From Bacteroidota bacterium (GTDB lineage Bacteria; Bacteroidota; Ignavibacteria; UBA10030): 64,000 nucleotides of DNA. The stretch is from positions 248,001 to 312,000 of the forward strand of contig JALONQ010000001.1 in assembly GCA_025454835.1 (NCBI GenBank). Direction: 5' to 3'. Of this stretch, positions 1-64,000 are shown one piece after another; the stretch's first letter is position 1; each line of letters opens with the position of its first letter. Both the position numbers and the translations under genes were made by a program. The notes under the pieces were generated by a model. It made no database searches and was not told the DNA's origin. It saw only the letters and a list, made by a program, of their open reading frames with translations.

Positions 1-338
1 ATCGCCCTGACGTTGTTCGGCACTTTCACCGACGAAAGCCACGGCGCGTAGTGACCATTGATGAAGACGAAACGGTCCTGAGCCGGCACCGTCAGCTTCT
101 CGATCTCGCTCGACGTGAGCGACGACGCCGGAGGCTGGATGCTGGGCGTGAACGACCGATTGGAGATCGGCTGCACATTCGTGAAGCGCCACTCCTCGTC
201 CGCGGAAGTCGGAAACCCGACCTGTTGTAAGTGCCCCATAGCCGTCCGCCGCAGGGCGTGGACGGGAGAAGCGGCGTCGCCGTTGAGTGTGCGCTCAAAG
301 GCGTTGAACTGTTCCTGGTAGTGCGATCGCTGGTCCAT
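1..338 (-). CDS. sufD: SufD, Fe-S cluster assembly component (N-terminal part)
   Basis: Only the first 112 residues lie in the window; the gene continues past the left edge. SufD pairs with SufB and SufC in the scaffold complex that builds Fe-S clusters in the cytoplasm. Translation from the ATG at 338 gives the motif GFPTSADEEWRFTN at residues 41-54, the usual SufD N-terminal signature (GFP-x-x-x-DEEW-[KR]-[FY]-T). It sits 52 bases after the sufC stop in the same direction, so it is probably the fifth gene of the rrf2-led operon. The catalytic-core half is outside the window, so integrity cannot be judged. Confidence 0.9.
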   Translation of the reverse strand, partial: MDQRSHYQEQFNAFERTLNGDAASPVHALRRTAMGHLQQVGFPTSADEEWRFTNVQPISNRSFTPSIQPPASSLTSSEIEKLTVPAQDRFVFINGHYAPWLSSVKVPNNVRA

Positions 339-390
339 GTCTTCGTCTGAATTGCTCCGACGTGCGTTAGACGCCAGGGGCCTACGAATG

Positions 391-1158
391 TCAGCCCCGT
401 CGGGCCGTGGTTTCTGAGCCTTCGCGCATCAATTCGTAGCCCTTGTCTTCAAGGTGCAGCGCAAGTTCCTTCCCGCCCGACCGCACGATCCTTCCGTCGA
501 CGAGCACATGGACAAAATCGGGCACGATGTAGTTGAGCAGGCGCTGGTAGTGCGTGACCACGACCGTCGCGTTCTCCTTCCGGCGGAGCTTGTTGACACC
601 GTCGGCGACAATACGGAGCGCGTCGATGTCGAGGCCCGAATCTGTCTCATCGAGAAGCGCGAGCTTCGGCTCCAGCACGGCCATGTGGAAGATCTCGTTC
701 CGCTTCTTCTCGCCTCCCGAAAAGCCTTCGTTCACCGGGCGGTTCAGGAAGCTCTCCTCCATCTCCACCAGCTTCATCCGCTCCCGCACCATCTTCAGGA
801 AATCGACGGCATCGAGCTCTTCCAGGCCCCGATGCTTTCGGATGGAATTGAGGGCGGTCTTCAGGAAATACGAGTTGGTGACGCCCGGGATCTCGACGGG
901 ATACTGAAACGCGAGGAACACCCCCTCGCGAGCCCGTTCCTCGGGGTCCATCTCGAGAAGGTCCTGGCCATTGTAGAGGACCTGACCGTCGGTCACATCG
1001 TACACCTCGCGGCCGGCGAGGATCGAAGCGAGCGTGCTCTTGCCCGAGCCGTTCGGGCCCATGATCGCGTGCACTTCACCGGCGCTCACCTTCAGGTTGA
1101 CGCCGCGAAGGATCTCATTGCCGTTGATGCTGGCGTGGAGGTTCTTGATCTCAAGCAT
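391..1158 (-). CDS. sufC: SufC, ABC-type ATPase of the SUF Fe-S assembly system
   Basis: The 255-residue protein is the ATPase that drives conformational change in the SufBCD scaffold. Walker A GPNGSGKST is at residues 34-42, the ABC signature FSGGEKKR at 146-153 and Walker B LALLDE at 166-171. The stretch FSGGEKKRNEI and the ETDSGLDIDAL region are typical of SufC rather than of transport ATPases. I chose the ATG at 1158, which follows an AGGAAG ribosome site; an in-frame upstream start would add 11 unconserved residues. It lies between sufB (129 bases upstream, with a hairpin repeat in the gap) and sufD. Confidence 0.96.
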   Translation of the reverse strand: MLEIKNLHASINGNEILRGVNLKVSAGEVHAIMGPNGSGKSTLASILAGREVYDVTDGQVLYNGQDLLEMDPEERAREGVFLAFQYPVEIPGVTNSYFLKTALNSIRKHRGLEELDAVDFLKMVRERMKLVEMEESFLNRPVNEGFSGGEKKRNEIFHMAVLEPKLALLDETDSGLDIDALRIVADGVNKLRRKENATVVVTHYQRLLNYIVPDFVHVLVDGRIVRSGGKELALHLEDKGYELMREGSETTARRG

Positions 1159-1176
1159 TGATCTTCCTAAGTAGTT

Positions 1177-1275
1177 GACCACAAAGGACACAAAGATCCC
1201 AAAGATCTGATCAAAGGTCCCTTGCGCACATCAGTTGGAAATACCTCTCTGCGTTCTTTGTGATCCTTGTGGTTA
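1177..1275. repeat. Imperfect inverted repeat between sufB and sufC
   Basis: The left arm (about 1177-1205, core CCACAAAGGACACAAAGA) pairs imperfectly with the right arm (about 1246-1275, core TCTTTGTGATCCTTGTGG) around a 40-base loop. A second element with the same CACAAAG/CACAGAG wording lies at 28103-28206. The pair resembles the CACAGAG-type intergenic hairpins often seen in environmental bacterial genomes; that family assignment is from memory. It interrupts the suf operon and may fold in the transcript. Confidence 0.55.
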
Positions 1276-1287
1276 CGACACTGGTCA

Positions 1288-2736
1288 TCAGCCGACACTA
1301 CCCTCAAGGCTCACGCCGAGAAGCTTCTGCGCTTCGACCGCGAATTCCATCGGCAGTTCCCGGAAGACCTCGCGGCAGAAACCGTTGACGATCATATTGA
1401 CGGCATCTTCGCGCGAAAGTCCGCGCTGGTTGCAGTAGAAGATCTGGTCCTCCCCGATCTTCGAGGTGGTCGCTTCGTGTTCGACGCGGGAAGAGGTGTT
1501 CTTGACCTCGATGTAAGGGAAGGTGTGCGCGCCGCACGTGTCGCCCAGCAGCAACGAATCGCACTGCGAAAAGTTGCGGGAATGGACCGCCCCCTTCTTG
1601 ATGGCCACGAGACCCCTGTAGGAATTCTGACCCTTGCCCGCCGAGATCCCCTTCGACACGATCGTGCTTTTCGTATTCTTGCCAATGTGGATCATCTTGG
1701 TGCCGGTGTCGGCTTGCTGGTAGTTGTTCACCACCGCCACCGAATAGAACTCGCCGACCGACTCATCGCCCTGCAGGATGACGCTGGGATACTTCCAGGT
1801 GATGGCCGAGCCGGTCTCCACCTGCGTCCACGAGATCTTCGAGCCGACGCCCACGCACTTGCCGCGCTTGGTCACGAAGTTGTAGATGCCCCCCTTGCCC
1901 TCTTTGTCGCCGGGGTACCAGTTCTGGACGGTGGAATACTTGATGCTGGCCCGATCGCCGGCGGCGACCAACTCGACGACGGCGGCGTGCAGCTGGTTCT
2001 CATCGCGCATCGGAGCCGTGCATCCCTCGAGGTAGCTCACATAAGCCCCCTCCTCGGCCACGATGAGCGTTCGCTCGAACTGGCCGGTGTTGGCGGCATT
2101 GATCCGGAAATACGTCGACAGCTCCATCGGGCACCGCACACCCTTCGGCACGTAGCAGAACGAGCCGTCGGAGAAGACGGCGGAGTTCAACGCCGCATAG
2201 TAGTTGTCGCTGGCTGGTACCACCGAGCCGAGATGCTTTCGGACGAGCTCGGGGTGCTCGCGAACCGCCTCGGAGAAGGAGGAGAAGATGATGCCCAGAT
2301 CTTTGAGCTTCTCCTTGAACGTGGTCGCCACCGAGACGCTGTCGAAGACCGCGTCGACGGCGACGCCGGCGAGCATCTCCTGCTCGCGCAAAGGGATCCC
2401 CAGCTTCTCGTACGTCCGACGGATCTCGGGGTCCAGTTCATCGAGGCTGTTCAGCGTCACCTTCTGCTTGGGGGCCGAATAGTAGATGATGCTCTGAAAA
2501 TCGATCGCGGGATACGTGACATTGTGCCACTTCGGCTCCGTCATCTTCTGCCATGCCCGGAACGCCTTGAGGCGCCACTCGAGGAGCCAGTCGGGCTCTC
2601 CCTTCTTGTCCGAGATAAAGCGGACGATGTCTTCGTTCAGACCTTTGGGGGCCGAGTCGTTTTCGATGTCCGTTACGAAACCCCACTTGTACTCGCGATC
2701 GGCGAGCTCTTCGATCTGCTTGGTCTCGGTGCTCAT
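1288..2736 (-). CDS. sufB: SufB, Fe-S cluster assembly scaffold
   Basis: The 482-residue protein is the main scaffold of the SufBCD complex, where the nascent Fe-S cluster is assembled. It is full length for the family and shows the expected order: N-terminal region with [16 protein letters not shown], the central beta-helix stretch with [17 protein letters not shown], and the C-terminal region with [16 protein letters not shown] followed by [18 protein letters not shown]. The start [11 protein letters not shown] is the first ATG of the conserved frame and lies 26 bases after the preceding small gene. Cysteine desulfurase (SufS) and SufU are not in the window and may follow sufD outside it. 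Confidence 0.97.
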
Positions 2737-2762
2737 GGTGTGTGTCGTGTCTTCGTCACTCG

Positions 2763-3125
2763 TCAGGATGCAGGCGTCGTGGCCGCCGAAGGCGGCGCTG
2801 CCGGTGCCACCGAGGTTTTCGGGGCCGGGGCCGGGGGAACGGGCTTCTTCGACACAGCGCGGAACTCCTCGAGCATCAGCACCCAGGTCCGCTCATCGAG
2901 CGGCTTCAGAATTCCGTCCTTCTCGAAGTGCGCCACGACCTCCCTCGTCACCTCTTCCGCCGCCACGTACCCTTGCGCCAGCTTCTGTTGCTCAAGGTAG
3001 GTCATGACGCCATAATGAAGATCACGAAAGAAGACGTTCGAAGCGTGAAAGAGATGATATCGCGACCGGAGGAATTGCAGAAACTCACGGTCGCGTGCGA
3101 TGATCTGTTGTGCAATGGAGGCCAT
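2763..3125 (-). CDS. Unknown small protein inside the SUF operon
   Basis: This 120-residue cytoplasmic protein has no family I can name. The first ~90 residues look like a helical domain ([19 protein letters not shown] at the start, later [15 protein letters not shown] and [11 protein letters not shown]). The last ~28 residues are a low-complexity Pro/Ala/Thr tail. It has no cysteine at all, so it is not itself an Fe-S protein. It lies 10 bases after rrf2 and 26 bases before sufB, so it is almost certainly co-transcribed with both and may be an accessory factor for Fe-S assembly; this is inference from position only. Confidence 0.8.
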
Positions 3126-3135
3126 GGTGTGCTCG

Positions 3136-3540
3136 TCAGATGATCTGATGGATGGTCATCTTGTCGAATAGAATGTTGAGGTCTCGCTGAACCTTTCCGA
3201 GCGGCTTACGGATCGTGCAACTATCGAAGATCGAACAGCTGTCAGGCCCTTCTACGTAGCATTCGGCGATCATCGGCTTCTCCTCTTCGATGATCTGGAT
3301 GACCGTCGCCACCGTCATCGCCCTGGGATCGCTGCCGAGCGCGTAGCCTCCACGGACCCCCTGCGTGGAATGCACGATGCCAGCCCGGGCCAGCTTCTGG
3401 AGGACCTTCGCCAGAAGCTCGTACGGCACATCGTACTCGCGCGCCAACTCCTTGGCCGTGAACACTTGTCCCATCGGATGCATGGCCATGTGCCGCAACG
3501 CGATGAGCCCGTATTCGACCTTCTTGGAGAGTTGGAACAT
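3136..3540 (-). CDS. Rrf2-family regulator of the SUF operon (IscR/SufR-like)
   Basis: The 134-residue winged-helix protein begins MFQLSKKVEYGLIALRHMA, the standard Rrf2 start, and has the recognition region YELLAKVLQKLARAGIV and wing GVRGGYALG. Three cysteines at residues 94, 102 and 108 are spaced as in Rrf2 proteins that bind an Fe-S cluster, so it probably senses cluster status. It is the first gene of the run leading to sufB-C-D. A near-perfect palindrome ending 5 bases before its start codon (3545-3565) is the likely autoregulatory site. Calling it IscR or SufR specifically is not possible from sequence alone. Confidence 0.92.
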   Translation of the reverse strand: MFQLSKKVEYGLIALRHMAMHPMGQVFTAKELAREYDVPYELLAKVLQKLARAGIVHSTQGVRGGYALGSDPRAMTVATVIQIIEEEKPMIAECYVEGPDSCSIFDSCTIRKPLGKVQRDLNILFDKMTIHQII

Positions 3541-3544
3541 TGAA

Positions 3545-3565
3545 ATCCGACTTCAGGAGTCCGAT
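3545..3565. promoter_or_regulatory. Palindromic operator for the Rrf2 regulator
   Basis: ATCCGACT (3545-3552) and AGTCCGAT (3558-3565) form an 8-base inverted repeat with one mismatch and a 5-base spacer. Rrf2-family sites often have this shape. It touches the 5' end of the regulator gene, so binding would block transcription or initiation of the whole suf run. Confidence 0.6.
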
Positions 3566-3579
3566 ATTGGGTCAAAAGA

Positions 3580-3611
3580 AAGACAGAGGGAGTTGAATCG
3601 TCCTCTGTCTT
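3580..3611. repeat. Perfect 10-base inverted repeat in the rrf2/bshA divergent gap
   Basis: AAGACAGAGG (3580-3589) and CCTCTGTCTT (3602-3611) are perfectly complementary across a 12-base spacer. It lies between two divergently read genes, so it is not a terminator of a neighbouring gene; a second regulator site or a leader hairpin is possible. Confidence 0.5.
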
Positions 3612-3796
3612 GTGGACATATGGTACGCACTTGTCGTCAAGGAAGCAACCGGGACAGGACCCGGCAAAACAGGCGGGACTGGACCCGCTCAGAAACCTGC
3701 CGACCAGTGGAAAACCGAAGGCCAGCCAACAAAGTTCCTTCCCCCGCAATCTGGGCAATATTACAGCCGTTCGCACGTCTGCGACCTCGAGGTTTC

Positions 3797-3825
3797 TTGA
3801 ATACACGGGCAATTCTCTCTACACT
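3797..3825 (+). promoter_or_regulatory. Predicted sigma70-type promoter of bshA, leaderless
   Basis: TTGAAT (3797-3802) and TACACT (3820-3825) are separated by 17 bases. Transcription would begin about 7 bases after the -10 box, which is the A of the bshA ATG at 3832. No Shine-Dalgarno sequence precedes that ATG, which fits a leaderless message. Confidence 0.45.
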
Positions 3826-3831
3826 AAGAGC

Positions 3832-4950
3832 ATGAAGATCGGCATAACGTGTTACCCTACCTACGGCGGCAGTGGCGTCGTGGCCACCGAATTGGGCAAG
3901 GCGCTCGCCAAGCGGGGGCACCAGGTCCACTTCATCTCCTACGCCATGCCGATGAGGTTGAGCGGCTTCCTGGAGAACCTCTTCTACCATGAAGTGGAGA
4001 TGTCCTCCTACCCGCTCTTCGATTTTCCTCTGTATACGTTGGCACTCGCGAGCAAAATGGTGGAAGTGACCCAATATGAGAAGCTGGACGTCCTCCATTG
4101 TCACTACGCCATTCCACACGCCGCCAGCGCGTTTCTGGCCAAAGAGATCCTACAATCGACGAAACCCAAGGTCATTACAACGCTTCATGGGACGGATATT
4201 ACGCTCGTTGGCCTTGAGCCGAGTTTTTTGCCTGTTGTAAAGTTCGCCATCGAGAGAAGCGACGGCGTGACCGCGGTCTCGCGATTCCTGCGCGAAAAGA
4301 CGCTAACGAACTACGGCATCGCCAAGGACATTGAGGTCATCCCGAACTTCGTCGACACAACGGTGTATCGCCGCGTTCCAGCCGACCACATCCGGCAGCG
4401 CTACAGCCACCCCGGCGACCGGATCCTCATGCATACTTCGAACTTCCGTGCTGTCAAGCGCGTCCAGGATGTGATCAAGACCTTCGCCGAGGTCCGAAAG
4501 AAGGTCCCTTCGACCTTGCTGCTCATCGGCGACGGACCCGACCGCTCCACATGCGAGCTCCTCAGCCGCGAGCTCGGCCTGCAAGACTCGGTCCGATTCC
4601 TCGGCAAGCAGGTGGAACTGGTCGAGCTGCTCTCATCAGGCGATCTCTTCCTCATGCCCAGCCAGTCGGAGAGCTTTGGCCTCTCGGCGCTCGAGGCTAT
4701 GGCGTGCGGCGTGCCGGTCATCAGCTCGAGCGTGGGCGGGCTTCCCGAACTGCAGTTGCACGGCCAGACCGGATTCATTGCAGAGATCGGGGATATCGAC
4801 CGTATGGCGAAGTACGCGATCGACCTGCTCTTGAACCCGGCCAAGCACCAGGTGTTCGCCGAGGCGGCGCGCCTGCGGGCGGCGGAATTCGACAGCAGCC
4901 GCATCGTCGCGCTCTACGAGCAGTACTACGAGCGGATCCTCGCTTCCTGA
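3832..4950 (+). CDS. bshA: BshA, N-acetyl-alpha-D-glucosaminyl L-malate synthase (bacillithiol pathway)
   Basis: This 372-residue GT-B, family 4 glycosyltransferase would join UDP-GlcNAc to L-malate, the first step of bacillithiol synthesis. It starts MKIGITCYPTYGGSGVVATE, the characteristic BshA N-terminus, followed by DVLHCHYAIPHAASA and TLHGTDITLVG. The GT4 donor-binding motif appears as ESFGLSALEAMACGVPV. The frame is open 222 bases further upstream, but that part is not conserved; the ATG at 3832 gives the usual length. bshB and bshC are not in the window. An adjacent PD-(D/E)XK gene starts 24 bases downstream. Confidence 0.94.
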   Translation: MKIGITCYPTYGGSGVVATELGKALAKRGHQVHFISYAMPMRLSGFLENLFYHEVEMSSYPLFDFPLYTLALASKMVEVTQYEKLDVLHCHYAIPHAASAFLAKEILQSTKPKVITTLHGTDITLVGLEPSFLPVVKFAIERSDGVTAVSRFLREKTLTNYGIAKDIEVIPNFVDTTVYRRVPADHIRQRYSHPGDRILMHTSNFRAVKRVQDVIKTFAEVRKKVPSTLLLIGDGPDRSTCELLSRELGLQDSVRFLGKQVELVELLSSGDLFLMPSQSESFGLSALEAMACGVPVISSSVGGLPELQLHGQTGFIAEIGDIDRMAKYAIDLLLNPAKHQVFAEAARLRAAEFDSSRIVALYEQYYERILAS

Positions 4951-4974
4951 CGGACGAGCGACGCTCCACCTCCC

Positions 4975-5424
4975 ATGCCAACGAAGCGCACGCCAGCCGA
5001 CCAGCAGACTCATGCGACGCTGATCGAAGAATTGGTGGGAGTGCTCGCGCACGAAGGCTTCACGGTGAGCGCGGCGGACGGAGTGGCGGGCTATGCGGCG
5101 CCGTACGAGCTGAGCAACGACGGCTACGGTGACCAGGAAGACAAAGCGCCGGACGTGTATGCCTACGACCCGGCGCGGAAGTGCTACATCATCGGTGAAG
5201 CGAAAACGGGGAATGGCGATCTCGAATCGAACCACGCCCTCACGCAGTGGAACGTGTTTCTGGATCAGTCAAACTCACGCAGCGGCGCCCCCTCCGTTCT
5301 CTACGTCATCCTCCCCTCATCGAAGGTTCCCTTGTTCCAAGGGCTCATCACGCACTACATCCACCGCGAATACTGGCATCGCGTGGTGGTCGTGAGTTCC
5401 AGCCGGGTCTCTGGCCAGGCGTAG
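4975..5424 (+). CDS. Small stand-alone PD-(D/E)XK nuclease-like protein
   Basis: The 149-residue protein carries an apparent PD-(D/E)XK core: P59-D60 in the stretch APDVYAYDP, then 15 residues later E75-A76-K77 in IIGEAKTGNGD. This spacing fits the metal-binding site of restriction-like nucleases, and the residues around it predict two beta strands. No partner methylase, helicase of the right type or toxin-antitoxin neighbour is present; bshA is 24 bases upstream and the helicase gene downstream is on the opposite strand. It may be a DNA-processing enzyme or a degenerate member used for binding. Substrate unknown. Confidence 0.75.
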   Translation: MPTKRTPADQQTHATLIEELVGVLAHEGFTVSAADGVAGYAAPYELSNDGYGDQEDKAPDVYAYDPARKCYIIGEAKTGNGDLESNHALTQWNVFLDQSNSRSGAPSVLYVILPSSKVPLFQGLITHYIHREYWHRVVVVSSSRVSGQA

Positions 5425-5555
5425 CCTCAGAACAACTCACGCGGCGCCCGCCAGCCGGCAGAACAGGCAGGCACCATGCGGGTGAAACGACCGCCGCATC
5501 GATGTGATCGACCAACTCTCCTCGCTACGTTCGCCGCGCAGAACGGTAGATCAGG

Positions 5556-7778
5556 CTACCCCTTCTGCAGCTTCGCGAACTTGAGGATCAGGCTTTTCAG
5601 CCCGGCCTGATCGAAGTCTACGACCGCCTTCCGGTTGTCTCCGGTGCCGCTCAGATCCACGACCTTGCCACGGCCGAAGATCTCGTGCCGCACCATCATC
5701 CCCTTCTTCAGCACGAGCACCTCCTGCGACTCCGACTCGTAGTCTGGCATCTGGTCGCTGGCATAGTGATCGTCGGCCGGGCGAGCGGACTGCTTGCGGG
5801 CCGGCGGTGAAGGCCGGCGCAACGTCGGGACGTGTGCCGCGGCCCGGGGGATCCGAAGAGCGACCTGGTGGACGTTCGTATCACCGAGCTCCGCCAGGAA
5901 CCGAGAAGGCGTCTGATACGAGGCTTCTCCGAACCGATAGCGCATCTGGGCGTAGGAAAGATAGAGGCGCTTCTCGGCTCGCGTCATGCCGACATACAGC
6001 AACCGGCGCTCTTCTTCCACGTCGACGTCGTCGAATGCCGCCGACGTGAACGGTAGAAGTCCCTCCTCCAGACCAGTCACACACACGACCGGGAATTCCA
6101 ATCCCTTCGACGCGTGGAGGGTCATCAGGGTGACAGCGTTCGCCGTCCCTTCCCACCGATCGATGTCCGCCACGAGCGACACTTCTTCGAGGAACGCCTC
6201 GAGTGTCGCTGCGTTTCCCTGCTGAGCGAATTCGGTGATGGCGGAGAGAAGCTCCTGCACGTTCTCCCACCGAGCCATGGACTCCGACGTCCGCTCTTCC
6301 TTGAACGATGTCAGGAATCCCAGCTCGTCGACGAGTGCCCTGGGCCATTCGCTGAGCGACAGCGTCGTCCGCAACTGGCGGTACTTGTCGAGCAAGGCCC
6401 GGAACTGGCGGAGGTGATGACGCGCACGATCGTTCAATTCCACGATCTCGCCCACGCGGGCGAGCGCGTCGTTGAGCGAAAGGGCCTGTGCGGTCGCGAA
6501 CGCTCGCAGACGGTCGACCGTCGTGTCGCCGATGCCCCGCGCGGGCGTGTTGATCACCCGCAACAAGCTGGCATCGTCGAGCGGGTTCACCAATATCCTC
6601 AGGTAGCCAAGGACATCCTTGATCTCCTTCCTCTCGTAGAACCGGATACCGCCCACGATGACGTACGGAATGCCCGTTCTCCTGAGCGCATCTTCGATCG
6701 CACGGGACTGGGCGTTGGTCCGGTAGAGCACGGCGATGTCGCGAAGGTCTCCTTTGCGGCGTCCCACCTCTTCTTGTACAACCTGGACGACGCGGAGCGC
6801 CTCGTCCTGATCGTCGGCACATTGCACGACCGTCACCGGATCGCCGACGGGGTTGTCGGTCCATAGATGTTTCTTGAGCCGGTTCGTGTTCTGCCGGATG
6901 AGCTCGTCGGCCACGCCGATGATGCTCTTCGTCGATCGATAGTTCTGTTCCAGGCGAAAGGTCTGGCAGTCGGGGTAGTCCTTCGAGAAATCGAGGATGT
7001 TTCGGATCTCGGCCCCGCGGAAGGAATAGATACTTTGCGCGTCGTCGCCCACGACGCACACGTTGCGGTTCCGGTCCCCCAACAATCGCATGACGCGATA
7101 TTGGGCCCGGTTCGTATCCTGGAACTCGTCGACGTGGACGAACGCGAACCGATGCTGGTATTTCTCCAACGTCTTCGGAAAGCGCTCGAACAGCTCGATG
7201 GGTTTCAGCAACAGGTCGTCGAAATCCATCGCGTTGCAGCGATGGAGCGTCTTGTCGTACTCGGCATAGACCCGCGCGGCGTGTTCTTCGAGGATCGTCT
7301 TGCTGCGTGCTTCCGCCTCCGACGGCGTCAGCATCTGGTTCTTGGAGTAGGAGATGCGCGACCGAATGCCGGAGGGGTTGAACTGCTGCGTGGAGAGCTT
7401 CAGCTTTTCCATGGCCGTTTTGACGACGGCCAAAGAGTCATCGGTGTCGTAGATCGTGTAGGAGTTGGTGTAGCCGATGAGCTGGCTTTCCCGGCGGAGG
7501 ATACGGGCGAAGACCGAATGGAACGTCCCCATCCAGAGGTCGGCCGCCTTCTCACCGACCAGCCGCTGGATGCGCGTCTTCATCTCACCGGCCGCCTTGT
7601 TCGTGAATGTCAGGGCCAAGACCGACGAAGGAGGCACGCCCGAAGCCAGGAGGTGCGCGATCCGGTAGGTCAGCACGCGGGTCTTGCCGCTTCCGGCCCC
7701 GGCAATGATCATTACCGGCCCGTTCACCGCCCGGATAGCGTCCTGTTGGGCAGGATTCAGGTCCTTGAGAAACGACAC
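5556..7778 (-). CDS. pcrA: PcrA/UvrD-type superfamily 1 DNA helicase
   Basis: The 740-residue protein is a 3'-5' helicase for nucleotide excision repair and clearance of replication blocks. Motifs in order: LNPAQQDAI (Q motif), Walker A GAGSGKT at residues 27-33, TFTNKAAGEMKTR, VDEFQDTN near residue 216, GDDAQSIYSFRGA, LEQNYRST, TLHASKGLEFPVV and VGMTRAEKRL. The C-terminal tail with MMVRHEIFGRGKVV matches the small PcrA C-terminal domain. UvrD and PcrA cannot be separated by eye. The stop codon TAG lies 131 bases from the plus-strand nuclease-like gene. Confidence 0.95.
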   Translation of the reverse strand: MSFLKDLNPAQQDAIRAVNGPVMIIAGAGSGKTRVLTYRIAHLLASGVPPSSVLALTFTNKAAGEMKTRIQRLVGEKAADLWMGTFHSVFARILRRESQLIGYTNSYTIYDTDDSLAVVKTAMEKLKLSTQQFNPSGIRSRISYSKNQMLTPSEAEARSKTILEEHAARVYAEYDKTLHRCNAMDFDDLLLKPIELFERFPKTLEKYQHRFAFVHVDEFQDTNRAQYRVMRLLGDRNRNVCVVGDDAQSIYSFRGAEIRNILDFSKDYPDCQTFRLEQNYRSTKSIIGVADELIRQNTNRLKKHLWTDNPVGDPVTVVQCADDQDEALRVVQVVQEEVGRRKGDLRDIAVLYRTNAQSRAIEDALRRTGIPYVIVGGIRFYERKEIKDVLGYLRILVNPLDDASLLRVINTPARGIGDTTVDRLRAFATAQALSLNDALARVGEIVELNDRARHHLRQFRALLDKYRQLRTTLSLSEWPRALVDELGFLTSFKEERTSESMARWENVQELLSAITEFAQQGNAATLEAFLEEVSLVADIDRWEGTANAVTLMTLHASKGLEFPVVCVTGLEEGLLPFTSAAFDDVDVEEERRLLYVGMTRAEKRLYLSYAQMRYRFGEASYQTPSRFLAELGDTNVHQVALRIPRAAAHVPTLRRPSPPARKQSARPADDHYASDQMPDYESESQEVLVLKKGMMVRHEIFGRGKVVDLSGTGDNRKAVVDFDQAGLKSLILKFAKLQKG

Positions 7779-7845
7779 TTCCGTGGATGCGATGAGGTGG
7801 AGAGAAAGAAGGGGAGGATGTGATCACGCAACCAACCAAGGTACC

Positions 7846-7883
7846 AAAAAAACAAGAGGCCGGCAACACTTGCCGGCCTCTTG
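7846..7883 (-). terminator. Intrinsic terminator of the alkyltransferase gene
   Basis: A perfect 14-base stem (7853-7866 with 7870-7883, core GAGGCCGGCAA) and a 3-base loop is followed on the minus strand by a run of T (complement of 7846-7852). It lies 16 bases past the ogt stop. Confidence 0.85.
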
Positions 7884-7899
7884 GGCCTTGGACATAGGT

Positions 7900-8409
7900 T
7901 CAGATCAACAAGGCTCCTTCGAGGCGAAGAAGGAACTCCTTGGTCTTGATGCCGGAAGCATAGCCGACGAGACCCCGGTCGCTGCCGACGACGCGGTGAC
8001 ATGGGATGACGATCGGCAAGGGGTTCGCTCCGTTCGCCCTTCCAACCGTTTGGTACGCTCCGTCTCTTCCCACGCGATGGGCCAGATCTTTGTACGTGAT
8101 CATCGTGCCGTACCGAACCCTCCGAAGCTCTTTCCACACGTGCTTCTGAAAGTCCGTACCGATGGGGTCGAGACGCGAGGTGAACTTCACCAGCCGCTGC
8201 GACAGATAGCGGTTCAGCTCCTCGACGAACTTGCGATGGCGCCGGCTGTTCTCCGTGATCGTCCCTCCGTCGGCCACGCGCTCGAGCCACGCAAGGAACT
8301 CTCGCTTGGTCTCAGCTGGGATGGCGACCTTGCAGATCCCCTTGTCGGTCGAGGCGACATAGACCGTACCGAGCTTCGTCGTGTGAGAGGACCATTGGAA
8401 ATGTCTCAT
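7900..8409 (-). CDS. ogt: Methylated-DNA-[protein]-cysteine S-methyltransferase
   Basis: The 169-residue protein removes alkyl groups from O6-alkylguanine by suicidal transfer to its own cysteine. The active site PCHRVV has the acceptor at C137, preceded by the arginine-finger region VGRANGANP and followed by GLVGYASG, all in order and at family spacing. The N-terminal ~75 residues form the usual MGMT RNase-like domain. There is no AraC/Ada fusion. It is followed by a strong terminator, so it is probably a single-gene unit. Confidence 0.95.
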   Translation of the reverse strand: MRHFQWSSHTTKLGTVYVASTDKGICKVAIPAETKREFLAWLERVADGGTITENSRRHRKFVEELNRYLSQRLVKFTSRLDPIGTDFQKHVWKELRRVRYGTMITYKDLAHRVGRDGAYQTVGRANGANPLPIVIPCHRVVGSDRGLVGYASGIKTKEFLLRLEGALLI

Positions 8410-8681
8410 CGCGGGTCATCTGGAGAAGAAAACATGTGCCACTGACCGGCCTGACGTATCCTCAACCTTCCCTCTCCCTTCACGGCATGCAACCACATCA
8501 GTTCGCTCTTGGCGTCCACTGAGGTCGAGCCGTTCCTGCCGACAGAACGGATGGTGGAGGTCGGCCTTACGCAGGGAGAAACCTAGCGAATCAGGGTCGG
8601 AAAGGCAATGCCGGTGAGTGATGGAATGGCCCGAGCAAGGGAGCGCGAACGGGACCTGTTTCCCCCGTCCGTGCGTGCATC
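8410..8681. other. Gap between the large surface-protein gene and ogt, no gene seen
   Basis: I see no convincing reading frame, terminator hairpin or RNA gene in these 272 bases. Confidence 0.5.
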
Positions 8682-11600
8682 TCAGAACACGGCTCTGGCC
8701 TCAACGCGGGCCGTGTGTACGACGGGGCTGCTCCCTTCCTGGCGTCCGAAGTATCCGACGGAAACCTGTATCAGAGAGGTCACCTGCAGGTCGCCCGAGA
8801 TCCGCCAGAGCCAGGACCGGCCGATGGCTTTGCCATCTGTCAGTTCGAACGGAAGGCTGGCGGGGACCACTCCAGAGGACGAGAACAGGGTCGACTCTTC
8901 CCGCCGCACCTCTCCCCGAAACTGGCCGGTAAGGGGCAATCCGAAGACCAGCCGTACGGATTGCTCGTTCGTCGCAGCCTCCACGTCCGAGCCTGATCGT
9001 CGGTCGGTGTTCGATCCGAGCCCGACCGACCATCCCGCCTCCCATTGGCGGTCGAGTCGCATGGACATGTCGATCGTCCCTCCGACCGCCGTGATATCAC
9101 GATCGCGGGGATTGGTGGCGTTCGAAAGCATTCGGTCCCGACGTGCCCACAGGTCGGTCTGCTGACCCAAGTCCTCGCTCCAACGGTTGCGCAGACGAAG
9201 CGACCGTTCGTTACCGTAACCCCGCTCAGGCGTCGACACCAACTGAGTGAGGGCCCGTCGCTCTGAGGCCCGCACACGGACCGAGAACGCCGGGTCCCCT
9301 TCGAACACGTGGAGATCCTGCGTCACGATCTGTTGGCCACTCAGCGTCGTCGCACTGGACAGGAACGTCCCCCAACGCAAGCCGTAGACATTCTCCGAAC
9401 GCGGATCTGAGCTTCGCTCCTCGATCCGAACGAGGGTCTCCGATGAAAGCGCCCTCAACCACGCCGGCCCTTCCGATCCCAGCCAACGAACTCCGTTCCA
9501 TCGAATTCGAACAGAGGCTTTGACATCGTTCACGGGAACCAACGCTTCACCGGGAAGCAGCAACGCCACATAGTCGCCGTCGAATCGAACCAGCTCATAT
9601 TCCGGTTCGTCGGCGACACCGTTGCCATTCGAATCGCCGAGATAGCGGAAGTTGCCGGTTCCACGGGCGACCCGGATGAACACCCGCTCCAACCTGGCCG
9701 AACGCTGGTTGGAGAACTCATACAGGAGATCGCCTTCGAGACCTCGCCGAGGGGTGCTGGCCCTGGTGAATGACCGCACGAGCAGCGTGGTGGCGTCTCC
9801 GTTCCCTCGCCTGCGGAATTCTTCCATAAACGACGTACGCCGCAGATTCAGGACCAGCGACGATTGCACCGTCTCCGAAGGACGGATATCGGCGGAGTAG
9901 GACTGCGTCAACGCGGTGAACGCTGGATGGCGGCGTCCGGCGAGCGTGCTGTCTTCGTTGCGGAGCTGGACCTCCGCTCGTCCCGCAAAGACGGGGCTGG
10001 GTTGCCACGAGATATACGGTGACCAGTCGACGAACCTGAAGCTTCCGTCGGTCAGCGAGTCGACGACAAGCCGGCGGTCGGATCGTTCCTCCAAGGCGAA
10101 TCGCACGCCGGGACGCCAGGCTCCGATGGGAAGCACGCCGTCCAGTCCATGACGCAGCCACGTTGAACGCGTCTGAGCCGCCACCAGATCACGCGTCAAG
10201 CGCTCAGTCTCTCCAGTGATCGACGCACCCGAACCGTCGGCGAGTGTCACTCTTCCGCCGCGCCGCGTCGACGTTGCCTCACCGGAGCGACCGACCGACC
10301 CCATGAACAGCTCCGACCGGATCCACGCGCGGGGCGCATAGGCGAGGCGGGCTTCGTCCTTGCGCTCATCCATTCTTCGTGGGCCTGAAAGGTCCCATCG
10401 GCGCTCGTACTCCGCCGGATCGATGCGGTCGGGCGATACGAAGGCTGAGCTGATGACGCGTCGTGAGAGCGACAGTGTCGCTTGTCCGATGTCGATCCCC
10501 CCCACCATGATCTCTCCGCTCGACAACTCGAGTCCCAGCAGCCGGGCCTGTCCGTCGTTGTCGGCATCGTCGATCGATGACAATCGATTACGGTCGAGCA
10601 CACTGCCGGACAGGTCGGCGACGATCGTCACCCCTTTGACGGGGCGAACGCGTACCGTGGCATGGGCAGTTCGCTGCAACTGCGGTAGTGGGATGAACTG
10701 GACGGGCAGATACGTGCCGGCACCGATGCCGGCAAAGCGGTACTCCCCCGCGGAGATGCGCACGTAGCCGGCGGAGTCGGTCGGCATTCGCTCGACCGGA
10801 GAGAACGTGACGGCAAAGAGCGCGTTTGGATCGCCCGGCGCATATCGGTAGATGGAGTACGCTCGTCCCAGCATCATCGTATCGACGCGGAGATACTGTC
10901 CGGCCCCCCGGCCCGTCGTGGTGTCCATGCCGAGATCCCGGACGGATGGAAGGGACGCTCTGAAACGGTCGGCGCCGCTGTTGCGCAAGAGCGAGCGAAG
11001 TTCCTCGGTCAGTCCCAGATCGAGCGGAGCCTCCGCATCGTCGGCTTCCTGGAGAAGCGCTGTATTGACCACAACGGCGCTGTCGCGCCAGACGACGTCG
11101 AATGATGCGCCGATGGCGTTGCGGGCGTATTGCCGGTCGGCGTATTCGAAATCCACGACGATGCGTGAGGCAGAGGTGATCGGACGTCGAGAGGTGAACA
11201 ACACCTCGCCGGAGGCGTAATCGATCACGTAGTCCTTCACCTCGCCACGGACCAGTTGTTCGCCGTTGATCGTCACGCGTTCCGACCCGGCGATCACGAT
11301 CACACGTGGCTCTCCATTCTGGCCGGTCAAACGATACGGCCCCTGATTCCCCTCCGAACCTTGGAAGCGCAGCGTGTGGAATTTCCCCCTGGCGCTGGCT
11401 CCGACGACACCCACAGAAGCACGCAGGTCCTTCATCGGCATGGAGGATGACTGGAACGACGCCTGAGCGCCCTGGAACTTGCGAGAGAGCGCGCCGAACG
11501 CTCCTCCCTGCTGCGGAGTCCGGACATAGACGAAATCGCCCAGCGTAATGCCGTACGACCGGCCGGAAATATCGATGAAGACCCGGTCGACCTCGCGGAG

Positions 11601-12227
11601 GGTCTGGGTGCTCCCTTCGGGTTGAAGCGGGGAGTTCTCATCCGTGAGGGCTGCGACGACGTTGACATCCTCGGCGAGAGATCCTGAAAGCTGAAGCCGC
11701 AGGCCAGAGGTCAACGAAGCGTCCCGATTCGTACCGACGCTGAGGCCCCGAACGATGGTACCGGACCGCTGAAGGCCCCGGCCAAACCACTCGTTCGCAT
11801 CGGTCTTGGTGCGAGCAGCCGGTTCCACGCGCGGCCGACCCGCGCTGGTGATGCGCTCGGCAGAAGGCGCGGTGTACGTCTCCCGCAACGCAAACGGGAG
11901 CGGCCGGAAGCTCACGATCGCGGGCGAGCCGGATGGATCATTGGAAAGGCGCCCGCGGATCGAGGGGAGCAACGCGACCCTGCCCCGCACGGCATCGATG
12001 TGCATGTCGATGCCGTCGCGAAGCGGCCCGATGCCTTCGATGTTCACGGAGACGGAGGATCGAAGCAGGAACAGAGAGGAGAGGACGAGCACCGAATCGG
12101 CCGCGGAAATGCGAAGGGAATCGACGCGCTGTCCGGATGACTGCGCACTCAGGACCGACGGCAGAGAGAACGCGAGAACGACGGCTACGACGACGGCGAG
12201 CGCCGACTGGGGTTGGGATCCACGCAT
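8682..12227 (-). CDS. Large predicted outer-membrane protein, unknown function
   Basis: The 1181-residue protein has a signal peptide (hydrophobic residues 9-27, cleavage near LSAQ-SS). The rest is rich in alternating hydrophobic/polar strands and ends in RVEARAVF, whose terminal phenylalanine is typical of outer-membrane barrels. Around residues 320-350 it has VTINGEQLVRG followed by DYVIDYASGEVLFT, a module I associate with large surface proteins of Bacteroidetes/Chlorobi such as SprA. Near residues 860-880 lies DSNGNGVADEPEYE, a calcium-loop-like motif. A role in cell-surface export or adhesion is possible but not shown. It is flanked by non-coding sequence on both sides. Confidence 0.8.
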   Translation of the reverse strand: MRGSQPQSALAVVVAVVLAFSLPSVLSAQSSGQRVDSLRISAADSVLVLSSLFLLRSSVSVNIEGIGPLRDGIDMHIDAVRGRVALLPSIRGRLSNDPSGSPAIVSFRPLPFALRETYTAPSAERITSAGRPRVEPAARTKTDANEWFGRGLQRSGTIVRGLSVGTNRDASLTSGLRLQLSGSLAEDVNVVAALTDENSPLQPEGSTQTLREVDRVFIDISGRSYGITLGDFVYVRTPQQGGAFGALSRKFQGAQASFQSSSMPMKDLRASVGVVGASARGKFHTLRFQGSEGNQGPYRLTGQNGEPRVIVIAGSERVTINGEQLVRGEVKDYVIDYASGEVLFTSRRPITSASRIVVDFEYADRQYARNAIGASFDVVWRDSAVVVNTALLQEADDAEAPLDLGLTEELRSLLRNSGADRFRASLPSVRDLGMDTTTGRGAGQYLRVDTMMLGRAYSIYRYAPGDPNALFAVTFSPVERMPTDSAGYVRISAGEYRFAGIGAGTYLPVQFIPLPQLQRTAHATVRVRPVKGVTIVADLSGSVLDRNRLSSIDDADNDGQARLLGLELSSGEIMVGGIDIGQATLSLSRRVISSAFVSPDRIDPAEYERRWDLSGPRRMDERKDEARLAYAPRAWIRSELFMGSVGRSGEATSTRRGGRVTLADGSGASITGETERLTRDLVAAQTRSTWLRHGLDGVLPIGAWRPGVRFALEERSDRRLVVDSLTDGSFRFVDWSPYISWQPSPVFAGRAEVQLRNEDSTLAGRRHPAFTALTQSYSADIRPSETVQSSLVLNLRRTSFMEEFRRRGNGDATTLLVRSFTRASTPRRGLEGDLLYEFSNQRSARLERVFIRVARGTGNFRYLGDSNGNGVADEPEYELVRFDGDYVALLLPGEALVPVNDVKASVRIRWNGVRWLGSEGPAWLRALSSETLVRIEERSSDPRSENVYGLRWGTFLSSATTLSGQQIVTQDLHVFEGDPAFSVRVRASERRALTQLVSTPERGYGNERSLRLRNRWSEDLGQQTDLWARRDRMLSNATNPRDRDITAVGGTIDMSMRLDRQWEAGWSVGLGSNTDRRSGSDVEAATNEQSVRLVFGLPLTGQFRGEVRREESTLFSSSGVVPASLPFELTDGKAIGRSWLWRISGDLQVTSLIQVSVGYFGRQEGSSPVVHTARVEARAVF

Positions 12228-12347
12228 CGTAGCAGAGTTACATCAAACACGACTCCTGAGGAATGGACGAAATCGGACGGCCGAAGCCATTCCAGCAATT
12301 CCCAATTCTCGTTTTACAATTTGCAACCTACATTCTTCAATGCTTCG

Positions 12348-12433
12348 TGCCGAAGGAGGGACTCGAACCCTCACACGGTGTGAGCCGTACTGGATTTTGA
12401 GTCCAGCGCGTCTGCCAATTCCGCCACTTCGGC
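12348..12433 (-). tRNA. tRNA-Leu (anticodon CAA)
   Basis: On the minus strand an 86-base class II tRNA begins GCCGAAG and ends CTTCGGC plus discriminator A. The anticodon arm is CTGGA-CTCAAAA-TCCAG, giving anticodon CAA, which reads UUG. The long variable arm (TACGGCTCACACCGT region) and T-arm GGTTCGAGTCC confirm leucine identity. The 3' CCA is not encoded. Confidence 0.97.
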
Positions 12434-12545
12434 TTGAGACAACCAACTCATTGAAACTGGATCTTGGGTCTAGCTCGGCACGTTCTCTGCTCAATCTCCA
12501 AATGTGCCAAGGGACGTGCTGAGTTAGGTCCACGAACGTCCCAAG

Positions 12546-12640
12546 TCTGCCTGCCCCGACGTCTTAGGTCGGGGCCAATTCCCTGCCCGAATGGCTGACG
12601 CCAGTCAGTCAGCCGGGCCCGCCTACCTGACGGCAGTCGG
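12546..12640. repeat. GC-rich hairpin cluster upstream of tRNA-Leu
   Basis: The stretch holds CCCCGAC/GTCGGGG (12554-12560 with 12568-12574) and a second imperfect hairpin of the form GCCCGCCTACCTG...CAGTCGGGCAGGCG near 12610-12640. The wording GCCTGCCCCGA is shared with the repeats at 53.9 and 60.9-61.2 kb near tRNA-Lys, so both tRNA loci carry related elements. Confidence 0.5.
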
Positions 12641-12698
12641 GCAGGCGCCATTTCGGCCTGAAGGATAAATATACCCAGAACTCCCCCTTCGGGCAAGG

Positions 12699-13823
12699 TC
12701 AGCGCGAGGTCGACATCTGCAATGGCGCGGCATATCCTGTCAGCTCAACGTAGCCTCGGCCTCGCACCCGCTGATCACGCTGGGTCCCATCAACCCTCAC
12801 ACTTCCCTCCCAATACGTGATCCGGCTCGACTCTTCGGTCCGCAGCTCCTGATCGGCAACGGTCGGTCGGAGCCGCAGACTCAGCCGTTGCGAGGGGACC
12901 TCGATCGTCCATTCCGCCGGATAGACGGCGCCACTTGAAGGGCTCTTCCACGTGCGCGTTGACGTGATCGTGAATTGCGCCGGGTCCAGATGTGCCGACG
13001 CTCCTCCCGTGTTGACCCAGCTCCCGCTCGAATGCGGGTCCTGCGTGCCGTCGGAACGGCGCATCCGATACAGCATCAGTTCCTCCCCCGTCTCAAGTTG
13101 GACGGAGAACCAATCCCACCCCACTTGGCCGGGCGAAAGCACCGAGGTGCTCCATTCACGGTCAAGCCACGCTTCACCCGTCACCTCCGTCGGTCCCTGC
13201 TCATCCATGATCACACCCTCGACCGCCGCCCTCGTGATCGAGTAGTAGTGCGACGCATTCGACGCCCCCTCTCCTTTTCGACTCACGCCATTCACACCGT
13301 GGACGACGGGGGGTTTTCGCGGCTCGAACACCAGGTTGATGGACAGTGAATCGGCGATCGCCTGGATGTGGTGAAATCGACCCAGTCCCTCGACGACCCA
13401 TTCGTCGATCCAGGTGCGATAGATGTCCGAGCGAGCGCCGGCGTTATCGACGCTGCTTCCCCGGCTGATCACTTCCCGATACCGGAACGTTCCCTTCGAT
13501 TCGTCCGTCACGGCGGCGTGGCCGAACAGGACCTGCCCCTGCGAACCATCGTCAGGGCTCTCACGCTCGTCAAGCGGCTTGAGGGCGTGTCGGAAGAGGG
13601 TCAACTGGAACCCGTAGGCATTGCCGGAGGCATCGGCAAGATGGCCAGTGTAGTACCACCATTCGGTTTGGAATGCGGGATGCGCAGCATGGTCACGAGG
13701 GAAGGAATACTGATATCCCGGCTTCGCGACGGCGAATTCCGGCGCCGGACGCTGACAGGTCACGGTGATCGTCATGGCCACGATCGCCGCGGTGAGGGTC
13801 AACACATGGATACGATGTCGCAT
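12699..13823 (-). CDS. AttH-like lipocalin-family lipoprotein
   Basis: The 374-residue protein has a lipoprotein signal ending in TVTC with the acceptor cysteine at residue 23. It then shows FPRDHAAHPAFQTEWWYYTG and YGFQLTLFRHAL, the hallmark of the AttH/CrtC hydratase-like lipocalin family. Later motifs WLDREWSTS and GWDWFSVQLE also match. The chosen ATG at 13823 gives the lipobox; longer frames add unconserved residues. It is the last gene of a run ATPase-permease-lipoprotein with 23 bases to the permease, matching the AttEFGH set. It probably supplies the periplasmic part of a transporter; the substrate is unknown. Confidence 0.88.
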   Translation of the reverse strand: MRHRIHVLTLTAAIVAMTITVTCQRPAPEFAVAKPGYQYSFPRDHAAHPAFQTEWWYYTGHLADASGNAYGFQLTLFRHALKPLDERESPDDGSQGQVLFGHAAVTDESKGTFRYREVISRGSSVDNAGARSDIYRTWIDEWVVEGLGRFHHIQAIADSLSINLVFEPRKPPVVHGVNGVSRKGEGASNASHYYSITRAAVEGVIMDEQGPTEVTGEAWLDREWSTSVLSPGQVGWDWFSVQLETGEELMLYRMRRSDGTQDPHSSGSWVNTGGASAHLDPAQFTITSTRTWKSPSSGAVYPAEWTIEVPSQRLSLRLRPTVADQELRTEESSRITYWEGSVRVDGTQRDQRVRGRGYVELTGYAAPLQMSTSR

Positions 13824-13846
13824 AGGTCGATACAACCTCGAAGTGA

Positions 13847-16402
13847 TTATTCGTAGTGGACGGTGCCAGCCACGGGGCGTCCGACGGCTATTGAGGCCGG
13901 CCACAGCGCTGACAGGAGCGAGACGGTGGGTATCACCAGAAGCACCGCCACAAGGATCGTCGGATCGACGCTGAATTGAATACTCCATCCAAACGACTGC
14001 CGATTGATGACGTACACGAGGATCGTCGAAAGCGCCAGACCGGTGACGACACCCCCGACCGCAGCCACCACTCCCAGCAATGCGCCATGGTAGAGGACGA
14101 TGCGGCGTATCTGCCCCGGTACGGCGCCGACAGCTTTCAGGAGTCCCAACTCCCGCTGACGTTCCGTGACCATGCTCAGGAGTGTCGTGACAACCCCCGT
14201 GATGGCGATCAGCGCGGCGATCAGCTCAAGCGCATAGGTGATGGCAAACGTCTGGTCGAAGAGGTCAAGGATGTGCGCCCGCAGACTGGAATTCGTATGG
14301 ACAAGGAGCCCGACGGTTGACCCGAAACGACGTTCGATCTGCTCCTGCACTTGGGGCGCTAACGATGGATCCACCAATTCCAGGGCGATGTTCGTCACGC
14401 TGCTATCCTTCCACTGCCGGATGAACTCGCCGCGATGCATGAGCACCAGCCCAGCGTCGGAGGTGTAGTCATAGAAGATGCCCGACGCGCGGTACGATCG
14501 CACCCCTTCCGGCGTGGGGATCGAGACCCGATCTCCGCGCCCGATCCCTCGTCGCAGCGCAAACGGTTCCGACACCAGAACGCCTTCGCCACTTTCGGCT
14601 TCGCTCAAGATCTGCCTGCGGTCACCGTCGAGAAAGACAAGACGTCCGGCCCTGTCCGCCGCCAGAATATCAACGTTCCCCAGGGTGGTCGTTGAACCGT
14701 TCACCGGGATGCGGATGCCGCGGAAGGTATCGACGGTTCGCACGGCCGGCCAAGCACGTAGTTCCTGGAGGACTTCCGCCGGCACAGGGGTCTGGGAACT
14801 CGCCGAGATGGCGTTAGACCTCAGACTCACGAAGAGATCGAACCGGATCGTCTGCCGCACCCAGACCTCCACCGTGGACCGGAAGCTTCCGACCATCGTA
14901 TCGACTCCGATGAGCATGGCGACAGCCACCATGAGCGCACCGCCGGCCACGGCGGACCGATGCAGCGATGTCGTCATCATGTCGATCGCCAATCGCGGTT
15001 CGACGCCGGGCCACCGTGTGGCGGCCTTCCGGAGGGGCCCGGCGACCAGTCGCAGGAACGCAGGCATCAGCATGGCGGAGCCGACCAACAGCAACATCGC
15101 CGAACCGAATCCCAGAACGGGTGTGTCTCCCAACGGCGGAGCGAGCGAGGCCGCACCACTAAGGACCAGAACGACGCACCCCGCTACGATCATGCGACTT
15201 CGACGCCGCGCCAGACGTTGCTCGAGGGCCATCGTGTGCATCGTTTCCCGGACGGGAACCTGTAATGCTTCTCTCACCGCAGGCACCGCCGCCAACAACG
15301 AAAGCACGAACCCAAAGATCGCGCCTTGCAGAAGGATCGGTGCATCGAGGCGAACCCCCTCAACCGCGACGAGCACGTAGAGCGCGGTCACGGTCGCCGC
15401 GACCTGTTCCGCTGCGGCTTCCGCCAGGACGATGCCCAGTGCCAGGCCGAACGTTGATCCGACGACGGCGAGCACGCTGACCTCCGCCAGGAGCATGGCC
15501 ATCAGTTGGACGGGAGTTGCTCCAACCGAGCGCAGTGTGCCGATCTCCTTTCGACGCCGCAGCACGTCGGTCAGGACCGTGTTGTAGATCAGAAACATCG
15601 ACACGAACAGCGCAATGCCCGCGAGCGCCGTCAGGTTCAAGTCGAACGCCCGAAGCATCTTTTCCGTTTGCTCGCCACGGCTGGCCGGACGGACGACCTC
15701 CACATTGGCGGGCAGCCGTTCTTGAAGTGCCTCCTGCAGCTCCGGAATGAGCGAAGCATCTTCGACCGACAGATCGATGCGATCGAGGGTGCCGCTGCGT
15801 TCGAGTAGTCGCTGCGCACCTCCCAGATCCATCACGCCGAATCGGCCGCCCATGGCCGAGGCGGGTCCCTCAGGCTCCACGACGCCCGCCACGGCGAGCT
15901 GACGCACGCGCCCCCGTATCACGACGCCGATCGTATCGCCCCTCTTGACCCCTTCAGCCTCCGCCACCGTGGCTGACAACACGATACCCTCGTTCGTGAG
16001 CATCGATGCGAGATCGATCTCTTGATCGGCCAGTTCCGTGTAGCGGCGAAAAGACCGTTCGGAGAATACATCGACGCCGAGCAACAAAAAGGGACGTTCG
16101 TCGGAGGCGGTGACCGGAACGGTTTCGATGACGGGCGCGAATGACCTAACGCCCCGGGCTGTCCGAACCTGGCGAACCAGGCCGTCGGGGAAGCCTTGCC
16201 CATCCACGGAGAGGATCTGGAGGTCCGCACTGCCGGCTACCACATCGACGCTCGACCGAAAGGCTTCGAAGGCCGTGTGATTCGCGAGACGAATGGCCAC
16301 GAGTACGGCGACGCCAAGGGCGACGCCGACCATGCTGAGCAAGGTGCGCCAGCGGTCCCGCACCAGATGACGAAGACTGACGAACCGGATCAGCTCACGC
16401 AT
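13847..16402 (-). CDS. FtsX-like ABC transporter permease with two FtsX domains (AttF-AttG fusion)
   Basis: The 851-residue membrane protein has an N-terminal helix (residues ~20-40), a periplasmic domain, then three helices beginning near LTALAGIALFVSMFLIY. A second copy of the same layout follows, ending with ALELIAALIAITGVVTTLL and a final helix. Both halves contain the FtsX/MacB signatures GTLRSVGATPVQ and GLLKAVGAVPGQ. In the Att system these are two genes (attF, attG); here one polypeptide supplies both. The ATG at 16402 overlaps the ATPase stop by 8 bases, implying translational coupling. Likely moves lipid or lipoprotein substrates, by analogy with LolCDE. Confidence 0.9.
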   Translation of the reverse strand: MRELIRFVSLRHLVRDRWRTLLSMVGVALGVAVLVAIRLANHTAFEAFRSSVDVVAGSADLQILSVDGQGFPDGLVRQVRTARGVRSFAPVIETVPVTASDERPFLLLGVDVFSERSFRRYTELADQEIDLASMLTNEGIVLSATVAEAEGVKRGDTIGVVIRGRVRQLAVAGVVEPEGPASAMGGRFGVMDLGGAQRLLERSGTLDRIDLSVEDASLIPELQEALQERLPANVEVVRPASRGEQTEKMLRAFDLNLTALAGIALFVSMFLIYNTVLTDVLRRRKEIGTLRSVGATPVQLMAMLLAEVSVLAVVGSTFGLALGIVLAEAAAEQVAATVTALYVLVAVEGVRLDAPILLQGAIFGFVLSLLAAVPAVREALQVPVRETMHTMALEQRLARRRSRMIVAGCVVLVLSGAASLAPPLGDTPVLGFGSAMLLLVGSAMLMPAFLRLVAGPLRKAATRWPGVEPRLAIDMMTTSLHRSAVAGGALMVAVAMLIGVDTMVGSFRSTVEVWVRQTIRFDLFVSLRSNAISASSQTPVPAEVLQELRAWPAVRTVDTFRGIRIPVNGSTTTLGNVDILAADRAGRLVFLDGDRRQILSEAESGEGVLVSEPFALRRGIGRGDRVSIPTPEGVRSYRASGIFYDYTSDAGLVLMHRGEFIRQWKDSSVTNIALELVDPSLAPQVQEQIERRFGSTVGLLVHTNSSLRAHILDLFDQTFAITYALELIAALIAITGVVTTLLSMVTERQRELGLLKAVGAVPGQIRRIVLYHGALLGVVAAVGGVVTGLALSTILVYVINRQSFGWSIQFSVDPTILVAVLLVIPTVSLLSALWPASIAVGRPVAGTVHYE

Positions 16403-17084
16403 CGAGGATGGCACCGTCTTTCATGTGGACCACGCGGTCGACGCGCGAAGCCAATTCGTGGCTGTGCGTGGCGACCAGCAGCGTCCGCTCGTTCCGCCGC
16501 ACAACATCGAGCAGAACCTCGAGGACATGGGCTGCGGTGGAGGAATCGAGATTGCCCGTCGGTTCGTCGGCCAGGATGACGGACGGCTCGTTGATGAGCG
16601 CCCGCGCGATCGCCGTGCGCTGCATTTCGCCGCCCGACAGCTCGTGCGGCATGTGGTCGAGACGGTGGTCCAGACCCACTTCCTTGAGAAGCCATGCCGC
16701 TCGCTCCATGACGAAACCTGACGGCCGGGCGTCGAGAAGCGCCGGGAGGGCTACGTTCTCCTGCACCGACATGGTGGGCATCAGATTGAAGAATTGGAAG
16801 ATAAGGCCCACCTCCCTCCGCCGGAGGAGGGCCAATTCAGATTCGTTGCGCCCTTTCCGTTCACGGCCGTGGATGCTGACGGTGCCTGAGCTCGGAGTAT
16901 CAATGCCGCCGATGATATTGAGCAGGGTACTCTTACCACAGCCACTGCTCCCCATCAAGGCCGTACAGCTTCCTTTGGCCACGGACAAGTGAACATCACG
17001 CAAGGCGGCGACTGGTCGTCCCCCGTGCGCATAGGTCTTGTAGAGTCCGGAGACTTCGATCACTGGAACTTCGAGGTGAGACAT
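16395..17084 (-). CDS. ABC transporter ATPase (AttE/LolD-like)
   Basis: The 229-residue ATPase shows Walker A GSSGCGKST, Q-loop IFQFFNLMPTMSVQENV, signature LSGGEMQR, Walker B VILADEPTGNLD and H-loop ATHSHE. The LMPTMSVQENV and DEPTGNLDS wording is typical of the MacB/LolD branch that partners FtsX-like permeases. It is first in the operon with the double-FtsX permease and the AttH lipoprotein. A GTG a few codons further in (VIEVSGL) is an alternative start. Confidence 0.93.
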   Translation of the reverse strand: MSHLEVPVIEVSGLYKTYAHGGRPVAALRDVHLSVAKGSCTALMGSSGCGKSTLLNIIGGIDTPSSGTVSIHGRERKGRNESELALLRRREVGLIFQFFNLMPTMSVQENVALPALLDARPSGFVMERAAWLLKEVGLDHRLDHMPHELSGGEMQRTAIARALINEPSVILADEPTGNLDSSTAAHVLEVLLDVVRRNERTLLVATHSHELASRVDRVVHMKDGAILDA

Positions 17085-17245
17085 GTTTCTTGAGGAGGTA
17101 GAGGTTGATGTAATATAACTAAAAGAGCCGGGCGGCTGTTCCGTCGTTCAAGGTCCGGAGTTTTTCCGCTTGATTCTTGCGCAAAAAAGGGGAAACATCA
17201 CAGCATTCCACGTCACGTTGTCATGTTCAACCGGAAGGAAACTGT

Positions 17246-18766
17246 ATGAGCAAACTGCTGGCCGTCAAGCCGCTCGAGAAGCTTCTGACAGAATCACAGG
17301 AGGCTGGCGAGCATAGCCTGAAACGAGCCCTCGGGCCCATGAATCTGATCACGCTTGGCATCGGTGCCATCATCGGTGCCGGCATCTTCGTCCTGACTGG
17401 TCAGGCCGCCGCGCAGCACGCGGGTCCGGCCATTGTACTGTCGTTCGTTCTCGCCGGCGTGGCGTGCGCGTTCGCGGGGTTGTGCTATGCCGAGTTCGCG
17501 TCGTTGATCCCCATCGCAGGCTCGGCCTACACGTACGGTTACGCCACCATGGGCGAACTGTTCGCGTGGATCATCGGCTGGGACCTCGTGCTGGAATACG
17601 CGCTCGGGGCCGCGACCGTCGCGTCGGGCTGGAGCGGATACTTCATCAGCTTCCTCCAGGATTTCGGCATCTACATCCCACCTGAGATCACGGCCACACC
17701 GGGGACGGCGTTGGTCTTCATGAATGAGCGTTGGATGGCCGTGAGCACGCTCGCCGCGGGCACCGACATCACCGGCCTTCCGATGGCGACGGGAGTATTC
17801 AACCTCGTGGCATTTGTCATCGTGCTGCTTGTTTCGTCCGTCCTCGTCTTCGGCATCAAGGAATCGGCCAATTTCAATTCCGCCATCGTCGTGGTCAAAG
17901 TGGGCATCGTGCTGGTCTTCATCGGGATCGCGACACATTTTGTCTGGACGCATCCCGAGGTCGTGGCGCAGAACTGGAAGATCTTCATCCCCGAGAACAC
18001 CGGCACCTACGGTGAATTCGGCTGGTCGGGCATCGCGACCGGAGCCGCTGTCGTCTTCTTTGCCTACATCGGATTCGACGCTGTCTCGACAGCGGCGCAA
18101 GAGGCGAAGAATCCACAGCGCGACATGCCGATCGGAATCCTCGGCTCGCTCATCGTCTGCACCATCCTCTATATCGCCGTGTCGGGCCTGCTGACCGCCA
18201 TGGTGAGCTATGAACGTCTCAACGTGCCGGACCCGGTTGCCGTGGGCATCGACGTGGCCGGCATCGGCTGGGGTAGCTTCCTCGTCAAAGCTGGTGCGAT
18301 CTTGGGTCTCGCCACGGTCATGCTCGTCATGCTGCTCGGACAGTCGCGCGTCTTCTATTCCATGTCGCGGGACGGACTGCTTCCGGCTTGGGTCGGCAGC
18401 ATCCATCCGAAGTTCAGGACCCCCTGGCTGTCGACGATCGTCGTCGGTTCCATGGTCGCGTTCCTGCCGGCTCTCCTGCCGATCAGCGACCTGGGCCATC
18501 TCGTTTCTATCGGCACGCTCTTCGCGTTCGTCATCGTCTCGGCTGGCATCTGGATCCTGCGCGTGCGCAGGCCGGACCTGCACCGTCCCTTCAAGACCCC
18601 CTGGGTGCCGTTCGTCCCGATCATGGGCATCGGCGTCTCCCTGGCTCTCATGGCCAGCCTGCCGTGGATCACGTGGGAACGGCTCTTCATTTGGCTGGCG
18701 ATCGGGATGGTGATCTACTTTCTGTACGGACGCAAGCACAGCAAGGTCCAGCAAGCGCTCAAGTGA
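17246..18766 (+). CDS. APC-family amino acid permease
   Basis: The 506-residue transporter shows about 12-14 hydrophobic helices. The first has the APC unwound-helix motif GIGAIIGAGIFV, and AYIGFDAVSTAAQEAKNP follows mid-protein, as in cationic amino acid transporters of the CAT type. The ATG at 17246 follows a strong GGAAGGAA ribosome site; the upstream in-frame ATG at 17177 adds an unconserved 23 residues. It is read divergently from the Att-like operon and followed by a second APC permease after a hairpin. Substrate cannot be assigned from sequence. Confidence 0.93.
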   Translation: MSKLLAVKPLEKLLTESQEAGEHSLKRALGPMNLITLGIGAIIGAGIFVLTGQAAAQHAGPAIVLSFVLAGVACAFAGLCYAEFASLIPIAGSAYTYGYATMGELFAWIIGWDLVLEYALGAATVASGWSGYFISFLQDFGIYIPPEITATPGTALVFMNERWMAVSTLAAGTDITGLPMATGVFNLVAFVIVLLVSSVLVFGIKESANFNSAIVVVKVGIVLVFIGIATHFVWTHPEVVAQNWKIFIPENTGTYGEFGWSGIATGAAVVFFAYIGFDAVSTAAQEAKNPQRDMPIGILGSLIVCTILYIAVSGLLTAMVSYERLNVPDPVAVGIDVAGIGWGSFLVKAGAILGLATVMLVMLLGQSRVFYSMSRDGLLPAWVGSIHPKFRTPWLSTIVVGSMVAFLPALLPISDLGHLVSIGTLFAFVIVSAGIWILRVRRPDLHRPFKTPWVPFVPIMGIGVSLALMASLPWITWERLFIWLAIGMVIYFLYGRKHSKVQQALK

Positions 18767-18805
18767 CCGCTTCTCAGCCCTGCCTGGGAGACTGATCTTG
18801 GCAGT

Positions 18806-18836
18806 CAGGCCCGCACCGAAGTATCGGGCGGGCCTG
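18806..18836. terminator. Strong hairpin between the two permease genes
   Basis: CAGGCCCGC (18806-18814) pairs perfectly with GCGGGCCTG (18828-18836), with a further CCGA/TCGG inner stem. There is no T-run after it, so it may be a weak terminator or processing site that separates expression of the two permeases. Confidence 0.45.
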
Positions 18837-18904
18837 GCTGTCTGAAGAGTACCGATCTCGGCAGGTAGGTCTGTTGCTGTTCTGACCACCAACGATCGGG
18901 AACC

Positions 18905-20377
18905 ATGAGCGACCATTCCACACACGGCGAGTTCAAACGAGAACTCGGTCTGCTTGACTCGACCATGATCGTCGTCGGTTCGATGATCGGGTCGGGCATC
19001 TTCATTGTCAGCGCCGATATCGCACGGACCGTCGGCTCACCCGGCATGCTCCTCCTCGTCTGGCTCATCACCGGCGCCGTGACCATGGCGGCCGCCTTGA
19101 GCTACGGTGAATTGGCAGGCATGATGCCGAATGCGGGCGGCCAGTACGTCTATCTGCGTGAATCCTACAATCCATTGATCGGATTCCTCTACGGATGGAC
19201 CCTCTTCATGGTCATCCAGACCGGCACCATCGCGGCCGTCGCAGTGGCGTTCGCGAAATTCACCGCCGTCCTGATCCCGTCGTTGTCGGAGAACGCCACA
19301 CTTCTCACCGTGGCCGGGTTGCGCATCTCTCCCGCCCAGGTTGTCGCCATCGTCAGCATCGTTGTTCTGACGGCCGTCAATATCCGGGGCGTGCATGAGG
19401 CGAAGATGGTGCAGAACTCCTTCACCATCGCCAAGACCGCGGCCTTGCTTGGGCTCATCGTGCTTGGTATCTCCGTTGGCCAGAATGCGCTCGCGATGGA
19501 CGCAAACTGGGCCGCCTTCTGGGATGCAACATGGACGCGCGCCGTCGGCGACGGGACCTTCACCGTCGAACCGCTGACGGGCTCGATGGTGCTGGCGGCG
19601 ATCGGAGTGGCCATGGTTGGCTCGCTCTTCTCGAGCGACGCGTGGAACAACATCACCTTCACGGCCGGAGAGGTCATCAATCCCAAGCGGAACATCCCGC
19701 TGAGCTTGGCCCTGGGCACGGGCATTGTCACCGCCATCTACTTGCTCGCGAACATCGCGTATCTCCTCGTGCTTCCGGTCGTCGGATCCCCCGACGGGGC
19801 TGACGCCGCCGCACGCGGCATTCAGTTCGCCACATCAGACCGGGTCGGAACGGCCGTCATGTCGGTCATCTTCGGCGACACGGCGGCCGTGATCATGGCC
19901 ATTCTCATCATGGTCTCGACCTTCGGCTGCAACAACGGACTGATCCTGGCCGGCGCAAGGGTCTACTATGCCATGGCCAAGGACGGTCTCTTCTTCCGAC
20001 GCGCGGGAGAGTTGAATGTTCGGGGCGTTCCTTCGGCGGCACTCGTGTTTCAGGGCATCTGGGCCTCCGCCCTTTGCCTGTCGGGCACCTACGGCGACCT
20101 GCTGGACTATGTGATCTTCGCCGTCCTCATCTTCTACATCCTCACCGTGGGAGGCATCTTCATCTTACGCAGGACGCGGCCCGATGCCGAGCGGCCGTAC
20201 AAGGCGTTCGGATATCCGGTCATCCCCGGTCTCTACATTATCGTGGCAACAGCCATCTGCATCGATCTGCTCATCTATAAACCGCAATACACGTGGCCCG
20301 GTCTCGTCATCGTGCTCGTCGGCATCCCCGTGTATCTGATCTGGCGGAAGGTCAATGCACGCCCTACGACACCCTGA
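18905..20377 (+). CDS. APC-family amino acid permease (LAT-like)
   Basis: The 490-residue transporter has ~12 helices, with the helix-1 motif VGSMIGSGIFIVSADIA and the mid-protein FSSDAWNNITFTAGEVINP typical of the L-type (LAT/SteT) branch. This differs from the upstream permease, so the two are not a recent duplication. The last 23 bases overlap the start of a secreted protein gene, so the two are probably translated from one message. Confidence 0.93.
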   Translation: MSDHSTHGEFKRELGLLDSTMIVVGSMIGSGIFIVSADIARTVGSPGMLLLVWLITGAVTMAAALSYGELAGMMPNAGGQYVYLRESYNPLIGFLYGWTLFMVIQTGTIAAVAVAFAKFTAVLIPSLSENATLLTVAGLRISPAQVVAIVSIVVLTAVNIRGVHEAKMVQNSFTIAKTAALLGLIVLGISVGQNALAMDANWAAFWDATWTRAVGDGTFTVEPLTGSMVLAAIGVAMVGSLFSSDAWNNITFTAGEVINPKRNIPLSLALGTGIVTAIYLLANIAYLLVLPVVGSPDGADAAARGIQFATSDRVGTAVMSVIFGDTAAVIMAILIMVSTFGCNNGLILAGARVYYAMAKDGLFFRRAGELNVRGVPSAALVFQGIWASALCLSGTYGDLLDYVIFAVLIFYILTVGGIFILRRTRPDAERPYKAFGYPVIPGLYIIVATAICIDLLIYKPQYTWPGLVIVLVGIPVYLIWRKVNARPTTP

Positions 20378-20897
20378 AGTCAGGCGTCTGATCTTGGCGG
20401 CCGCTAGCTGGGCCATGCTTCTGGCGTTCTCGCCCGGCGCCGCCGCGCAGACCGAACGGCTGGATACGCATGAGATCCAGCGGGTCCTTGATCGTGCCGA
20501 CTACACCTTCTACAACAAGCTCATGTATACGTCCGGCCAAGAATGGATCGGCAAGACCGTGACGTTCCGGGGGACCATCGCGGTGCGACCGGTCATCATT
20601 CCGGACAAACGTGACTACATCCAGGTGTCCGGCCAGAACAGCAACAATGATCCTGTGAACATCGTCGGCTATCTGGATACGCCTTTGCGTTCGGAATCGG
20701 GATACGAACAGCGCGGACCGACGGTCTCGCGCGGGCAGAATGTCATCGTCTTCGGCATCCTCGGCAAGCCGCGGGATTTCGTGGACGAAAGCGGTTACGT
20801 GCGCTTCCTCCCCACGATGGACCTGCTCATGATCTACACTGCGGAAGACCGCGACTACCGAATGCCCCTCTGGGTGAGTCGTTCGCTACGACGATGA
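20355..20897 (+). CDS. Secreted protein of unknown function
   Basis: The 180-residue protein has a signal peptide (hydrophobic residues 12-30, likely cleavage after AAAQ). The mature part contains GKTVTFRGTIAVRPVII and ISVQ-like strands (YIQVSGQNSNNDPVNIVGYL, then QNVIVFGILGKPRDF) that resemble a small OB-fold-like beta domain. I do not recognise the family. Its start lies inside the last 23 bases of the upstream permease gene, so it is co-expressed. A shorter start at 20415 would remove the positively charged part of the signal. Confidence 0.75.
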   Translation: MHALRHPEVRRLILAAASWAMLLAFSPGAAAQTERLDTHEIQRVLDRADYTFYNKLMYTSGQEWIGKTVTFRGTIAVRPVIIPDKRDYIQVSGQNSNNDPVNIVGYLDTPLRSESGYEQRGPTVSRGQNVIVFGILGKPRDFVDESGYVRFLPTMDLLMIYTAEDRDYRMPLWVSRSLRR

Positions 20898-21286
20898 TGG
20901 TGCTTGCCATGGCACGAGCGAGGGTGCATACGTTCTTGCGTGCCCCACCTCAGATCCTGCCTGGCTCTTCACCGATTTGCAGACATCCATTCGATCTTCA
21001 GAGACAACAACCGGGACGGGTTCAAGGACCGATCGTTTGTCTCCGCCATGGAGGCCACAGGGCTCCCACCTGAGGGATCCCTTTTCATTTTTCGGAATCC
21101 AATGCTACACCTCTCCTGGTTTTCTCATCTTTGAGACATCGCTGATTCCTGACGCTTCTTCTTGTATCGCCGCGACTCTCTGACTACATTTTTTTCGACA
21201 GCATCAAATCAGTCCTCAGGCCCGTTCGTCAGGCGAACGACCCAGAGATCACCTTGACACGCTGCACAATCAGGAGGGTCATCATC
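20898..21286 (+). other. Gap before citrate synthase
   Basis: The 389-base stretch holds a terminator (21060-21093), a poly-T tract near 21187-21194 and an AGGAGG ribosome site at 21272-21277. I see no gene in it and no clear -10/-35 pair for gltA. Confidence 0.5.
21060..21093 (+). terminator. Intrinsic terminator after the permease/secreted-protein unit
   Basis: AGGG-C-TCCC pairs with GGGA-T-CCCT around a 6-base loop (8 pairs with one mismatch), followed by TTTTCATTTTT. Confidence 0.6.
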
Positions 21287-22579
21287 GTGGCTGACCATCT
21301 GAGCATCACCGATAGCCGTAACGGAAAAGTGTACGAGGTACCGATCCAGGACGGCACCATCAAGGCGATGGACCTTCGTCAGATCAAGACAGGTCCGGAA
21401 GATTTCGGGTTGATGACCTACGACCCGGCATTCATGAACACGGCGTCGTGCAAGAGCACGATCACGTACATCGACGGCGACAAGGGGATCCTTCGGTACC
21501 GCGGCTACCCGATCGAACAATTGGCGGAGAAGTCGTCGTACCTGGAAGTCGCCTACCTGCTGCTGAACGGCGAGCTGCCGACGGAAGGTCAGTTGAAGGA
21601 CTTCACGTCCTGGACCGTCCGCCACTCGATGCTCCACGAGAACATCAAGAAGTTCATGGAAGGCTTCAACCACGACGCCCACCCGATGGGCATGCTCGTC
21701 AGCACCGTCGCGGCGTTGTCGACCTTCTATCCCGATGCGAAGCAGATCCACGACCCCGATGTGCGCAGACGACAGATCTACCGTCTCATTGCGAAGATGC
21801 CGACGATCGGCGCGTACGGCTATCGCCACCGTCTCGGGTTGCCGTACGTCTATCCGAGTGAGGAATTCAGCTACACCGGCAACTTCCTTGCGATGATGTA
21901 CAAGCGGCTCGAGAAGGACTACAAGGTCAACCCCGTACTCGAACGTGCCCTCGACATCCTGTTCATCCTTCATGCCGACCACGAACAGAACTGCGGCACG
22001 AACGCCATGCGGAGCATCGGCAGCTCGTACGCCGACCCGTACGTCTCGTGCGCTGGCGCGGCCGCCGCACTCTACGGTCCGCTGCACGGCGGAGCGAACG
22101 AACAGGTCCTGACGATGCTCAGAGAGATCGGCTCGAAGGAGAAGATCCCGGCATTCATCAAGGACGTGAAGGAAGGCCACGGTGAGAAGCGCTTGATGGG
22201 CTTCGGCCACCGGGTCTACAAGAACTACGACCCTCGCGCCAAGATCATCAAGCAGACGGCCGAGCAGGTCTTCTCGGTGACCGGGCGGAATCCTTTGCTC
22301 GATATCGCGATCGAGCTTGAACGCATCGCCCTGGAAGACGAATACTTCGTCAAACGCAAGCTGTATCCAAACGTCGACTTCTACTCGGGCATCATCTACC
22401 AGGCGATGGGGTTCCCGACCGACGCTTTCACGGTGCTGTTCGCCATCCCGCGCACGTCAGGCTGGCTGGCCCAATGGGAGGAACTGTTGCAGGATAGCGA
22501 CCAGAAGATCGCCCGTCCGCGCCAGATCTATCTCGGCCACCAGACGCGGGACGTGGTACCCATCGGCCAGCGACACTGA
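21287..22579 (+). CDS. gltA: Citrate synthase
   Basis: The 430-residue enzyme condenses oxaloacetate and acetyl-CoA to citrate. Catalytic landmarks are GPLHGGAN, GFGHRVY and YPNVDFYSG, which supply the two histidines and the aspartate. The chosen start is GTG at 21287, 9 bases after AGGAGG (21272-21277); an ATG at 21254 lies before this ribosome site and is less likely. The length and the N-terminal beta region (KVYEVPIQDGTIKAMDLRQI) fit the large hexameric bacterial type. A hairpin terminator follows at 22629. Confidence 0.96.
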   Translation: MADHLSITDSRNGKVYEVPIQDGTIKAMDLRQIKTGPEDFGLMTYDPAFMNTASCKSTITYIDGDKGILRYRGYPIEQLAEKSSYLEVAYLLLNGELPTEGQLKDFTSWTVRHSMLHENIKKFMEGFNHDAHPMGMLVSTVAALSTFYPDAKQIHDPDVRRRQIYRLIAKMPTIGAYGYRHRLGLPYVYPSEEFSYTGNFLAMMYKRLEKDYKVNPVLERALDILFILHADHEQNCGTNAMRSIGSSYADPYVSCAGAAAALYGPLHGGANEQVLTMLREIGSKEKIPAFIKDVKEGHGEKRLMGFGHRVYKNYDPRAKIIKQTAEQVFSVTGRNPLLDIAIELERIALEDEYFVKRKLYPNVDFYSGIIYQAMGFPTDAFTVLFAIPRTSGWLAQWEELLQDSDQKIARPRQIYLGHQTRDVVPIGQRH

Positions 22580-22628
22580 CCTCTGCCCCCTCCGGGATCC
22601 TGCGGAGAGGATGGGGATACCTCCATAC

Positions 22629-22668
22629 GAAGCCCGGGCCTTAAGTGGTCCGGGCTTCTCTATTCTTG
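22629..22668 (+). terminator. Terminator after gltA
   Basis: GAAGCCCGG (22629-22637) pairs with CCGGGCTTC (22650-22658), followed by TCTATTCTTG. Confidence 0.7.
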
Positions 22669-22758
22669 ATTTCGGGAACGCCGTAGACTAGATTCCCGGG
22701 ACGTCCCAGGCGGGGTCAGTCAGGGCCACCGTCCATCCATCATTCTCGGAGATCGCGT

Positions 22759-23322
22759 ATGGTTACCATTGCTTCGCTATGGCTGCCGATCCTGGTCTCG
22801 GCAGTTTTCGTGTTCATCATGAGTATGCTCGTCCACATGGTGTTCAAGTATCACTCCAATGATTTCCGCAAGTTCCCGAACGAGGATGCTGTGGCCGATG
22901 CATTACGGAAGCTCAACATCCCCGACGGCGAGTACGCACTCCCGAAGGCCGCTGACATGAAGGAGTTCGGGTCGGCCGAGTTCCAGGAGAAGGTCAAGAA
23001 GGGTCCGAATCTCATGATGACGATCTGGGGTGGGACGGCTCCCTCGATGACGAAGGAATTGACGCTATGGTTCCTCTATTTGATCCTGGTCGGCGTGTTT
23101 GCCGCCTACGTGGCGGGCCGCGCCCTGGAGCCTGGCGCGCATTACCTCTCGGTCTTCCGGTTCGCTGGCGTGACGGCGTTTGCCTGCTACGCGATGGCGG
23201 AGATCCAGCGTACCATCTGGTGGCGTCAATCCTGGAGCAATACGCTCAAGTCGATGTTCGATGGGTTGCTGTACGCCCTCTTGACCGGAGGGACGTTCGG
23301 GTGGCTGTGGCCAGCGATGTGA
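22759..23322 (+). CDS. Conserved inner-membrane protein of unknown function
   Basis: The 187-residue protein has one N-terminal helix (SLWLPILVSAVFVFIMSMLV) and about three more between residues 100 and 187. A soluble segment carries YHSNDFRKFPNEDAVADALR and FQEKVKKGPNLMM. I have seen this arrangement in an unnamed family of bacterial membrane proteins, so it is probably real and conserved, but no function is known to me. It stands alone between citrate synthase and a convergent gene. Confidence 0.82.
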   Translation: MVTIASLWLPILVSAVFVFIMSMLVHMVFKYHSNDFRKFPNEDAVADALRKLNIPDGEYALPKAADMKEFGSAEFQEKVKKGPNLMMTIWGGTAPSMTKELTLWFLYLILVGVFAAYVAGRALEPGAHYLSVFRFAGVTAFACYAMAEIQRTIWWRQSWSNTLKSMFDGLLYALLTGGTFGWLWPAM

Positions 23323-23353
23323 ACGAGACCGGCCACGCTCTATATCTGAACGA

Positions 23354-23379
23354 CAAAGCCCGGGAAGTCCCGGGCTTTG
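23354..23379. terminator. Bidirectional hairpin between convergent genes
   Basis: CAAAGCCCGGGA (23354-23365) and TCCCGGGCTTTG (23368-23379) form a perfect stem, followed on the plus strand by CCTTTCTTTCC. Confidence 0.7.
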
Positions 23380-23408
23380 CCTTTCTTTCCCCTCGGTCAC
23401 CGCAGAGA

Positions 23409-24515
23409 TCATCGCATCGTCCCCACCGTCACCGGTAGCGACATGAAGGTCACACCCGCGATGAATCCATCGCGGTCACCAACCCCGAGATAGAGGCCCG
23501 GCTGGATCCCCCACAGATCGACGAGGCCGGGATAGAGATTCAGTTGAACGTTGGGCACCTTTGGGCCCGTGATCACGGCCCCCATCAGGAGCGACCCGCC
23601 GTCGTCCCAGAATACACCAACGGCTCCGTCCAGCTTAGGCACCATGCGCCAGAATTCCGTCCCCCGCTCCTGCCGTTGCATGCCATTCACCGACTGCCCG
23701 ACCCCGATGGAGATGCGTTGGCGATCGTCGTAGCGATAGCTGAGCCCGACCACGGAATTGACCCCCCAGTAGATGAACGGCGCATACCGTTCGGCCCACG
23801 GCAGCGGATAACGCAGCACAAACTGCTGTCCGACATTCTGCAAATACCAGTTCCGGGGCACGACCAGTGGCTGGAGTGACCATTCCAGGAGCTGCACATC
23901 CTCCGAGAAGAACCGCTTGACGCCGTCGAAGGAAAAGAGGACGAAACCCAGCGTGTTGAACACATACATATCGGCGATGTGGTCGACGTTGACCTTCAGC
24001 TCGTACCCCGCCTGCATCATCTCGTTGACATAGTGGAATGCGAGCGACGTGCCCACGCCCCAGACGACCGGGGCGGGGTATCCGTGATAACGGTAGTATT
24101 CCGTCACCTTCGCATACAGCATGCCGTAACCGAGCGTATGGTCGCCGATATTCGGCAGGAACTGCAATTCTTCGATATCGAAGCTAAGGTTGATGAACTC
24201 TTCCCGCCAGAACCTTCCCCACCCATACGCGTTGATACGGGTGATCGGATCGCGCAGATTGTACCAGACGATCGTCGATGTGCGGGTGAAGTACATCTTG
24301 CGCAGGTCACGGTTATTCGCCGGGTCTGTCCGGAGAGCATCGAACGAACCGTTCAAGAGGAGATTCAACGGTGAGAAGAAGGCGTCGGAGCCGCGGCGCT
24401 GTTCGGGATGGTAGAAGTAGAAATGGTCCTGCGCCGGCAGGATGTTCGAGATGCCGGCGACGAGAGCGGCGACGATGACCGCCCGACGGAGCGGTGTTGG
24501 GGTCCGGATCGTCAC
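23409..24515 (-). CDS. Secreted or outer-membrane protein, unknown
   Basis: The 368-residue protein starts with GTG, overlapping the formimidoyltransferase stop as GTGA, so translation is coupled. It has a signal peptide (cleavage near LPAQ-DH). The body is rich in aromatic residues. NVDHIADMYVFNTLGFVLF resembles the asparagine/aspartate-helix motif of DUF3943-type outer-membrane proteins, and the C-terminal half reads as alternating strands. Assignment to that family is weak. The coupling to an amino-acid catabolism gene may just reflect operon packing. Confidence 0.78.
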   Translation of the reverse strand: MTIRTPTPLRRAVIVAALVAGISNILPAQDHFYFYHPEQRRGSDAFFSPLNLLLNGSFDALRTDPANNRDLRKMYFTRTSTIVWYNLRDPITRINAYGWGRFWREEFINLSFDIEELQFLPNIGDHTLGYGMLYAKVTEYYRYHGYPAPVVWGVGTSLAFHYVNEMMQAGYELKVNVDHIADMYVFNTLGFVLFSFDGVKRFFSEDVQLLEWSLQPLVVPRNWYLQNVGQQFVLRYPLPWAERYAPFIYWGVNSVVGLSYRYDDRQRISIGVGQSVNGMQRQERGTEFWRMVPKLDGAVGVFWDDGGSLLMGAVITGPKVPNVQLNLYPGLVDLWGIQPGLYLGVGDRDGFIAGVTFMSLPVTVGTMR

Positions 24516-25435
24516 TCGAGGAACAACTTCTCGTCCATATGCTGCTGAATGTTCCGTTCCAGGATCCGATCGTGATTGAACTCGTGAACACCCATGTAGT
24601 ACAGGGCGGACTCGACGAACACGATCTCGGGGATGAGTCCGATCATCTCCACCTTGCGAATGGCAACGCCGTAGCGACGGCCCTCCATCCGGAGTTGCTC
24701 GATGACGCGGTACATCGGCATCTGACGGAAATTCGTGATCGAGATGGTGATCTGGCTCCGGTTGCTGACCGGCTCATGCCCCGGATTGGCATTCACGAGG
24801 TTGCCGCACGCGCCCGAGGTCTCGAGCGCCTCGGCCAGCTTGCGGGCGATCGATTCGTCGCGGCTGGACAGCTCGACGCGGAAACTGACCAGCGGATGAC
24901 GAGCCCCGATGATCGTGACGCCTGAATCGTGAGGGAACCTCTCGGGCCCAAGGTCGGGCTTCCACTCCGCCTGCTTCATCTTTTCCTCGAACCCCTCGTA
25001 TTCTCCTTCGCGAATGTCGTCGACATTGCGACGCTGAGGGCGCGTCGCCGATTCGGCGAACAGATAGACCGGCAGTTTGAACTCCGCCGCCACCTTTTCG
25101 GCGAATTCCCTCGCCATCTGGGTGGCCTCTTCGATCGTCACATCCTTCAGAGGGACGAACGGAAAGACGTCCACTGCGCCAACCCTTGGATATTCCCCCT
25201 CGTGCTTGCGCATGTCGATATGACCCAGCGAATAGCGATAGAGCTCCAAGCCGCCTTCGAACAGCGCCTCCTTCGATCCGGAGAACGAATAGACGGTCCG
25301 GTTGCGGCTGGCATCCCGCGACACGTCCATCAGGACGAGCCCGGACACGCGTTGTAGTCGAGCGGTCAGTTCGTCGACGAATGATTGATCTCGGCCTTCG
25401 CAGACGTTGGGGATGGCGGCAAGGATCTTGCTCAT
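24512..25435 (-). CDS. ftcD: Glutamate formimidoyltransferase
   Basis: The 307-residue protein transfers the formimino group of N-formimino-glutamate to tetrahydrofolate, the last step of one histidine degradation route. It begins MSKILAAIPNVCEGRD and has the family stretches LMDVSRDASRNRTVYSFSG, AVDVFPFVPL and LVNANPGHEPVSNRSQI. The cyclodeaminase domain found in vertebrate FTCD is absent. The ATG at 25435 has GGAG upstream. It lies after the sodium-pump decarboxylase subunit genes, from which it is separated by a hairpin. No hut genes are visible. Confidence 0.93.
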   Translation of the reverse strand: MSKILAAIPNVCEGRDQSFVDELTARLQRVSGLVLMDVSRDASRNRTVYSFSGSKEALFEGGLELYRYSLGHIDMRKHEGEYPRVGAVDVFPFVPLKDVTIEEATQMAREFAEKVAAEFKLPVYLFAESATRPQRRNVDDIREGEYEGFEEKMKQAEWKPDLGPERFPHDSGVTIIGARHPLVSFRVELSSRDESIARKLAEALETSGACGNLVNANPGHEPVSNRSQITISITNFRQMPMYRVIEQLRMEGRRYGVAIRKVEMIGLIPEIVFVESALYYMGVHEFNHDRILERNIQQHMDEKLFLE

Positions 25436-25477
25436 AGGTGACTCCAAGGATTCGACCGATGTAAATGGACCCCGAAG

Positions 25478-25535
25478 AGAGACGCATCGACCCGCGTCTC
25501 TTCGTGAGTATTCGTATCCCTTCGTGGACGTCGTG
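25478..25535. repeat. Hairpin plus TTCGT-rich repeat upstream of ftcD
   Basis: AGAGACGC (25478-25485) pairs with GCGTCTCT (25494-25501). It runs into TCTTCGTGAGTATTCG and CCTTCGTGG, three spaced TTCGT units. The wording resembles a TTCGTGTCCATTCGTGG-type intergenic repeat that I recall from other environmental genomes. Confidence 0.45.
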
Positions 25536-25556
25536 GCTCCCGAATTCTCCTGATCA

Positions 25557-27248
25557 TCAGAAAAGCCCCAGGAACACCCCCGCCACGATCGCCGAGCCGA
25601 TGACACCGGCGACGTTCGGCCCCATGGCGTGCATCAGGAGATGATTGTCGGGGTCATACTCTCGACCGACCATTTCGGAGACCCGTGCCGAGTCCGGTAC
25701 CGCCGATACTCCTGCGCTGCCGATCAGCGGGTTGATCTTGTCTTTCAGGAAGAGATTCATTGCCTTCGCAAATAAGACCCCGCCCGCCGTCGATACAGCG
25801 AAGGCAAGGCATCCGAGCACGAAGATGAGCACCGACTGTGGCACGAGGAACACCTGTGCGGTCGTCGAAGCACCGACCGACAGGCCCAGCAACATCGTGC
25901 AGATATCGATGAGCGCTGAGGAAGCGGTCTTGGCAAGACGTGAGGTCACGCCCGTCTCGCGCAGCAGGTTGCCGAAGAACAGCATGCCCAACAGAGGAAT
26001 GGCCCCAGGAGCCACGAGCGTTGTGATAATGAAGCCGGCGATCGGAAAGATCACTTTCTCTTCATTGCGCACGACACGCGCCGGTTTCATTCGGATGAGC
26101 CGCTCTTCCTTCGTGGTCAACAGACGCATGATCGGGGGCTGGATGATCGGCACCATGCCCATGTAGGAGTAAGCGGCGATCGCGATCGGACCGATGAGGG
26201 AAGGCGCCAATTTCGAAGCCAGGAAGATCGCCGTCGGTCCGTCTGCCCCGCCGATGATGCCGATCGCAGCGGCAGAGGCAGCCGAGAATCCGAGGGCCAG
26301 CGCCCCCAGGAAGGTGGCGAAGATCCCCAGCTGCGCCGCAGCCCCCAGCAGCACCAGCTTCGGATTGGATAGCATGGCCGTGAAATCGGTCATGGCGCCG
26401 ATGCCGAGGAAGATGAGCGGCGGGAACACACCGTTGGTCACGAGCGTGTACAAGATGCCCATGACGCTGTTGCCAGTCGTGTTGAACACGAACTTGTGCG
26501 TCACAGGGTCGATCATGTAGATCGAGATGCTGTTGAACATCGACAACGGCACGGGGATGTTGCCCAGCAGGATACCGAACCCGATCGGCACCAGGAGCAG
26601 GGGCTCATAATCCTTGGCCACGGCGATATAGATGAACACGAGGCCGATCACCATCATGACCAGGTTTCCCCATGTCAAGTTGAGGAAACCCGTGCCGCCC
26701 AAGATCTGCTCGGCGTACCCTTCGAATTCCCCGGTACGAAGGTCCCGGTATCGGGTCTCGACCTCGAGGTTGGTCACGACGGCGATGCTCTGGTCCTCGG
26801 ACACCCGCAGAACCCGGAAGAGCCCGCCTTCTTTCACCTCGGTATAGACCCATCCCTTCATCCCGGTCTCAACCCCACGGCGGGCGCCGAGACCGATCAC
26901 GAAGTACGCGTCGGAACTCTCCCGCGTGAACTTCACCTCCGATTCGTTCAACGACGCAATGTCCACCGCCGAGATCCGGTCGGTGCTTTCGCCGTCGGAC
27001 AGATCGGCCTGAACGATCGATTCGAACTGATCGAGGTAGACCACGTGGAAGGAGCCGACGGTCCGCCTCGCCGCAGACATGAGCTCACCGCGCGTCGTGT
27101 CTGTCATTCCGTCGGCCGTGCCTCTGAAGACCTTCAGATAGGTCTTGCCCGTGAATGACAGTGCGAAGCGTTCCTGCCCCGGCAGCGCCGAGGCAGCCAA
27201 GGCCAGGAGCGCGAACGACATCACGAACCGTATGAGACGATGTGACAT
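25557..27248 (-). CDS. oadB: Na+-translocating decarboxylase beta subunit (OadB) with extra secreted N-terminal domain
   Basis: Residues ~187-563 are a full OadB: LTWGNLVMMVIGLVFIYIAV, DYEPLLLVPIGFGILLGNIP, IIGGADGPTAIFLASKL and LGLSVGASTTAQ, with 9-11 helices. This subunit couples decarboxylation of carboxybiotin to Na+ export. Unusually, residues 1-22 form a signal peptide (cleavage near LPGQ-ER) and residues 23-186 form an added domain. That domain contains YFVIGLGARRGVETGMKGW and LFRVLRVSEDQSIAVVTNLE, resembling periplasmic FlgT-like beta domains. Normal OadB proteins begin near the DYEPLLL region. The gene lies 15 bases after the biotin carrier. Confidence 0.9.
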   Translation of the reverse strand: MSHRLIRFVMSFALLALAASALPGQERFALSFTGKTYLKVFRGTADGMTDTTRGELMSAARRTVGSFHVVYLDQFESIVQADLSDGESTDRISAVDIASLNESEVKFTRESSDAYFVIGLGARRGVETGMKGWVYTEVKEGGLFRVLRVSEDQSIAVVTNLEVETRYRDLRTGEFEGYAEQILGGTGFLNLTWGNLVMMVIGLVFIYIAVAKDYEPLLLVPIGFGILLGNIPVPLSMFNSISIYMIDPVTHKFVFNTTGNSVMGILYTLVTNGVFPPLIFLGIGAMTDFTAMLSNPKLVLLGAAAQLGIFATFLGALALGFSAASAAAIGIIGGADGPTAIFLASKLAPSLIGPIAIAAYSYMGMVPIIQPPIMRLLTTKEERLIRMKPARVVRNEEKVIFPIAGFIITTLVAPGAIPLLGMLFFGNLLRETGVTSRLAKTASSALIDICTMLLGLSVGASTTAQVFLVPQSVLIFVLGCLAFAVSTAGGVLFAKAMNLFLKDKINPLIGSAGVSAVPDSARVSEMVGREYDPDNHLLMHAMGPNVAGVIGSAIVAGVFLGLF

Positions 27249-27263
27249 GAAGGGCCCCTTCCG

Positions 27264-27722
27264 TTACAAGGTCGTCATGTCGGGACGGGAGACCTCAAAC
27301 AGCGCCTGGCCCTCGGAGACGGTCTCGCCTTGGTGCACGAGAACGCTCTTCACGACGCCGTCGAACGGGGCGGGAATGTGGTTCTCCATCTTCATTGTCT
27401 CCAGCACCATGAGTTTCTGTCCGGCTTTCACCTGATCGCCGACCTTGGCCACCACATCCAAGACGAGCCCGGGGAGGGGCGACTTGACGACGCCTCCGGA
27501 GGTCTGCATCGGTTTCGCCTGGGGTTTCGGCGTCTCGGCAGGACGGGCGGCGGCCTTCGGATCCGCCGCCGCAGGCTTCGACAGGTCGCCTTTGATGCCT
27601 AGTTGCTTCAACTCGACCACGTAGGCGACTCCGTTGACGGCTACGGTCGCGGAATCAGCGTTCAGTTCACGGAGCTCCGCGCGGTACTCCGTTCCGTTGA
27701 TGGTCACCACATAGTCGCGCAT
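27264..27722 (-). CDS. Biotin carrier subunit of a biotin-dependent decarboxylase
   Basis: The 152-residue protein carries biotin that shuttles carboxyl groups between the carboxyltransferase and the membrane pump. The biotinylation site is ETMKMEN with the acceptor K111, in a C-terminal lipoyl/biotin fold beginning at VKSPLPGLVLDV. An N-terminal domain and a Pro/Ala linker (residues ~50-73) precede it. The chosen ATG at 27722 shares its A with the stop of the upstream OadG gene (TGATG), which supports this start. Confidence 0.93.
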   Translation of the reverse strand: MRDYVVTINGTEYRAELRELNADSATVAVNGVAYVVELKQLGIKGDLSKPAAADPKAAARPAETPKPQAKPMQTSGGVVKSPLPGLVLDVVAKVGDQVKAGQKLMVLETMKMENHIPAPFDGVVKSVLVHQGETVSEGQALFEVSRPDMTTL

Positions 27723-28081
27723 CAGATTCGGCCTCGTTGATACGGATTGACAATGAGACGGCCCTCGCCGGACCACCCCTGAGACTGCTCCTGACTCTTG
27801 AACGTGAAACGGCTCGCCCGATATGAGCGCGCCAGCTTGATCTCGATGGCCAGGACGGCGATGATGACCGAAAGCACCTCTGGCGTCAGCGTCGAGGGAA
27901 CCTCCACCGCTGGTGCGACGGTCGTCGCTGGCTGGACCGCCGTGGCGGGCTCCGGTGTCGGACCTCGACGGAGCTTGATCAGCTGTCCGAACAGATTGAT
28001 CGAAACATTCGTAAGGATCAGCCCGATGAACGTCACACCCATGCCCATCGCGGTGATCAGCAAAGCATCAGTCCAGGTCAC
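27722..28081 (-). CDS. OadG-family gamma subunit of a sodium-pump decarboxylase
   Basis: The 119-residue protein has one N-terminal membrane helix (ALLITAMGMGVTFIGLILTN), an Ala/Pro/Thr linker and a short C-terminal tail. This is the layout of OadG/MmdD subunits, which anchor the complex. It also contains a second hydrophobic stretch, EVLSVIIAVLAIEIKLA. The start is GTG at 28081. It lies between the carboxyltransferase and biotin-carrier genes, and overlaps the latter. Confidence 0.85.
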   Translation of the reverse strand: MTWTDALLITAMGMGVTFIGLILTNVSINLFGQLIKLRRGPTPEPATAVQPATTVAPAVEVPSTLTPEVLSVIIAVLAIEIKLARSYRASRFTFKSQEQSQGWSGEGRLIVNPYQRGRI

Positions 28082-28102
28082 GATAGAGCCTCTTCGTCAA
28101 TA

Positions 28103-28206
28103 GCCACAGGGAACACGGAGAGCACAGAGAAGAAATTGAGATGACGACTCTCGATCGGAACTGATCCCATTCCAAGCGGCTCTATGTGCTTTGTGCTCTT
28201 CATGGC
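28103..28206. repeat. Long imperfect inverted repeat of the CACAGAG type
   Basis: The left arm 28103-28130 (GCCACAGGGAACACGGAGAG then CACAGAGA) pairs imperfectly with 28180-28206 (CTCTATGTGCTTTGTGCTCT then TCATGGC) across ~50 bases. The arms resemble those of the element at 1177-1275. It separates the carboxyltransferase and OadG genes. Confidence 0.6.
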
Positions 28207-28230
28207 CAACACATTTCCGCCACATCGGGC

Positions 28231-29781
28231 TTACAGGGGAATATTACCATGTTTCTTCGGAGGATTCGCGTCCCGCTTCGTCCCCAGCATCTCGAGCCCT
28301 TTGATGAGCCGGATGCGGGTCGTGGCCGGAACGATCACGTCGTCGATGTAGCCCTTCTTGGCGGCCGCAAATGGATTGGCGAACATTTCGACGTACATCT
28401 GCTTGAGTTCCTTCCGCTTGTCTGCCGGGCTCTCCGCCTTCTTCAGCTCATCCTGGTAAATGACCTCGACTGCCCCGTCAGGTCCCATCACGGCGATCTC
28501 CGCGGTCGGCCAGGCGAGATTCACATCGCCCCGCAGATGCTTCGAACTCATGACGCAGTACGCCCCCCCGTATGCTTTGCGCGTGATGACGGTCAGCTTC
28601 GGCACCGTGGCCTCGGCGAAGGCGAACAGTAACTTGGCGCCGTTCCGGATGATGCCGTTATACTCCTGCGTCGTACCGGGCATGAAGCCCGGCACATCCT
28701 CGAATGTGACGATCGGAATGTTGAACGCGTCGCAGGTCCGCACGAACCGCGCCCCCTTGATGGATGCGTTGTTGTCGAGGACGCCTGCCAGAACGCTCGG
28801 TTGATTGGCAACGACACCGACCGTTCGACCATTGAGCCGCGCGAAGCCAATGAGTAGATTGCCCGCGAATCGGGGCTGGATCTCGAAGAACTCTCCGTGG
28901 TCCATGATCAGCCGGATCACCTCATGCATGTCATACGGTTTCGACGGGTTCTCCGGGATGATCGTGTTGAGACGCTCGCTGATCCGGTCGATCGGGTCGG
29001 TGCAGGCGCCACGCGGCGGCGCCTCGGTGTTGTTCTGCGGCAGATACGTCAGGAGCGTCTTGGTTTGTGCGATCGCGTCTTCCTCGGACGAAGCAACCAG
29101 GTGGGCCACACCGCTTTTCGTCGCGTGGACCTCGGCCCCTCCCAACTGTTCAGAGGTCACGTCTTCTTGCGTCACCTGCTTGATCACCTTGGGCCCGGTC
29201 AGGAACATGTACGCGTTCTTGTCGGCCATGATGACGAAGTCCGTGATGGCGGGCGAATAGACGGCTCCGCCGGCACAGGGGCCAAGGATGACGGAGATCT
29301 GTGGGACGACGCCCGAATACAGGACGTTCTTCAGAAAGATATCGGAGTAGCCTGCCAGCGCGTCCACGCCTTCCTGAATGCGCGCACCGCCCGAATCGGC
29401 GATCCCGATGAGCGGCGCGCCGACTCGAGCGGCCATGTCCATGACCTTGACGATCTTCTCCGCATACGCCTTTGACAGCGACCCGCCAAAGATCGTGAAG
29501 TCCTGAGCGAACACGAAGACCAGACGACCGTTGATCGTGCCATATCCCGTCACGACGCCGTCTGTCAAGGGCTGTTGTTGCTCCATCCCGAAGTCCGTGC
29601 ACCGATGGGTCACGAACATATCGAACTCTTCGAAGCTTCCTTCGTCGAGGAGCAGTTCGAGGCGTTCACGGGCGGTCCGCTTCCCTTTACCGTGCTGGGC
29701 CTGAATGCGCTTCTCGCCGCCGGCCCGGCGGGCTTCTTCTTGTCGCTGCAGGAGGTCGAGGGTCTTCTTGTCGAGGGACAT
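28231..29781 (-). CDS. mmdA: Methylmalonyl-/propionyl-CoA carboxyltransferase subunit (MmdA/PccB-like)
   Basis: The 516-residue carboxyltransferase moves a carboxyl group between an acyl-CoA and biotin. Motifs: [59 protein letters not shown] and [13 protein letters not shown], all typical of the acyl-CoA carboxyltransferase beta family. The context of an epimerase upstream and OadG, biotin carrier and OadB downstream points to the Na+-exporting methylmalonyl-CoA decarboxylase. Running in reverse as a carboxylase is possible. The ATG at 29781 begins [16 protein letters not shown], the conserved start. Confidence 0.93.
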
Positions 29782-29853
29782 GGAGGAGGGTCCTGGAATT
29801 TCTACTGAAGATCGGCACGGATCATGGGGCAACGGACGGATGGCAGCGCGAGG

Positions 29854-30270
29854 TTAGATTTGCGTTCGGGGATGCTCGCACAATTCCGTCAGCACTCCCA
29901 TGGTCGACTTGGGATGGAGGAAGGCGATGTTCAATCCTTCTGCCCCCTGGCGCGGCGCGGCGTCGATAAGCTGGATCCCCTTTGCCGCGGCATGATCGAG
30001 GGCGTCCTTGAGGTCATCGACGGCAAACGCGACATGATGAACCCCTTCGCCTTTCTTCTCGATGAACTTCCTGATCGGTCCGTCAGGGGCCGTCGATTCG
30101 AGCAATTCGATCTTGGTCCCGCCCACGCGGAAGAACGCGGTCTTGACCTTCTGGTCGGCGACCTCTTCGATGCCGTAGCATTTCAGTCCGAGCACTTCTT
30201 CATAGAACTTGATGGCCGCGGCGAGGTCCTTGACGGCAATGCCAATGTGCTCGATGTGGGTGGTCTTCAT
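29854..30270 (-). CDS. mce: Methylmalonyl-CoA epimerase
   Basis: The 138-residue vicinal-oxygen-chelate enzyme interconverts R and S methylmalonyl-CoA. It begins MKTTHIEHIGIAVKDL and carries KTAFFRVGGTKIELLES, GEGVHHVAFAVDDL and a C-terminal FLHPKSTMGVLTELCE, giving the two histidines and the glutamates of the metal site. The ATG at 30270 is preferred to an upstream start that adds 38 unconserved residues. It heads the decarboxylase operon, 72 bases before mmdA. Confidence 0.94.
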   Translation of the reverse strand: MKTTHIEHIGIAVKDLAAAIKFYEEVLGLKCYGIEEVADQKVKTAFFRVGGTKIELLESTAPDGPIRKFIEKKGEGVHHVAFAVDDLKDALDHAAAKGIQLIDAAPRQGAEGLNIAFLHPKSTMGVLTELCEHPRTQI

Positions 30271-30466
30271 GTCGGAGACGTCGAAGGTGAGGTCACTGGA
30301 CGGCGAAGAGATCAGGGCATGAATGTGGATCGGGGTGCTTTGGGGCGCAAGAAGGCTGTCGCCGCGGTGAAAAAATCTAGCCATTCATCTCCGCAAATTC
30401 CATCGACTCTTGTTCATGTTTCTGCGGCTCTGTCAAGACTGAGATTCCGAATGCGCGAATCGATGG

Positions 30467-30494
30467 TTGCATCAAATGTGGGAATCGGTATATT
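30467..30494 (+). promoter_or_regulatory. Predicted sigma70-type promoter of the radical SAM gene
   Basis: TTGCAT (30467-30472) and TATATT (30489-30494) with a 16-base spacer lie about 60 bases before the AGGAGGT ribosome site of the downstream gene. Confidence 0.4.
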
Positions 30495-30562
30495 ATGATC
30501 GAGGCTTACCCCCTTCACGCGTCGGGCCTGCCCCGCTCCCTCACTGCACAGGAGGTACGCCG

Positions 30563-32050
30563 ATGCGGATCCTGCTCGTCAACCCCCCCATTCCCGAGAC
30601 GTTCTGGAGTTTCCGCCACGCCATCAAATTCGTCTCGAAGCGTGCCGTTTTCCCACCCCTTGGCCTGCTGACCGTCGCTTCCATGCTGCCAGCGTCATGG
30701 ACGAAGCGGGTCGTCGACATGAACACCACAGCGCTGTCGGACTCCGACATCGTCTGGGCCGACCTGGTCTTCGTCGGTGCGATGTCCGTCCAGGAGTCGT
30801 CCGCGCGCAGCGTTATCGCCAGAGCTCAACGACTTCACCGCACGGTCGTGGCGGGAGGTCCCTTGTTCAGCGCCCGGCCCGATGAGTTCGCTCATGTCGA
30901 CCACCTCGTCCTGAACGAAGCCGAGATCACGCTTCCCTCGTTCCTCAAGGACCTGGCATCCGGCGTCCCCCAACGGATCTGCCGGACCTCGGACTGGGCC
31001 GACATCACGACGACGCCGGTACCCTCGTGGGACCTGATCACGATGAAGCACTATTCCAACATGAACGTGCAGTATTCTCGCGGCTGTCCGTTCGATTGCG
31101 AGTTCTGCGACATTACAGTGCTTTTCGGCCGCCGGCCGCGGACCAAATCCGTGGAACAGCTCCTGAAAGAATTCGACGCATTGGCCGATCGGGGCTGGAG
31201 CGACGAGGTGTTTCTCGTGGACGACAACTTCATCGGAAATCGCACAAAGCTGAAGAACGAGATCCTCCCGGCGATGATCCACTGGCGACGCGGCAGGAAG
31301 CAGCCGTTCTTGCTCAATACGGAGGCGTCGCTCGATCTGGCCGACGATCGGGAGCTGATGCAGATGATGGTCGAAGCGGGATTCACGACCGTCTTCGTCG
31401 GCATCGAATCGCCGCACGAAGAGAGCCTCGCCGAATGCCGCAAAGCTCCCAACCGGAAGCGCAACCTGCTCAGCTCGGTGCGGTCATTGCAGACGCATGG
31501 TTTGCAGGTGCAGGGTGGTTTCATCCTGGGCTTTGATAGCGACCCTGCGACGATCTTCCACCGTATGGTCGAGTTCATTCAGGAGAGCGGGATCGTGACG
31601 GCGATGGTAGGACTCCTGAACGCGCCGGTCGGCACTCGACTTTACCGACGCCTGCGCGATGAAGGACGTTTGCTGACCACGATGTCCGGCGACAATACGG
31701 ATTTCTCGATGAATTTCGTTCCCAAGATGAATCTGGACGCCCTCGTCCAGGGATATCGTCAGGTGCTGGAGTCCATCTACGCACCAAAACAGTATTATCA
31801 ACGCGTGCGCACCTTCCTGCGGACATATCAGCCAGGCCCGTCCGGGCCGATGCGTCTCAGCCGCGTACACTTGCAGGCCTTCGTCAAATCGATCGTGATC
31901 CTCGGGATCATCGGCAAAGAACGTGTCGAGTATTGGAGGCTGTTCTTCTGGTCGCTGTTCACCCATCCGAAGACGTTCCCCATGGCGATCACGCTTTCCA
32001 TCTATGGCTTCCACTATCGCAAGGTCTTGGAGCATTACGGTACGCTCTAG
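30563..32050 (+). CDS. B12-binding radical SAM protein (DUF4070/HpnP-like)
   Basis: The 495-residue protein has an N-terminal cobalamin-binding-like domain (residues 1-~140) and a radical SAM core with C175-x3-C179-x2-C182 in RGCPFDCEFCDI. The C-terminal ~150 residues, with ESIYAPKQYYQRVRTFL, match the DUF4070 tail. The FCDI and FGRRPRTKS wording is shared with the hopanoid C-2 methylase HpnP, but that group is broad and includes many uncharacterised methylases. The start ATG at 30563 follows AGGAGGT (30550-30556). No hopanoid genes are near; the hyp operon starts 153 bases downstream. Confidence 0.88.
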   Translation: MRILLVNPPIPETFWSFRHAIKFVSKRAVFPPLGLLTVASMLPASWTKRVVDMNTTALSDSDIVWADLVFVGAMSVQESSARSVIARAQRLHRTVVAGGPLFSARPDEFAHVDHLVLNEAEITLPSFLKDLASGVPQRICRTSDWADITTTPVPSWDLITMKHYSNMNVQYSRGCPFDCEFCDITVLFGRRPRTKSVEQLLKEFDALADRGWSDEVFLVDDNFIGNRTKLKNEILPAMIHWRRGRKQPFLLNTEASLDLADDRELMQMMVEAGFTTVFVGIESPHEESLAECRKAPNRKRNLLSSVRSLQTHGLQVQGGFILGFDSDPATIFHRMVEFIQESGIVTAMVGLLNAPVGTRLYRRLRDEGRLLTTMSGDNTDFSMNFVPKMNLDALVQGYRQVLESIYAPKQYYQRVRTFLRTYQPGPSGPMRLSRVHLQAFVKSIVILGIIGKERVEYWRLFFWSLFTHPKTFPMAITLSIYGFHYRKVLEHYGTL

Positions 32051-32064
32051 TCCGTCCATGCCGA

Positions 32065-32151
32065 GGGGGGCTCTCTCAGGGTTTCGAGAGACCAGCCGCA
32101 GATTCTCATTACTGCAAAACACGGTCGCGAACTCCCTCATCTGAGCCCCCC
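32065..32151. repeat. Long-range inverted repeat before hypA
   Basis: GGGGGGCTC (32065-32073) and GAGCCCCCC (32143-32151) are perfectly complementary over a 69-base loop, in the gap between the radical SAM gene and hypA. It could fold in a leader transcript or mark the boundary of the hyp operon. Confidence 0.4.
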
Positions 32152-32203
32152 GCCTGAGGCACATTTCTTGCGATTGTCAGCGTGTGCGGAAATCGCACCA
32201 CGT

Positions 32204-32566
32204 ATGCATGAGCTCTCCATCGCGCGCGCGATCGCGACGATCGTCTGCGATCTGGTTCCGCCCTCCGACCGTCCCCACATTCGCAACGTCACGGTCGATG
32301 TGGGTCACGTGTCCGGCATTGTGCCCGATTCGCTTTCCTTCTGCTTCGAAGCGTTGTCGGCCGAACTGAGCCTTCCACCGCACGCCCTCGTGATCCGTCG
32401 CGTGCCGTTCCGCTGCTACTGCCGACCCTGCGCGACAGAGTTCAGCAACGATAGTGGCATTGTCCTCTGCCCGTCGTGCGGCTCAGCCGATACCGAAGTA
32501 CGCTCCGGACGAGACCTGCGCGTAGCCACGATCGAGATCGCCGAATCAAACCAGGACCGAACATGA
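32204..32566 (+). CDS. hypA: HypA, nickel insertion protein for [NiFe] hydrogenase
   Basis: The 120-residue protein delivers nickel to the hydrogenase large subunit with HypB. It starts MHELSIARAI with the Ni-binding MHE and has the zinc-binding pairs CRPC (C73, C76) and CPSC (C89, C92). The start at 32204 is fixed by the need for an N-terminal MHE. The last bases overlap hypB as ATGA. Confidence 0.96.
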   Translation: MHELSIARAIATIVCDLVPPSDRPHIRNVTVDVGHVSGIVPDSLSFCFEALSAELSLPPHALVIRRVPFRCYCRPCATEFSNDSGIVLCPSCGSADTEVRSGRDLRVATIEIAESNQDRT

Positions 32567-33216
32567 GTATCGTCACCGTCGAACGGACCGTGCTGGCGAA
32601 GAATGACGAGATCGCCCGTCAGAATCGCTCGCTCTTCGCATCACTCGGCACGTACGTCATCAACGTCGTCAGCTCCCCCGGCTCGGGCAAGACCACACTG
32701 CTCGAACGCACCCTCGAGCGGCTCACGGACCGTCTGTCGATCGCGGTCGTGGAAGGGGACGTGCAGACCGACATCGACGCACGCCGGCTGGAACGTTTTC
32801 GGATCCCGACCGCCCAGATCGTCACCAACGGCGGATGCCATCTGGAGGCCAATTTGGTCCGAGACGCCATCGCACGATTGCCGCTGAGCGGCGTGAAGCT
32901 GCTCGTCATCGAGAACGTCGGCAATCTCGTCTGCCCCTCGAACTATGACCTGGGCGAACACGACAAGGTGGTCGTCCTCAGCGTGACCGAAGGAGCTGAA
33001 AAGCCGCTGAAGTATCCGGCCATGTTCCAGCGCGCATCCGTTCTCGTGATCAACAAGATCGACCTCCTCCCCTACGTCGACTGCCGACTGGATGAACTGC
33101 GGGCCAACGCGCTCAGCATCAACCCGAGCCTGAAGGTCTTCGAGGTCTCCGCGACCAAAGGAAACGGCGTTGACAGCTGGTGCGACTGGCTTTCCACCAA
33201 AGCGCTCACCCCGTGA
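32563..33216 (+). CDS. hypB: HypB, GTPase for nickel incorporation
   Basis: The 217-residue GTPase has the P-loop SPGSGKTT, the G3/metal region ENVGNLVCPSNYDLGE and the G4 motif NKIDLLPY. It lacks the histidine-rich N-terminal nickel-storage stretch found in some HypB proteins. The start ATG overlaps the hypA stop (ATGA), and its own stop overlaps a GTG start of hypF (GTGA). Confidence 0.96.
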   Translation: MSIVTVERTVLAKNDEIARQNRSLFASLGTYVINVVSSPGSGKTTLLERTLERLTDRLSIAVVEGDVQTDIDARRLERFRIPTAQIVTNGGCHLEANLVRDAIARLPLSGVKLLVIENVGNLVCPSNYDLGEHDKVVVLSVTEGAEKPLKYPAMFQRASVLVINKIDLLPYVDCRLDELRANALSINPSLKVFEVSATKGNGVDSWCDWLSTKALTP

Positions 33217-35540
33217 CTGCCTCCCAGCCGACGGGCGGCCGCACCCGGTCGCGTGTGATGATCCACGGCGCCGTCCAGGGGGTCGGCTTCCGTCCGTTCG
33301 TCTATCGGTTGGCGGTCGAACGAGGACTCTTCGGCTGGGTCACGAACTCACCCCAGGGCGTCGTCATGGAGGTCGAAGGGGATCGCAGAGCGGTCATTGC
33401 CTTTCCAAGGCTCCTGCAGCAGCGAAAGCCCGCCATCGCGCAGATACACAGTTGTGAAGTGCTCGAGCTCGAACCGGTCGGCTACTCGGGGTTCGAGATC
33501 CGTCAAAGCGATCACGCCGGAGCGCGTACGGCGGTGGTCATGCCCGACCTGGCGACATGTCCCGATTGCCTGCGGGAGATCGGTGACCCGACCAATCGCC
33601 GCTATCGCTATCCTTTCACGAACTGCACGAACTGTGGCCCGCGGTTCACGATCATCTCGGCTCTGCCGTATGATCGCCCGTACACGACGATGCGGCGCTT
33701 CGACCAGTGTTCGGCCTGTCGACGCGAATACGATGACCCTTCCGACCGGCGCTTTCACGCCCAGCCGAACGCGTGTCCGGTCTGCGGGCCGCATGTCGAA
33801 CTGCGTAACCGTCAGCGCGAGACGCTGGCCTCACGCTGGGATGCGATCGGGCAGGCGGCGCAGATGGTCCGCGACGGTCTGATCGTTGCGGTGAAAGGGC
33901 TTGGCGGATTCCATCTGATGTGCGACGCGTCCAACGGCACGGCCGTCGCCGAGCTTCGACGACGCAAGCACCGCGAGGAGAAGCCGTTCGCTCTTCTGAT
34001 GCCGTCTCTCGACGCGACCCGACCGTATGTTCATCTTTCACCGGACGAGACCGACATCCTGAGATCAACGGCCTCTCCCATTGTGCTCGCAGAGCGCACC
34101 GCGGCGTCCTTGCTCTTCAGCGACGCCGTCCCGAACGCCAATCCCTACCTGGGAGTGATGCTTCCCTCGAATCCCCTCCATCATCTCTTCATGGGCCTGG
34201 TCGGCCGGCCGGTCGTGGCCACGAGCGGGAACCGCTCCGACGAGCCGATCTGCATCGACGAAGACGAAGCGGCGGTTCGGCTGGGAGACCTCGCCGACGC
34301 CTTCCTGGTCCACGATCGTCCGATCCTGCGGCACGCCGATGATTCGATCGTCCGCATCGTCCTTGGACGCGAACAGGTGCTCCGCCGGGCGCGCGGCTAC
34401 GCCCCCTTGCCCCTGATGGTCGGCCGGGAACTCCCCCCGACGCTGGCCCTTGGCGCCCACCTGAAAAGTACCGTGGCTGTCGCCTCGGGAACACGGATCA
34501 TCGTCGGCCAGCATCTCGGCGATCTGGAGACGGTCGAAGCGCGCAACGCCTTCGAGCGCTCGGCCCGTGACCTTCCGGGGTTGCACGGTGTGGAGCCCTC
34601 CATCGTGGCATGCGACCTTCACCCGGACTACGTCTCCTCCCAGTTCGCCAGGAAGCTGTCTCCGGCTCCCGTCACGGTTCAACATCATCTGGCCCACGTT
34701 CTGGCTTCCATGGCTGAGCACGATCTTGAGGGGCCGGTGTTGGGCGTCTCGTGGGACGGGACGGGCCTGGGTACGGACGGAACGATCTGGGGAGGAGAAT
34801 TCCTTGTCGTGGAACACGGTTCCTGGAGACGCGCGGCAACGCTGCGATCGTTCCGACTTCCCGGTGGCGATGCCGCGATCAAGGAGCCTCGTCGCAGCGC
34901 TCTTGCCGTCCTGACCGAGATCCTTGGACAGGACGTCTTGGATCGGACCGACATTGCAACGCTGACCGCATTCACCGAGGCCGAGAGACGCAGTCTGGTG
35001 CAGATGATCCGTCAAGGCGTGCGATCCCCGGTCACGACGAGCGCGGGACGTCTGTTCGACGCCGTCGCGTCGATCCTCGGGATCCGTCAGAAGGTTCGCC
35101 ACGAAGGACAGGCCGCCATGGAGTTGGAATGGGCTGCCCGAGGGAGCGACGACACAACTGCTTACGATATCCCGCTGAGAAATTCTGGCCAACACTATAT
35201 GCTCGACTGGGAGCCGGCCGTTCGATGCTTGTTGCGGGACCTTGCGGCCGGATGCAGCATCCCGTCGTTGGCCCGCCGGTTCCACTCGACCCTTGCGGAG
35301 GGCATCACCGCCGCGGCGTCAACTGTCGGGATCCCGCACGTGATCGTCACGGGTGGATGTTTCCAGAACGGCGTCCTGACGACGCTGACCGTCGAACGGC
35401 TCCGTCGGGCGGGGTTTCGACCCTTCTGGCATCAGCGGATACCGCCGAACGACGGAGGGATCTCAGCAGGCCAGGCCTATGCAGCGGCGCTCCGGCTCCA
35501 GCCGCTCGAGGCAACGCAGGCCTCGGAGGTATCCGCATGA
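33213..35540 (+). CDS. hypF: HypF, carbamoyltransferase for hydrogenase CN ligand synthesis
   Basis: The 775-residue enzyme makes the carbamoyl group that becomes the cyanide ligands of the hydrogenase iron. Domains in order: acylphosphatase (MIHGAVQGVGFRPFVYRLAV), zinc fingers with CPDC, CTNCGPR, CSAC and CPVC, the YrdC-like domain (VKGLGGFHLMCDA), and the Kae1-like carbamoyltransferase with VQHHLAHVLASMAEH. The GTG at 33213 overlaps the hypB stop as GTGA, which fits the tight packing of the operon; an ATG 33 bases upstream would overlap hypB further. Confidence 0.96.
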   Translation: MTASQPTGGRTRSRVMIHGAVQGVGFRPFVYRLAVERGLFGWVTNSPQGVVMEVEGDRRAVIAFPRLLQQRKPAIAQIHSCEVLELEPVGYSGFEIRQSDHAGARTAVVMPDLATCPDCLREIGDPTNRRYRYPFTNCTNCGPRFTIISALPYDRPYTTMRRFDQCSACRREYDDPSDRRFHAQPNACPVCGPHVELRNRQRETLASRWDAIGQAAQMVRDGLIVAVKGLGGFHLMCDASNGTAVAELRRRKHREEKPFALLMPSLDATRPYVHLSPDETDILRSTASPIVLAERTAASLLFSDAVPNANPYLGVMLPSNPLHHLFMGLVGRPVVATSGNRSDEPICIDEDEAAVRLGDLADAFLVHDRPILRHADDSIVRIVLGREQVLRRARGYAPLPLMVGRELPPTLALGAHLKSTVAVASGTRIIVGQHLGDLETVEARNAFERSARDLPGLHGVEPSIVACDLHPDYVSSQFARKLSPAPVTVQHHLAHVLASMAEHDLEGPVLGVSWDGTGLGTDGTIWGGEFLVVEHGSWRRAATLRSFRLPGGDAAIKEPRRSALAVLTEILGQDVLDRTDIATLTAFTEAERRSLVQMIRQGVRSPVTTSAGRLFDAVASILGIRQKVRHEGQAAMELEWAARGSDDTTAYDIPLRNSGQHYMLDWEPAVRCLLRDLAAGCSIPSLARRFHSTLAEGITAAASTVGIPHVIVTGGCFQNGVLTTLTVERLRRAGFRPFWHQRIPPNDGGISAGQAYAAALRLQPLEATQASEVSA

Positions 35541-35776
35541 ATCCGTACGAAGCCGTCCTTCGTTCGACCGACACGTCGGGACCTTCACGGACCGGATCGA
35601 CCACCGTACGTGGAGCCCTGATCTGCGCGCGGCTGGACCTGGTGCCTGATGCCAACATCGGAGACGTCCTCTTGATCGATTCCGGGGTCGCCGTCGCCGT
35701 TCTTTCGACCGAACCCAAGAAGCCATCCGAAGAGTCTCAAAGGACCATTCATCATGTGCCTGGCCATTCCCGGTAA
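35537..35776 (+). CDS. HypC-like small protein without the N-terminal cysteine
   Basis: A 79-residue reading frame starts at an ATG overlapping the hypF stop (ATGA) and runs 23 bases into hypC. The stretch ALICARLDLVPDANIGDVLL then IDSGVAVAVL lines up with the HypC core in the next gene ([20 protein letters not shown] then FALSRL): shared I-C, L-P/V-P, A, GD and G-x-A positions. It lacks the MCLAIPG start whose cysteine carries the Fe(CN)2CO unit. It therefore looks like a degenerate or specialised HypC paralogue, perhaps binding HypD. The ATGA coupling argues it is translated. Confidence 0.65.
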   Translation: MNPYEAVLRSTDTSGPSRTGSTTVRGALICARLDLVPDANIGDVLLIDSGVAVAVLSTEPKKPSEESQRTIHHVPGHSR

Positions 35777-36014
35777 GCTCATCTCGTTGAACAACGATTC
35801 CACGCCGAAGATGGGCATTGTGAGCTTCGGCGGCATCCAGAAGAACATTTGTATGGAGTGGCTGCCCGAAGCGGCCGTGGGCGACTACGTGATCGTCCAC
35901 GTCGGTTTTGCGTTGAGCCGTTTGGACGAAGCCGAGGCCCTGGAAACGATCCGGATGTTCGAGAAGATGGGCGAAGGCCTCGACGAGCTAGACACGCCCC
36001 CGGAGGGTCGGTAG
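35754..36014 (+). CDS. hypC: HypC, hydrogenase maturation chaperone
   Basis: The 86-residue protein begins [12 protein letters not shown]; the Cys2 that binds the iron centre is present. The C-terminal helix ([15 protein letters not shown]) is complete. It works with HypD to assemble the Fe(CN)2CO fragment and deliver it to the large subunit precursor. hypD starts 1 base after its stop. Confidence 0.96.
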
Positions 36015-36015
36015 G

Positions 36016-37127
<1,112 letters not shown>

Positions 37128-37131
<4 letters not shown>

Positions 37132-38195
37132 CCCTAGCCCGCGTTCAACCCGACTTCGACGGCGCTGCCTGCCCGATCCCGCTGACCGACTATCCGCACG
37201 TGCTTCTTGCCCATGGGGGCGGGGGCACATTGTCGCAGCATCTCATCGACAAGATCTTTCTCCCGGCCTTCGCCAATGAGGCGCTCGGATCGCTTCACGA
37301 CGGCGCGACCCTGCCGGTAGAACGCGGCGTCCTCGCCGTCTCGACCGATTCGTTCGTGATCGACCCGATCTTCTTCCCCGGAGGCGACATCGGATCGCTC
37401 GCGGTCCACGGGACGGTGAACGACGTGGCCATGTGCGGTGCGCGGCCGTTCGCCATCACGGCGGGGTTCATCCTGGAAGAAGGATTGCCGATGGACGATC
37501 TCTGGAAGATCGCGCAGTCGATGGGGGAAGCCGCCCGCGCCGCAGGCGTTCGGGTGGTCACCGGCGACACGAAGGTGGTGGACCGCGGCAAGGGGGACAA
37601 GATCTACATCAACACGACCGGCCTTGGCATCGTACCGCAAGGCGTGCGCATCGATCCGGCACGGGCGACACCTGGCGATGTCATCCTCTTGAGCGGTCCG
37701 ATCGCCTCACACGGCGTGGCGATCCTCTCCGTGCGGGAGGGGTTGGCCTTCGAAACCCAGGTGACGAGCGATTCAATAGCATTGCACGGCATGGTGGCCG
37801 GTATGCTGGACGCCTTTCCCGATATTCACGTCCTGCGCGACCCGACCCGCGGCGGCGTTGCCTCCGCTCTCAATGAGATCGCCCGGTCGTCCCGACGCGG
37901 AATGCGACTTGACCAATCGGCGCTGCCGATCGCCGAGGAAGTGCAGGGCGCGTGCGAGATCCTGGGGCTCGATCCCCTCTACGTCGCGAATGAGGGAGTT
38001 CTTATCGCGATCGTTCCCCCTGAAGCGGAAGGTCCCGTGTTGAGCGCCATGCAAGCGCATCCGGCCGGTCGCCACGCGCGCAGGATCGGCGCCGTCGTCG
38101 CCGACCATCCCGGCACCGTCGTCATGCGGACGACGATCGGCGGCACGCGGGTCGTCGACATGCTGTCGGGAGAGCAACTTCCCCGTATCTGCTAG
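37128..38195 (+). CDS. hypE: HypE, cyanide-forming dehydratase for hydrogenase maturation
   Basis: The 355-residue protein ends in LPRIC, the C-terminal PRIC whose cysteine accepts the carbamoyl group from HypF. It begins with [20 protein letters not shown] and has [14 protein letters not shown] and the [18 protein letters not shown]-binding stretch. It closes the operon hypA-B-F-(C-like)-C-D-E. No hydrogenase structural gene is in the window. Confidence 0.97.
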
Positions 38196-38390
38196 GGCCG
38201 CTTCCCGATAGACATCTTGTGTTGGAAGCGATCACTCGTGCCCCCCTCGGCCATGCCTCGGTCCTGCTCACGGCTACGCGTGAGCGTGGCCTGGGCTCGT
38301 TTCCCATGCTTCTTTCACAGGACATAGGCTAAGAACCACGGGAAACGGCACGAGCCGCGCGACCCGGTCGGTTCGGCATCGGATCAGGCG

Positions 38391-39617
38391 CTAAGGTCTC
38401 GGAGGGACTCCTTTCTCCTCGAGCTGACGGATGCGCGCCGAGAAGACCGGACCGAGTTCCGCACCGTTCTCGATCGCCTTTGCATACGCCAACCAGCGAT
38501 CGAACGTCTTCCGGTCGTCTCTCAACGCCGCTTGTTCGGCAAGTGTCAACGCGGCATTCGTCACGATCCGGACGATGCTCTTGGTACCCACCCGTCGAAC
38601 CGGGCTTCGATCCTGATCGCTGACCCACGGTCCGAAGAACGCCTCGGGTTCAAACGACGAGAGGGCTTTGTCGATCGTCGTCACGTCGGGCCGGTCTCGA
38701 CGTTCCCTGAGCACCGCCGTGAAGGCTCCGCAGAACTGCAGCGGATCGCCCACCTTCGCGATCACTTCCTCGTCCACGGTCGATGCAAAGGCGATGGGTC
38801 GCGGGGAGTTCCCTTCACGCCACATCTTGGCCCAACCTGCAATGATCTGATCAGAGGGCAGGACGGGCTCACCCCGCTCCGAAGGGCGCGGCGCAAGCGC
38901 GTCCAGTTCCCGATCTGCGAACGGCAACGGAACGCCCTTCTCATCGCGCAGGTAGCGCGCGTACCAAGCCATGTTCAACGTGCCTCGGTTCACGAGCACC
39001 ACATCGGTCCGCAGCCCTTCTACGTCCTGCAGCATTGCCACAGGGTAGGTATCCATGTCGCCATTGGTGAGGAGGACGGCTTTTTGCGGAAGGCCCGCCA
39101 GCACCCATCGGTTGTAGTTCAGCAACGCCGGAGTGAAGAATGCCGACTGCTCGAGTCGCCTCGTTGACTCACCGATCAGCGCCTTCTCGCCACGGCGTAT
39201 CGCTTCGCCCCAGATGATGAGCCACGGATGTCCGTCGGACGGATCGCATCGGCTGGCCGCCAGCAGGTGCGCCCAAGAAGTGTCGGCATTGGTCCCTGAC
39301 CAGTTGCGGGCCACCGGGATCGTTGCTTCGGCTATGACGTAGTGGGCAAATGAAAGACACGGGTCGAGCAGGAGCGCTCCACGAGCCGTTTCGACGGCTC
39401 GCTCAGGCGATCCGGTCCGGCGGTACGAATCGGCCAGGTATGCCAGCGTCAGGGCATCGGCACTATCGGAGGCTGCTCTTGCTTCAAAGACCTCCCTGGC
39501 CTTGTCGATCTGGTTCGCACGATGGAAGGCGAGGCCCTTCTGGAAGGTCGGAACGTTGTCCTGGCATCCGAAAGAGACCGCGACAACGAGCAGGAGCAAT
39601 ATGCGGATATGTGGCAT
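38391..39617 (-). CDS. TPR-containing lipoprotein
   Basis: The 408-residue protein has a lipoprotein signal with lipobox VSFGC (C18) after a start at 39617 with AAGGAG upstream. A TPR-like repeat region occupies residues ~25-100 (KGLAFHRANQIDKAREVFEA then LTLAYLADSYRRTGSPERAV). The middle has LLTNGDMDTYPVAMLQDVEG and VVLVNRGTLNMAWYARYL, very similar to the GDNDTFPLWYLQ-type motif in the C-terminal part of DUF2723 membrane proteins of Bacteroidetes. Probably periplasmic and membrane anchored; function unknown. Confidence 0.82.
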   Translation of the reverse strand: MPHIRILLLLVVAVSFGCQDNVPTFQKGLAFHRANQIDKAREVFEARAASDSADALTLAYLADSYRRTGSPERAVETARGALLLDPCLSFAHYVIAEATIPVARNWSGTNADTSWAHLLAASRCDPSDGHPWLIIWGEAIRRGEKALIGESTRRLEQSAFFTPALLNYNRWVLAGLPQKAVLLTNGDMDTYPVAMLQDVEGLRTDVVLVNRGTLNMAWYARYLRDEKGVPLPFADRELDALAPRPSERGEPVLPSDQIIAGWAKMWREGNSPRPIAFASTVDEEVIAKVGDPLQFCGAFTAVLRERRDRPDVTTIDKALSSFEPEAFFGPWVSDQDRSPVRRVGTKSIVRIVTNAALTLAEQAALRDDRKTFDRWLAYAKAIENGAELGPVFSARIRQLEEKGVPPRP

Positions 39618-39897
39618 AGTGGACTCCTTAATCAAGATGGTCTTGGGCGCCCGGAAGACCCGGGGTTGAGCCGGGCTAACGAGGATGGTAAGTTCCGCAA
39701 TGCATGGCTCATCAGCAAGCGGATGACGCGAAGTCGCTTTCAACTACCCCAATAGACACGTATTTTCGAACGCACCAACAACCTAAGAGTGACTTCCGTG
39801 GGCCCTGCTCGTCTTCTCGATCGGTATCCTGGTCTTCGTCGCGCATCTTTTCACTGCGCTCTTTGAGCGAACGAAGGTTCCTGACGTCCTCCTGCTG

Positions 39898-41034
39898 ATG
39901 CTCCTCGGCCTGCTGGCGGGTCCGATCCTGGGGCTGGTCGGTCCTGAGGACTTCGGAAAGCTCGGTGTTGTCTTGACGACGATCGCCCTGACCATCATCC
40001 TCGTCGAAGGCGGCACGACCTTGGAGATCCCGACGATCGTTCGATCGGCACGGGAGACCCTCACGCTGACCCTGATCTCGTTCGGAGCGACCGTCGCCAT
40101 CGCCACCGCCGTGATGGTGTGGGCCTTCGGAACCTCATGGCTCGTCGGCATGGCGTTGGGGACGATCATCGGCGGAACTTCCTCTGCCGTCGTCGTTCCC
40201 ATGGTCCGGGGACTCAAACTGAAGGAACCCAGCGGAACGGTGCTGGTCCTCGAATCCTCGCTGACGGATGTGCTCTGCATCGTACTAACCTACGGCGTCT
40301 TGGAGGCGATCGTCAGCACCCACGCGACCGCAGGAAAGGTCGTCGGAGGCGTCCTTGCCTCCTTTCTCTTCGCTGCTGTCATCGGCGTCGTCGGCGGTCA
40401 CCTCTGGCTGTTCGTCCTCGATCGTGTGCGTCAATTCCCGAACACCATCTTCACCACCTTCGCCTTCATCTTTATCCTCTACGGTTTCGCCGAGATGCTG
40501 GGATACAGCGGAGCCATCACGGCCCTTTCGTTCGGCATCACGCTCACCAACTTCCGGTATTTCCACTTCAACCGTCTGCCATTGCTCAAGCAGGTGCAAT
40601 GGAGCCGGCTCAACGATACCGAACGGATATTCTATGGAGAGATCGTCTTTCTGGTGAAGGTCTTCTTTTTCGTCTACCTCGGCCTGTCGATGCAGCTCGA
40701 AGGTTTCGAGTCCTTCCTGATCCCCATGTTGATCGTGACCGTGGTCTACGTCGGCCGATTGATCATTACCAAAGTGGTGGTCTCCCGCGAGATCCCGTGG
40801 TTCGAACGGTCGGTCATCTCCGTCATGGTCCCGAAAGGGCTCGCTGCCGCTGTCCTGGCCGGTCTCCCGGCACAATACGGCATCGCCGAAGCGGCCCTCC
40901 TGCAGGATATCGTGTATCGGACGATCCTGATCAGCATCGTGCTGACCGCGGCACTCGTACCGATCATCGACCGGGTGCCAGTCTACCGCCGGTTCTTTGG
41001 CGACACTGCTTCCTCGTCGACGCCAGCGACGTGA
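39898..41034 (+). CDS. Cation:proton antiporter (NhaP/CPA1-like), start uncertain
   Basis: The 378-residue transporter has 10-12 helices with LLAGPILGLVGPEDFGKLGV, IALTIILVEGGTTL, GGTSSAVVVPMVRGL and VMVPKGLAAAVLAGLP, all typical of CPA antiporters. The first helix (ALLVFSIGILVFVAHLFTA) lies upstream of the ATG at 39898, in an open frame that begins after a TGA at 39790. That frame has no ATG, GTG or TTG, so the real start may be CTG at 39805, or a base may be misread: one G fewer in the GGG at 39800-39802 would put a GTG in frame. The downstream convergent gene is separated by a hairpin. Confidence 0.85.
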   Translation: MLLGLLAGPILGLVGPEDFGKLGVVLTTIALTIILVEGGTTLEIPTIVRSARETLTLTLISFGATVAIATAVMVWAFGTSWLVGMALGTIIGGTSSAVVVPMVRGLKLKEPSGTVLVLESSLTDVLCIVLTYGVLEAIVSTHATAGKVVGGVLASFLFAAVIGVVGGHLWLFVLDRVRQFPNTIFTTFAFIFILYGFAEMLGYSGAITALSFGITLTNFRYFHFNRLPLLKQVQWSRLNDTERIFYGEIVFLVKVFFFVYLGLSMQLEGFESFLIPMLIVTVVYVGRLIITKVVVSREIPWFERSVISVMVPKGLAAAVLAGLPAQYGIAEAALLQDIVYRTILISIVLTAALVPIIDRVPVYRRFFGDTASSSTPAT

Positions 41035-41057
41035 CCGATCGACATCTCGACAATGGC

Positions 41058-41080
41058 AAGGCCCGCCATCGGCGGGCCTT
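41058..41080. terminator. Hairpin between convergent genes
   Basis: AAGGCCCGCC (41058-41067) pairs perfectly with GGCGGGCCTT (41071-41080) with a 3-base loop. It can serve the antiporter and the acyl-CoA synthetase genes. Confidence 0.65.
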
Positions 41081-41123
41081 CGCTGGTACACCTTGGACCA
41101 GAAAACGATCAGGAGGTCGCCGG

Positions 41124-42839
41124 CTACGCCGCCCGATGCTCTCCCGGATCGGCATACAAATACCGTTTGATCTTCTGCGTCGGCGTCTTCTCGAACGGCT
41201 CCGTTTGCTCGATGACGCGGGCGAGCTTCGAGAACGCCGAGACCTGTTCGTTCACGTGCAGACGGACCTGCTCGAGCAGCTGACGGATCCGCTCCTTCGC
41301 CTGCGATTCCGTCAGCCCCTGTTCGCTGAACTCGGCATCGAGCCGCTCGTAATCGAGAAAGATGCGTGCCACGAGCTGCCCCTGATCGCTGAAGACGAGC
41401 GACTCGAGGACGATGTCGAACCGGTTGATGACCGATTCGACAGCCTCCGGGTAGATATTCTCTCCGCTGGGACCCAGGATCACGTTCTTTTTGCGCCCGC
41501 GGATATAGAGATACCCGTCCTTGTCGAAAGAACCAAGGTCGCCCGTGCGGAACCATCCGTCAGACGTAAGAACCTCCGCCGTCCGTTCAGGATCGAGATA
41601 GTAGCCCTCCATCACGCCGGGCCCGCGGACGACGATCTCGCCGATCTCCGCTCCTGACGCACTCCCTTCGATCCTCACTTCGACACCCTGCAAGAGAGGG
41701 CCGATCGCGCGAAACCGCGACGTCTCGGCATTGCATCCGGCAACCAGCGGCGATGTCTCGGTCAACCCGTAGCCGATGGCATATGGAAAGTGCGCTTCGA
41801 TGAGAAACCGCTCCGCATCGGGCGCCAAGGCCGAGCCGCCGATCCCGAAGAATCGCAGGTGGCCTCCGAACATGGCCTTGAGCTTCTTGCCCGCCATCTT
41901 GTTGATGCGCCGCCGAAACACCGGAAGGCGGTAGAGCATTCTGATCGCGCGCTTCTTCTGGATCTCCTTCATCACACCTGATTTGATGACCTTCTCGATG
42001 ATCAACGGCACGGTCAACATGGCGGTGGGCTTGACGGAGGAGAGCGCCGGAAGGAGCACCGGCGCCGTGGGAGGCTTGCGCAGATACGTGACGGAAGCCC
42101 CGCGAAGCACCGGAAGGACGAGACCGAGCGTGCATTCGTACACGTGTGCCAGAGGCAGCACCGAGAGCATTCGGTCCTCCGGGCCGATCTCAGGGATCCG
42201 GGCCGACGCCTCGGCATTCCACACAATGTTGCGATGGGTCAGAACGACCCCTTTGGAATGACCCGTCGTCCCCGACGTGTAGATGATGGAGGCGACGTCG
42301 TCTTGCGTAACGTTCGTCTTGAGCCGTCCGGCAAACTTCAGGGCCTTGTTCCGCACCTTCCGGAGCTCCTTGCCGCCGTCGCGGATCAGCGTGCGGAGCT
42401 TGTCCTTTGGCGTCCTCGGATGGACGTGGGAAAGATTGTCCAGAAGCACGACGGCCAGGAACGTGCCTTCGTCGATCGATTCGACCTTTTGGTAGGTCCG
42501 TTCGGAAACGAAGGCGATCTTGCAGCCGGAATGGCGGAGGATGTGGTGTACCTCCGTTGTGTGAAACTCCGGCAGTATGGGCACCGCCACCGCACCCATC
42601 GTCGTCACCGCGAAGTAGGCGATGGCCCAGTTCGGACTGCTCTCACCCAGGATCGCGACGCGGTCGCCATGCGTCACGCCCTGTTCGCGCAGGAAGTGTT
42701 GCAGATGATTGACCTCGTGCTGCAGATCAGAGAAGCTCAACGGGGGCTCGTCGACAAACCCAAGGGCGGGGCGATTACGGAAGAGTCGGACGCTTCGCTC
42801 CAGAACGTTCGTCAGCGTTCGTTCGGTCAATGGTTCCAT
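41124..42839 (-). CDS. Long-chain acyl-CoA synthetase (AMP-forming)
   Basis: The 571-residue enzyme activates fatty acids by adenylation and CoA transfer. Motifs: P-loop YTSGTTGHSKGV, YGLTETSPLVAG, GWFRTGDLGSFDKDGYL and RKKNVILGPSGENIYPE, which is the FACS-type A8 region, with a C-terminal catalytic lysine motif KTPTQKIKRYL. The start ATG at 42839 gives MEPLTERTLTNVLERS; upstream in-frame sequence adds unconserved residues. The bulky N-terminal region and the absence of a signal indicate a cytoplasmic or peripheral membrane enzyme. Confidence 0.93.
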   Translation of the reverse strand: MEPLTERTLTNVLERSVRLFRNRPALGFVDEPPLSFSDLQHEVNHLQHFLREQGVTHGDRVAILGESSPNWAIAYFAVTTMGAVAVPILPEFHTTEVHHILRHSGCKIAFVSERTYQKVESIDEGTFLAVVLLDNLSHVHPRTPKDKLRTLIRDGGKELRKVRNKALKFAGRLKTNVTQDDVASIIYTSGTTGHSKGVVLTHRNIVWNAEASARIPEIGPEDRMLSVLPLAHVYECTLGLVLPVLRGASVTYLRKPPTAPVLLPALSSVKPTAMLTVPLIIEKVIKSGVMKEIQKKRAIRMLYRLPVFRRRINKMAGKKLKAMFGGHLRFFGIGGSALAPDAERFLIEAHFPYAIGYGLTETSPLVAGCNAETSRFRAIGPLLQGVEVRIEGSASGAEIGEIVVRGPGVMEGYYLDPERTAEVLTSDGWFRTGDLGSFDKDGYLYIRGRKKNVILGPSGENIYPEAVESVINRFDIVLESLVFSDQGQLVARIFLDYERLDAEFSEQGLTESQAKERIRQLLEQVRLHVNEQVSAFSKLARVIEQTEPFEKTPTQKIKRYLYADPGEHRAA

Positions 42840-43040
42840 GGGGCATTCTCCTGACTCGCGCCGACAGGCCGCCGGCGGCCTCGCAAAGGTAGCGACTTTT
42901 TCCATCGAGTTGCTTCCCCCGATTCCGAACTGTGAGAACGCCCTCGGGCACGACGTGTACGACGAGCGCGGGCCTGTGACGGGAGCATTGGATGCGACCG
43001 GGTGAAGCGGGGTGTTTCTGACGGAGAAGCCTTCCACGCC

Positions 43041-43639
43041 ATGATCCCCGATACCCGGACACTGGCCATCGAGACGGCGATGGCTCTGTTCATTCAGGTC
43101 CTGTATCTCCTGTTCCTCCACCGGGCCACGAAGACCTATTCCGGTTTCCGGTCATGGGTCTGAAGCGGAGCCACGGGGTTCATCGGCCTCCTGTTGCTTG
43201 GAGCGCGCGGGCTCATTCCCGACATCCTCTCGATCGTCATGTCGCAGACCGCACTCGCGGCAAGCGTGCTCCCGCTCGTTTCTGGATCGATCCAATTCAC
43301 CGGCACGGGCGTCCCACGCACGCCGCTCGTCGGCATCGGCTCGTTCATCTTCCTCCTGCAGGCCACGGCGACGATCCTGTGCGCGTCATAACAACGATCA
43401 TCGTGGGGCTTGTCGTGTTGAACGCCCAGCGCGTGGAGCAGCACCTGATCAAAGCTCGCAACGAGGTCAAGGCGCTGCAGGGCATCATGCCCATTTGCAC
43501 ATGGTGCAGGAAGATCCGTCACGACTCGGGCTCGTGGCAACAGATCGAAGAGTACGTCAGAGCTCATGCAGACGTGGACTTCTCGCACGGGACCTGGCCA
43601 GACTGTCTCAGCAAGTACTTGGAAGGGACGGAACCATGA
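43041..43639 (+). pseudogene. Decayed membrane sensor gene with a zinc-ribbon-like C-terminus
   Basis: The frame from ATG 43041 reads a membrane sensor start (ALFIQVLYLLFLHRATKTYS, then GFRSWV). It hits a TGA at 43161-43163 and continues in the same frame as GFIGLLLLGARGLIPDILSI, ending at a TAA at 43389. A frame change then links to VGLVVLNAQRVEQHLIKARN and the conserved tail IMPICTWCRKIRHDSGSW with FSHGTWPDC. That tail normally has a second C-x-x-C; here one cysteine is tryptophan. The layout matches the sensor domain of diguanylate-cyclase or histidine-kinase-like proteins. One stop, one frameshift and one lost cysteine argue for a recent pseudogene. Confidence 0.72.
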
Positions 43640-44000
43640 GGCGGGCTTCGATGGGGAAGACCATGAGACAACGCCACCGTCGGCTTTCTGCTCGAACTCA
43701 TGCTCAGGCGGGGCGACAACTCGACGGCCAATTGACGGTGAAGATGCAACCCGAGGGCGATTTCCGGACGACGATCGAATGCGTCGACCAGCACGGCCTG
43801 GTCCTGAGCACTCTGCCGGGGCCGATGGCGTCCAACCGGCTCACGGACCAAGAGGGGTATCACAGATCTCACGCGACGGATTCGGCCGTTCGGTGGAGCG
43901 GGTCCAGCCCGTCCGGGTGACGCACGACCAAGTCACGAATGACCGAGGACACAGATTCCCAAGCGATCGACCGGGTTTCTCGGTTCGACCCGCGTGGCCT
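43640..44000. other. Gap after the decayed sensor gene
   Basis: A 94-residue frame starts at 43636 with an ATGA overlap, but its composition (Arg/Ser/Gly-rich tail) and lack of any recognisable domain make it doubtful. I see no other signal here. Confidence 0.4.
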
Positions 44001-44813
44001 TCATTCTCTCATCCACGCAAAGATCGTGTTGAAAAGCTCGCCTGTGAGGTGATGACCTCCATCGTATTGATGGGCGAACACGTCGTATCCATAGGCAGCC
44101 AGGAAGTTGGCCTGCCTGACGTATTCTCCCCTGGTGACGTTGGCATCGTGGATGCCCCTTGCGATGAAGATCCTGACATGGGTGGCCCGCGCGATGTGGT
44201 AGGCGGAGAGCAATGCGCCCTCGCGATCGATCTCAGGAAGGGAGCCTCCCACGGCAACAATTCCTCCGATCGTTGACGGTGACGTCAATCCCACCATGTA
44301 AGCGAGCGAAGCTCCCTGGGAGAATCCGAAGACCACAACCCCTTTCACTTTGTGGCGGGAGCAGACTTCACGGATCGCCGCCTGGACACCCTCGACGCTT
44401 CGACGGTCGGCTTCTGCCCACTTTCGTCTCTCTGTGGTCTCCAGATACCACGAGTATCCAGTCGTACCTCCACTCTGGCTGAGATACTGGCCTTCGGGAG
44501 CTGCAAGAATGACATCCCGCACGCGAAAGGCACGACAATACGCGAGGAGCGCCTCGGCGGTGCCGCCACGTCCGTGAAGAACCACGAGGAGTGGGAGAGC
44601 CATGGTGCTGTCGTAGCCTTCCGGCAGGTCCACCAAGGTCGTCTCCATGTGGCCCGCGTGGCTCACGAGCAGGCGCTCCTGGCTCCATGAGACAGGTGCA
44701 CCGCCGATGCCGGGGAACCTGCACGACACAACGAACAGGCATACGGCATAGGCCGCGTATCGAACCGTCAGCCCTTGGGCTGGATGTCTCTGCTTCAATG
44801 CCTGCGGTATCAC
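44001..44813 (-). CDS. Alpha/beta-hydrolase esterase, lipoprotein-like
   Basis: The 270-residue protein has the nucleophile elbow GFSQGAS (S165), an oxyanion region LLVVLHGRGGTAEALL and later GIHDANV and YDGGHHL, which supply the acid and the histidine. This matches the phospholipase/carboxylesterase branch. Residues 17-31 form a hydrophobic leader ending in FVVSC, a possible lipobox (C31), so it may be anchored on the outside of the inner membrane. It stands apart from its neighbours by gaps of ~360 and ~570 bases. Confidence 0.85.
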   Translation of the reverse strand: MIPQALKQRHPAQGLTVRYAAYAVCLFVVSCRFPGIGGAPVSWSQERLLVSHAGHMETTLVDLPEGYDSTMALPLLVVLHGRGGTAEALLAYCRAFRVRDVILAAPEGQYLSQSGGTTGYSWYLETTERRKWAEADRRSVEGVQAAIREVCSRHKVKGVVVFGFSQGASLAYMVGLTSPSTIGGIVAVGGSLPEIDREGALLSAYHIARATHVRIFIARGIHDANVTRGEYVRQANFLAAYGYDVFAHQYDGGHHLTGELFNTIFAWMRE

Positions 44814-45380
44814 GAAGGTTGACCGTGAGTCCGTGAACCTATCCCTCCTCGTCTGTCTCCATGGTTGGCTCGGGAGGCCAGATCGATCTGGTGGATGAAG
44901 TCAGGGCCCTCTGGCTGCCTCAGATGATACGACACCAGATCAGAGAGGTTTCCGCCCTGATGAAAGCTCGGTTGACAGATGGTGGGTCGAGGCACATCGC
45001 GCCGACGTACTGGCCAGGCTGCGGAGGTCGCCGGATCGTCGGCCCAACTGGTTTGCTGGAGTCCCCGGCAGCCAAAGAACCAACAGTGTCGGCCCCCCTT
45101 TTCTGGCCCATTCCTGCTGACGGGTTCTGCCACCGAAAGGCGAGCGGACAGGAGGCCGGAGGGGACCTGATTTGAGGAGCGGCGGATCGACTCCGCGCGA
45201 GTCGCTGTTGAGAACAAGCCGTGATGGTGGGAGGTGATCCTCAAGCCTCGGCGCCGAGTACGATCACCGGTTCGATCCCCCTCGATCGAAGATACGACGG
45301 TGTTTGAGGCCGCCGCACACCGCTTCAACTCTACACCTGTCGTGAACGAAGGCACGGCGCTTGGCGTCGTCTCCTCGCCC
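44814..45380. other. 567-base gap without a supported gene
   Basis: Frames on both strands (for example 44861-45175 plus and 44810-45355 minus) are open but have no recognisable domain, ribosome site or neighbour coupling. It may hold decayed sequence. Confidence 0.4.
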
Positions 45381-46805
45381 CTACGCCAGATCCGCCTCCG
45401 TTGCCACCGACATCCGCCTCTCGCGGATCCTGTAGATGAACCACGCAGGAACCAAGAAACTCAGGACCCCTGCGACCAACTTGAACTCAAAAGCCCACGC
45501 ATTCTCCACTCCGGCACCTGGCACGAAGGCAAGCAGCACACCTCCTGTTGTCACAACGAATCCCACGACCGCGGCCAGCCTCAATATCGCCAGTCGACGG
45601 AAGTATCCGCTCTCGCCGAGGGCCGACTGTCCGTTGACCGTGAACCGGAACAGCGCCGCGAACATGTACAAGTACGGGATAAGCTGGAGAATGATCGTGG
45701 TCTGCAGAAGACTCAAATACATGTCGTGGACCGAGGCCCCTATGGCATTGAGCAGGATGAAGAGACTCGAGGCCATTCCCTGGACGATCAGCGAGATGTG
45801 CGGCGTAGCGTACCTCGGATGAAGGCGGGCGAGTGCGGAAGGAAGATAGCGATCAAGGCCGATGACAAACGGAATGCGCGCCGACCCCGCCAGCCACGCC
45901 GACGTGTTCCCGGCGGCATTGAAGGTCATGAGGAGCGCGATGGGAATGACGAGCCACGGAAGCTCCAGATCGGTGACAGCTTTCTGTACTCCCTGGAGGA
46001 TACCGTCGATGACGCCGATCTCGGCGGCAGGGATCGTCAACTGCAACGCATACGTGGCCAACACATAGATCACGACGGTGACCCCACCGGCGATCAGGGC
46101 CGCCTTGGGCATCAGGCGCCGCGGCTCTTTGATCTCGTCACCGAGGACCGACCCGAGTTCCAGGCCGACGTAGTTCAGACAGACGATGCTCAGAAGCGAA
46201 AGGACGCGCCAATCAGCGGCGACCGTCGACAGGTCGAACGTCATCTCAGTCGCGGGGGCGCCATGGGTCTGGAGGGCAATATACCCGACTGTCAGCACCA
46301 TGCCGGTCGTGAGCACCGTCCCTGCCACCCCGAGCCGCTGGACCCACTTGCCCACTCCCCAGCCCAAGACATTGAGACCGGTGATCGCCCACAGCAAGGC
46401 GAGCGAAGCCAGCGACAGGAGGACTGGATCGGCAGAGAGCGGAGCCGTCGCTTCGCCCCCGATGAACGCCGCGAAGCCGATCATGTAGAACAGAAGCGTC
46501 GGGATGTAGAAGATGTTGTTCGCCCAGTAGCACCAGCCTGACATGAAACCGTGGAATTCGCCGAACGCGATCTTGCTCCACTGATAGATGCCGCCTTCTT
46601 GTGGAAAGCGGCTCGTGAGTTCGATGACCGCGATGCCTTGTGGGACGAAGAAGAAGAGGAAGCCCAGAAACCAGAAGAGGATGGCGTTGGGACCAGCGCC
46701 CGCGACGACCGGGACGCTGTTCAAGTTCACCAGCGCGGCAATGAGGAAGAAGCTGAGGTCAGAGAGGCCGAGAACGCGCCGCAAGTGCGGCTGGTTGTTT
46801 TCCAA
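45381..46805 (-). CDS. APC-family amino acid permease
   Basis: The 474-residue transporter has about 12 helices. The first helix region LSFFLIAALVNLNSVPVVAG is an APC-type helix break but lacks the usual GxG. Later SRFPQEGGIYQWSKIAFGEF and LNYVGLELGSVLGDEIKEP are typical of the glutamate:GABA antiporter/YjeM-like branch. It differs from the two permeases at 17-20 kb. Substrate unknown; no partner decarboxylase is near. Confidence 0.9.
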   Translation of the reverse strand: MENNQPHLRRVLGLSDLSFFLIAALVNLNSVPVVAGAGPNAILFWFLGFLFFFVPQGIAVIELTSRFPQEGGIYQWSKIAFGEFHGFMSGWCYWANNIFYIPTLLFYMIGFAAFIGGEATAPLSADPVLLSLASLALLWAITGLNVLGWGVGKWVQRLGVAGTVLTTGMVLTVGYIALQTHGAPATEMTFDLSTVAADWRVLSLLSIVCLNYVGLELGSVLGDEIKEPRRLMPKAALIAGGVTVVIYVLATYALQLTIPAAEIGVIDGILQGVQKAVTDLELPWLVIPIALLMTFNAAGNTSAWLAGSARIPFVIGLDRYLPSALARLHPRYATPHISLIVQGMASSLFILLNAIGASVHDMYLSLLQTTIILQLIPYLYMFAALFRFTVNGQSALGESGYFRRLAILRLAAVVGFVVTTGGVLLAFVPGAGVENAWAFEFKLVAGVLSFLVPAWFIYRIRERRMSVATEADLA

Positions 46806-47121
46806 TTCCTGTGGATCTCTCCTGAGGGCGATCGAGCGGATTCAATATTGTCGATTCGCGACTGACATGCAACCGACCCTTGACATGATCGAAGGCCCCG
46901 AGGCGAGATGCGCCTCCTCACCGGCGGTGGTTGGCGTCCCGGCGATCGTCTTGCCGCCTCATGCCGTCGGTCTCGGCTCTCGGATCACCTTCTCTCCATG
47001 GGCGCTGCCAACCCGTTGACACCGGAGGTCATCGCACCAAAACGGCTTGCAATTTTCCAAGAATTGCGCGTTCGTATGATGACTGAATAACACGTCCCGA
47101 TCTCGTCCGAAGAGCGTTCCC
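46806..47121. other. Divergent gap between the permease and SPFH genes
   Basis: I see no gene here. A TTGACA hexamer is present at 47017, but without a matching -10 at proper spacing. Confidence 0.35.
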
Positions 47122-48087
47122 ATGGAATTCCTCCTTGTGCTGTGCGTCCTCGTCCTCGCCTACGTGGTGTTCGAGTATCGCCTCCGGAAGCCTGATCAGA
47201 TCATACTTCGCGAGACCGGAAAAGGACTGGCAATCCGCACCGGCTATTTGTTTCCACGCCATTTCAGCCTTCCGGTAAGTCGCACGGCTCACTCGTTCAC
47301 GCAGGTCATCGACGCCTCCGCCCGAGGGAACATTGAGATCCGCGTTCGGTTGGCGGTCACGGTCGCTCCATCGCTCAAGGACCTTGGCACGCTGATGCGT
47401 GTGGGCGGTTGGAAGACCGACGCCGTTGCACGGGCCGCCAAGGAACTGGAGATGGTCCTGCTCGGTGCGGTCAAAGGTTCAACCGAGCAGCAGGAGCTCC
47501 ATGAGATCGGGTCAGATCGTCTGCGCAACCACCTGGTCCAGCACCTGAGCGCCAGCACGCAAGCCCACGGGCTTGAGATCGTGTCGCTCACCGTGGCCTC
47601 GGTCGACCCGGCAAACCCCCAGATCGCGGAAGCCATGCGTCAGCGCGAGCAAGCCAGGATCCTTGAACAGGCAGAGATCCTGAGCCAGGAGGCCCGCATC
47701 GCAGCGGCGAAAGCCCGTCTGAAGGCCGACGAAGAGATCGCGTCGCTTGAACATACCCTGGAGCTTCGGAGGATCGAGCTCAAGCGCGCTCAAGCAGAGA
47801 AGGAATCGGCACTGGCCGCCGAACGGGCCGCCCATGAGGCGCGACTCCGGAAACTCCAGCTGGACGTCGACAAAGAAGAACTTCGACTTCTCAAGGACCA
47901 CCCCGAGCTCCTGTTGTTGACCCCGCAGGCCGCCCGCCTCGCCGAAGCCAGTCAGTCCTTGAAGAACGCCCGCACCGTGGTGTCACTTTCCCCCTCCGAA
48001 ATGCCTCAGGGGAACGACCTCATCGGCGTGCTGCACGGTCTGTTGCAGGGCGCGCTCGAGACGGTCAGGAAAAAGAAGTCCACCTAG
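47122..48087 (+). CDS. SPFH (band 7/stomatin-like) domain protein
   Basis: The 321-residue protein has one N-terminal membrane helix (FLLVLCVLVLAYVVFEY). An SPFH domain follows (residues ~30-170, with SFTQVIDASARGNIEIRVRL and GLEIVSLTVASVDPANP). Then comes a long charged helix/coiled coil (residues ~180-265, AKARLKADEEIASLEHTLEL), as in flotillin/stomatin assemblies that form membrane rings. It is 9 bases upstream of the 1866-residue gene, so the two are surely one unit, and the SPFH protein may recruit the large protein to the membrane. Confidence 0.85.
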   Translation: MEFLLVLCVLVLAYVVFEYRLRKPDQIILRETGKGLAIRTGYLFPRHFSLPVSRTAHSFTQVIDASARGNIEIRVRLAVTVAPSLKDLGTLMRVGGWKTDAVARAAKELEMVLLGAVKGSTEQQELHEIGSDRLRNHLVQHLSASTQAHGLEIVSLTVASVDPANPQIAEAMRQREQARILEQAEILSQEARIAAAKARLKADEEIASLEHTLELRRIELKRAQAEKESALAAERAAHEARLRKLQLDVDKEELRLLKDHPELLLLTPQAARLAEASQSLKNARTVVSLSPSEMPQGNDLIGVLHGLLQGALETVRKKKST

Positions 48088-48096
48088 CCGGCTCCC

Positions 48097-51000
48097 ATGG
48101 ATCACGGGTTGCCGGAACTCCCCGCCGCCTTCCGCCTCCGACCGACCCGCGCGGCCAAGGTCTCAGAGATCAGCGAGGCGACTTCGACCTCGGCCGTGCC
48201 GCCGGAAGATCGGGTCAATTTCCACATCGGCAATCCGGTCCAGGAACAACGACTCACCTCGGCGTACGTGCGAGCCGCTCTCGGCCTGGATGTGCGTGAT
48301 CCGGCCCAGGGGGACGATGCGTCCCAAGCGCTCCTCGAGGCCCTCGAGTGGCCGGAGGAGGATCGCCACCTCGTCGACCTCGTCGGCGACCTCGTCCGTC
48401 AGAGCGGCCCGTATCTCCCTCGCGGCGGTTTCGCGCGCGCGACCCCAAGCGCACCGGTCCTCGCGTTTCTCGATTGGCTCGAACGCCAATCCGAGCCGTT
48501 GTCGTACGACCTTGGCAAGTCTTCAGGTCGTCGCGAGATCATCCTTGCCTCGGGCGGCGTCGTGGAAACGTTGCGTGTCTTCCTTCACGCCCTGAGTGAG
48601 CACCTCGTTCAACGACCCGCCCGTGTCTTCCTCTGGCACCGCGAGCTGCCACCCCACATGCACAGCTTCGACGGCGTCGTCTGCGAAGATCTCCCCACGA
48701 ACGAGCCCAACGCGCTTGCGACCCTTCGCCAGCATGCCGACCAGCACCCGGAGGCCCCGACCTTTCTCATTCTCGGGTCCACGGTGTCGGAGGAAATGCG
48801 AAGGTCCTTGCGGGCGATCAGCCTGACGTCGGCTCTGTTCTTTGTCGAAGCCAACGACGCTCCGAACCATCTCTCGCTTGCCCGCGAAGCCAAGCTCGTG
48901 GACCGCGTGATCCGGCTGCTCACACCTGGCATCCTCCGGTCCGGATGGCGCAACCTCTCCCTGGTCTTCGTCGCAGGCAACGCGGATTACCTTTCGCTGA
49001 TCGAGACGATGCACTTTCAGCTGAAAGGAACTCCCTCCGCTTCCGAAGCGACACTCCTGGCGTACCTCATCGACCGTCCGGCAACAGCCGAAGACCGCCC
49101 GACGGTCCAGCCATTCGTCGTCGAGCCGCCCACGGAGGCCTCCGGATTCCATCCACCGGCGGAACGAGCCATACGCTCTATCGCACGCCATGCAGAGTCC
49201 TTGGGCGAACGGCTCATCGATGCGGCCGGGCAACGCGCGGGAAAACTGCTCGAGCGCGCTGCCGAGCGAATGGAGGATCGCCCCTTGGCGGCCAGCCTCC
49301 AACGCTTCATGGGCCGCGACCCTGCCGGCCTGGCCAGCGACCCGCGATCTTTGTTGCAGAGGGTCCTCGGGTCCACCGCCGATGACGCCGTCATCTCGGC
49401 CCTCGAGGCGGGCTTCTGCTCATCTTTCGTCCGCCACCACCCGTCGTACGACTCCGCCAGCTGTGTGGTCGTGAGCGGATCGTCGCGCACGGCGCTGAGC
49501 CTGCTGGGATTCCACGGGGGCTTGCGCGAAGCCATCATCCCCGACCTGAGCTGGACCTACGAGCATTGTTTTCCCCAGGTACACGCCGTGCCGCTGACCT
49601 CCTCGTACGGACTGGACGTGGACGGCATCACCCGCGCTGTAGCAGCACGTCTCGAGCATGATCCCTCTTGGGCTGATCGGGGTGCTGTCGTCCTCAACAA
49701 TCCGCACAACGCCACGGGCCGTGTCTTCGAGGCCAGAGACGTACGTCGACTCCTCAGCTGGCTTCTCGATCGCAACGTGTGGGTGATCGACGACCTCTCC
49801 TACGACGGGGTGGCACCGTCGGAGGACCTCACCGAGATCATGACATTGCGCGAGCATGCCAATGATCTCGTCGCCACCGGAGCCATCAGTTCTGACCAGT
49901 CGGCGCGCGTCATCACGGTCCATTCGATCTCGAAGACCGACAGTATGGCGGGGGCGCGACTGTGTGTCGTCGAGATCCGTCACCGCGGCCTCCGCAGCCG
50001 TCTGCGGGATCTGACGGACTCCATCGTGCCCAATGTCGGGGCCCTGATGCTTTCCACCCTCTTCTACCGCAATTCGCTTGATGTCACGCGGGCCTACTGG
50101 CGGCTCCGCAACCGGCTTCTGGCGGACCGCATGAGCGCTCTGCATGAAGCACTCCAGCAGCTCCCCGCCGACCGCAATCCGTTCGCCATCGAGATCCTAC
50201 CACCTGACGGAAGTCTATATCCGCTGATGTTCATCAACCGGCTGCCGGCAGGACTCTCGCTCGATTGGATCGCGGCGGGACTGGCCAGGCAGGGCATCGG
50301 GATGGTGCCGCTGACGACCTTCGCCCGCACCGAAGAAGGATTCGAGACCGGTCGCAAGGCGTTCCGTCTCACGCTTGGAGGAACCGATGGTGCCTCCGTA
50401 CTCCGGACAAAGGTCCGGCGGGTGCTTATCGACCTCAACCGCCTCATCGCCGAAGAAGAGGCCAAGTACCGCAAGCGGACCTTCGCGGTCAAGGCCACGC
50501 CTCCACCGCCTCCGGCACTCGTCGACCGATGGGAGGAGACCGCCGCACAGATCACGCAACGGATCGCGCCAGCGCTGCGCCTCCTCCCGGCTTCGGTGCA
50601 CGCCGAGCGATCCGGATCTCGGCAGCATGCCTTGCTCACCGAGTACGTGCCGGAGCGACTGGCATCCTTCCGGCAGCGGGCCTACGACCGTGAGTCGGTG
50701 GTGCGTGCCGCGATGGATCGCGCACGCAGCGAGCAGGGCCGCGGGCTCTTGCGAGCATTGGATCAGGAGCTGGTCAAGGACGACCTCAACCGGCGTGAAG
50801 GAGCCTTCCAACGCCGGCTGTTCGACCGAACAGTCCATCCTACCCAGATGTACTCCTTGCGGGCCGAGACCTCGCTCAATGCCATCGTGAGCCTCCTCCT
50901 CTCCGGTCGGCCCATTTCGCCGCGCGAGATCGATGCCGCCGCCGAAGCCCTTGTGCGCGAGTTCCACGGTTTCGACGTGGCCATTTCTTCGGGGGATGAA

Positions 51001-53697
51001 GCGCAGGAGGTACTTCTCGACCTGGATGCGCAGATCACGGCCGAGATGTACGGAGAGCTGCATTCGGCCTCGATGCCCGTGCCCATGTTGTCGTTCTGGG
51101 GAGACTGGGACGGCAGCAACAGGCCATCCGGGCAGGGTCACCGACTCGTCGCGTCCGTGCTGATCGAGAACGTCAGACGCATGGCCGTACTCCTCGAACG
51201 CCTGCGTGCGCGCGATCAGACCGTCCGGATCGACCCCGATCTCAGGACGGAGCTCGAGCAGCTCCCCGGCAATATTCGTCGCTTCTTCGCTCTCTTGAAT
51301 GAGATCACAACACTTACGCACCACCTCGAGAGGCGCTATCGCGGGGTCCTGCCTGTTCAATACACGGCGGGGCGTGCCCGCAAGCTGGCCATGCAGTGGC
51401 ACCTTCTGCGCGACCCTGTCACAACCCTCTGGCACCATAACGACCGGCTCGAGCGGCGGATGCTTGGCCTCCGGCGGCGGCGCGTCGAGGCGCTCGAGTA
51501 CTACTTCGGCCTCAACAAGCGCCTGCGCAAGGCGCTGCACCAGTGGATCTCGGTGCTGGGACGACACCTCTCCGATGAGCCCCTGCTCCGTGAGGCCGCT
51601 GCGTATCGGGACCTCCTCAAACGCTTCGTCCTTACGCCACGCGTTCATCAGAGCATGGTCGTCGCGCAGGACCCCTTTGCCGTCGACACCACCGTCTTCA
51701 ACATCAACGAGATCAATGAGGTCGGAGCCCGATACGGGAATCCAGGCATGGTGCTCGCCCTCCAGATCAGCATGACCACGAAGGCCGACGCGCTCATCTC
51801 ACTGGACCGAAAGATGCGGGCCCGTCGCGAACACATCCTCCGAGACCATGCCGACGCGGTCCTTCCCCCGGTCCGACTGGTACCGCTCTTCGAGGACCGC
51901 TCCGCCGTCCAAGGCCTGGGTCCATACCTCGACAAGGTCTGGGAGTACGCGCTGCAGAGTCGCCGCATGGACCAGAGCACGCGCGAGCGTTTCACTGAGG
52001 TCATGTCTGAAGTGTTCATCGCCGGCTCGGATCTGAGCCAGCAGATCGGTCAGACGCCGGGCGAACACCTCTACCGGGAGGCGAAGCTCCAGCTCCTCCA
52101 ATGGCTGTCGCAGCGTGGAATTGCCGACGCCGTCCGAATGAAGATGGGAAGCGGTGAGCCCATGCAGCGCCAGGGCGGGTACTATTCCGAGGTCTCCGGT
52201 TCCCCTGCCTTCCTCCGGAGTGAGGAGGCCGGTCGACGGTTCCGCACGCACTTGCGGGCCTCGGCCCGGACGAGCGCGATCTACGCCACCACGCCGATGC
52301 TCGGCATCCACGCCGGCGGCGATCTTCGCACGCTGCAGAGTGCCGTCGCCGAGCGCATCCGATACCTTTCGGCACACGACCACGCCCAGCTGCTCTACCA
52401 CCTGACGGAAGCCCAGCGCCGTCATCATCGCGACCATGTGAGGGCCGCCGAGGAGATCGGCGAGAGTCGTCTGCGGGGCTCGCGGCGGGGCGAGCAGGCC
52501 CTCGAACGCTTGACCGTCGGCATGCGCGACGCCGCGTTGGGGCAGTTCCTCCCGATCCTCACAGAGAACTTCCGCCAGATCCTGTACGGGCGGGAGGACG
52601 ATGTCGTTGGAATTCACCTGATCTCGTATTTCATCGCCCGGACCACTCCCCCGCTTCGGGACCGGCCGACCGTCCGGCCTTCTCAAGGAGGGAAGGAACA
52701 GGGCAGCCGCATCCTGGAGCGCATCGCCGCCACAATACCCTTCTCGAGGTACGGAAGCCTGTTGCGGGCCATCGCCCACAACCAGGCCCAGACCGTCGTG
52801 CTTGGCGTGAACCAACTTACCACAGGACTCTTCAGGGCGCTTGATGAATTTGCGCGCCATCCTTCGATCGAAGGAGATGCACCCACCTTCATTGCGGACA
52901 GGATCCTGCCGCATCTGCCCGTCTACGAGATCCTGCAGAGCCTCAGGTGGTACCATGATCCCGGACAGACGTTCCTCAAGCGTCTGGAACGAGCGCTCCC
53001 AGCAGGCAATTCAGCGCTTGCGGCCCAACGGGAGGATGTGGACGCTATGGCGAAGTATCTGCCCCTCTTCCGGCAGGAGCTTCTACGGCGGCATGGGGTG
53101 GACGTGTCGGAGTTCTTCGACGGCCCGCGGTTCATCCCGCAGCTGCTTCCCACGGTGCGGCCCGACCTCGCCGTCGTCCTGCAAGCGGACCTCTTCAACA
53201 CCGACCCGGAGTCGATGCGGACTGTCATCGGCGGTGCTGTCGATGGACGTTGGATGAAGGAGGTCGAGCGGTTGTTGTCCGTCCCTGCGGAGATCCGACG
53301 CTGGAGAGAGCGTGCCTGGAGTCTGTTGGAGCGACCCGTATACCAACGGGTCGAGAGTTTCGTCGAGCTTGCGGTGCTGCTCCATGCCCTTTCGCAAAAA
53401 GGGGACGCAGCGAAGGTGTTCAGCGGACCGAGGGAGATCCGGCTGTCATCGGGTCTGGCGAACTTCTTCCGTACCGCCCGTACCGACGACGACATGCAGC
53501 AATTCCTCGTCGCCGCGGTCGAGTATCTCAGTGCCGCATCCGAGGGGATGGCTGAGGTTCCCGCCAACATCATCAAGGCGATGAAAGAGGTCGAGCGCAT
53601 TGCGCGCATCGAGGAACAAGCCCTCGACCAAGCCGGACAAGACCGGCTGAGGTTGTACCTTCTTTCGATCGCTCGACTGACGGGGGAGAACGGATAG
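48097..53697 (+). CDS. Giant fusion: aminotransferase-like half, aminotransferase, PEP-carboxylase-like domain
   Basis: The 1866-residue protein has three parts. Residues ~40-340 look like a first, degenerate aminotransferase fold (RVNFHIGNPV, IILASGGVVETLRVFL) with no clear PLP lysine. Residues ~420-800 are a fold type I aminotransferase: NPHNATGR at 535-542, VIDDLSYDG at 563-571, PLP lysine K613 in HSISKTDSMAGARL, and R757 in KAFRLTLGG. Residues ~850-1866 resemble PEP carboxylase: TVHPTQ with H914, GDWDGSNRP at 1002-1010, ISMT at 1224, LVPLFED at 1261, GSD at 1310, and a terminal glycine. The loop that is normally HGRGGSVGRGG is MGSGEPMQRQGG, and the lysine after SD is replaced. No signal peptide or membrane helix. 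Downstream of an SPFH gene. Confidence 0.78.
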   Translation: MDHGLPELPAAFRLRPTRAAKVSEISEATSTSAVPPEDRVNFHIGNPVQEQRLTSAYVRAALGLDVRDPAQGDDASQALLEALEWPEEDRHLVDLVGDLVRQSGPYLPRGGFARATPSAPVLAFLDWLERQSEPLSYDLGKSSGRREIILASGGVVETLRVFLHALSEHLVQRPARVFLWHRELPPHMHSFDGVVCEDLPTNEPNALATLRQHADQHPEAPTFLILGSTVSEEMRRSLRAISLTSALFFVEANDAPNHLSLAREAKLVDRVIRLLTPGILRSGWRNLSLVFVAGNADYLSLIETMHFQLKGTPSASEATLLAYLIDRPATAEDRPTVQPFVVEPPTEASGFHPPAERAIRSIARHAESLGERLIDAAGQRAGKLLERAAERMEDRPLAASLQRFMGRDPAGLASDPRSLLQRVLGSTADDAVISALEAGFCSSFVRHHPSYDSASCVVVSGSSRTALSLLGFHGGLREAIIPDLSWTYEHCFPQVHAVPLTSSYGLDVDGITRAVAARLEHDPSWADRGAVVLNNPHNATGRVFEARDVRRLLSWLLDRNVWVIDDLSYDGVAPSEDLTEIMTLREHANDLVATGAISSDQSARVITVHSISKTDSMAGARLCVVEIRHRGLRSRLRDLTDSIVPNVGALMLSTLFYRNSLDVTRAYWRLRNRLLADRMSALHEALQQLPADRNPFAIEILPPDGSLYPLMFINRLPAGLSLDWIAAGLARQGIGMVPLTTFARTEEGFETGRKAFRLTLGGTDGASVLRTKVRRVLIDLNRLIAEEEAKYRKRTFAVKATPPPPPALVDRWEETAAQITQRIAPALRLLPASVHAERSGSRQHALLTEYVPERLASFRQRAYDRESVVRAAMDRARSEQGRGLLRALDQELVKDDLNRREGAFQRRLFDRTVHPTQMYSLRAETSLNAIVSLLLSGRPISPREIDAAAEALVREFHGFDVAISSGDEAQEVLLDLDAQITAEMYGELHSASMPVPMLSFWGDWDGSNRPSGQGHRLVASVLIENVRRMAVLLERLRARDQTVRIDPDLRTELEQLPGNIRRFFALLNEITTLTHHLERRYRGVLPVQYTAGRARKLAMQWHLLRDPVTTLWHHNDRLERRMLGLRRRRVEALEYYFGLNKRLRKALHQWISVLGRHLSDEPLLREAAAYRDLLKRFVLTPRVHQSMVVAQDPFAVDTTVFNINEINEVGARYGNPGMVLALQISMTTKADALISLDRKMRARREHILRDHADAVLPPVRLVPLFEDRSAVQGLGPYLDKVWEYALQSRRMDQSTRERFTEVMSEVFIAGSDLSQQIGQTPGEHLYREAKLQLLQWLSQRGIADAVRMKMGSGEPMQRQGGYYSEVSGSPAFLRSEEAGRRFRTHLRASARTSAIYATTPMLGIHAGGDLRTLQSAVAERIRYLSAHDHAQLLYHLTEAQRRHHRDHVRAAEEIGESRLRGSRRGEQALERLTVGMRDAALGQFLPILTENFRQILYGREDDVVGIHLISYFIARTTPPLRDRPTVRPSQGGKEQGSRILERIAATIPFSRYGSLLRAIAHNQAQTVVLGVNQLTTGLFRALDEFARHPSIEGDAPTFIADRILPHLPVYEILQSLRWYHDPGQTFLKRLERALPAGNSALAAQREDVDAMAKYLPLFRQELLRRHGVDVSEFFDGPRFIPQLLPTVRPDLAVVLQADLFNTDPESMRTVIGGAVDGRWMKEVERLLSVPAEIRRWRERAWSLLERPVYQRVESFVELAVLLHALSQKGDAAKVFSGPREIRLSSGLANFFRTARTDDDMQQFLVAAVEYLSAASEGMAEVPANIIKAMKEVERIARIEEQALDQAGQDRLRLYLLSIARLTGENG

Positions 53698-53820
53698 CGG
53701 TCGACGATGAAACCATCAACTGGGCTCCGCGACAGCATCCTACGTTGCTACGGTTCTCAGGTGATCGGTAGCAGGGCAGCGCCTCTGATCTGAGCCCTTC
53801 GAGCACGGTTCATCAACCAG

Positions 53821-53850
53821 AAAGCCCGGACCTTCGCCCGGGCTTTTGTA
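53821..53850 (+). terminator. Terminator after the giant fusion gene
   Basis: AAAGCCCGG (53821-53829) pairs with CCGGGCTTT (53838-53846), followed by a short T-run. Confidence 0.8.
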
Positions 53851-53886
53851 TGGCAACTTACATCAAAGTACTGCCTACTGATTCTG

Positions 53887-53960
53887 TGCACCCACCCCCT
53901 CGACTCCCCCTCGACGCGTCTGCTTTTGGCGGACTTGCTCGGGGTCGCTCGGGGCAGGCA
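53887..53960. repeat. 74-base repeat, copy 1, ending in a tRNA-Lys 3' end
   Basis: The stretch beginning GTGCACCCACCCCCTCGACT is identical over 74 bases to 61139-61212. Read on the minus strand it ends in GGGTGGGTGCAC, the 3' end of the tRNA-Lys gene at 61462. It is 7.3 kb from the other copies. Confidence 0.85.
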
Positions 53961-54018
53961 GGACGTGAGCCTGGAAACCATTGAGCAAGGGACCGCGTGA
54001 TGCCCTCAAGTGTACAAA

Positions 54019-54528
54019 CTACGGCTGGACGGGTACGACCCGAACAGTCCACCCGTCGGCCATTTGGAACTTAATGTCATCTTTGAAGATCAGATCCAAT
54101 AGATAGCCCGTTGCAAAGGTGGCGACAGCGGAATAGATCGACACCTTCGTGGCCGACAAGCTGCTGTTGTCGAGAATGATGATCGTTCCAACAGCAACGG
54201 TCAGGTTGGCGACAGGCTTGATCAGCGGCTGCAACTTGGGCATCCGCCGGAAGCCTCTGATATCGTCGATTCGCACTTCGTACGGTGCCATCTGGTCTTC
54301 GCTGGCGAGATTCGTCATCATCACCGACGAATCTCCTACAGAAACGACATGGTTCATGACACCGTCGACCTGCCCAAGATAGCCTTTGAATGTCAGGCGC
54401 AAATAGTCCGTGGCCTCAACCCGAACCGTATCGCGTGAGGCGGCATTCTCGAACAATAGGACATTCTGCCCCAACGCACTAGCGCTCATCATCAGCAACA
54501 TGACGAGAATCATCGAACTGATCCGCAT
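54019..54528 (-). CDS. Secreted protein of unknown function
   Basis: The 169-residue protein has a strong signal peptide (MRISSMILVMLLMMSASALG) and an all-beta-looking first half (DTVRVEATDYLRLTFKG). A hydrophobic stretch, NLTVAVGTIIILDNSSL, comes later and could be a second membrane anchor or loop. Its start at 54528 has AGGAG upstream. No family recognised. It is downstream of the CPBP protease gene on the same strand (40 bases apart), so possibly in one unit. Confidence 0.78.
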   Translation of the reverse strand: MRISSMILVMLLMMSASALGQNVLLFENAASRDTVRVEATDYLRLTFKGYLGQVDGVMNHVVSVGDSSVMMTNLASEDQMAPYEVRIDDIRGFRRMPKLQPLIKPVANLTVAVGTIIILDNSSLSATKVSIYSAVATFATGYLLDLIFKDDIKFQMADGWTVRVVPVQP

Positions 54529-54568
54529 GCGACTGCTCCTTTCTGGCGGTACGATGACAGAATCCGGA

Positions 54569-55402
54569 CTACTTTGCGACTTGGCGGTACGGCTCGACCC
54601 CATGGAAGCGGAGCATGAACCGGATGGCCACCACACTGCACACCAACGCCGTGCCAATCAGAACGAAACTGCCGTCCGTTGGACCGCCCAGATGGGTGAC
54701 CCTCGATGAGTCGATAACGAAGAAATCATACAGACCATGCGCGATCATTGGTACAAAGAGTGATCGGGTTCCCACGGCCGCGGCAAGAAACAATGAACCA
54801 AGAACCATGGTATTGATGAACTGGAAGGCCACGGCGACCAGTGGGACACCGAACGCTGCGTTGATCAGATGCAGAATGCCGAAGAACAGAAGGGCAAGGA
54901 AGCCCCCCTTTTTCATGCCGAATCGCCGGCCAAAAAAGACAAAGAGAAGCCCCCGATACATCCACTCCTCCCCGAAGCCGACCACAAGCGTCGTTCGCAA
55001 GGTGCCGAAAGCAGCTTCGAGATCGACGGACCTTCCGTCCGGCAGAGCGATCATCGAATAGGCCCAACTCCCCGCCGCGGTTAGCAAGACCACGGCAAGC
55101 GGCAGGATCATTTTCAAATCGCCGGCCACCGGCCACGAAAGTCCTAATGTTCTCCGGTCGAATAGGAAGAGGGTCGCTGCGACAAACAACGCTGCGACAC
55201 CAAGTTCCGTCCAGAAATAGCGTGAGGCGAACGAGGGATCAACATATGGTACGGGAGAACTGACGCCGCCATAGGTCAGAAGCGCCATCGACAGCAGATA
55301 CACCCCTCCCACCATGAACACATTGTCGCAATTCTGGACCCGCGTATCGACCGGACCCGCTGCGTTGGTTTCAAGCAAGATGGAGACCCTTCGTTTCGAC
55401 AT
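54569..55402 (-). CDS. CPBP-family intramembrane metalloprotease (Rce1/CAAX protease-like)
   Basis: The 277-residue membrane protein has about 7-8 helices. The CPBP motifs are present: GEEWMYRG (the EE-x3-R pair), FFGILHLINA (F-x3-H) and MIAHGLYDFF (H-x3-D). The start MSKRRVSILL at 55402 gives a basic N-terminus; the upstream in-frame ATG adds 36 unconserved residues. Such enzymes cleave prenylated or membrane proteins, or act as bacteriocin immunity proteins; no specific substrate can be given. Confidence 0.9.
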   Translation of the reverse strand: MSKRRVSILLETNAAGPVDTRVQNCDNVFMVGGVYLLSMALLTYGGVSSPVPYVDPSFASRYFWTELGVAALFVAATLFLFDRRTLGLSWPVAGDLKMILPLAVVLLTAAGSWAYSMIALPDGRSVDLEAAFGTLRTTLVVGFGEEWMYRGLLFVFFGRRFGMKKGGFLALLFFGILHLINAAFGVPLVAVAFQFINTMVLGSLFLAAAVGTRSLFVPMIAHGLYDFFVIDSSRVTHLGGPTDGSFVLIGTALVCSVVAIRFMLRFHGVEPYRQVAK

Positions 55403-56016
55403 TGGCGTTGACGACCCTCGTGGCAACACGTCATTGAGGGATTTGAGATACTTCCTGCCGGGGCCAGGTGTGCGACGGGATACCTGCGTGTGTGGGAATA
55501 TCGAGAGCAAAGCGCAATACCTTCGGTGTGACTCCCATCAGAGGTACTGAAGATCATCCCGGCGTTGCACAAAAGGCGGACCAAAGATAGGACTTGTTCT
55601 CAATAATCGCCACCGGCGCCATGCCAGCGGAACTCCTCAACTGCCTTCGTCCTCCCTGTTCTGCACGCCCGATGGTGGCACGTCGGCCAGAGCGGGGCCC
55701 GAACCACCAGATCGGATTCTTGAAGGAGAGCGACATAGCCCGAAATCTTGCCACGGTGTCCAGTCAGACTGACCTCGCATACTCAACGCAGTCCGGAGGT
55801 TGGAAAGGACGGGGACGATCACTGAGCATTGAGGCGGGTGAATGCAGGAGCTCATCTCAACAATTCATTGCCGGCGTATTGAGGATGCTTGCGAAGCACC
55901 CGGCCACGCGAATGGATGGTCACGGCTGATGACGCGAACGGTCGTGTGGTGGCCAGGTTTCAGTTCCTTTCATCGCCTGTCGTCCAGACCACCGTCGTAC
56001 CCCGCTCTTCTGTGAA
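55403..56016. other. 614-base gap without a supported gene
   Basis: Short frames exist on both strands (for example 55594-55929), but none shows a recognisable domain. It lies between the protease gene and the promoter of the secreted hydrolase, both divergently read. Confidence 0.4.
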
Positions 56017-56045
56017 TTGATATGGGATTCTCGTACCGGTATATT
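56017..56045 (+). promoter_or_regulatory. Predicted sigma70-type promoter of the PLC/P1-like gene
   Basis: TTGATA (56017-56022) and TATATT (56040-56045) with a 17-base spacer, 50 bases before the ATG. This is the best promoter match in the window. Confidence 0.55.
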
Positions 56046-56095
56046 GAAGGCGAAGTTGTCTATCCGGACCATCATTCGACGCCATGTGAGCCGAT

Positions 56096-57988
56096 ATGCA
56101 CCGAACCCTACGGAAGATCCCCGTCATTCTGGCGATCGCTGTGCTGGCCCTGTCGTCTGTTGGCTGGGTCTACCCGGAACATCGTGACATCACACTCATC
56201 GCGATCCGCAACCTGGACGCCGAGCGGAGGGCACTGCTCGACCAGCTGTGGGCGCACGCTCGCCGCGGTCATGAGACCCGTTTCACCCAATCTGTGGCAG
56301 ACCCGGAGCAGGGTCGTGCTCCGCTGCAGATCGACTTTGCCGCCTGGCCTGCGATCGCTGCCGATCATTCCTGCTCGCCCGCGGACATGCTCACATCCAT
56401 TACCACGAGCGAGTGGATTCTCGACGTAGCCGGCGTGGCTGCCGAGTTCAAGCACCGGCTCAGTGAAGCCACGCGAAACGATCAGCGCGACAATGCGATG
56501 CGCGACGCTGACCTTCTGTTGCAGCGGGCTGACCCCGAATATGCCACTCGCTCCGCCGGAAGCCCGGTGCACTATCCGATCGGACGACAGAGCGTGAGCA
56601 TGACCCCGACGCAGTACTTCGACACGTGCTTCGCCGCCGGGGCCGACATGAATGCGTACGGGGCCTATGGATGGTACCACTATAGCGCGCTTCTGAAAGC
56701 CCGACGCTATCGCACCGAGACGTTGAGCGCTGGCGAACGGACCGTCTTGGCACAGTCCATCCTCGCCGACGAGGCCTACGCCGCGCATTTCTTGCAGGAT
56801 GTCTTCGCCGCCGGTCATGCGGCGGTGACGCGGGGAAGCTCCGCAACACGGAAAGGGACCCACGACTACTTCAACGAGTTTGGCTACGAGACGAAGCTGT
56901 GGAATGGACCGTCTGTGGTGCTCGTCGGGGACGTTTACATGCGGACGGAAGATGCAGAGCTTGCCGCCGTTGCGCTTCAGCGAAGCCTGGAGCAAGTACT
57001 GGACGCGGTGAAGGGTATCAGCCCGGTGAACGGCTTCGAGACGACGATGAACGTCGGATCCGGGCCCGATACGCTGAACACCTGCACGGAGTGGTGGGTG
57101 CCGAAGCGACAGTACGACGCTGGGTATTGGAACTTGCTCTCGGAAGTGCTGGCGGTGACGCCCATTCCAGGGTTGGGTGAAGGTCTCGGCGAGCTGCCGC
57201 GATTCCAAGCGGAGCTCGGACCGTTCATCGGCATCATGGCGGCGACGCGAGGATCCGCATTCGATCATGGGTTCGGACCAGGGCAGAACCAGACCGGTGC
57301 GCAGGGTTCAATCGAGTTCATGGTTCAGTTTGGCGTCGGCCTCGAGGGGATCATGAACAAGTCGAGTGACGGTCAGGCGTTCATTGCCGCCGGCAATCGG
57401 CTCGATGGACCGTCGAGTTCGAATGTGCTTGGCGATGCGAGTCTGAAACAGTACGGAGCGCTCTTTTCCGCCATACCAACGCGCCAACCGTATGAGCTGC
57501 GTGTGCGGCTCCCGTTCTGGCTGGTGCCGGGCGACCTGCTCGTGGCCGCACCGGTCCTTCTGGTCGTAGCGCCGGAAATGCTTCCGCAAATGGCCGTGGG
57601 GGCGACGAACGGCGGCCTGATACCGTGGCAGGCACGTCTCTTCACATCCTTCGGATCGTTTCAGTTTGTGCTGGGCCGCGAGATCGGGATCTCCATGTAC
57701 GGATATGGGGCCAACGATGACAAGTTCCTCTACGCCGACGAGCAGGACGGTTTAGTGAAATTCCTTGGCGTTCGATCGGTACAGTTCACCTTCCCGCTTC
57801 TCGAGTATCGACCTTTCCGGGAATTCGCCATGGGCCAGAGTTCGCGCCTGAAGCTGCAGATCTTCGCGGGCGTCGACGTTCCCATGAGAGTGCGTGTCGT
57901 CGATCCGGCGAGTGCGTCGGTGCCGACGCTCCGAAACGTTTGGCATGGTGGGATACGACTTGCTTTCGACTGGCGGCACTATTTCTAG
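56096..57988 (+). CDS. Secreted zinc phospholipase C/P1-nuclease-like protein with a C-terminal barrel-like domain
   Basis: The 630-residue protein has a signal peptide (KIPVILAIAVLALSSVG). Cleavage would leave W24 as the first residue, followed by H29 in WVYPEHRDIT. In zinc-dependent phospholipase C and P1/S1 nuclease the N-terminal Trp and a nearby His bind zinc. HFLQDVFAAGHAA near residues 229-241 fits the H-x3-D and GH ligand motif. From about residue 400 the chain alternates beta-like stretches and ends in LAFDWRHYF, a C-terminus typical of outer-membrane barrels. The function of the fused half is unknown; it may display the enzyme on the cell surface. Confidence 0.8.
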   Translation: MHRTLRKIPVILAIAVLALSSVGWVYPEHRDITLIAIRNLDAERRALLDQLWAHARRGHETRFTQSVADPEQGRAPLQIDFAAWPAIAADHSCSPADMLTSITTSEWILDVAGVAAEFKHRLSEATRNDQRDNAMRDADLLLQRADPEYATRSAGSPVHYPIGRQSVSMTPTQYFDTCFAAGADMNAYGAYGWYHYSALLKARRYRTETLSAGERTVLAQSILADEAYAAHFLQDVFAAGHAAVTRGSSATRKGTHDYFNEFGYETKLWNGPSVVLVGDVYMRTEDAELAAVALQRSLEQVLDAVKGISPVNGFETTMNVGSGPDTLNTCTEWWVPKRQYDAGYWNLLSEVLAVTPIPGLGEGLGELPRFQAELGPFIGIMAATRGSAFDHGFGPGQNQTGAQGSIEFMVQFGVGLEGIMNKSSDGQAFIAAGNRLDGPSSSNVLGDASLKQYGALFSAIPTRQPYELRVRLPFWLVPGDLLVAAPVLLVVAPEMLPQMAVGATNGGLIPWQARLFTSFGSFQFVLGREIGISMYGYGANDDKFLYADEQDGLVKFLGVRSVQFTFPLLEYRPFREFAMGQSSRLKLQIFAGVDVPMRVRVVDPASASVPTLRNVWHGGIRLAFDWRHYF

Positions 57989-58059
57989 GAGTGGATGAGG
58001 AAACGGAAGTCTGAAGACGCGATCGGCTCCAGTCCTCATTGGAATCGATGGGAAAAGAC

Positions 58060-58086
58060 AAGGCCCGGGCACATGCCCGGGCTTTT
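58060..58086. terminator. Hairpin between convergent genes
   Basis: CCCGGGC (58064-58070) and GCCCGGG (58075-58081), with loop ACAT, flanked by A- and T-rich sequence on both sides, so it can act in both directions. Confidence 0.75.
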
Positions 58087-58132
58087 CTCTTCGCCAGAGG
58101 AACATTCGAAGGGTTTGCGCGATCGAAGAGCA

Positions 58133-59146
58133 TCACACCAAAGGTTCCGTCGACTGTTCGGACGGTGTGGCGGTCTGTTCCTGCAGGATCCGCTGCAGCG
58201 TGACCGTTAGCGGGACGGCCAGGATTGCACCCACAGGACCCAAGATGTAGGTCCATACAATGAGCGAAAGGACCGTTGCCAACGGCGAGATCTCGAGATC
58301 ATCCTTCATCGAACGTGGTTTGATGATGTTCTCGGCAACGAAGTTGAGGATGAAGTAGCCGAGGACGACGAGCAGTGCCGTCCACCATCCAGACTCGAGA
58401 TACCCAAGGAGCGCTGGCGGGATGAGCGCCAGAACGAAGCCAAAGTTCGGGATGAAATTGAACAGGAAACTCAGGAAGGCCCACATGACGGCGTAGTCGA
58501 CTCCCAACGCGAGCAGCAGGATCAGGTTGGCGATCGCATTCAGGAACCCGTTCCAACCGGTGATCGAGACATACCGTACGACGTCCTGACTGATCCGATG
58601 ATACTGCTCATACAGGGCGCTATGGAATTTCTTGCCGGTGCGTTCTTCCGAATAGAAGACGGTCAACTCCGCAAGCACGAAGGACATGATCAGGGCAACA
58701 AGGATCCCGTCGCCAAGTAGATCGAGCGTGTAGTCGAGGAGCGACGCCAGCGACTTCAGGGTCTCTCTCGGAGTGGCAACCGCATCCGACGTGAGTACTT
58801 TCGGGTCGATCCCGATCCCGGTCAGGGTTGCTTTTAACGCCTCCTTCAATGACGTCAGCTCCGCCTCATACGTTGTCAGCGACTCCACCAGCAGGACGAT
58901 CGATTCGGCCGTCAGCGTCACGACAGCGAGTCCACTAATGAACACCAGGATGAGGGTCAGCGTCAAGGCGATGACGGACGGAATATTTCGGCGGAGGAGC
59001 CAACGCAGCATCGGTGCAATTGAAAACGCCAGCAGGAACGCCAACAGGATGATCGACATGATCGACGCCGACGCCTTCAGGCCGGCCGTGATGACAACGA
59101 GGGACGCCAGCCCAAGCAGCCAGCGAAGCAAGAAAGGTTGGGTCAT
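58133..59146 (-). CDS. AI-2E family transporter-like membrane protein
   Basis: The 337-residue protein has about 8 helices in the AI-2E/UPF0118 layout. The first helices lie at residues 5-60, followed by a soluble segment (EAELTSLKEALKATLTGIGI). The conserved core is FLSFLFNFIPNFGFVLALIP plus FVAENIIKPRSMKDDLEISP and VWTYILGPVGAILAVPL. The family also includes Na+/H+ antiporters, so AI-2 export is not established. Confidence 0.9.
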   Translation of the reverse strand: MTQPFLLRWLLGLASLVVITAGLKASASIMSIILLAFLLAFSIAPMLRWLLRRNIPSVIALTLTLILVFISGLAVVTLTAESIVLLVESLTTYEAELTSLKEALKATLTGIGIDPKVLTSDAVATPRETLKSLASLLDYTLDLLGDGILVALIMSFVLAELTVFYSEERTGKKFHSALYEQYHRISQDVVRYVSITGWNGFLNAIANLILLLALGVDYAVMWAFLSFLFNFIPNFGFVLALIPPALLGYLESGWWTALLVVLGYFILNFVAENIIKPRSMKDDLEISPLATVLSLIVWTYILGPVGAILAVPLTVTLQRILQEQTATPSEQSTEPLV

Positions 59147-59270
59147 GAGGTCTTCACGGATGCGGATGTCACGGGGATAGAGCGGTAGTGGTCAGTGTGT
59201 GTTGCGGCTGTCGGCAGTGTCCGCAGGTGACAGAGGTCCGACGGCTCCCACTGGCGAGAGCGATGCCCGG

Positions 59271-60551
59271 TCACCCACCGATGACCGGAGCCCCGGAGGC
59301 CCTGAAGAGGCTCGGACGCAACGTCCACATCAGAAGCTCTTTCGAAAAGGGTTTTTGCAGGATGCGCCCGATGCCGATCTCCTCGACGGCTTCTTTGAAA
59401 AGCGGGTCCGTCGTAGGCAGCATCAGAATCAGGTCGGTTCCTTGCGCCTGGATGGCCGGCATGGTCTTGAGGGTCTTCATAAGCTGCACACCAGCTGTGC
59501 CTTGATGTCCGAATACGGTCCCCGAGAGCACGATCTGTGGCACGTCGGCTGTCAGCGTTCGGAGAAAATCGTCGGGTGTGTCGAACAATACCACTCGCAC
59601 TCTGGGGAATTCCGCACGCACGGCCGCAGCCACCGATTCCCGCAGTTCAGCGCTGGCATCGATGACAGCCATGGTGGGGACCCGTTCCGTCAAGAGCAGA
59701 TTGTTCTTGACGTGAGCCAGCAGGGTGTCGTGTTCGGCCTCGGAGATGCCGAAATCCGTCCGAGTTTTCTCGAGCAGTCCCACCGTGTCACGATTCGGAA
59801 CTTCCTGAACGAACACACGCTTCAGAAGGTCCTCATAGATGCCCAGGTTGGCGCTGTGCTGCAGTTCGGCCTCTTCGTCCGGTTCGAGCTGGGCAAAGTA
59901 ACTGACCAGGTACAGCAATGACCCCCGCTGTTCGAGCGGAGTGCCGAGCTTCTGCATCATATAGTGCAGGGATCGATACAGTTTTCGCGTCTTCGCGTGA
60001 TGTTCCGCCTCCAGCGTTTGCAGCAGCGACTTCTCGTGGTCGATCATAAGCGACCGGATCTTCTCGAGCCGCTGTCTCAACTGATCGCTTAGCGTATTCA
60101 CGAGGGTCTTAGCCTGTGTCGCAGCCCGCTCCGGGTCGAGCGTCCGGGACAGGATCACTTCGTACAATCGTTCGCGAGCTGTGTGGATGGAAGAGTCGAT
60201 CTCCTTCAGGACCACGTCGTCCTTGGCCCGGTAGGATTCCTGATTTCGGTGTTGCTCCTCACTCTTCTCTTTCGCTGCGAGGAGGTCTCTCTTCCGGATG
60301 GAAAGTAGGGCGTCCATCTCTTTCATCCGAATTGACAACTGCTTGTCAACCTCTTCCCGGGCATGCCGCTCCGCCCGTTCCGTCAAGATGCGTTCTTCAT
60401 ATGCCCGAGCGTACATATTGTGGGGGTCCGTGTCGTAGATCCTACGGACGGATGCGAGTGCCTTGTCGAACTCGCCCTTCTTCAGCAGATCTTCGGCGAG
60501 CGTCAACATCTGACGAGCGGCATCGATTCCGGGGTCCTGTGGACGAGCCAT
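59271..60551 (-). CDS. Coiled-coil protein with a C-terminal pseudo-receiver domain
   Basis: The 426-residue protein has an N-terminal TPR-like pair of helices (EDLLKKGEFDKALASVRRIY), then a long charged coiled coil (residues ~55-195), then a middle helical region. From residue 291 a receiver-like fold follows (TMAVIDASAELRESVAAAVR, then DVPQIVLSGTVFGHQG and ILQKPFSKELL). The phosphoacceptor aspartate position carries S343 in VLSGTV, so it probably cannot be phosphorylated; the conserved lysine K400 is present. A signalling or scaffold role is possible. No partner histidine kinase is in the window. Confidence 0.82.
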   Translation of the reverse strand: MARPQDPGIDAARQMLTLAEDLLKKGEFDKALASVRRIYDTDPHNMYARAYEERILTERAERHAREEVDKQLSIRMKEMDALLSIRKRDLLAAKEKSEEQHRNQESYRAKDDVVLKEIDSSIHTARERLYEVILSRTLDPERAATQAKTLVNTLSDQLRQRLEKIRSLMIDHEKSLLQTLEAEHHAKTRKLYRSLHYMMQKLGTPLEQRGSLLYLVSYFAQLEPDEEAELQHSANLGIYEDLLKRVFVQEVPNRDTVGLLEKTRTDFGISEAEHDTLLAHVKNNLLLTERVPTMAVIDASAELRESVAAAVRAEFPRVRVVLFDTPDDFLRTLTADVPQIVLSGTVFGHQGTAGVQLMKTLKTMPAIQAQGTDLILMLPTTDPLFKEAVEEIGIGRILQKPFSKELLMWTLRPSLFRASGAPVIGG

Positions 60552-60893
60552 TGGGTTTCTGGTCAGCGGACGTGAACGATTGTGAAGTCAATATCCCAAA
60601 TCGCGGCTTAGGAATCAACGGAGTGCGAAAGCACACTCGACTTGAGGACATTGTGATCGACTGAACATCCGCGGGGAATTCGCTCGACGGCACGTTCGCG
60701 GTCGTGAGGAGTATGATCGCCCTTGTCATTGCGATCCATGACGATCCCGTTCACCACGTCTTTTCTCACCACCACCGTTGGGCGCATCACGAGATGGTGA
60801 AGAAGTGGCCTCTGTGGCGAACATCAACGTAGCCTATGGCATTCCAAGACCTTCTATCTGACTACTGTTGACTTCCGACTCTATACTCCCTTT
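60552..60893. other. Gap without a supported gene
   Basis: A short 60-residue frame at 60608-60790 minus is not supported by a ribosome site or conservation visible to me. The repeat mosaic starts at its right end. Confidence 0.4.
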
Positions 60894-61000
60894 GTGCACC
60901 CACCCCGTCGACTCGCCGTTCGACCACTCGGCTCCGGCCTGCGGCCTTCGCTCGCGGCTCACAGCTCGCCGCGCTCGCTCACGGCTCGATCGGGGCAGGC
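60894..61000. repeat. tRNA-tail repeat, divergent copy
   Basis: It begins GTGCACCCACCCCGTCGACT and ends CGGGGCAGGC, sharing both ends with the 74-base repeat at 61139 but with a different, longer hairpin-rich middle (CTCGCGGCTCACAGCTCGCC region). Confidence 0.7.
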
Positions 61001-61138
61001 CACGTGCTGCGAGATAACTCGAAACGTGGCAAGCAGAACCAGCGTCATCGCTCCAAGAATGCTTACAAACAGCGAAGCCCGGAATCGCTCCAGGCTTCAG
61101 TCTTGCTACTTCTATCTTGATTCTTCCTACTTCATTTC

Positions 61139-61212
61139 GTGCACCCACCCCCTCGACTCCCCCTCGACGCGTCTGCTTTTGGCGGACTTGCTCGGGGTCG
61201 CTCGGGGCAGGC
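61139..61212. repeat. 74-base repeat, copy 2
   Basis: Identical over 74 bases to 53887-53960. It is followed here by an extra hairpin unit (CCGCCTGCGCTAACGCTACG then GCGGGCAGGC) before the shared GCAGGAC wording. Confidence 0.85.
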
Positions 61213-61271
61213 CCGCCTGCGCTAACGCTACGGCGGGCAGGCAGGACTGGCTTCATCCTGCGATAATGCGG

Positions 61272-61374
61272 AAGCGGCGCGAGCGGGGAACTTCGTTCCC
61301 CTCCGCGCCGCTTGTGCACCCACTCCCAAAACGACACGAGTTAGCGCATCTCCGCTAACTCGTCTGTCGTTTTG
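61272..61374. repeat. Two long palindromes joined by a tRNA-tail motif
   Basis: The first palindrome (61272-61313, AAGCGGCGCG...CGCGCCGCTT with inner GGGGAAC/GTTCCCC) ends at GTGCACCCA (61314-61322). The second (61327-61374, CAAAACGAC...GTCGTTTTG with inner GAGTTAGCG/CGCTAACTC) follows directly. No gene. Confidence 0.75.
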
Positions 61375-61420
61375 AGGATCCCGACGTATTGTGTCGGGAC
61401 CCGCAACTCCATGCATCCTC

Positions 61421-61460
61421 AAAATGAAAAAGTCCGCCTTCGGCGGACCGTTTTCATTTT
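61421..61460 (-). terminator. Terminator of tRNA-Lys
   Basis: On the minus strand, immediately after the tRNA, GTCCGCC-GAA-GGCGGAC forms a hairpin (61432-61448) followed by TTTTTCATTTT. The outer AAAATGAAAA and TTTTCATTTT also pair. Confidence 0.8.
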
Positions 61461-61461
61461 G

Positions 61462-61534
61462 TGCACCCACCAGGACTCGAACCTGGAACCCACTGATTAA
61501 GAGTCAGTTGCTCTACCAATTGAGCCATGGGTGC
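61462..61534 (-). tRNA. tRNA-Lys (anticodon CTT)
   Basis: The 73-base minus-strand gene starts GCACCCATGGCTCAATTGGT and ends in TGGGTGC plus discriminator A. Anticodon arm ACTGA-CTCTTAA-TCAGT gives anticodon CTT. T-arm GGTTCGAGTCC is standard. CCA is not encoded. Confidence 0.97.
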
Positions 61535-61590
61535 ATTATCACCATTGATCACCTTGAGCGAGTCCCGAGCGCAGCGAGGGACGCAGGCGG

Positions 61591-61604
61591 GAGCCATGGG
61601 TGCA
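61591..61604. repeat. Copy of the tRNA-Lys 5' end
   Basis: GAGCCATGGGTGCA repeats the first 14 bases of the gene region (minus strand TGCACCCATGGCTC) 57 bases upstream of tRNA-Lys, after a CTCGCTGCGCTCGGGACTCG hairpin. Together with the 3'-end copies, both ends of this tRNA are duplicated nearby. Confidence 0.6.
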
Positions 61605-61699
61605 GAACCAACGAAGAAGCTAGAAGGAAAAAGCAAGAAGTGTACGACAAATGCGCTCTGTCCCCAACTTCCACCTTCTACCTTCTCACTTCTTACTTG

Positions 61700-62026
61700 C
61701 TACGGGTTCGGCGTCGTGGCCGGAGCACCCGAGGGGGGCAACGATGCCGGAGCCGGAACCGACTGCTGGATCACGCTCTCACGCGTGGCAGCGCCACGAG
61801 GAAGCAGCCAGAGATTGATCATAAGTGCCAGGACGATGAAGACTGTCGCCAGCACCTGGGTCGCCTTGACGAGGAAGTCCGAGGTTCGCCGAACGCCAAA
61901 CACCGCCCCGACGTTGCCCGATCCGAACGCTCCAGCCAAACCGCCTCCCTTGCTTGACTGCATGAGGACGACGATGATCAGCAGGACCGCGACGATAACC
62001 TCGATAATGATCGCAAAAGTATACAT
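61700..62026 (-). CDS. secG: SecG, preprotein translocase subunit
   Basis: The 108-residue protein is the small membrane subunit of SecYEG. It begins MYTFAIIIEVIVAVLLIIVV with LMQSSKGGGLAGAFG and GAVFGVRRTSDFLVKAT, then a second helix (VLATVFIVLALMINLWLLPR) and a Pro/Ala/Ser tail. It lies between ribE and tRNA-Lys on the same strand. Confidence 0.93.
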   Translation of the reverse strand: MYTFAIIIEVIVAVLLIIVVLMQSSKGGGLAGAFGSGNVGAVFGVRRTSDFLVKATQVLATVFIVLALMINLWLLPRGAATRESVIQQSVPAPASLPPSGAPATTPNP

Positions 62027-62041
62027 AGGGGCTCAATCAAG

Positions 62042-62062
62042 AAAAATCCCGCACATGCGGGG
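62042..62062 (-). terminator. Terminator of ribE
   Basis: CCCGC-ACAT-GCGGG (62048-62060) is followed on the minus strand by a T-run (complement of 62042-62046), between ribE and secG. Confidence 0.7.
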
Positions 62063-62121
62063 ACTCCATTATACAAGAAAAACTCGGAACTTGCAACACG
62101 TTGGGTGTGCCGCTCCTGGCT

Positions 62122-62739
62122 TCACCCCTGCCGCTTCCGTCGATCTTTCGCCCGCACCGTCAGGAATTGCTCCACGAACTTGCCCAGAACATCGAATTCC
62201 AGGTTGACCTTCGCCCCCGGCCTCCAACGGTCCACCGTCGTGACCTCCATCGTGTGCGGAATGATCGATACCGCAAACGCCTGTGAACTCACCTCGGCCA
62301 TCGTGAGACTGATCCCATCCACGGCGATAGACCCAACGGGGATAAGATGCTGAGCGAATCCCTTCGGAATGTGGATCCAGTAGTGCCAACTGCTCCCTCG
62401 CACTTCTTTCGAGATCACCTTCCCCATCCCATCCACATGGCCAAGCACGAAGTGTCCACCAAGCCGGCTGTTGGGCAACAGCGGACGCTCCAAGTTGACA
62501 TGATCGCCCACCTGCAGACCGCCAAGCGTCGTCTTCCGTAGCGTTTCTTCAACCGCTTGGACGACGAAGGCTCCCCGGGTCCGCTTCACGACTGTGAGGC
62601 AGACCCCGTCCACCGCGATGCTGTGATCGATGGCGAGTCCCTTCAACGTGATCCTTCCTTCGATCTCGAATGTGACGCCGCCACGCCGCCGGAGCATCCG
62701 CCGGACACAACCCGCTTCTTCCACAAGCCCAGTGAACAT
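62122..62739 (-). CDS. ribE: Riboflavin synthase alpha chain
   Basis: The 205-residue enzyme joins two lumazines into riboflavin. It starts MFTGLVEEAGCV and shows the two lumazine-binding repeats: first SIAVDGVCLTVV, then GSIAVDGISLTMAEV, with GHFVLGHVDG between. Two bases separate it from the beta-lactamase-like gene. Confidence 0.95.
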   Translation of the reverse strand: MFTGLVEEAGCVRRMLRRRGGVTFEIEGRITLKGLAIDHSIAVDGVCLTVVKRTRGAFVVQAVEETLRKTTLGGLQVGDHVNLERPLLPNSRLGGHFVLGHVDGMGKVISKEVRGSSWHYWIHIPKGFAQHLIPVGSIAVDGISLTMAEVSSQAFAVSIIPHTMEVTTVDRWRPGAKVNLEFDVLGKFVEQFLTVRAKDRRKRQG

Positions 62740-62741
62740 CG

Positions 62742-63626
62742 TTACGGCTCCCTCTTCGACAATTCGTCAAACAGCCCCCTCGCCACGTTGGCGATGGTCC
62801 CTCGTGCGTCTCGCTGATCCTGCCAGCCCCTGGAGAGGATCACCATCACCATCGCCCGACCGTCAGGCAGGTAGATAATACCCGAGTCGTGCTCCACGCC
62901 TGTGATGTTCCCCGTCTTGTGCGCGACGCGCACGTCCGTTGGGAGTAGGGCCGGGATCTTGTCGCGGAATCTCTGCCTCAGCAGCACCTCCACCATCTCC
63001 CGGTCAGCGCCAGGACTCACAGCCTTCTCTTCCGCGACCGCCCGGAAGATCGTCGCGAGGTCCGCCGCCGTGGTCTGGTTGTTCAATCGCCGCTCAAACG
63101 CCTTCCCGTCCTCGACGCCACGCAACACGAGAATGTCGGGTGCCCCCAGCCGCCGCATCGTCGCTGTCGTGCTGTCGGCCCCCACGAGGTCGATGAGGAT
63201 GTTCGTCGCAAGATTGCTGCTCACGGTGATCATCTGCTCCACGAGGTGGCGCACCGTGACCTTTCGGCCCAGCAACCCGTACATCGAGTCGTCCGAGTCG
63301 TCCTTGAGGTCCATGGCGTACGGCGATCCGTCGACGATGCTCTTGAATTCGTTCTTGACGACGAGGCTGTCGTCCAGCGCAAACCGGCCGAACGCCGCCT
63401 GCCGAAAGACCTCGATCATGACCGGGGTCTTCATGGTGCTCGCGGCGTGGAACATCTCGCGTTCATTCCATGCGATCGTGCGCCCGCCGCCCAGATCGAT
63501 TGCCATGACGGCAAATGTCGCTCCGGAGCTATCGACGATCGCGCGCACCGATCCCGGAAGTGCTGACTGTGCCGAGACCATGACGCAACTCCCGATCATG
63601 AGGCAAGTGAACAGAAACGTTCTCAT
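62742..63626 (-). CDS. Class A beta-lactamase-like serine hydrolase
   Basis: The 294-residue protein has a signal peptide (FTCLMIGSCVMVSAQ). It has the class A residues S63-T-M-K66 (STMK), S136-S-N138 (SSN in place of SDN), the ERRLN form of the E-x2-L-N motif at 178-182, and the K237-T-G triad. All catalytic positions are present, so it can hydrolyse a beta-lactam or a cell-wall peptide. The start ATG shares its A with the ribD stop (TGATG), and its stop is two bases before ribE. It therefore sits inside a riboflavin operon, an unusual place. Confidence 0.88.
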   Translation of the reverse strand: MRTFLFTCLMIGSCVMVSAQSALPGSVRAIVDSSGATFAVMAIDLGGGRTIAWNEREMFHAASTMKTPVMIEVFRQAAFGRFALDDSLVVKNEFKSIVDGSPYAMDLKDDSDDSMYGLLGRKVTVRHLVEQMITVSSNLATNILIDLVGADSTTATMRRLGAPDILVLRGVEDGKAFERRLNNQTTAADLATIFRAVAEEKAVSPGADREMVEVLLRQRFRDKIPALLPTDVRVAHKTGNITGVEHDSGIIYLPDGRAMVMVILSRGWQDQRDARGTIANVARGLFDELSKREP

Positions 63627-64000
63627 CAAAGCTCCCGATAGCCCTCCAACAGAAGGCTTCCATCTTCAAAGACCTTCGTGGTCGCCCGGCTGAGGCGAAG
63701 CGGCTTCCGAAGGTCGAACGGCCTCTTCAATGCAAGCGACGACCGTCCGCCACCGAGCATGATCGGTCCGACGAACGCATGCACTTTGTCGAACGCCCCT
63801 TCCTGCACGAACGCCGCGAGCGTCCCTGGACCTCCTTCGACCATCACCGATGTGAGGCCCTCGCCGTACAACACCGCCAGGAGATGCCCAGGTCGATACG
63901 GTCCTGCGCCCGGCAATCCAGCAACGTCGACCCCGAGAGCGAGAAGACGACGGATGGTCGGTCCCGGACGGACCAGCTTCGCGCGATCGGTGATCAGAAT
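63626..64000 (-). CDS. ribD: RibD reductase domain (C-terminal part)
   Basis: The last ~124 residues of a pyrimidine reductase domain: SVMVEGGPGTLAAFVQEGAF and a following AFVGPIMLGGGRS stretch are typical of RibD. Upstream reading continues in frame to the window edge (ILITDRAKLVRPG), so the deaminase half is outside. It overlaps the start of the beta-lactamase-like gene (TGATG). Confidence 0.92.
   Translation of the reverse strand: MLITDRAKLVRPGPTIRRLLALGVDVAGLPGAGPYRPGHLLAVLYGEGLTSVMVEGGPGTLAAFVQEGAFDKVHAFVGPIMLGGGRSSLALKRPFDLRKPLRLSRATTKVFEDGSLLLEGYREL

Follow-up and report, generated by a model that had tools for sequence, protein, structure and literature searches.

A short HypC paralogue lacking the iron-handling cysteine and histidine lies between hypF and hypC in an Ignavibacteria-like bacterium

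The window, by which we mean the whole stretch of 64,000 nucleotides that was analysed, contains a hyp operon with the order hypA-hypB-hypF-paralogue-hypC-hypD-hypE (Table 1), whose hypA and hypB were identified by eye and served as references. The short frame behind hypF comprises 79 codons and a stop with no internal stop codon, and its start and the hypF stop have the four bases ATGA (35537-35540) in common. A preliminary description of the locus had reported this 79-residue frame and its overlap with hypF, both of which are borne out, and had placed the end of the feature at 36014, which is the end of hypC; the frame itself ends at 35776, with its final 23 bases overlapping hypC out of frame. 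The GC content by codon position (0.62, 0.51 and 0.65) is coding-like, with a third-position value below the 0.74-0.83 of the other hyp genes and thus a coding signal weaker than that of the neighbours. We infer that the frame is translated in the window. The genome also encodes two [NiFe] large subunits (L085 948-2495 and L086 3504-5111), both on contigs (C15 and C26) other than that of the hyp operon.

Table 1. Features of the hyp operon around the short paralogue, in window coordinates
Feature	Position	Strand	Remark
hypF	33180..35540	+	First possible start, true start possibly later; relatives' hypF about 50% identical
Ribosome-binding site GGAGG	35525..35529	+	7 bases 5' of paralogue ATG
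Short HypC paralogue, Cys2 and HypC histidine both absent	35537..35776	+	79 aa; ATGA overlap with hypF
Asn2 codon of paralogue	35540..35542	+	At the place of HypC Cys2
Asp48 codon of paralogue	35678..35680	+	At the place of the HypC histidine
Paralogue tail	35717..35776	+	About 20 codons, low model confidence
hypC	35754..36014	+	Ordinary, with Cys2 (35757-35759) and His49 (35898-35900)
hypD	36016..37131	+
hypE	37131..38195	+

The paralogue is a remote relative of HypC. A search with PF01455 returned it at E 1.2e-4, which is its only Pfam match, although the score of 22.6 bits lies under the gathering score of 28.5; the NCBIfam model TIGR00074 gave 17.5 bits against a cut-off of 48, and the adjoining ordinary HypC (35754-36014) scored 89.6 bits with PF01455. 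When the remaining 19 intact members of the family described below were made into a profile, the window protein scored 37.0 bits (E 2.1e-9), compared with 11.9 bits for the best of 20,000 shuffled versions of it; a profile of HypC proteins from the window's order gave it 14.3 bits. All 13 aligned members matched PF01455 at E up to 0.1, and some stronger relatives passed its cut-off, so that the expectation that such a small gene would often be missed does not hold for every member. AlphaFold2, run with the window protein and 12 relatives, predicted five strands with a mean pLDDT of 82.3 (roughly 90 or higher for residues 1-50), low confidence over residues 61-79 and no C-terminal helix. The six best Foldseek matches were all HypC (E 1.8e-3 to 1.3e-2), and VIA-align superposed the model on 3vys_A with Z 9.2 and 0.9 A over 53 residues, whereas unrelated barrels reached a Z of at most 7.6. 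The window paralogue is thus predicted to have the HypC beta-barrel; sharing this fold does not by itself show a function. Homology, family profile and best structural matches agree with the initial reading of a HypC-like paralogue that lacks Cys2 and is coupled between hypF and hypC.

This type of gene forms a conserved family that reaches further than the single copy in the window. The first relatives were found by a PF01455 search of family f1 for a short gene adjoining hypC, and a profile of 13 members was then used across the window's order of Ignavibacteria-like uncultured bacteria, where the type was present in 21 of 98 genomes (families f1, f2, f3 and f4), eight of which had not contributed to the profile (G602, G129, G615, G603, G090, G172, G249 and G029). 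Twenty copies are full length; the copy of G029, whose front half is broken, was excluded from the intact set, and the copy of G249, borderline at 52.9 bits where the best HypC row reached 49.4, was retained because of its start and its missing Cys2. In a phylum sample of 395 genomes the type occurred only in four members of the window's order (G000, G030, G090 and G129), which scored at least 83.1 bits compared with at most 52.5 for HypC rows. When 84,980 named genomes were scanned with a motif, 12 loci were returned, all from records labelled Ignavibacteria, Ignavibacteriales, Ignavibacteriae, Bacteroidetes or simply 'bacterium'. Most are metagenome-assembled genomes of Ignavibacteria type or of Bacteroidetes, on which the description of the order as Ignavibacteria-like is based. 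The motif requires ESGV, so members like that of the window escape it, and other phyla may also carry the type. Neither a scan with the window protein as lone query nor a search of plasmids returned a match. Many genomes of the 98 encode hypC and have no short paralogue, so the latter is dispensable. In G001, the sole genus-mate examined, the paralogue is absent and the hypF frame runs into hypC. Absence from close relatives or internal stop codons had been proposed as evidence against the gene: the frame is open and the type occurs in 20 further genomes of the order, but not in the genus-mate.

Comparison of the 20 intact paralogues with 37 HypC rows revealed a consistent set of losses. HypC shuttles Fe(CN)2CO using Cys2. 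Cys2 and the N-terminal Met-Cys are missing from all 20 paralogues, 17 of which have Asn at that place, and the window protein begins with MNPYEAV, as the initial observation of a lost MC had indicated. That observation was incomplete, because the conserved HypC histidine (His51 in E. coli) is lost as well, being replaced by Glu in 18 of the 20 and by Asp in the two others, which are the window protein and that of G615. The residue corresponding to Ala4 is missing and Pro6 is replaced in 20/20. The HypC rows were chosen by a pattern demanding MC and A4, which fixes their Cys2 and Ala4 counts by construction; the histidine, present in 37/37, is independent of that pattern. Paralogues are also shorter (61-79 residues, compared with 77-97), and conservation among them is highest in GD...ESGVA, a hairpin whose counterpart in HypC places the histidine at the contact with HypD; the window copy retains GD and SGVA. 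Hydrogenase activity in E. coli depends on C2 and H51 of HypC (PMC12134894). In T. kodakarensis HypC, His45 lines a cavity proposed to take up ATP, and a model has been put forward in which the C-terminal helical part of HypC closes over the Fe unit (PMC11565642). The window protein lacks Cys2, histidine and C-terminal helix alike. Given the known chemistry of the family, the loss of these residues makes HypC-style carriage of Fe(CN)2CO very unlikely, and the absence of two iron-handling residues suggests that the paralogue probably has a different job in hydrogenase building.

Evidence for selection comes from the relatives. In six close pairs, dN/dS of the paralogue was 0.14, 0.05, 0.10, 0.13, 0.24 and 0.21, and hypC gave 0.07-0.16 in five of the same pairs; two further pairs with higher dS gave 0.09 and 0.17, and one more was saturated. 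The low values in close pairs indicate that these lineages have retained the protein. A tree of 57 proteins, based on few columns and a rough bootstrap, places the 20 paralogues on one side of a branch with support 100/99. A poorly resolved HypD tree (28 rows) shows five label changes, which fit one gain followed by losses as well as several gains, and the broken copy of G029 indicates that loss does occur. Of all members, the copy in the window is the least typical and most diverged, with by far the longest branch among the 57 rows (9.42) and the lowest leave-one-out score (37.0 bits, compared with 60.7-116.1 for the other 19). These values, the lower third-position GC content, the absence from the genus-mate and the broken copy of G029 would all fit a copy that is decaying or under relaxed constraint while the family functions in other genomes. 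However, the window frame is open and retains ATGA, GGAGG, GD and SGVA, its fold is confidently predicted, and its dN/dS to G015 and G615 is below 1 (0.37 and 0.39, at dS 1.48 and 2.18), and we consider decay unlikely, if still worth keeping in mind.

The paralogue lies behind hypF in 17 of the 20 intact members; hypF ends within 20 bases of it, with a 4-base overlap in 13 members, a 1-base overlap in one and gaps of 15-20 bases in three, and GGAGG or AGGAG stands at a comparable place in 13/20 (counted by eye). Downstream, hypC follows in 16/20 at distances of -38 to +245. The window and several relatives have tight overlaps at both ends of the gene, which could reflect a mere spacer that couples translation of hypF and hypC through an irrelevant peptide, but purifying selection acts at the protein level and three members have gaps of 111-245 bases before hypC, which makes a spacer highly improbable. 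In G172, where hypC is found upstream of hypF, the paralogue remains between hypF and hypD and overlaps hypD by 4 bases. The constant position behind hypF wherever hypF was located (17/17), even where hypC has moved, would also fit a small subunit that is made with HypF and works with HypF or HypE instead of HypD. That reading draws on gene order, and the copy of G249 (L079 580-789) stands close behind a hypB-like frame instead; we regard it as quite improbable. HypC is not known to bind HypF. The copy of G011 (L042 499-702) lies between OsmC-like and alanine-dehydrogenase-like frames, named by eye. Neither HypD nor a [NiFe] large subunit was found in G011 (97% complete) or G249 (94%), and these two copies may be relics, may reflect assembly gaps or may signal work outside hydrogenase maturation.

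We also considered whether the paralogue serves the large subunits. It had been proposed as a large-subunit-specific chaperone, which would predict a link to a class of large subunit; this link was rejected, as carriers and non-carriers share the same PF00374 patterns. The rows were sorted by eye (1-79 with about 310-508, 1-87 with about 336-508, and a high-scoring class), a coarse typing distinct from hydrogenase classification. That presence of the paralogue follows no large-subunit class speaks against a dedicated chaperone. It also weakens the broader idea of a holder that binds immature large subunits and keeps them open while delivering no iron, and two carriers (G011 and G249) show no large subunit at all. 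C2, which is lost here, is essential for contact of HypC with apo-HycE (PMC12134894); in favour of a holder, HybG H52A gained binding to a foreign large-subunit precursor (PMC9002611), so that histidine loss can shift preference towards large subunits. On balance, such a holder appears unlikely.

Our preferred reading, which we hold tentatively and as less than an even prospect, is that the paralogue is an iron-free subunit of HypC fold which binds to the Hyp scaffold, probably where HypC sits on HypD or close by, and holds or regulates that site. An old HypC paralogue would have kept the beta-barrel and lost the iron-carrying features (Cys2, His51 and the C-terminal helix); translational coupling would produce it in step with HypF; and the docked protein would hold or regulate the site with no carriage of Fe(CN)2CO. 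Loyalty to hypF and to the gap between hypF and hypD, along with the kept HypD-facing hairpin, suggests a partner among HypD, HypE and HypF, of which the HypC seat on HypD is our first choice, with low confidence. The proposal that the paralogue is a decoy or a HypD-binding adaptor keeps its place here in a weakened form: H51A in HypC and H52A in HybG weaken HypD binding (PMC9002611), and Glu or Asp at that place may therefore mean no HypD binding. Against HypD docking, too, G011 and G249 carry the paralogue but show no HypD. A more specific version, in which the paralogue in the HypC seat gates reloading of the scaffold or ATP hydrolysis and so regulates assembly of the [NiFe] cofactor, seems doubtful at present; our literature searches turned up no description of such a subunit. 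Whatever its partner, this naturally occurring paralogue, kept by selection with the HypC fold but neither residue, is a ready means of telling docking and iron carrying apart, and HypC-family matches are not all to be annotated as iron chaperones.

The paralogue is a variant of the HypC kind that we have not seen described in the literature searched; a search on Cys-less or second HypC proteins, with subscription journals mostly outside its scope, found no description. It resembles HypC and HybG (PF01455, TIGR00074) in its predicted beta-barrel, its place in the hyp operon and a common core, and differs in the lost Cys2, His51 and C-terminal helix, the deleted Ala4 and the replaced Pro6. As with HupF and HoxL of O2-tolerant hydrogenase systems, a second HypC-family gene is present in one hydrogenase gene set, but HupF and HoxL retain Cys2. 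Furthermore, the C-terminus of HupF is longer than that of HypC, whereas the paralogue is shorter, and HupF occurs together with HupK (PMC3534401).

Other HypC-like genes were observed. G104 has a lone one that lacks Cys2 and keeps the histidine (L078 2721-2978), and another lone HypC-like gene lies in G620 (G620:C91:39703-39837); no HypD was found in either genome, nor was a [NiFe] large subunit found in G104. G269 (L080 1903-3240) encodes an unfused HypC-like protein without Cys2, again with the histidine, and a HypD-like protein in which AGEGLA replaces CGGQTH. In family f9, a HypC-like part without Cys2, in this respect like the paralogue, is joined to a HypD-like part, which marks a different gene; the four loci are L081 2841-4109 (G082), L082 1249-2565 (G074), L083 1002-2267 (G034) and L084 727-1995 (G064). 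Each is one frame of 421-438 aa whose HypD-like part lacks Cys41 (CGGQTH) and GFETT and retains GPGCP.C and the C-terminal cysteines, which suggests a HypC-HypD fusion without iron ligands.

Follow-up and report, generated by a model that had tools for sequence, protein, structure and literature searches.

An aminotransferase fused to a PEP carboxylase-like domain and paired with an SPFH gene points to an uncharacterised enzyme in several groups of bacteria

The window analysed here, a stretch of 64,000 nucleotides from a genome of the Ignavibacteria, carries on its forward strand a closely spaced pair of genes, the second of which encodes a protein of 1866 residues. This protein joins aminotransferase-type domains to a domain resembling phosphoenolpyruvate (PEP) carboxylase (PEPC). 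The features are as follows.

47122–48087, + strand: SPFH/band-7 gene (PF01145), 321 aa, with an N-terminal hydrophobic helix; 9 bases separate it from the fusion gene that follows on the same strand.
48097–53697, + strand: fusion gene, 1866 aa, with an N-terminal segment and putative degenerate aminotransferase domain, a PLP aminotransferase domain and a PEPC-like domain (open frame, homologues).
48097–49101, + strand: residues 1–335, predicted N-terminal segment of an aminotransferase with the motifs NFHIGNP and PYxPRGG, then a lysine-less aminotransferase-like large domain at about 140–330, also predicted (AlphaFold model, topology).
49384–50451, + strand: fold-type-I PLP domain, residues ~430–785 (PF00155, Foldseek, invariant residues).
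50449–53694, + strand: predicted PEPC-fold domain, residues 785–1866 (model, Foldseek, residues invariant in 51 sequences).

Every motif that a first-pass annotation had read in this frame is present, both those of the aminotransferase (NPHNATGR, VIDDLSYDG, K613 in SISKTDSMAG, R757) and those of PEPC (HPT with H914, GDWDG, ISMT, LVPLFED, GSD, MGSGEPMQRQGG and the terminal Gly). Relatives, with 42–64% identity to the window protein, turned up at 61 loci when one genome per species was scanned. At 44 of these loci the frame is uninterrupted over more than 1790 aa, intact frames running to about 1850 codons. In an alignment of 45 sequences overall identity to the window protein is 42–60% and 246 residues are invariant; 225 are invariant in one of 51 that includes more distant members. 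The frame is thus not due to chance, and the proposal that both domains belong to one protein holds. The possibility that two genes had been joined by a sequencing or assembly artefact can be regarded as negligible, and is in effect already refuted, as the same fusion with the same domain order recurs in dozens of assemblies made independently of one another, some of them single-contig genomes. The split frames seen in a few relatives, all on draft contigs (G050, G027, G119, G402), give it no real support.

Carriers belong to the Ignavibacteria/Bacteroidota, the Calditrichota and Bryobacteraceae-type Acidobacteriota, so that the fusion spans at least three bacterial groups; by NCBI taxonomy it is present as a single frame in four groups of phylum level. 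In the tree, the Calditrichota copies are a single group, and so are those of the Acidobacteriota. The family is patchily distributed, with carriers making up about 17 of the 61 close relatives, 15 of 395 genomes in the phylum, 12 of the 40 genomes of the Calditrichota group and 4 of 297 Acidobacteriota. One carrier, Stygiobacter electus 09-Me, is a named strain, which makes the family testable. Wherever the contig allows, the copies are full fusions; the exceptions are frames split on draft contigs and frames cut by contig ends, and no convincing unfused copy was found among the relatives surveyed. A candidate stand-alone PEPC-like frame in genome G789 proved to be a contig end, and a weak match in G032 that might have been a stand-alone half belongs to an AspAT-type protein of the ordinary kind that carries a different fusion. 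No copy in viral contigs was confirmed, and the sole plasmid match was rejected as an unrelated aminotransferase. A search of the open-access literature found no paper on a fusion of an aminotransferase with a PEPC-like domain.

The aminotransferase half could be assigned from sequence, its PLP domain matching PF00155 over residues 457–764 (E 2.7e-15, 56.9 bits against a cut-off of 19.7). The residues of the PLP site, namely the Schiff-base lysine K613, N534, D566, Y569, R621 and R757, are invariant in 51 sequences. The model of the N-terminal half (AlphaFold, pLDDT ~90) resembles aminotransferases closely (Foldseek E 2e-14, structural Z 30.6), the matches listed being aminotransferases and other fold-type-I PLP enzymes only. 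No equivalog model of NCBIfam was reached by the PLP domain; its curated matches are weak and mixed, the best coming from models of GntC, PatB, DapC, CobD and AspAT with every score far under its cut-off, GntC first (34 bits, E 1.3e-8) and AspAT at no more than 20.9 bits against 550.

The first-pass annotation had made no mention of a further feature of this half. Structural alignments of aminotransferases from the PDB begin at about residue 6 of the model, though the PLP domain itself does not begin until about residue 430, and in the model residues 148–326 repeat the strand and helix order of residues 456–657. The N-terminal stretch matches residues 430–790 weakly by profile (E 0.037), with the lysine position replaced. 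Residues 1–335 gave no significant profile match to real aminotransferases, which residues 430–790 match clearly (E 9e-10), and the reading of a degenerate domain is accordingly one of model topology. Residues 1 to ~330 thus probably hold, on the model, the missing N-terminal segment of the aminotransferase and a degenerate second large domain, forming a pseudo-dimer within one chain.

Assignment of the C-terminal half relied on structure, since profile–profile comparison with seven true PEPCs reached E 0.03 only, in the expected register. An AlphaFold model of residues 785–1866 built on the family alignment (pLDDT 79, pTM 0.81, with low confidence in the loop 1351–1361 and the segment 1520–1557) is predicted to fold as a PEPC. 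In a Foldseek search of the PDB the first 44 rows were PEPCs and the next the archaeal-type enzyme (E 1.8e-10 to 1.8e-4). In structural comparison the 23 best rows were all PEPCs, with plant PEPC at Z 21.2 (584 residues, 5.2 Å), archaeal-type PEPC (3odm) at Z 19.2 (480 of 530 residues, 3.5 Å) and E. coli PEPC at Z 16.8, before a drop to 13.7 for other PEP/pyruvate-type TIM-barrel enzymes. The sequence relation is remote. The suggested match to PF00311 is absent from the window protein and appears in several homologues at E 7e-4 to 7e-5 (E 7e-4 in 4 of 44), the best of them scoring 20.1 bits against a cut-off of 22.4; PF14010, the archaeal-type family, matches 5 of 44 weakly (E 1e-3). A profile of the seven PEPCs matched 41 real homologues below E 100, against 8 reversed and 7 shuffled decoys, with the best 15 all real and nearly all real matches on the same stretch, which is supportive although each match is weak. 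A PDB sequence profile search with this half found no PEPC. Mean column identity is 65% in the PEPC half and 51% in the aminotransferase half.

For the active site we compared the family with E. coli PEPC, in which we take H138 to be the catalytic general-base histidine, E506 and D543 to be the ligands of the divalent metal, and R396, R587, R699 and R713 to be the arginines of the active site, their individual roles being likewise assumed. The equivalences come from motif alignment by eye, profile support being confined to the PLFE-to-GG stretch that covers E1266 and D1312. On this alignment H914 (H138), E1266 (E506), D1312 (D543), R1182 (R396), R1358 (R587), R1523 (R699), R1557 (R713) and the terminal Gly are invariant in 51 sequences, and invariant residues cluster in the catalytic motifs DRTVHPTQ, WGDWDG, TPRxHQ, PLFE, AGSDLSQQ, GxGEPMQRxGG, RDRPTVRP and LLRAI. 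Other positions are replaced in all sequences inspected: the Arg of GDRDG by W1004 and K546 by Q1315, both invariant, and, throughout the family, R581 by S, N or C at 1352 and H579 by M or L at 1350. The HGRGGSxGRGG loop of PEPC reads KMGSGEPMQRQGG in the fusion, where only the equivalent of R587 is kept and K1349, E1354, M1356 and Q1357 are new invariants.

The altered arginine-rich loop and the missing SDxxK lysine, noted earlier for the single protein, are therefore traits of the family, and they are not signs of decay in a lineage, given that what stands at the replaced positions is itself invariant or almost so. PEPC binds PEP at the metal, forms carboxyphosphate and, after deprotonation by a histidine of the mobile loop, adds CO2 (PMC10176493); the equivalent of K546 (maize K606) has been proposed to bind bicarbonate (PMC4085955). 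Judged from its sequence, the PEPC-like half is neither a canonical PEPC nor a decaying pseudodomain. Kept and changed residues alike are fixed across phyla, which speaks against decay and suggests the site of an active enzyme whose chemistry has changed.

A canonical PEPC was found neither in the window's genome nor in the 17 carriers among 61 relatives, and this lack of overlap had suggested that the fusion replaces PEPC. The idea was dropped: 11 of 44 carrier genomes, over several phyla, have a canonical PEPC, so the fusion is not simply a stand-in. The host also has several separate aminotransferases. On another contig of the same genome (C38:847–5200) two aminotransferase genes are followed by an ATP-type PEPCK, possibly an ordinary cluster linking PEP, oxaloacetate and amino acids. 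For Melioribacter roseus, of a carrier lineage, pyruvate carboxylase, PEPCK and malic enzyme are described, and PEPC is not in the list given in that part of the paper (PMC3534657). With PEPCK and aminotransferases in the host and canonical PEPC in a quarter of the carriers, the fusion is not required for aspartate synthesis in general.

The SPFH gene, likewise absent from the first-pass annotation, is the one constant companion of the fusion. Its match to PF01145 is marginal (E 7.3e-6, 26.6 bits against a cut-off of 23.6), and of the 55 loci with upstream DNA, 52 have a related gene immediately before the fusion; this co-occurrence in gene neighbourhood is no proof of physical interaction. 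The three exceptions (L021, L039 and L051) form a small Bryobacteraceae group with the fusion and no detectable SPFH gene upstream, and provide a natural test of the need for the partner. No other neighbour is consistently conserved across the fusion loci. The patchy spread had raised the idea of anti-phage defence, which found no support: PADLOC gave no matches for the pair or for four neighbouring proteins, and there is no recurrent neighbour besides the SPFH gene. PHROGs gave no informative matches. Elsewhere in the window are an amino acid permease related to Glu/GABA antiporters (45381–46805, − strand), divergent from the SPFH–fusion operon and not a conserved neighbour elsewhere, a 630-aa frame without Pfam, NCBIfam or PADLOC match (56096–57988, + strand) and a beta-lactamase family protein (62742–63629, − strand; PF13354 E 3.3e-54). 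A possibly parallel case of an aminotransferase fusion beside an SPFH gene occurs in G032 (L088:119–3883, contig C7), where a 781-aa AspAT-type protein (PF00155 E 3.5e-81) lies directly downstream of a flotillin-like gene (PF01145, PF15975). Its C-terminal half has a P-loop, GPKGTKKT, resembles the C-terminal domain of HPr kinase weakly (E 0.087) and looks PEPCK/HprK-like by eye; G042 has a weak match in a frame of the same length.

As a tentative first choice, we propose that the fusion is a membrane-tethered bifunctional enzyme in which an altered PEPC-type chemistry is coupled to a PLP reaction. The operon would encode an SPFH scaffold protein anchored in the membrane and, with it, a large enzyme that has two active sites, one a PLP site and the other, from sequence and model, a PEPC-fold TIM-barrel site with a general-base histidine, E1266 and D1312, and four arginines. 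Fold-type-I enzymes build their active site at a dimer interface, and the degenerate N-terminal part may therefore serve the real PLP domain as an internal partner. The PEPC-type site would bind Mg together with a C3/C4 acid, phosphorylated or carboxylated, that resembles PEP or oxaloacetate. Since the residues that handle bicarbonate and PEP (R581, H579, K546 and the GDRDG Arg) are replaced throughout the family, it may catalyse a reaction related to PEP carboxylation yet different from it; that the replacements are fixed in all lineages is what one would expect of a change in specificity and not of decay. A 2-oxo acid made or used there would be exchanged with the PLP site, and it is probably the SPFH protein that keeps the enzyme at the membrane.

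Next in likelihood, though unlikely in our estimate, is that the PEPC-like half is a non-catalytic sensor through which a ligand such as PEP, oxaloacetate or aspartate controls the PLP enzyme, in line with the earlier suggestion of a regulatory or binding domain. The failure to reach PF00311 and the loss of several canonical active-site residues agree with it, and a dead enzyme domain has a regulatory precedent in the phosphotransacetylase-like domain joined to malic enzyme (PMC8100219). The invariance of the catalytic histidine, both metal ligands and the four arginines argues instead for catalysis, and conservation is higher in the PEPC half than in the PLP half. Sensors usually lose their catalytic metal ligands.

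The channelling of PEP to aspartate that the first-pass annotation had put forward, with the PEPC-like domain making oxaloacetate and the aminotransferase domain converting it to aspartate, is less probable again. The fold, the retained catalytic residues and the lack of a canonical PEPC in the window's genome and in its 17 carrier relatives would suit such a route, but four equivalents of canonical residues, the proposed bicarbonate binder among them, are replaced in all sequences inspected, canonical PEPC coexists with the fusion elsewhere, the PLP domain lacks an AspAT signature and the PEPCK of the host already adjoins two aminotransferases. We consider still more doubtful a role in specialised metabolism or amino-acid modification, with the PLP domain acting like the cyclodehydratases or lyases of the GntC/VioD type and not as a transaminase. 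GntC gives the best NCBIfam match and appears among the structural matches of the N-terminal half, and the sole plasmid match lies beside arginine aminomutase, dioxygenase, NRPS and PKS genes; against this, the GntC match is weak and partial, and no biosynthetic gene cluster surrounds the fusion. Among these readings a bifunctional enzyme of altered chemistry is the most likely.

A bolder form of the proposal, which we hold to be possible with less assurance, is that of a new enzyme class: a PEPC-fold site repurposed for a different metal-dependent reaction on a PEP- or oxaloacetate-like compound, wired to a PLP site with its own pseudo-subunit and held at the membrane by an SPFH scaffold dedicated to it. 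To our knowledge, PEPC and its archaeal form are the only enzymes with the PEPC fold. The fusion would, if so, represent a third branch, deeply conserved, with the same fold and metal/histidine site and a fixed but different substrate loop, and the fused PLP domain would be a strong hint at the product of the PEPC-like half. This half of ~1080 residues is invisible in current annotation, as no Pfam family covers it. The SPFH partnership, if true, would be among the few cases of an SPFH scaffold with a clear soluble client enzyme.

The fusion works like PEP carboxylase but, on the features tested, is not a member of that family. With PEPC (PF00311; E. coli 1jqn, maize, Arabidopsis PPC1) it shares the overall fold (Z ~17–21), the catalytic histidine, the two acidic metal ligands, the equivalents of R396, R587, R699 and R713, the ISM and PLFE strands and the terminal Gly. 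It differs in its identity of 12–17%, in the alteration of GRGGSxGRGG, SDSxKD and GGDRDGNP, in its score below the PF00311 cut-off and in its fusion to aminotransferase domains. Archaeal-type PEPC (PF14010; 3odm), to which the sequence match is weak, is a stand-alone enzyme of ~530 aa without an aminotransferase. The fold-type-I aminotransferases (LysN 2egy, Thermus AspAT 1gck, ACC synthase 1b8g, GntC 8fft) have the same PLP domain fold (Z ~29–31), the Schiff-base lysine, the Asn/Asp/Tyr/Arg cofactor set and the substrate-carboxylate Arg, whereas the fusion has an extra lysine-less aminotransferase-like domain between N-terminal segment and PLP domain, and its PLP domain reaches no equivalog model. 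With SPFH/band-7 proteins (PF01145) the upstream gene product shares an N-terminal hydrophobic helix, the SPFH domain and a charged helical tail; unlike them, it is short (321 aa), scores marginally in Pfam and is encoded in a pair with the fusion gene.
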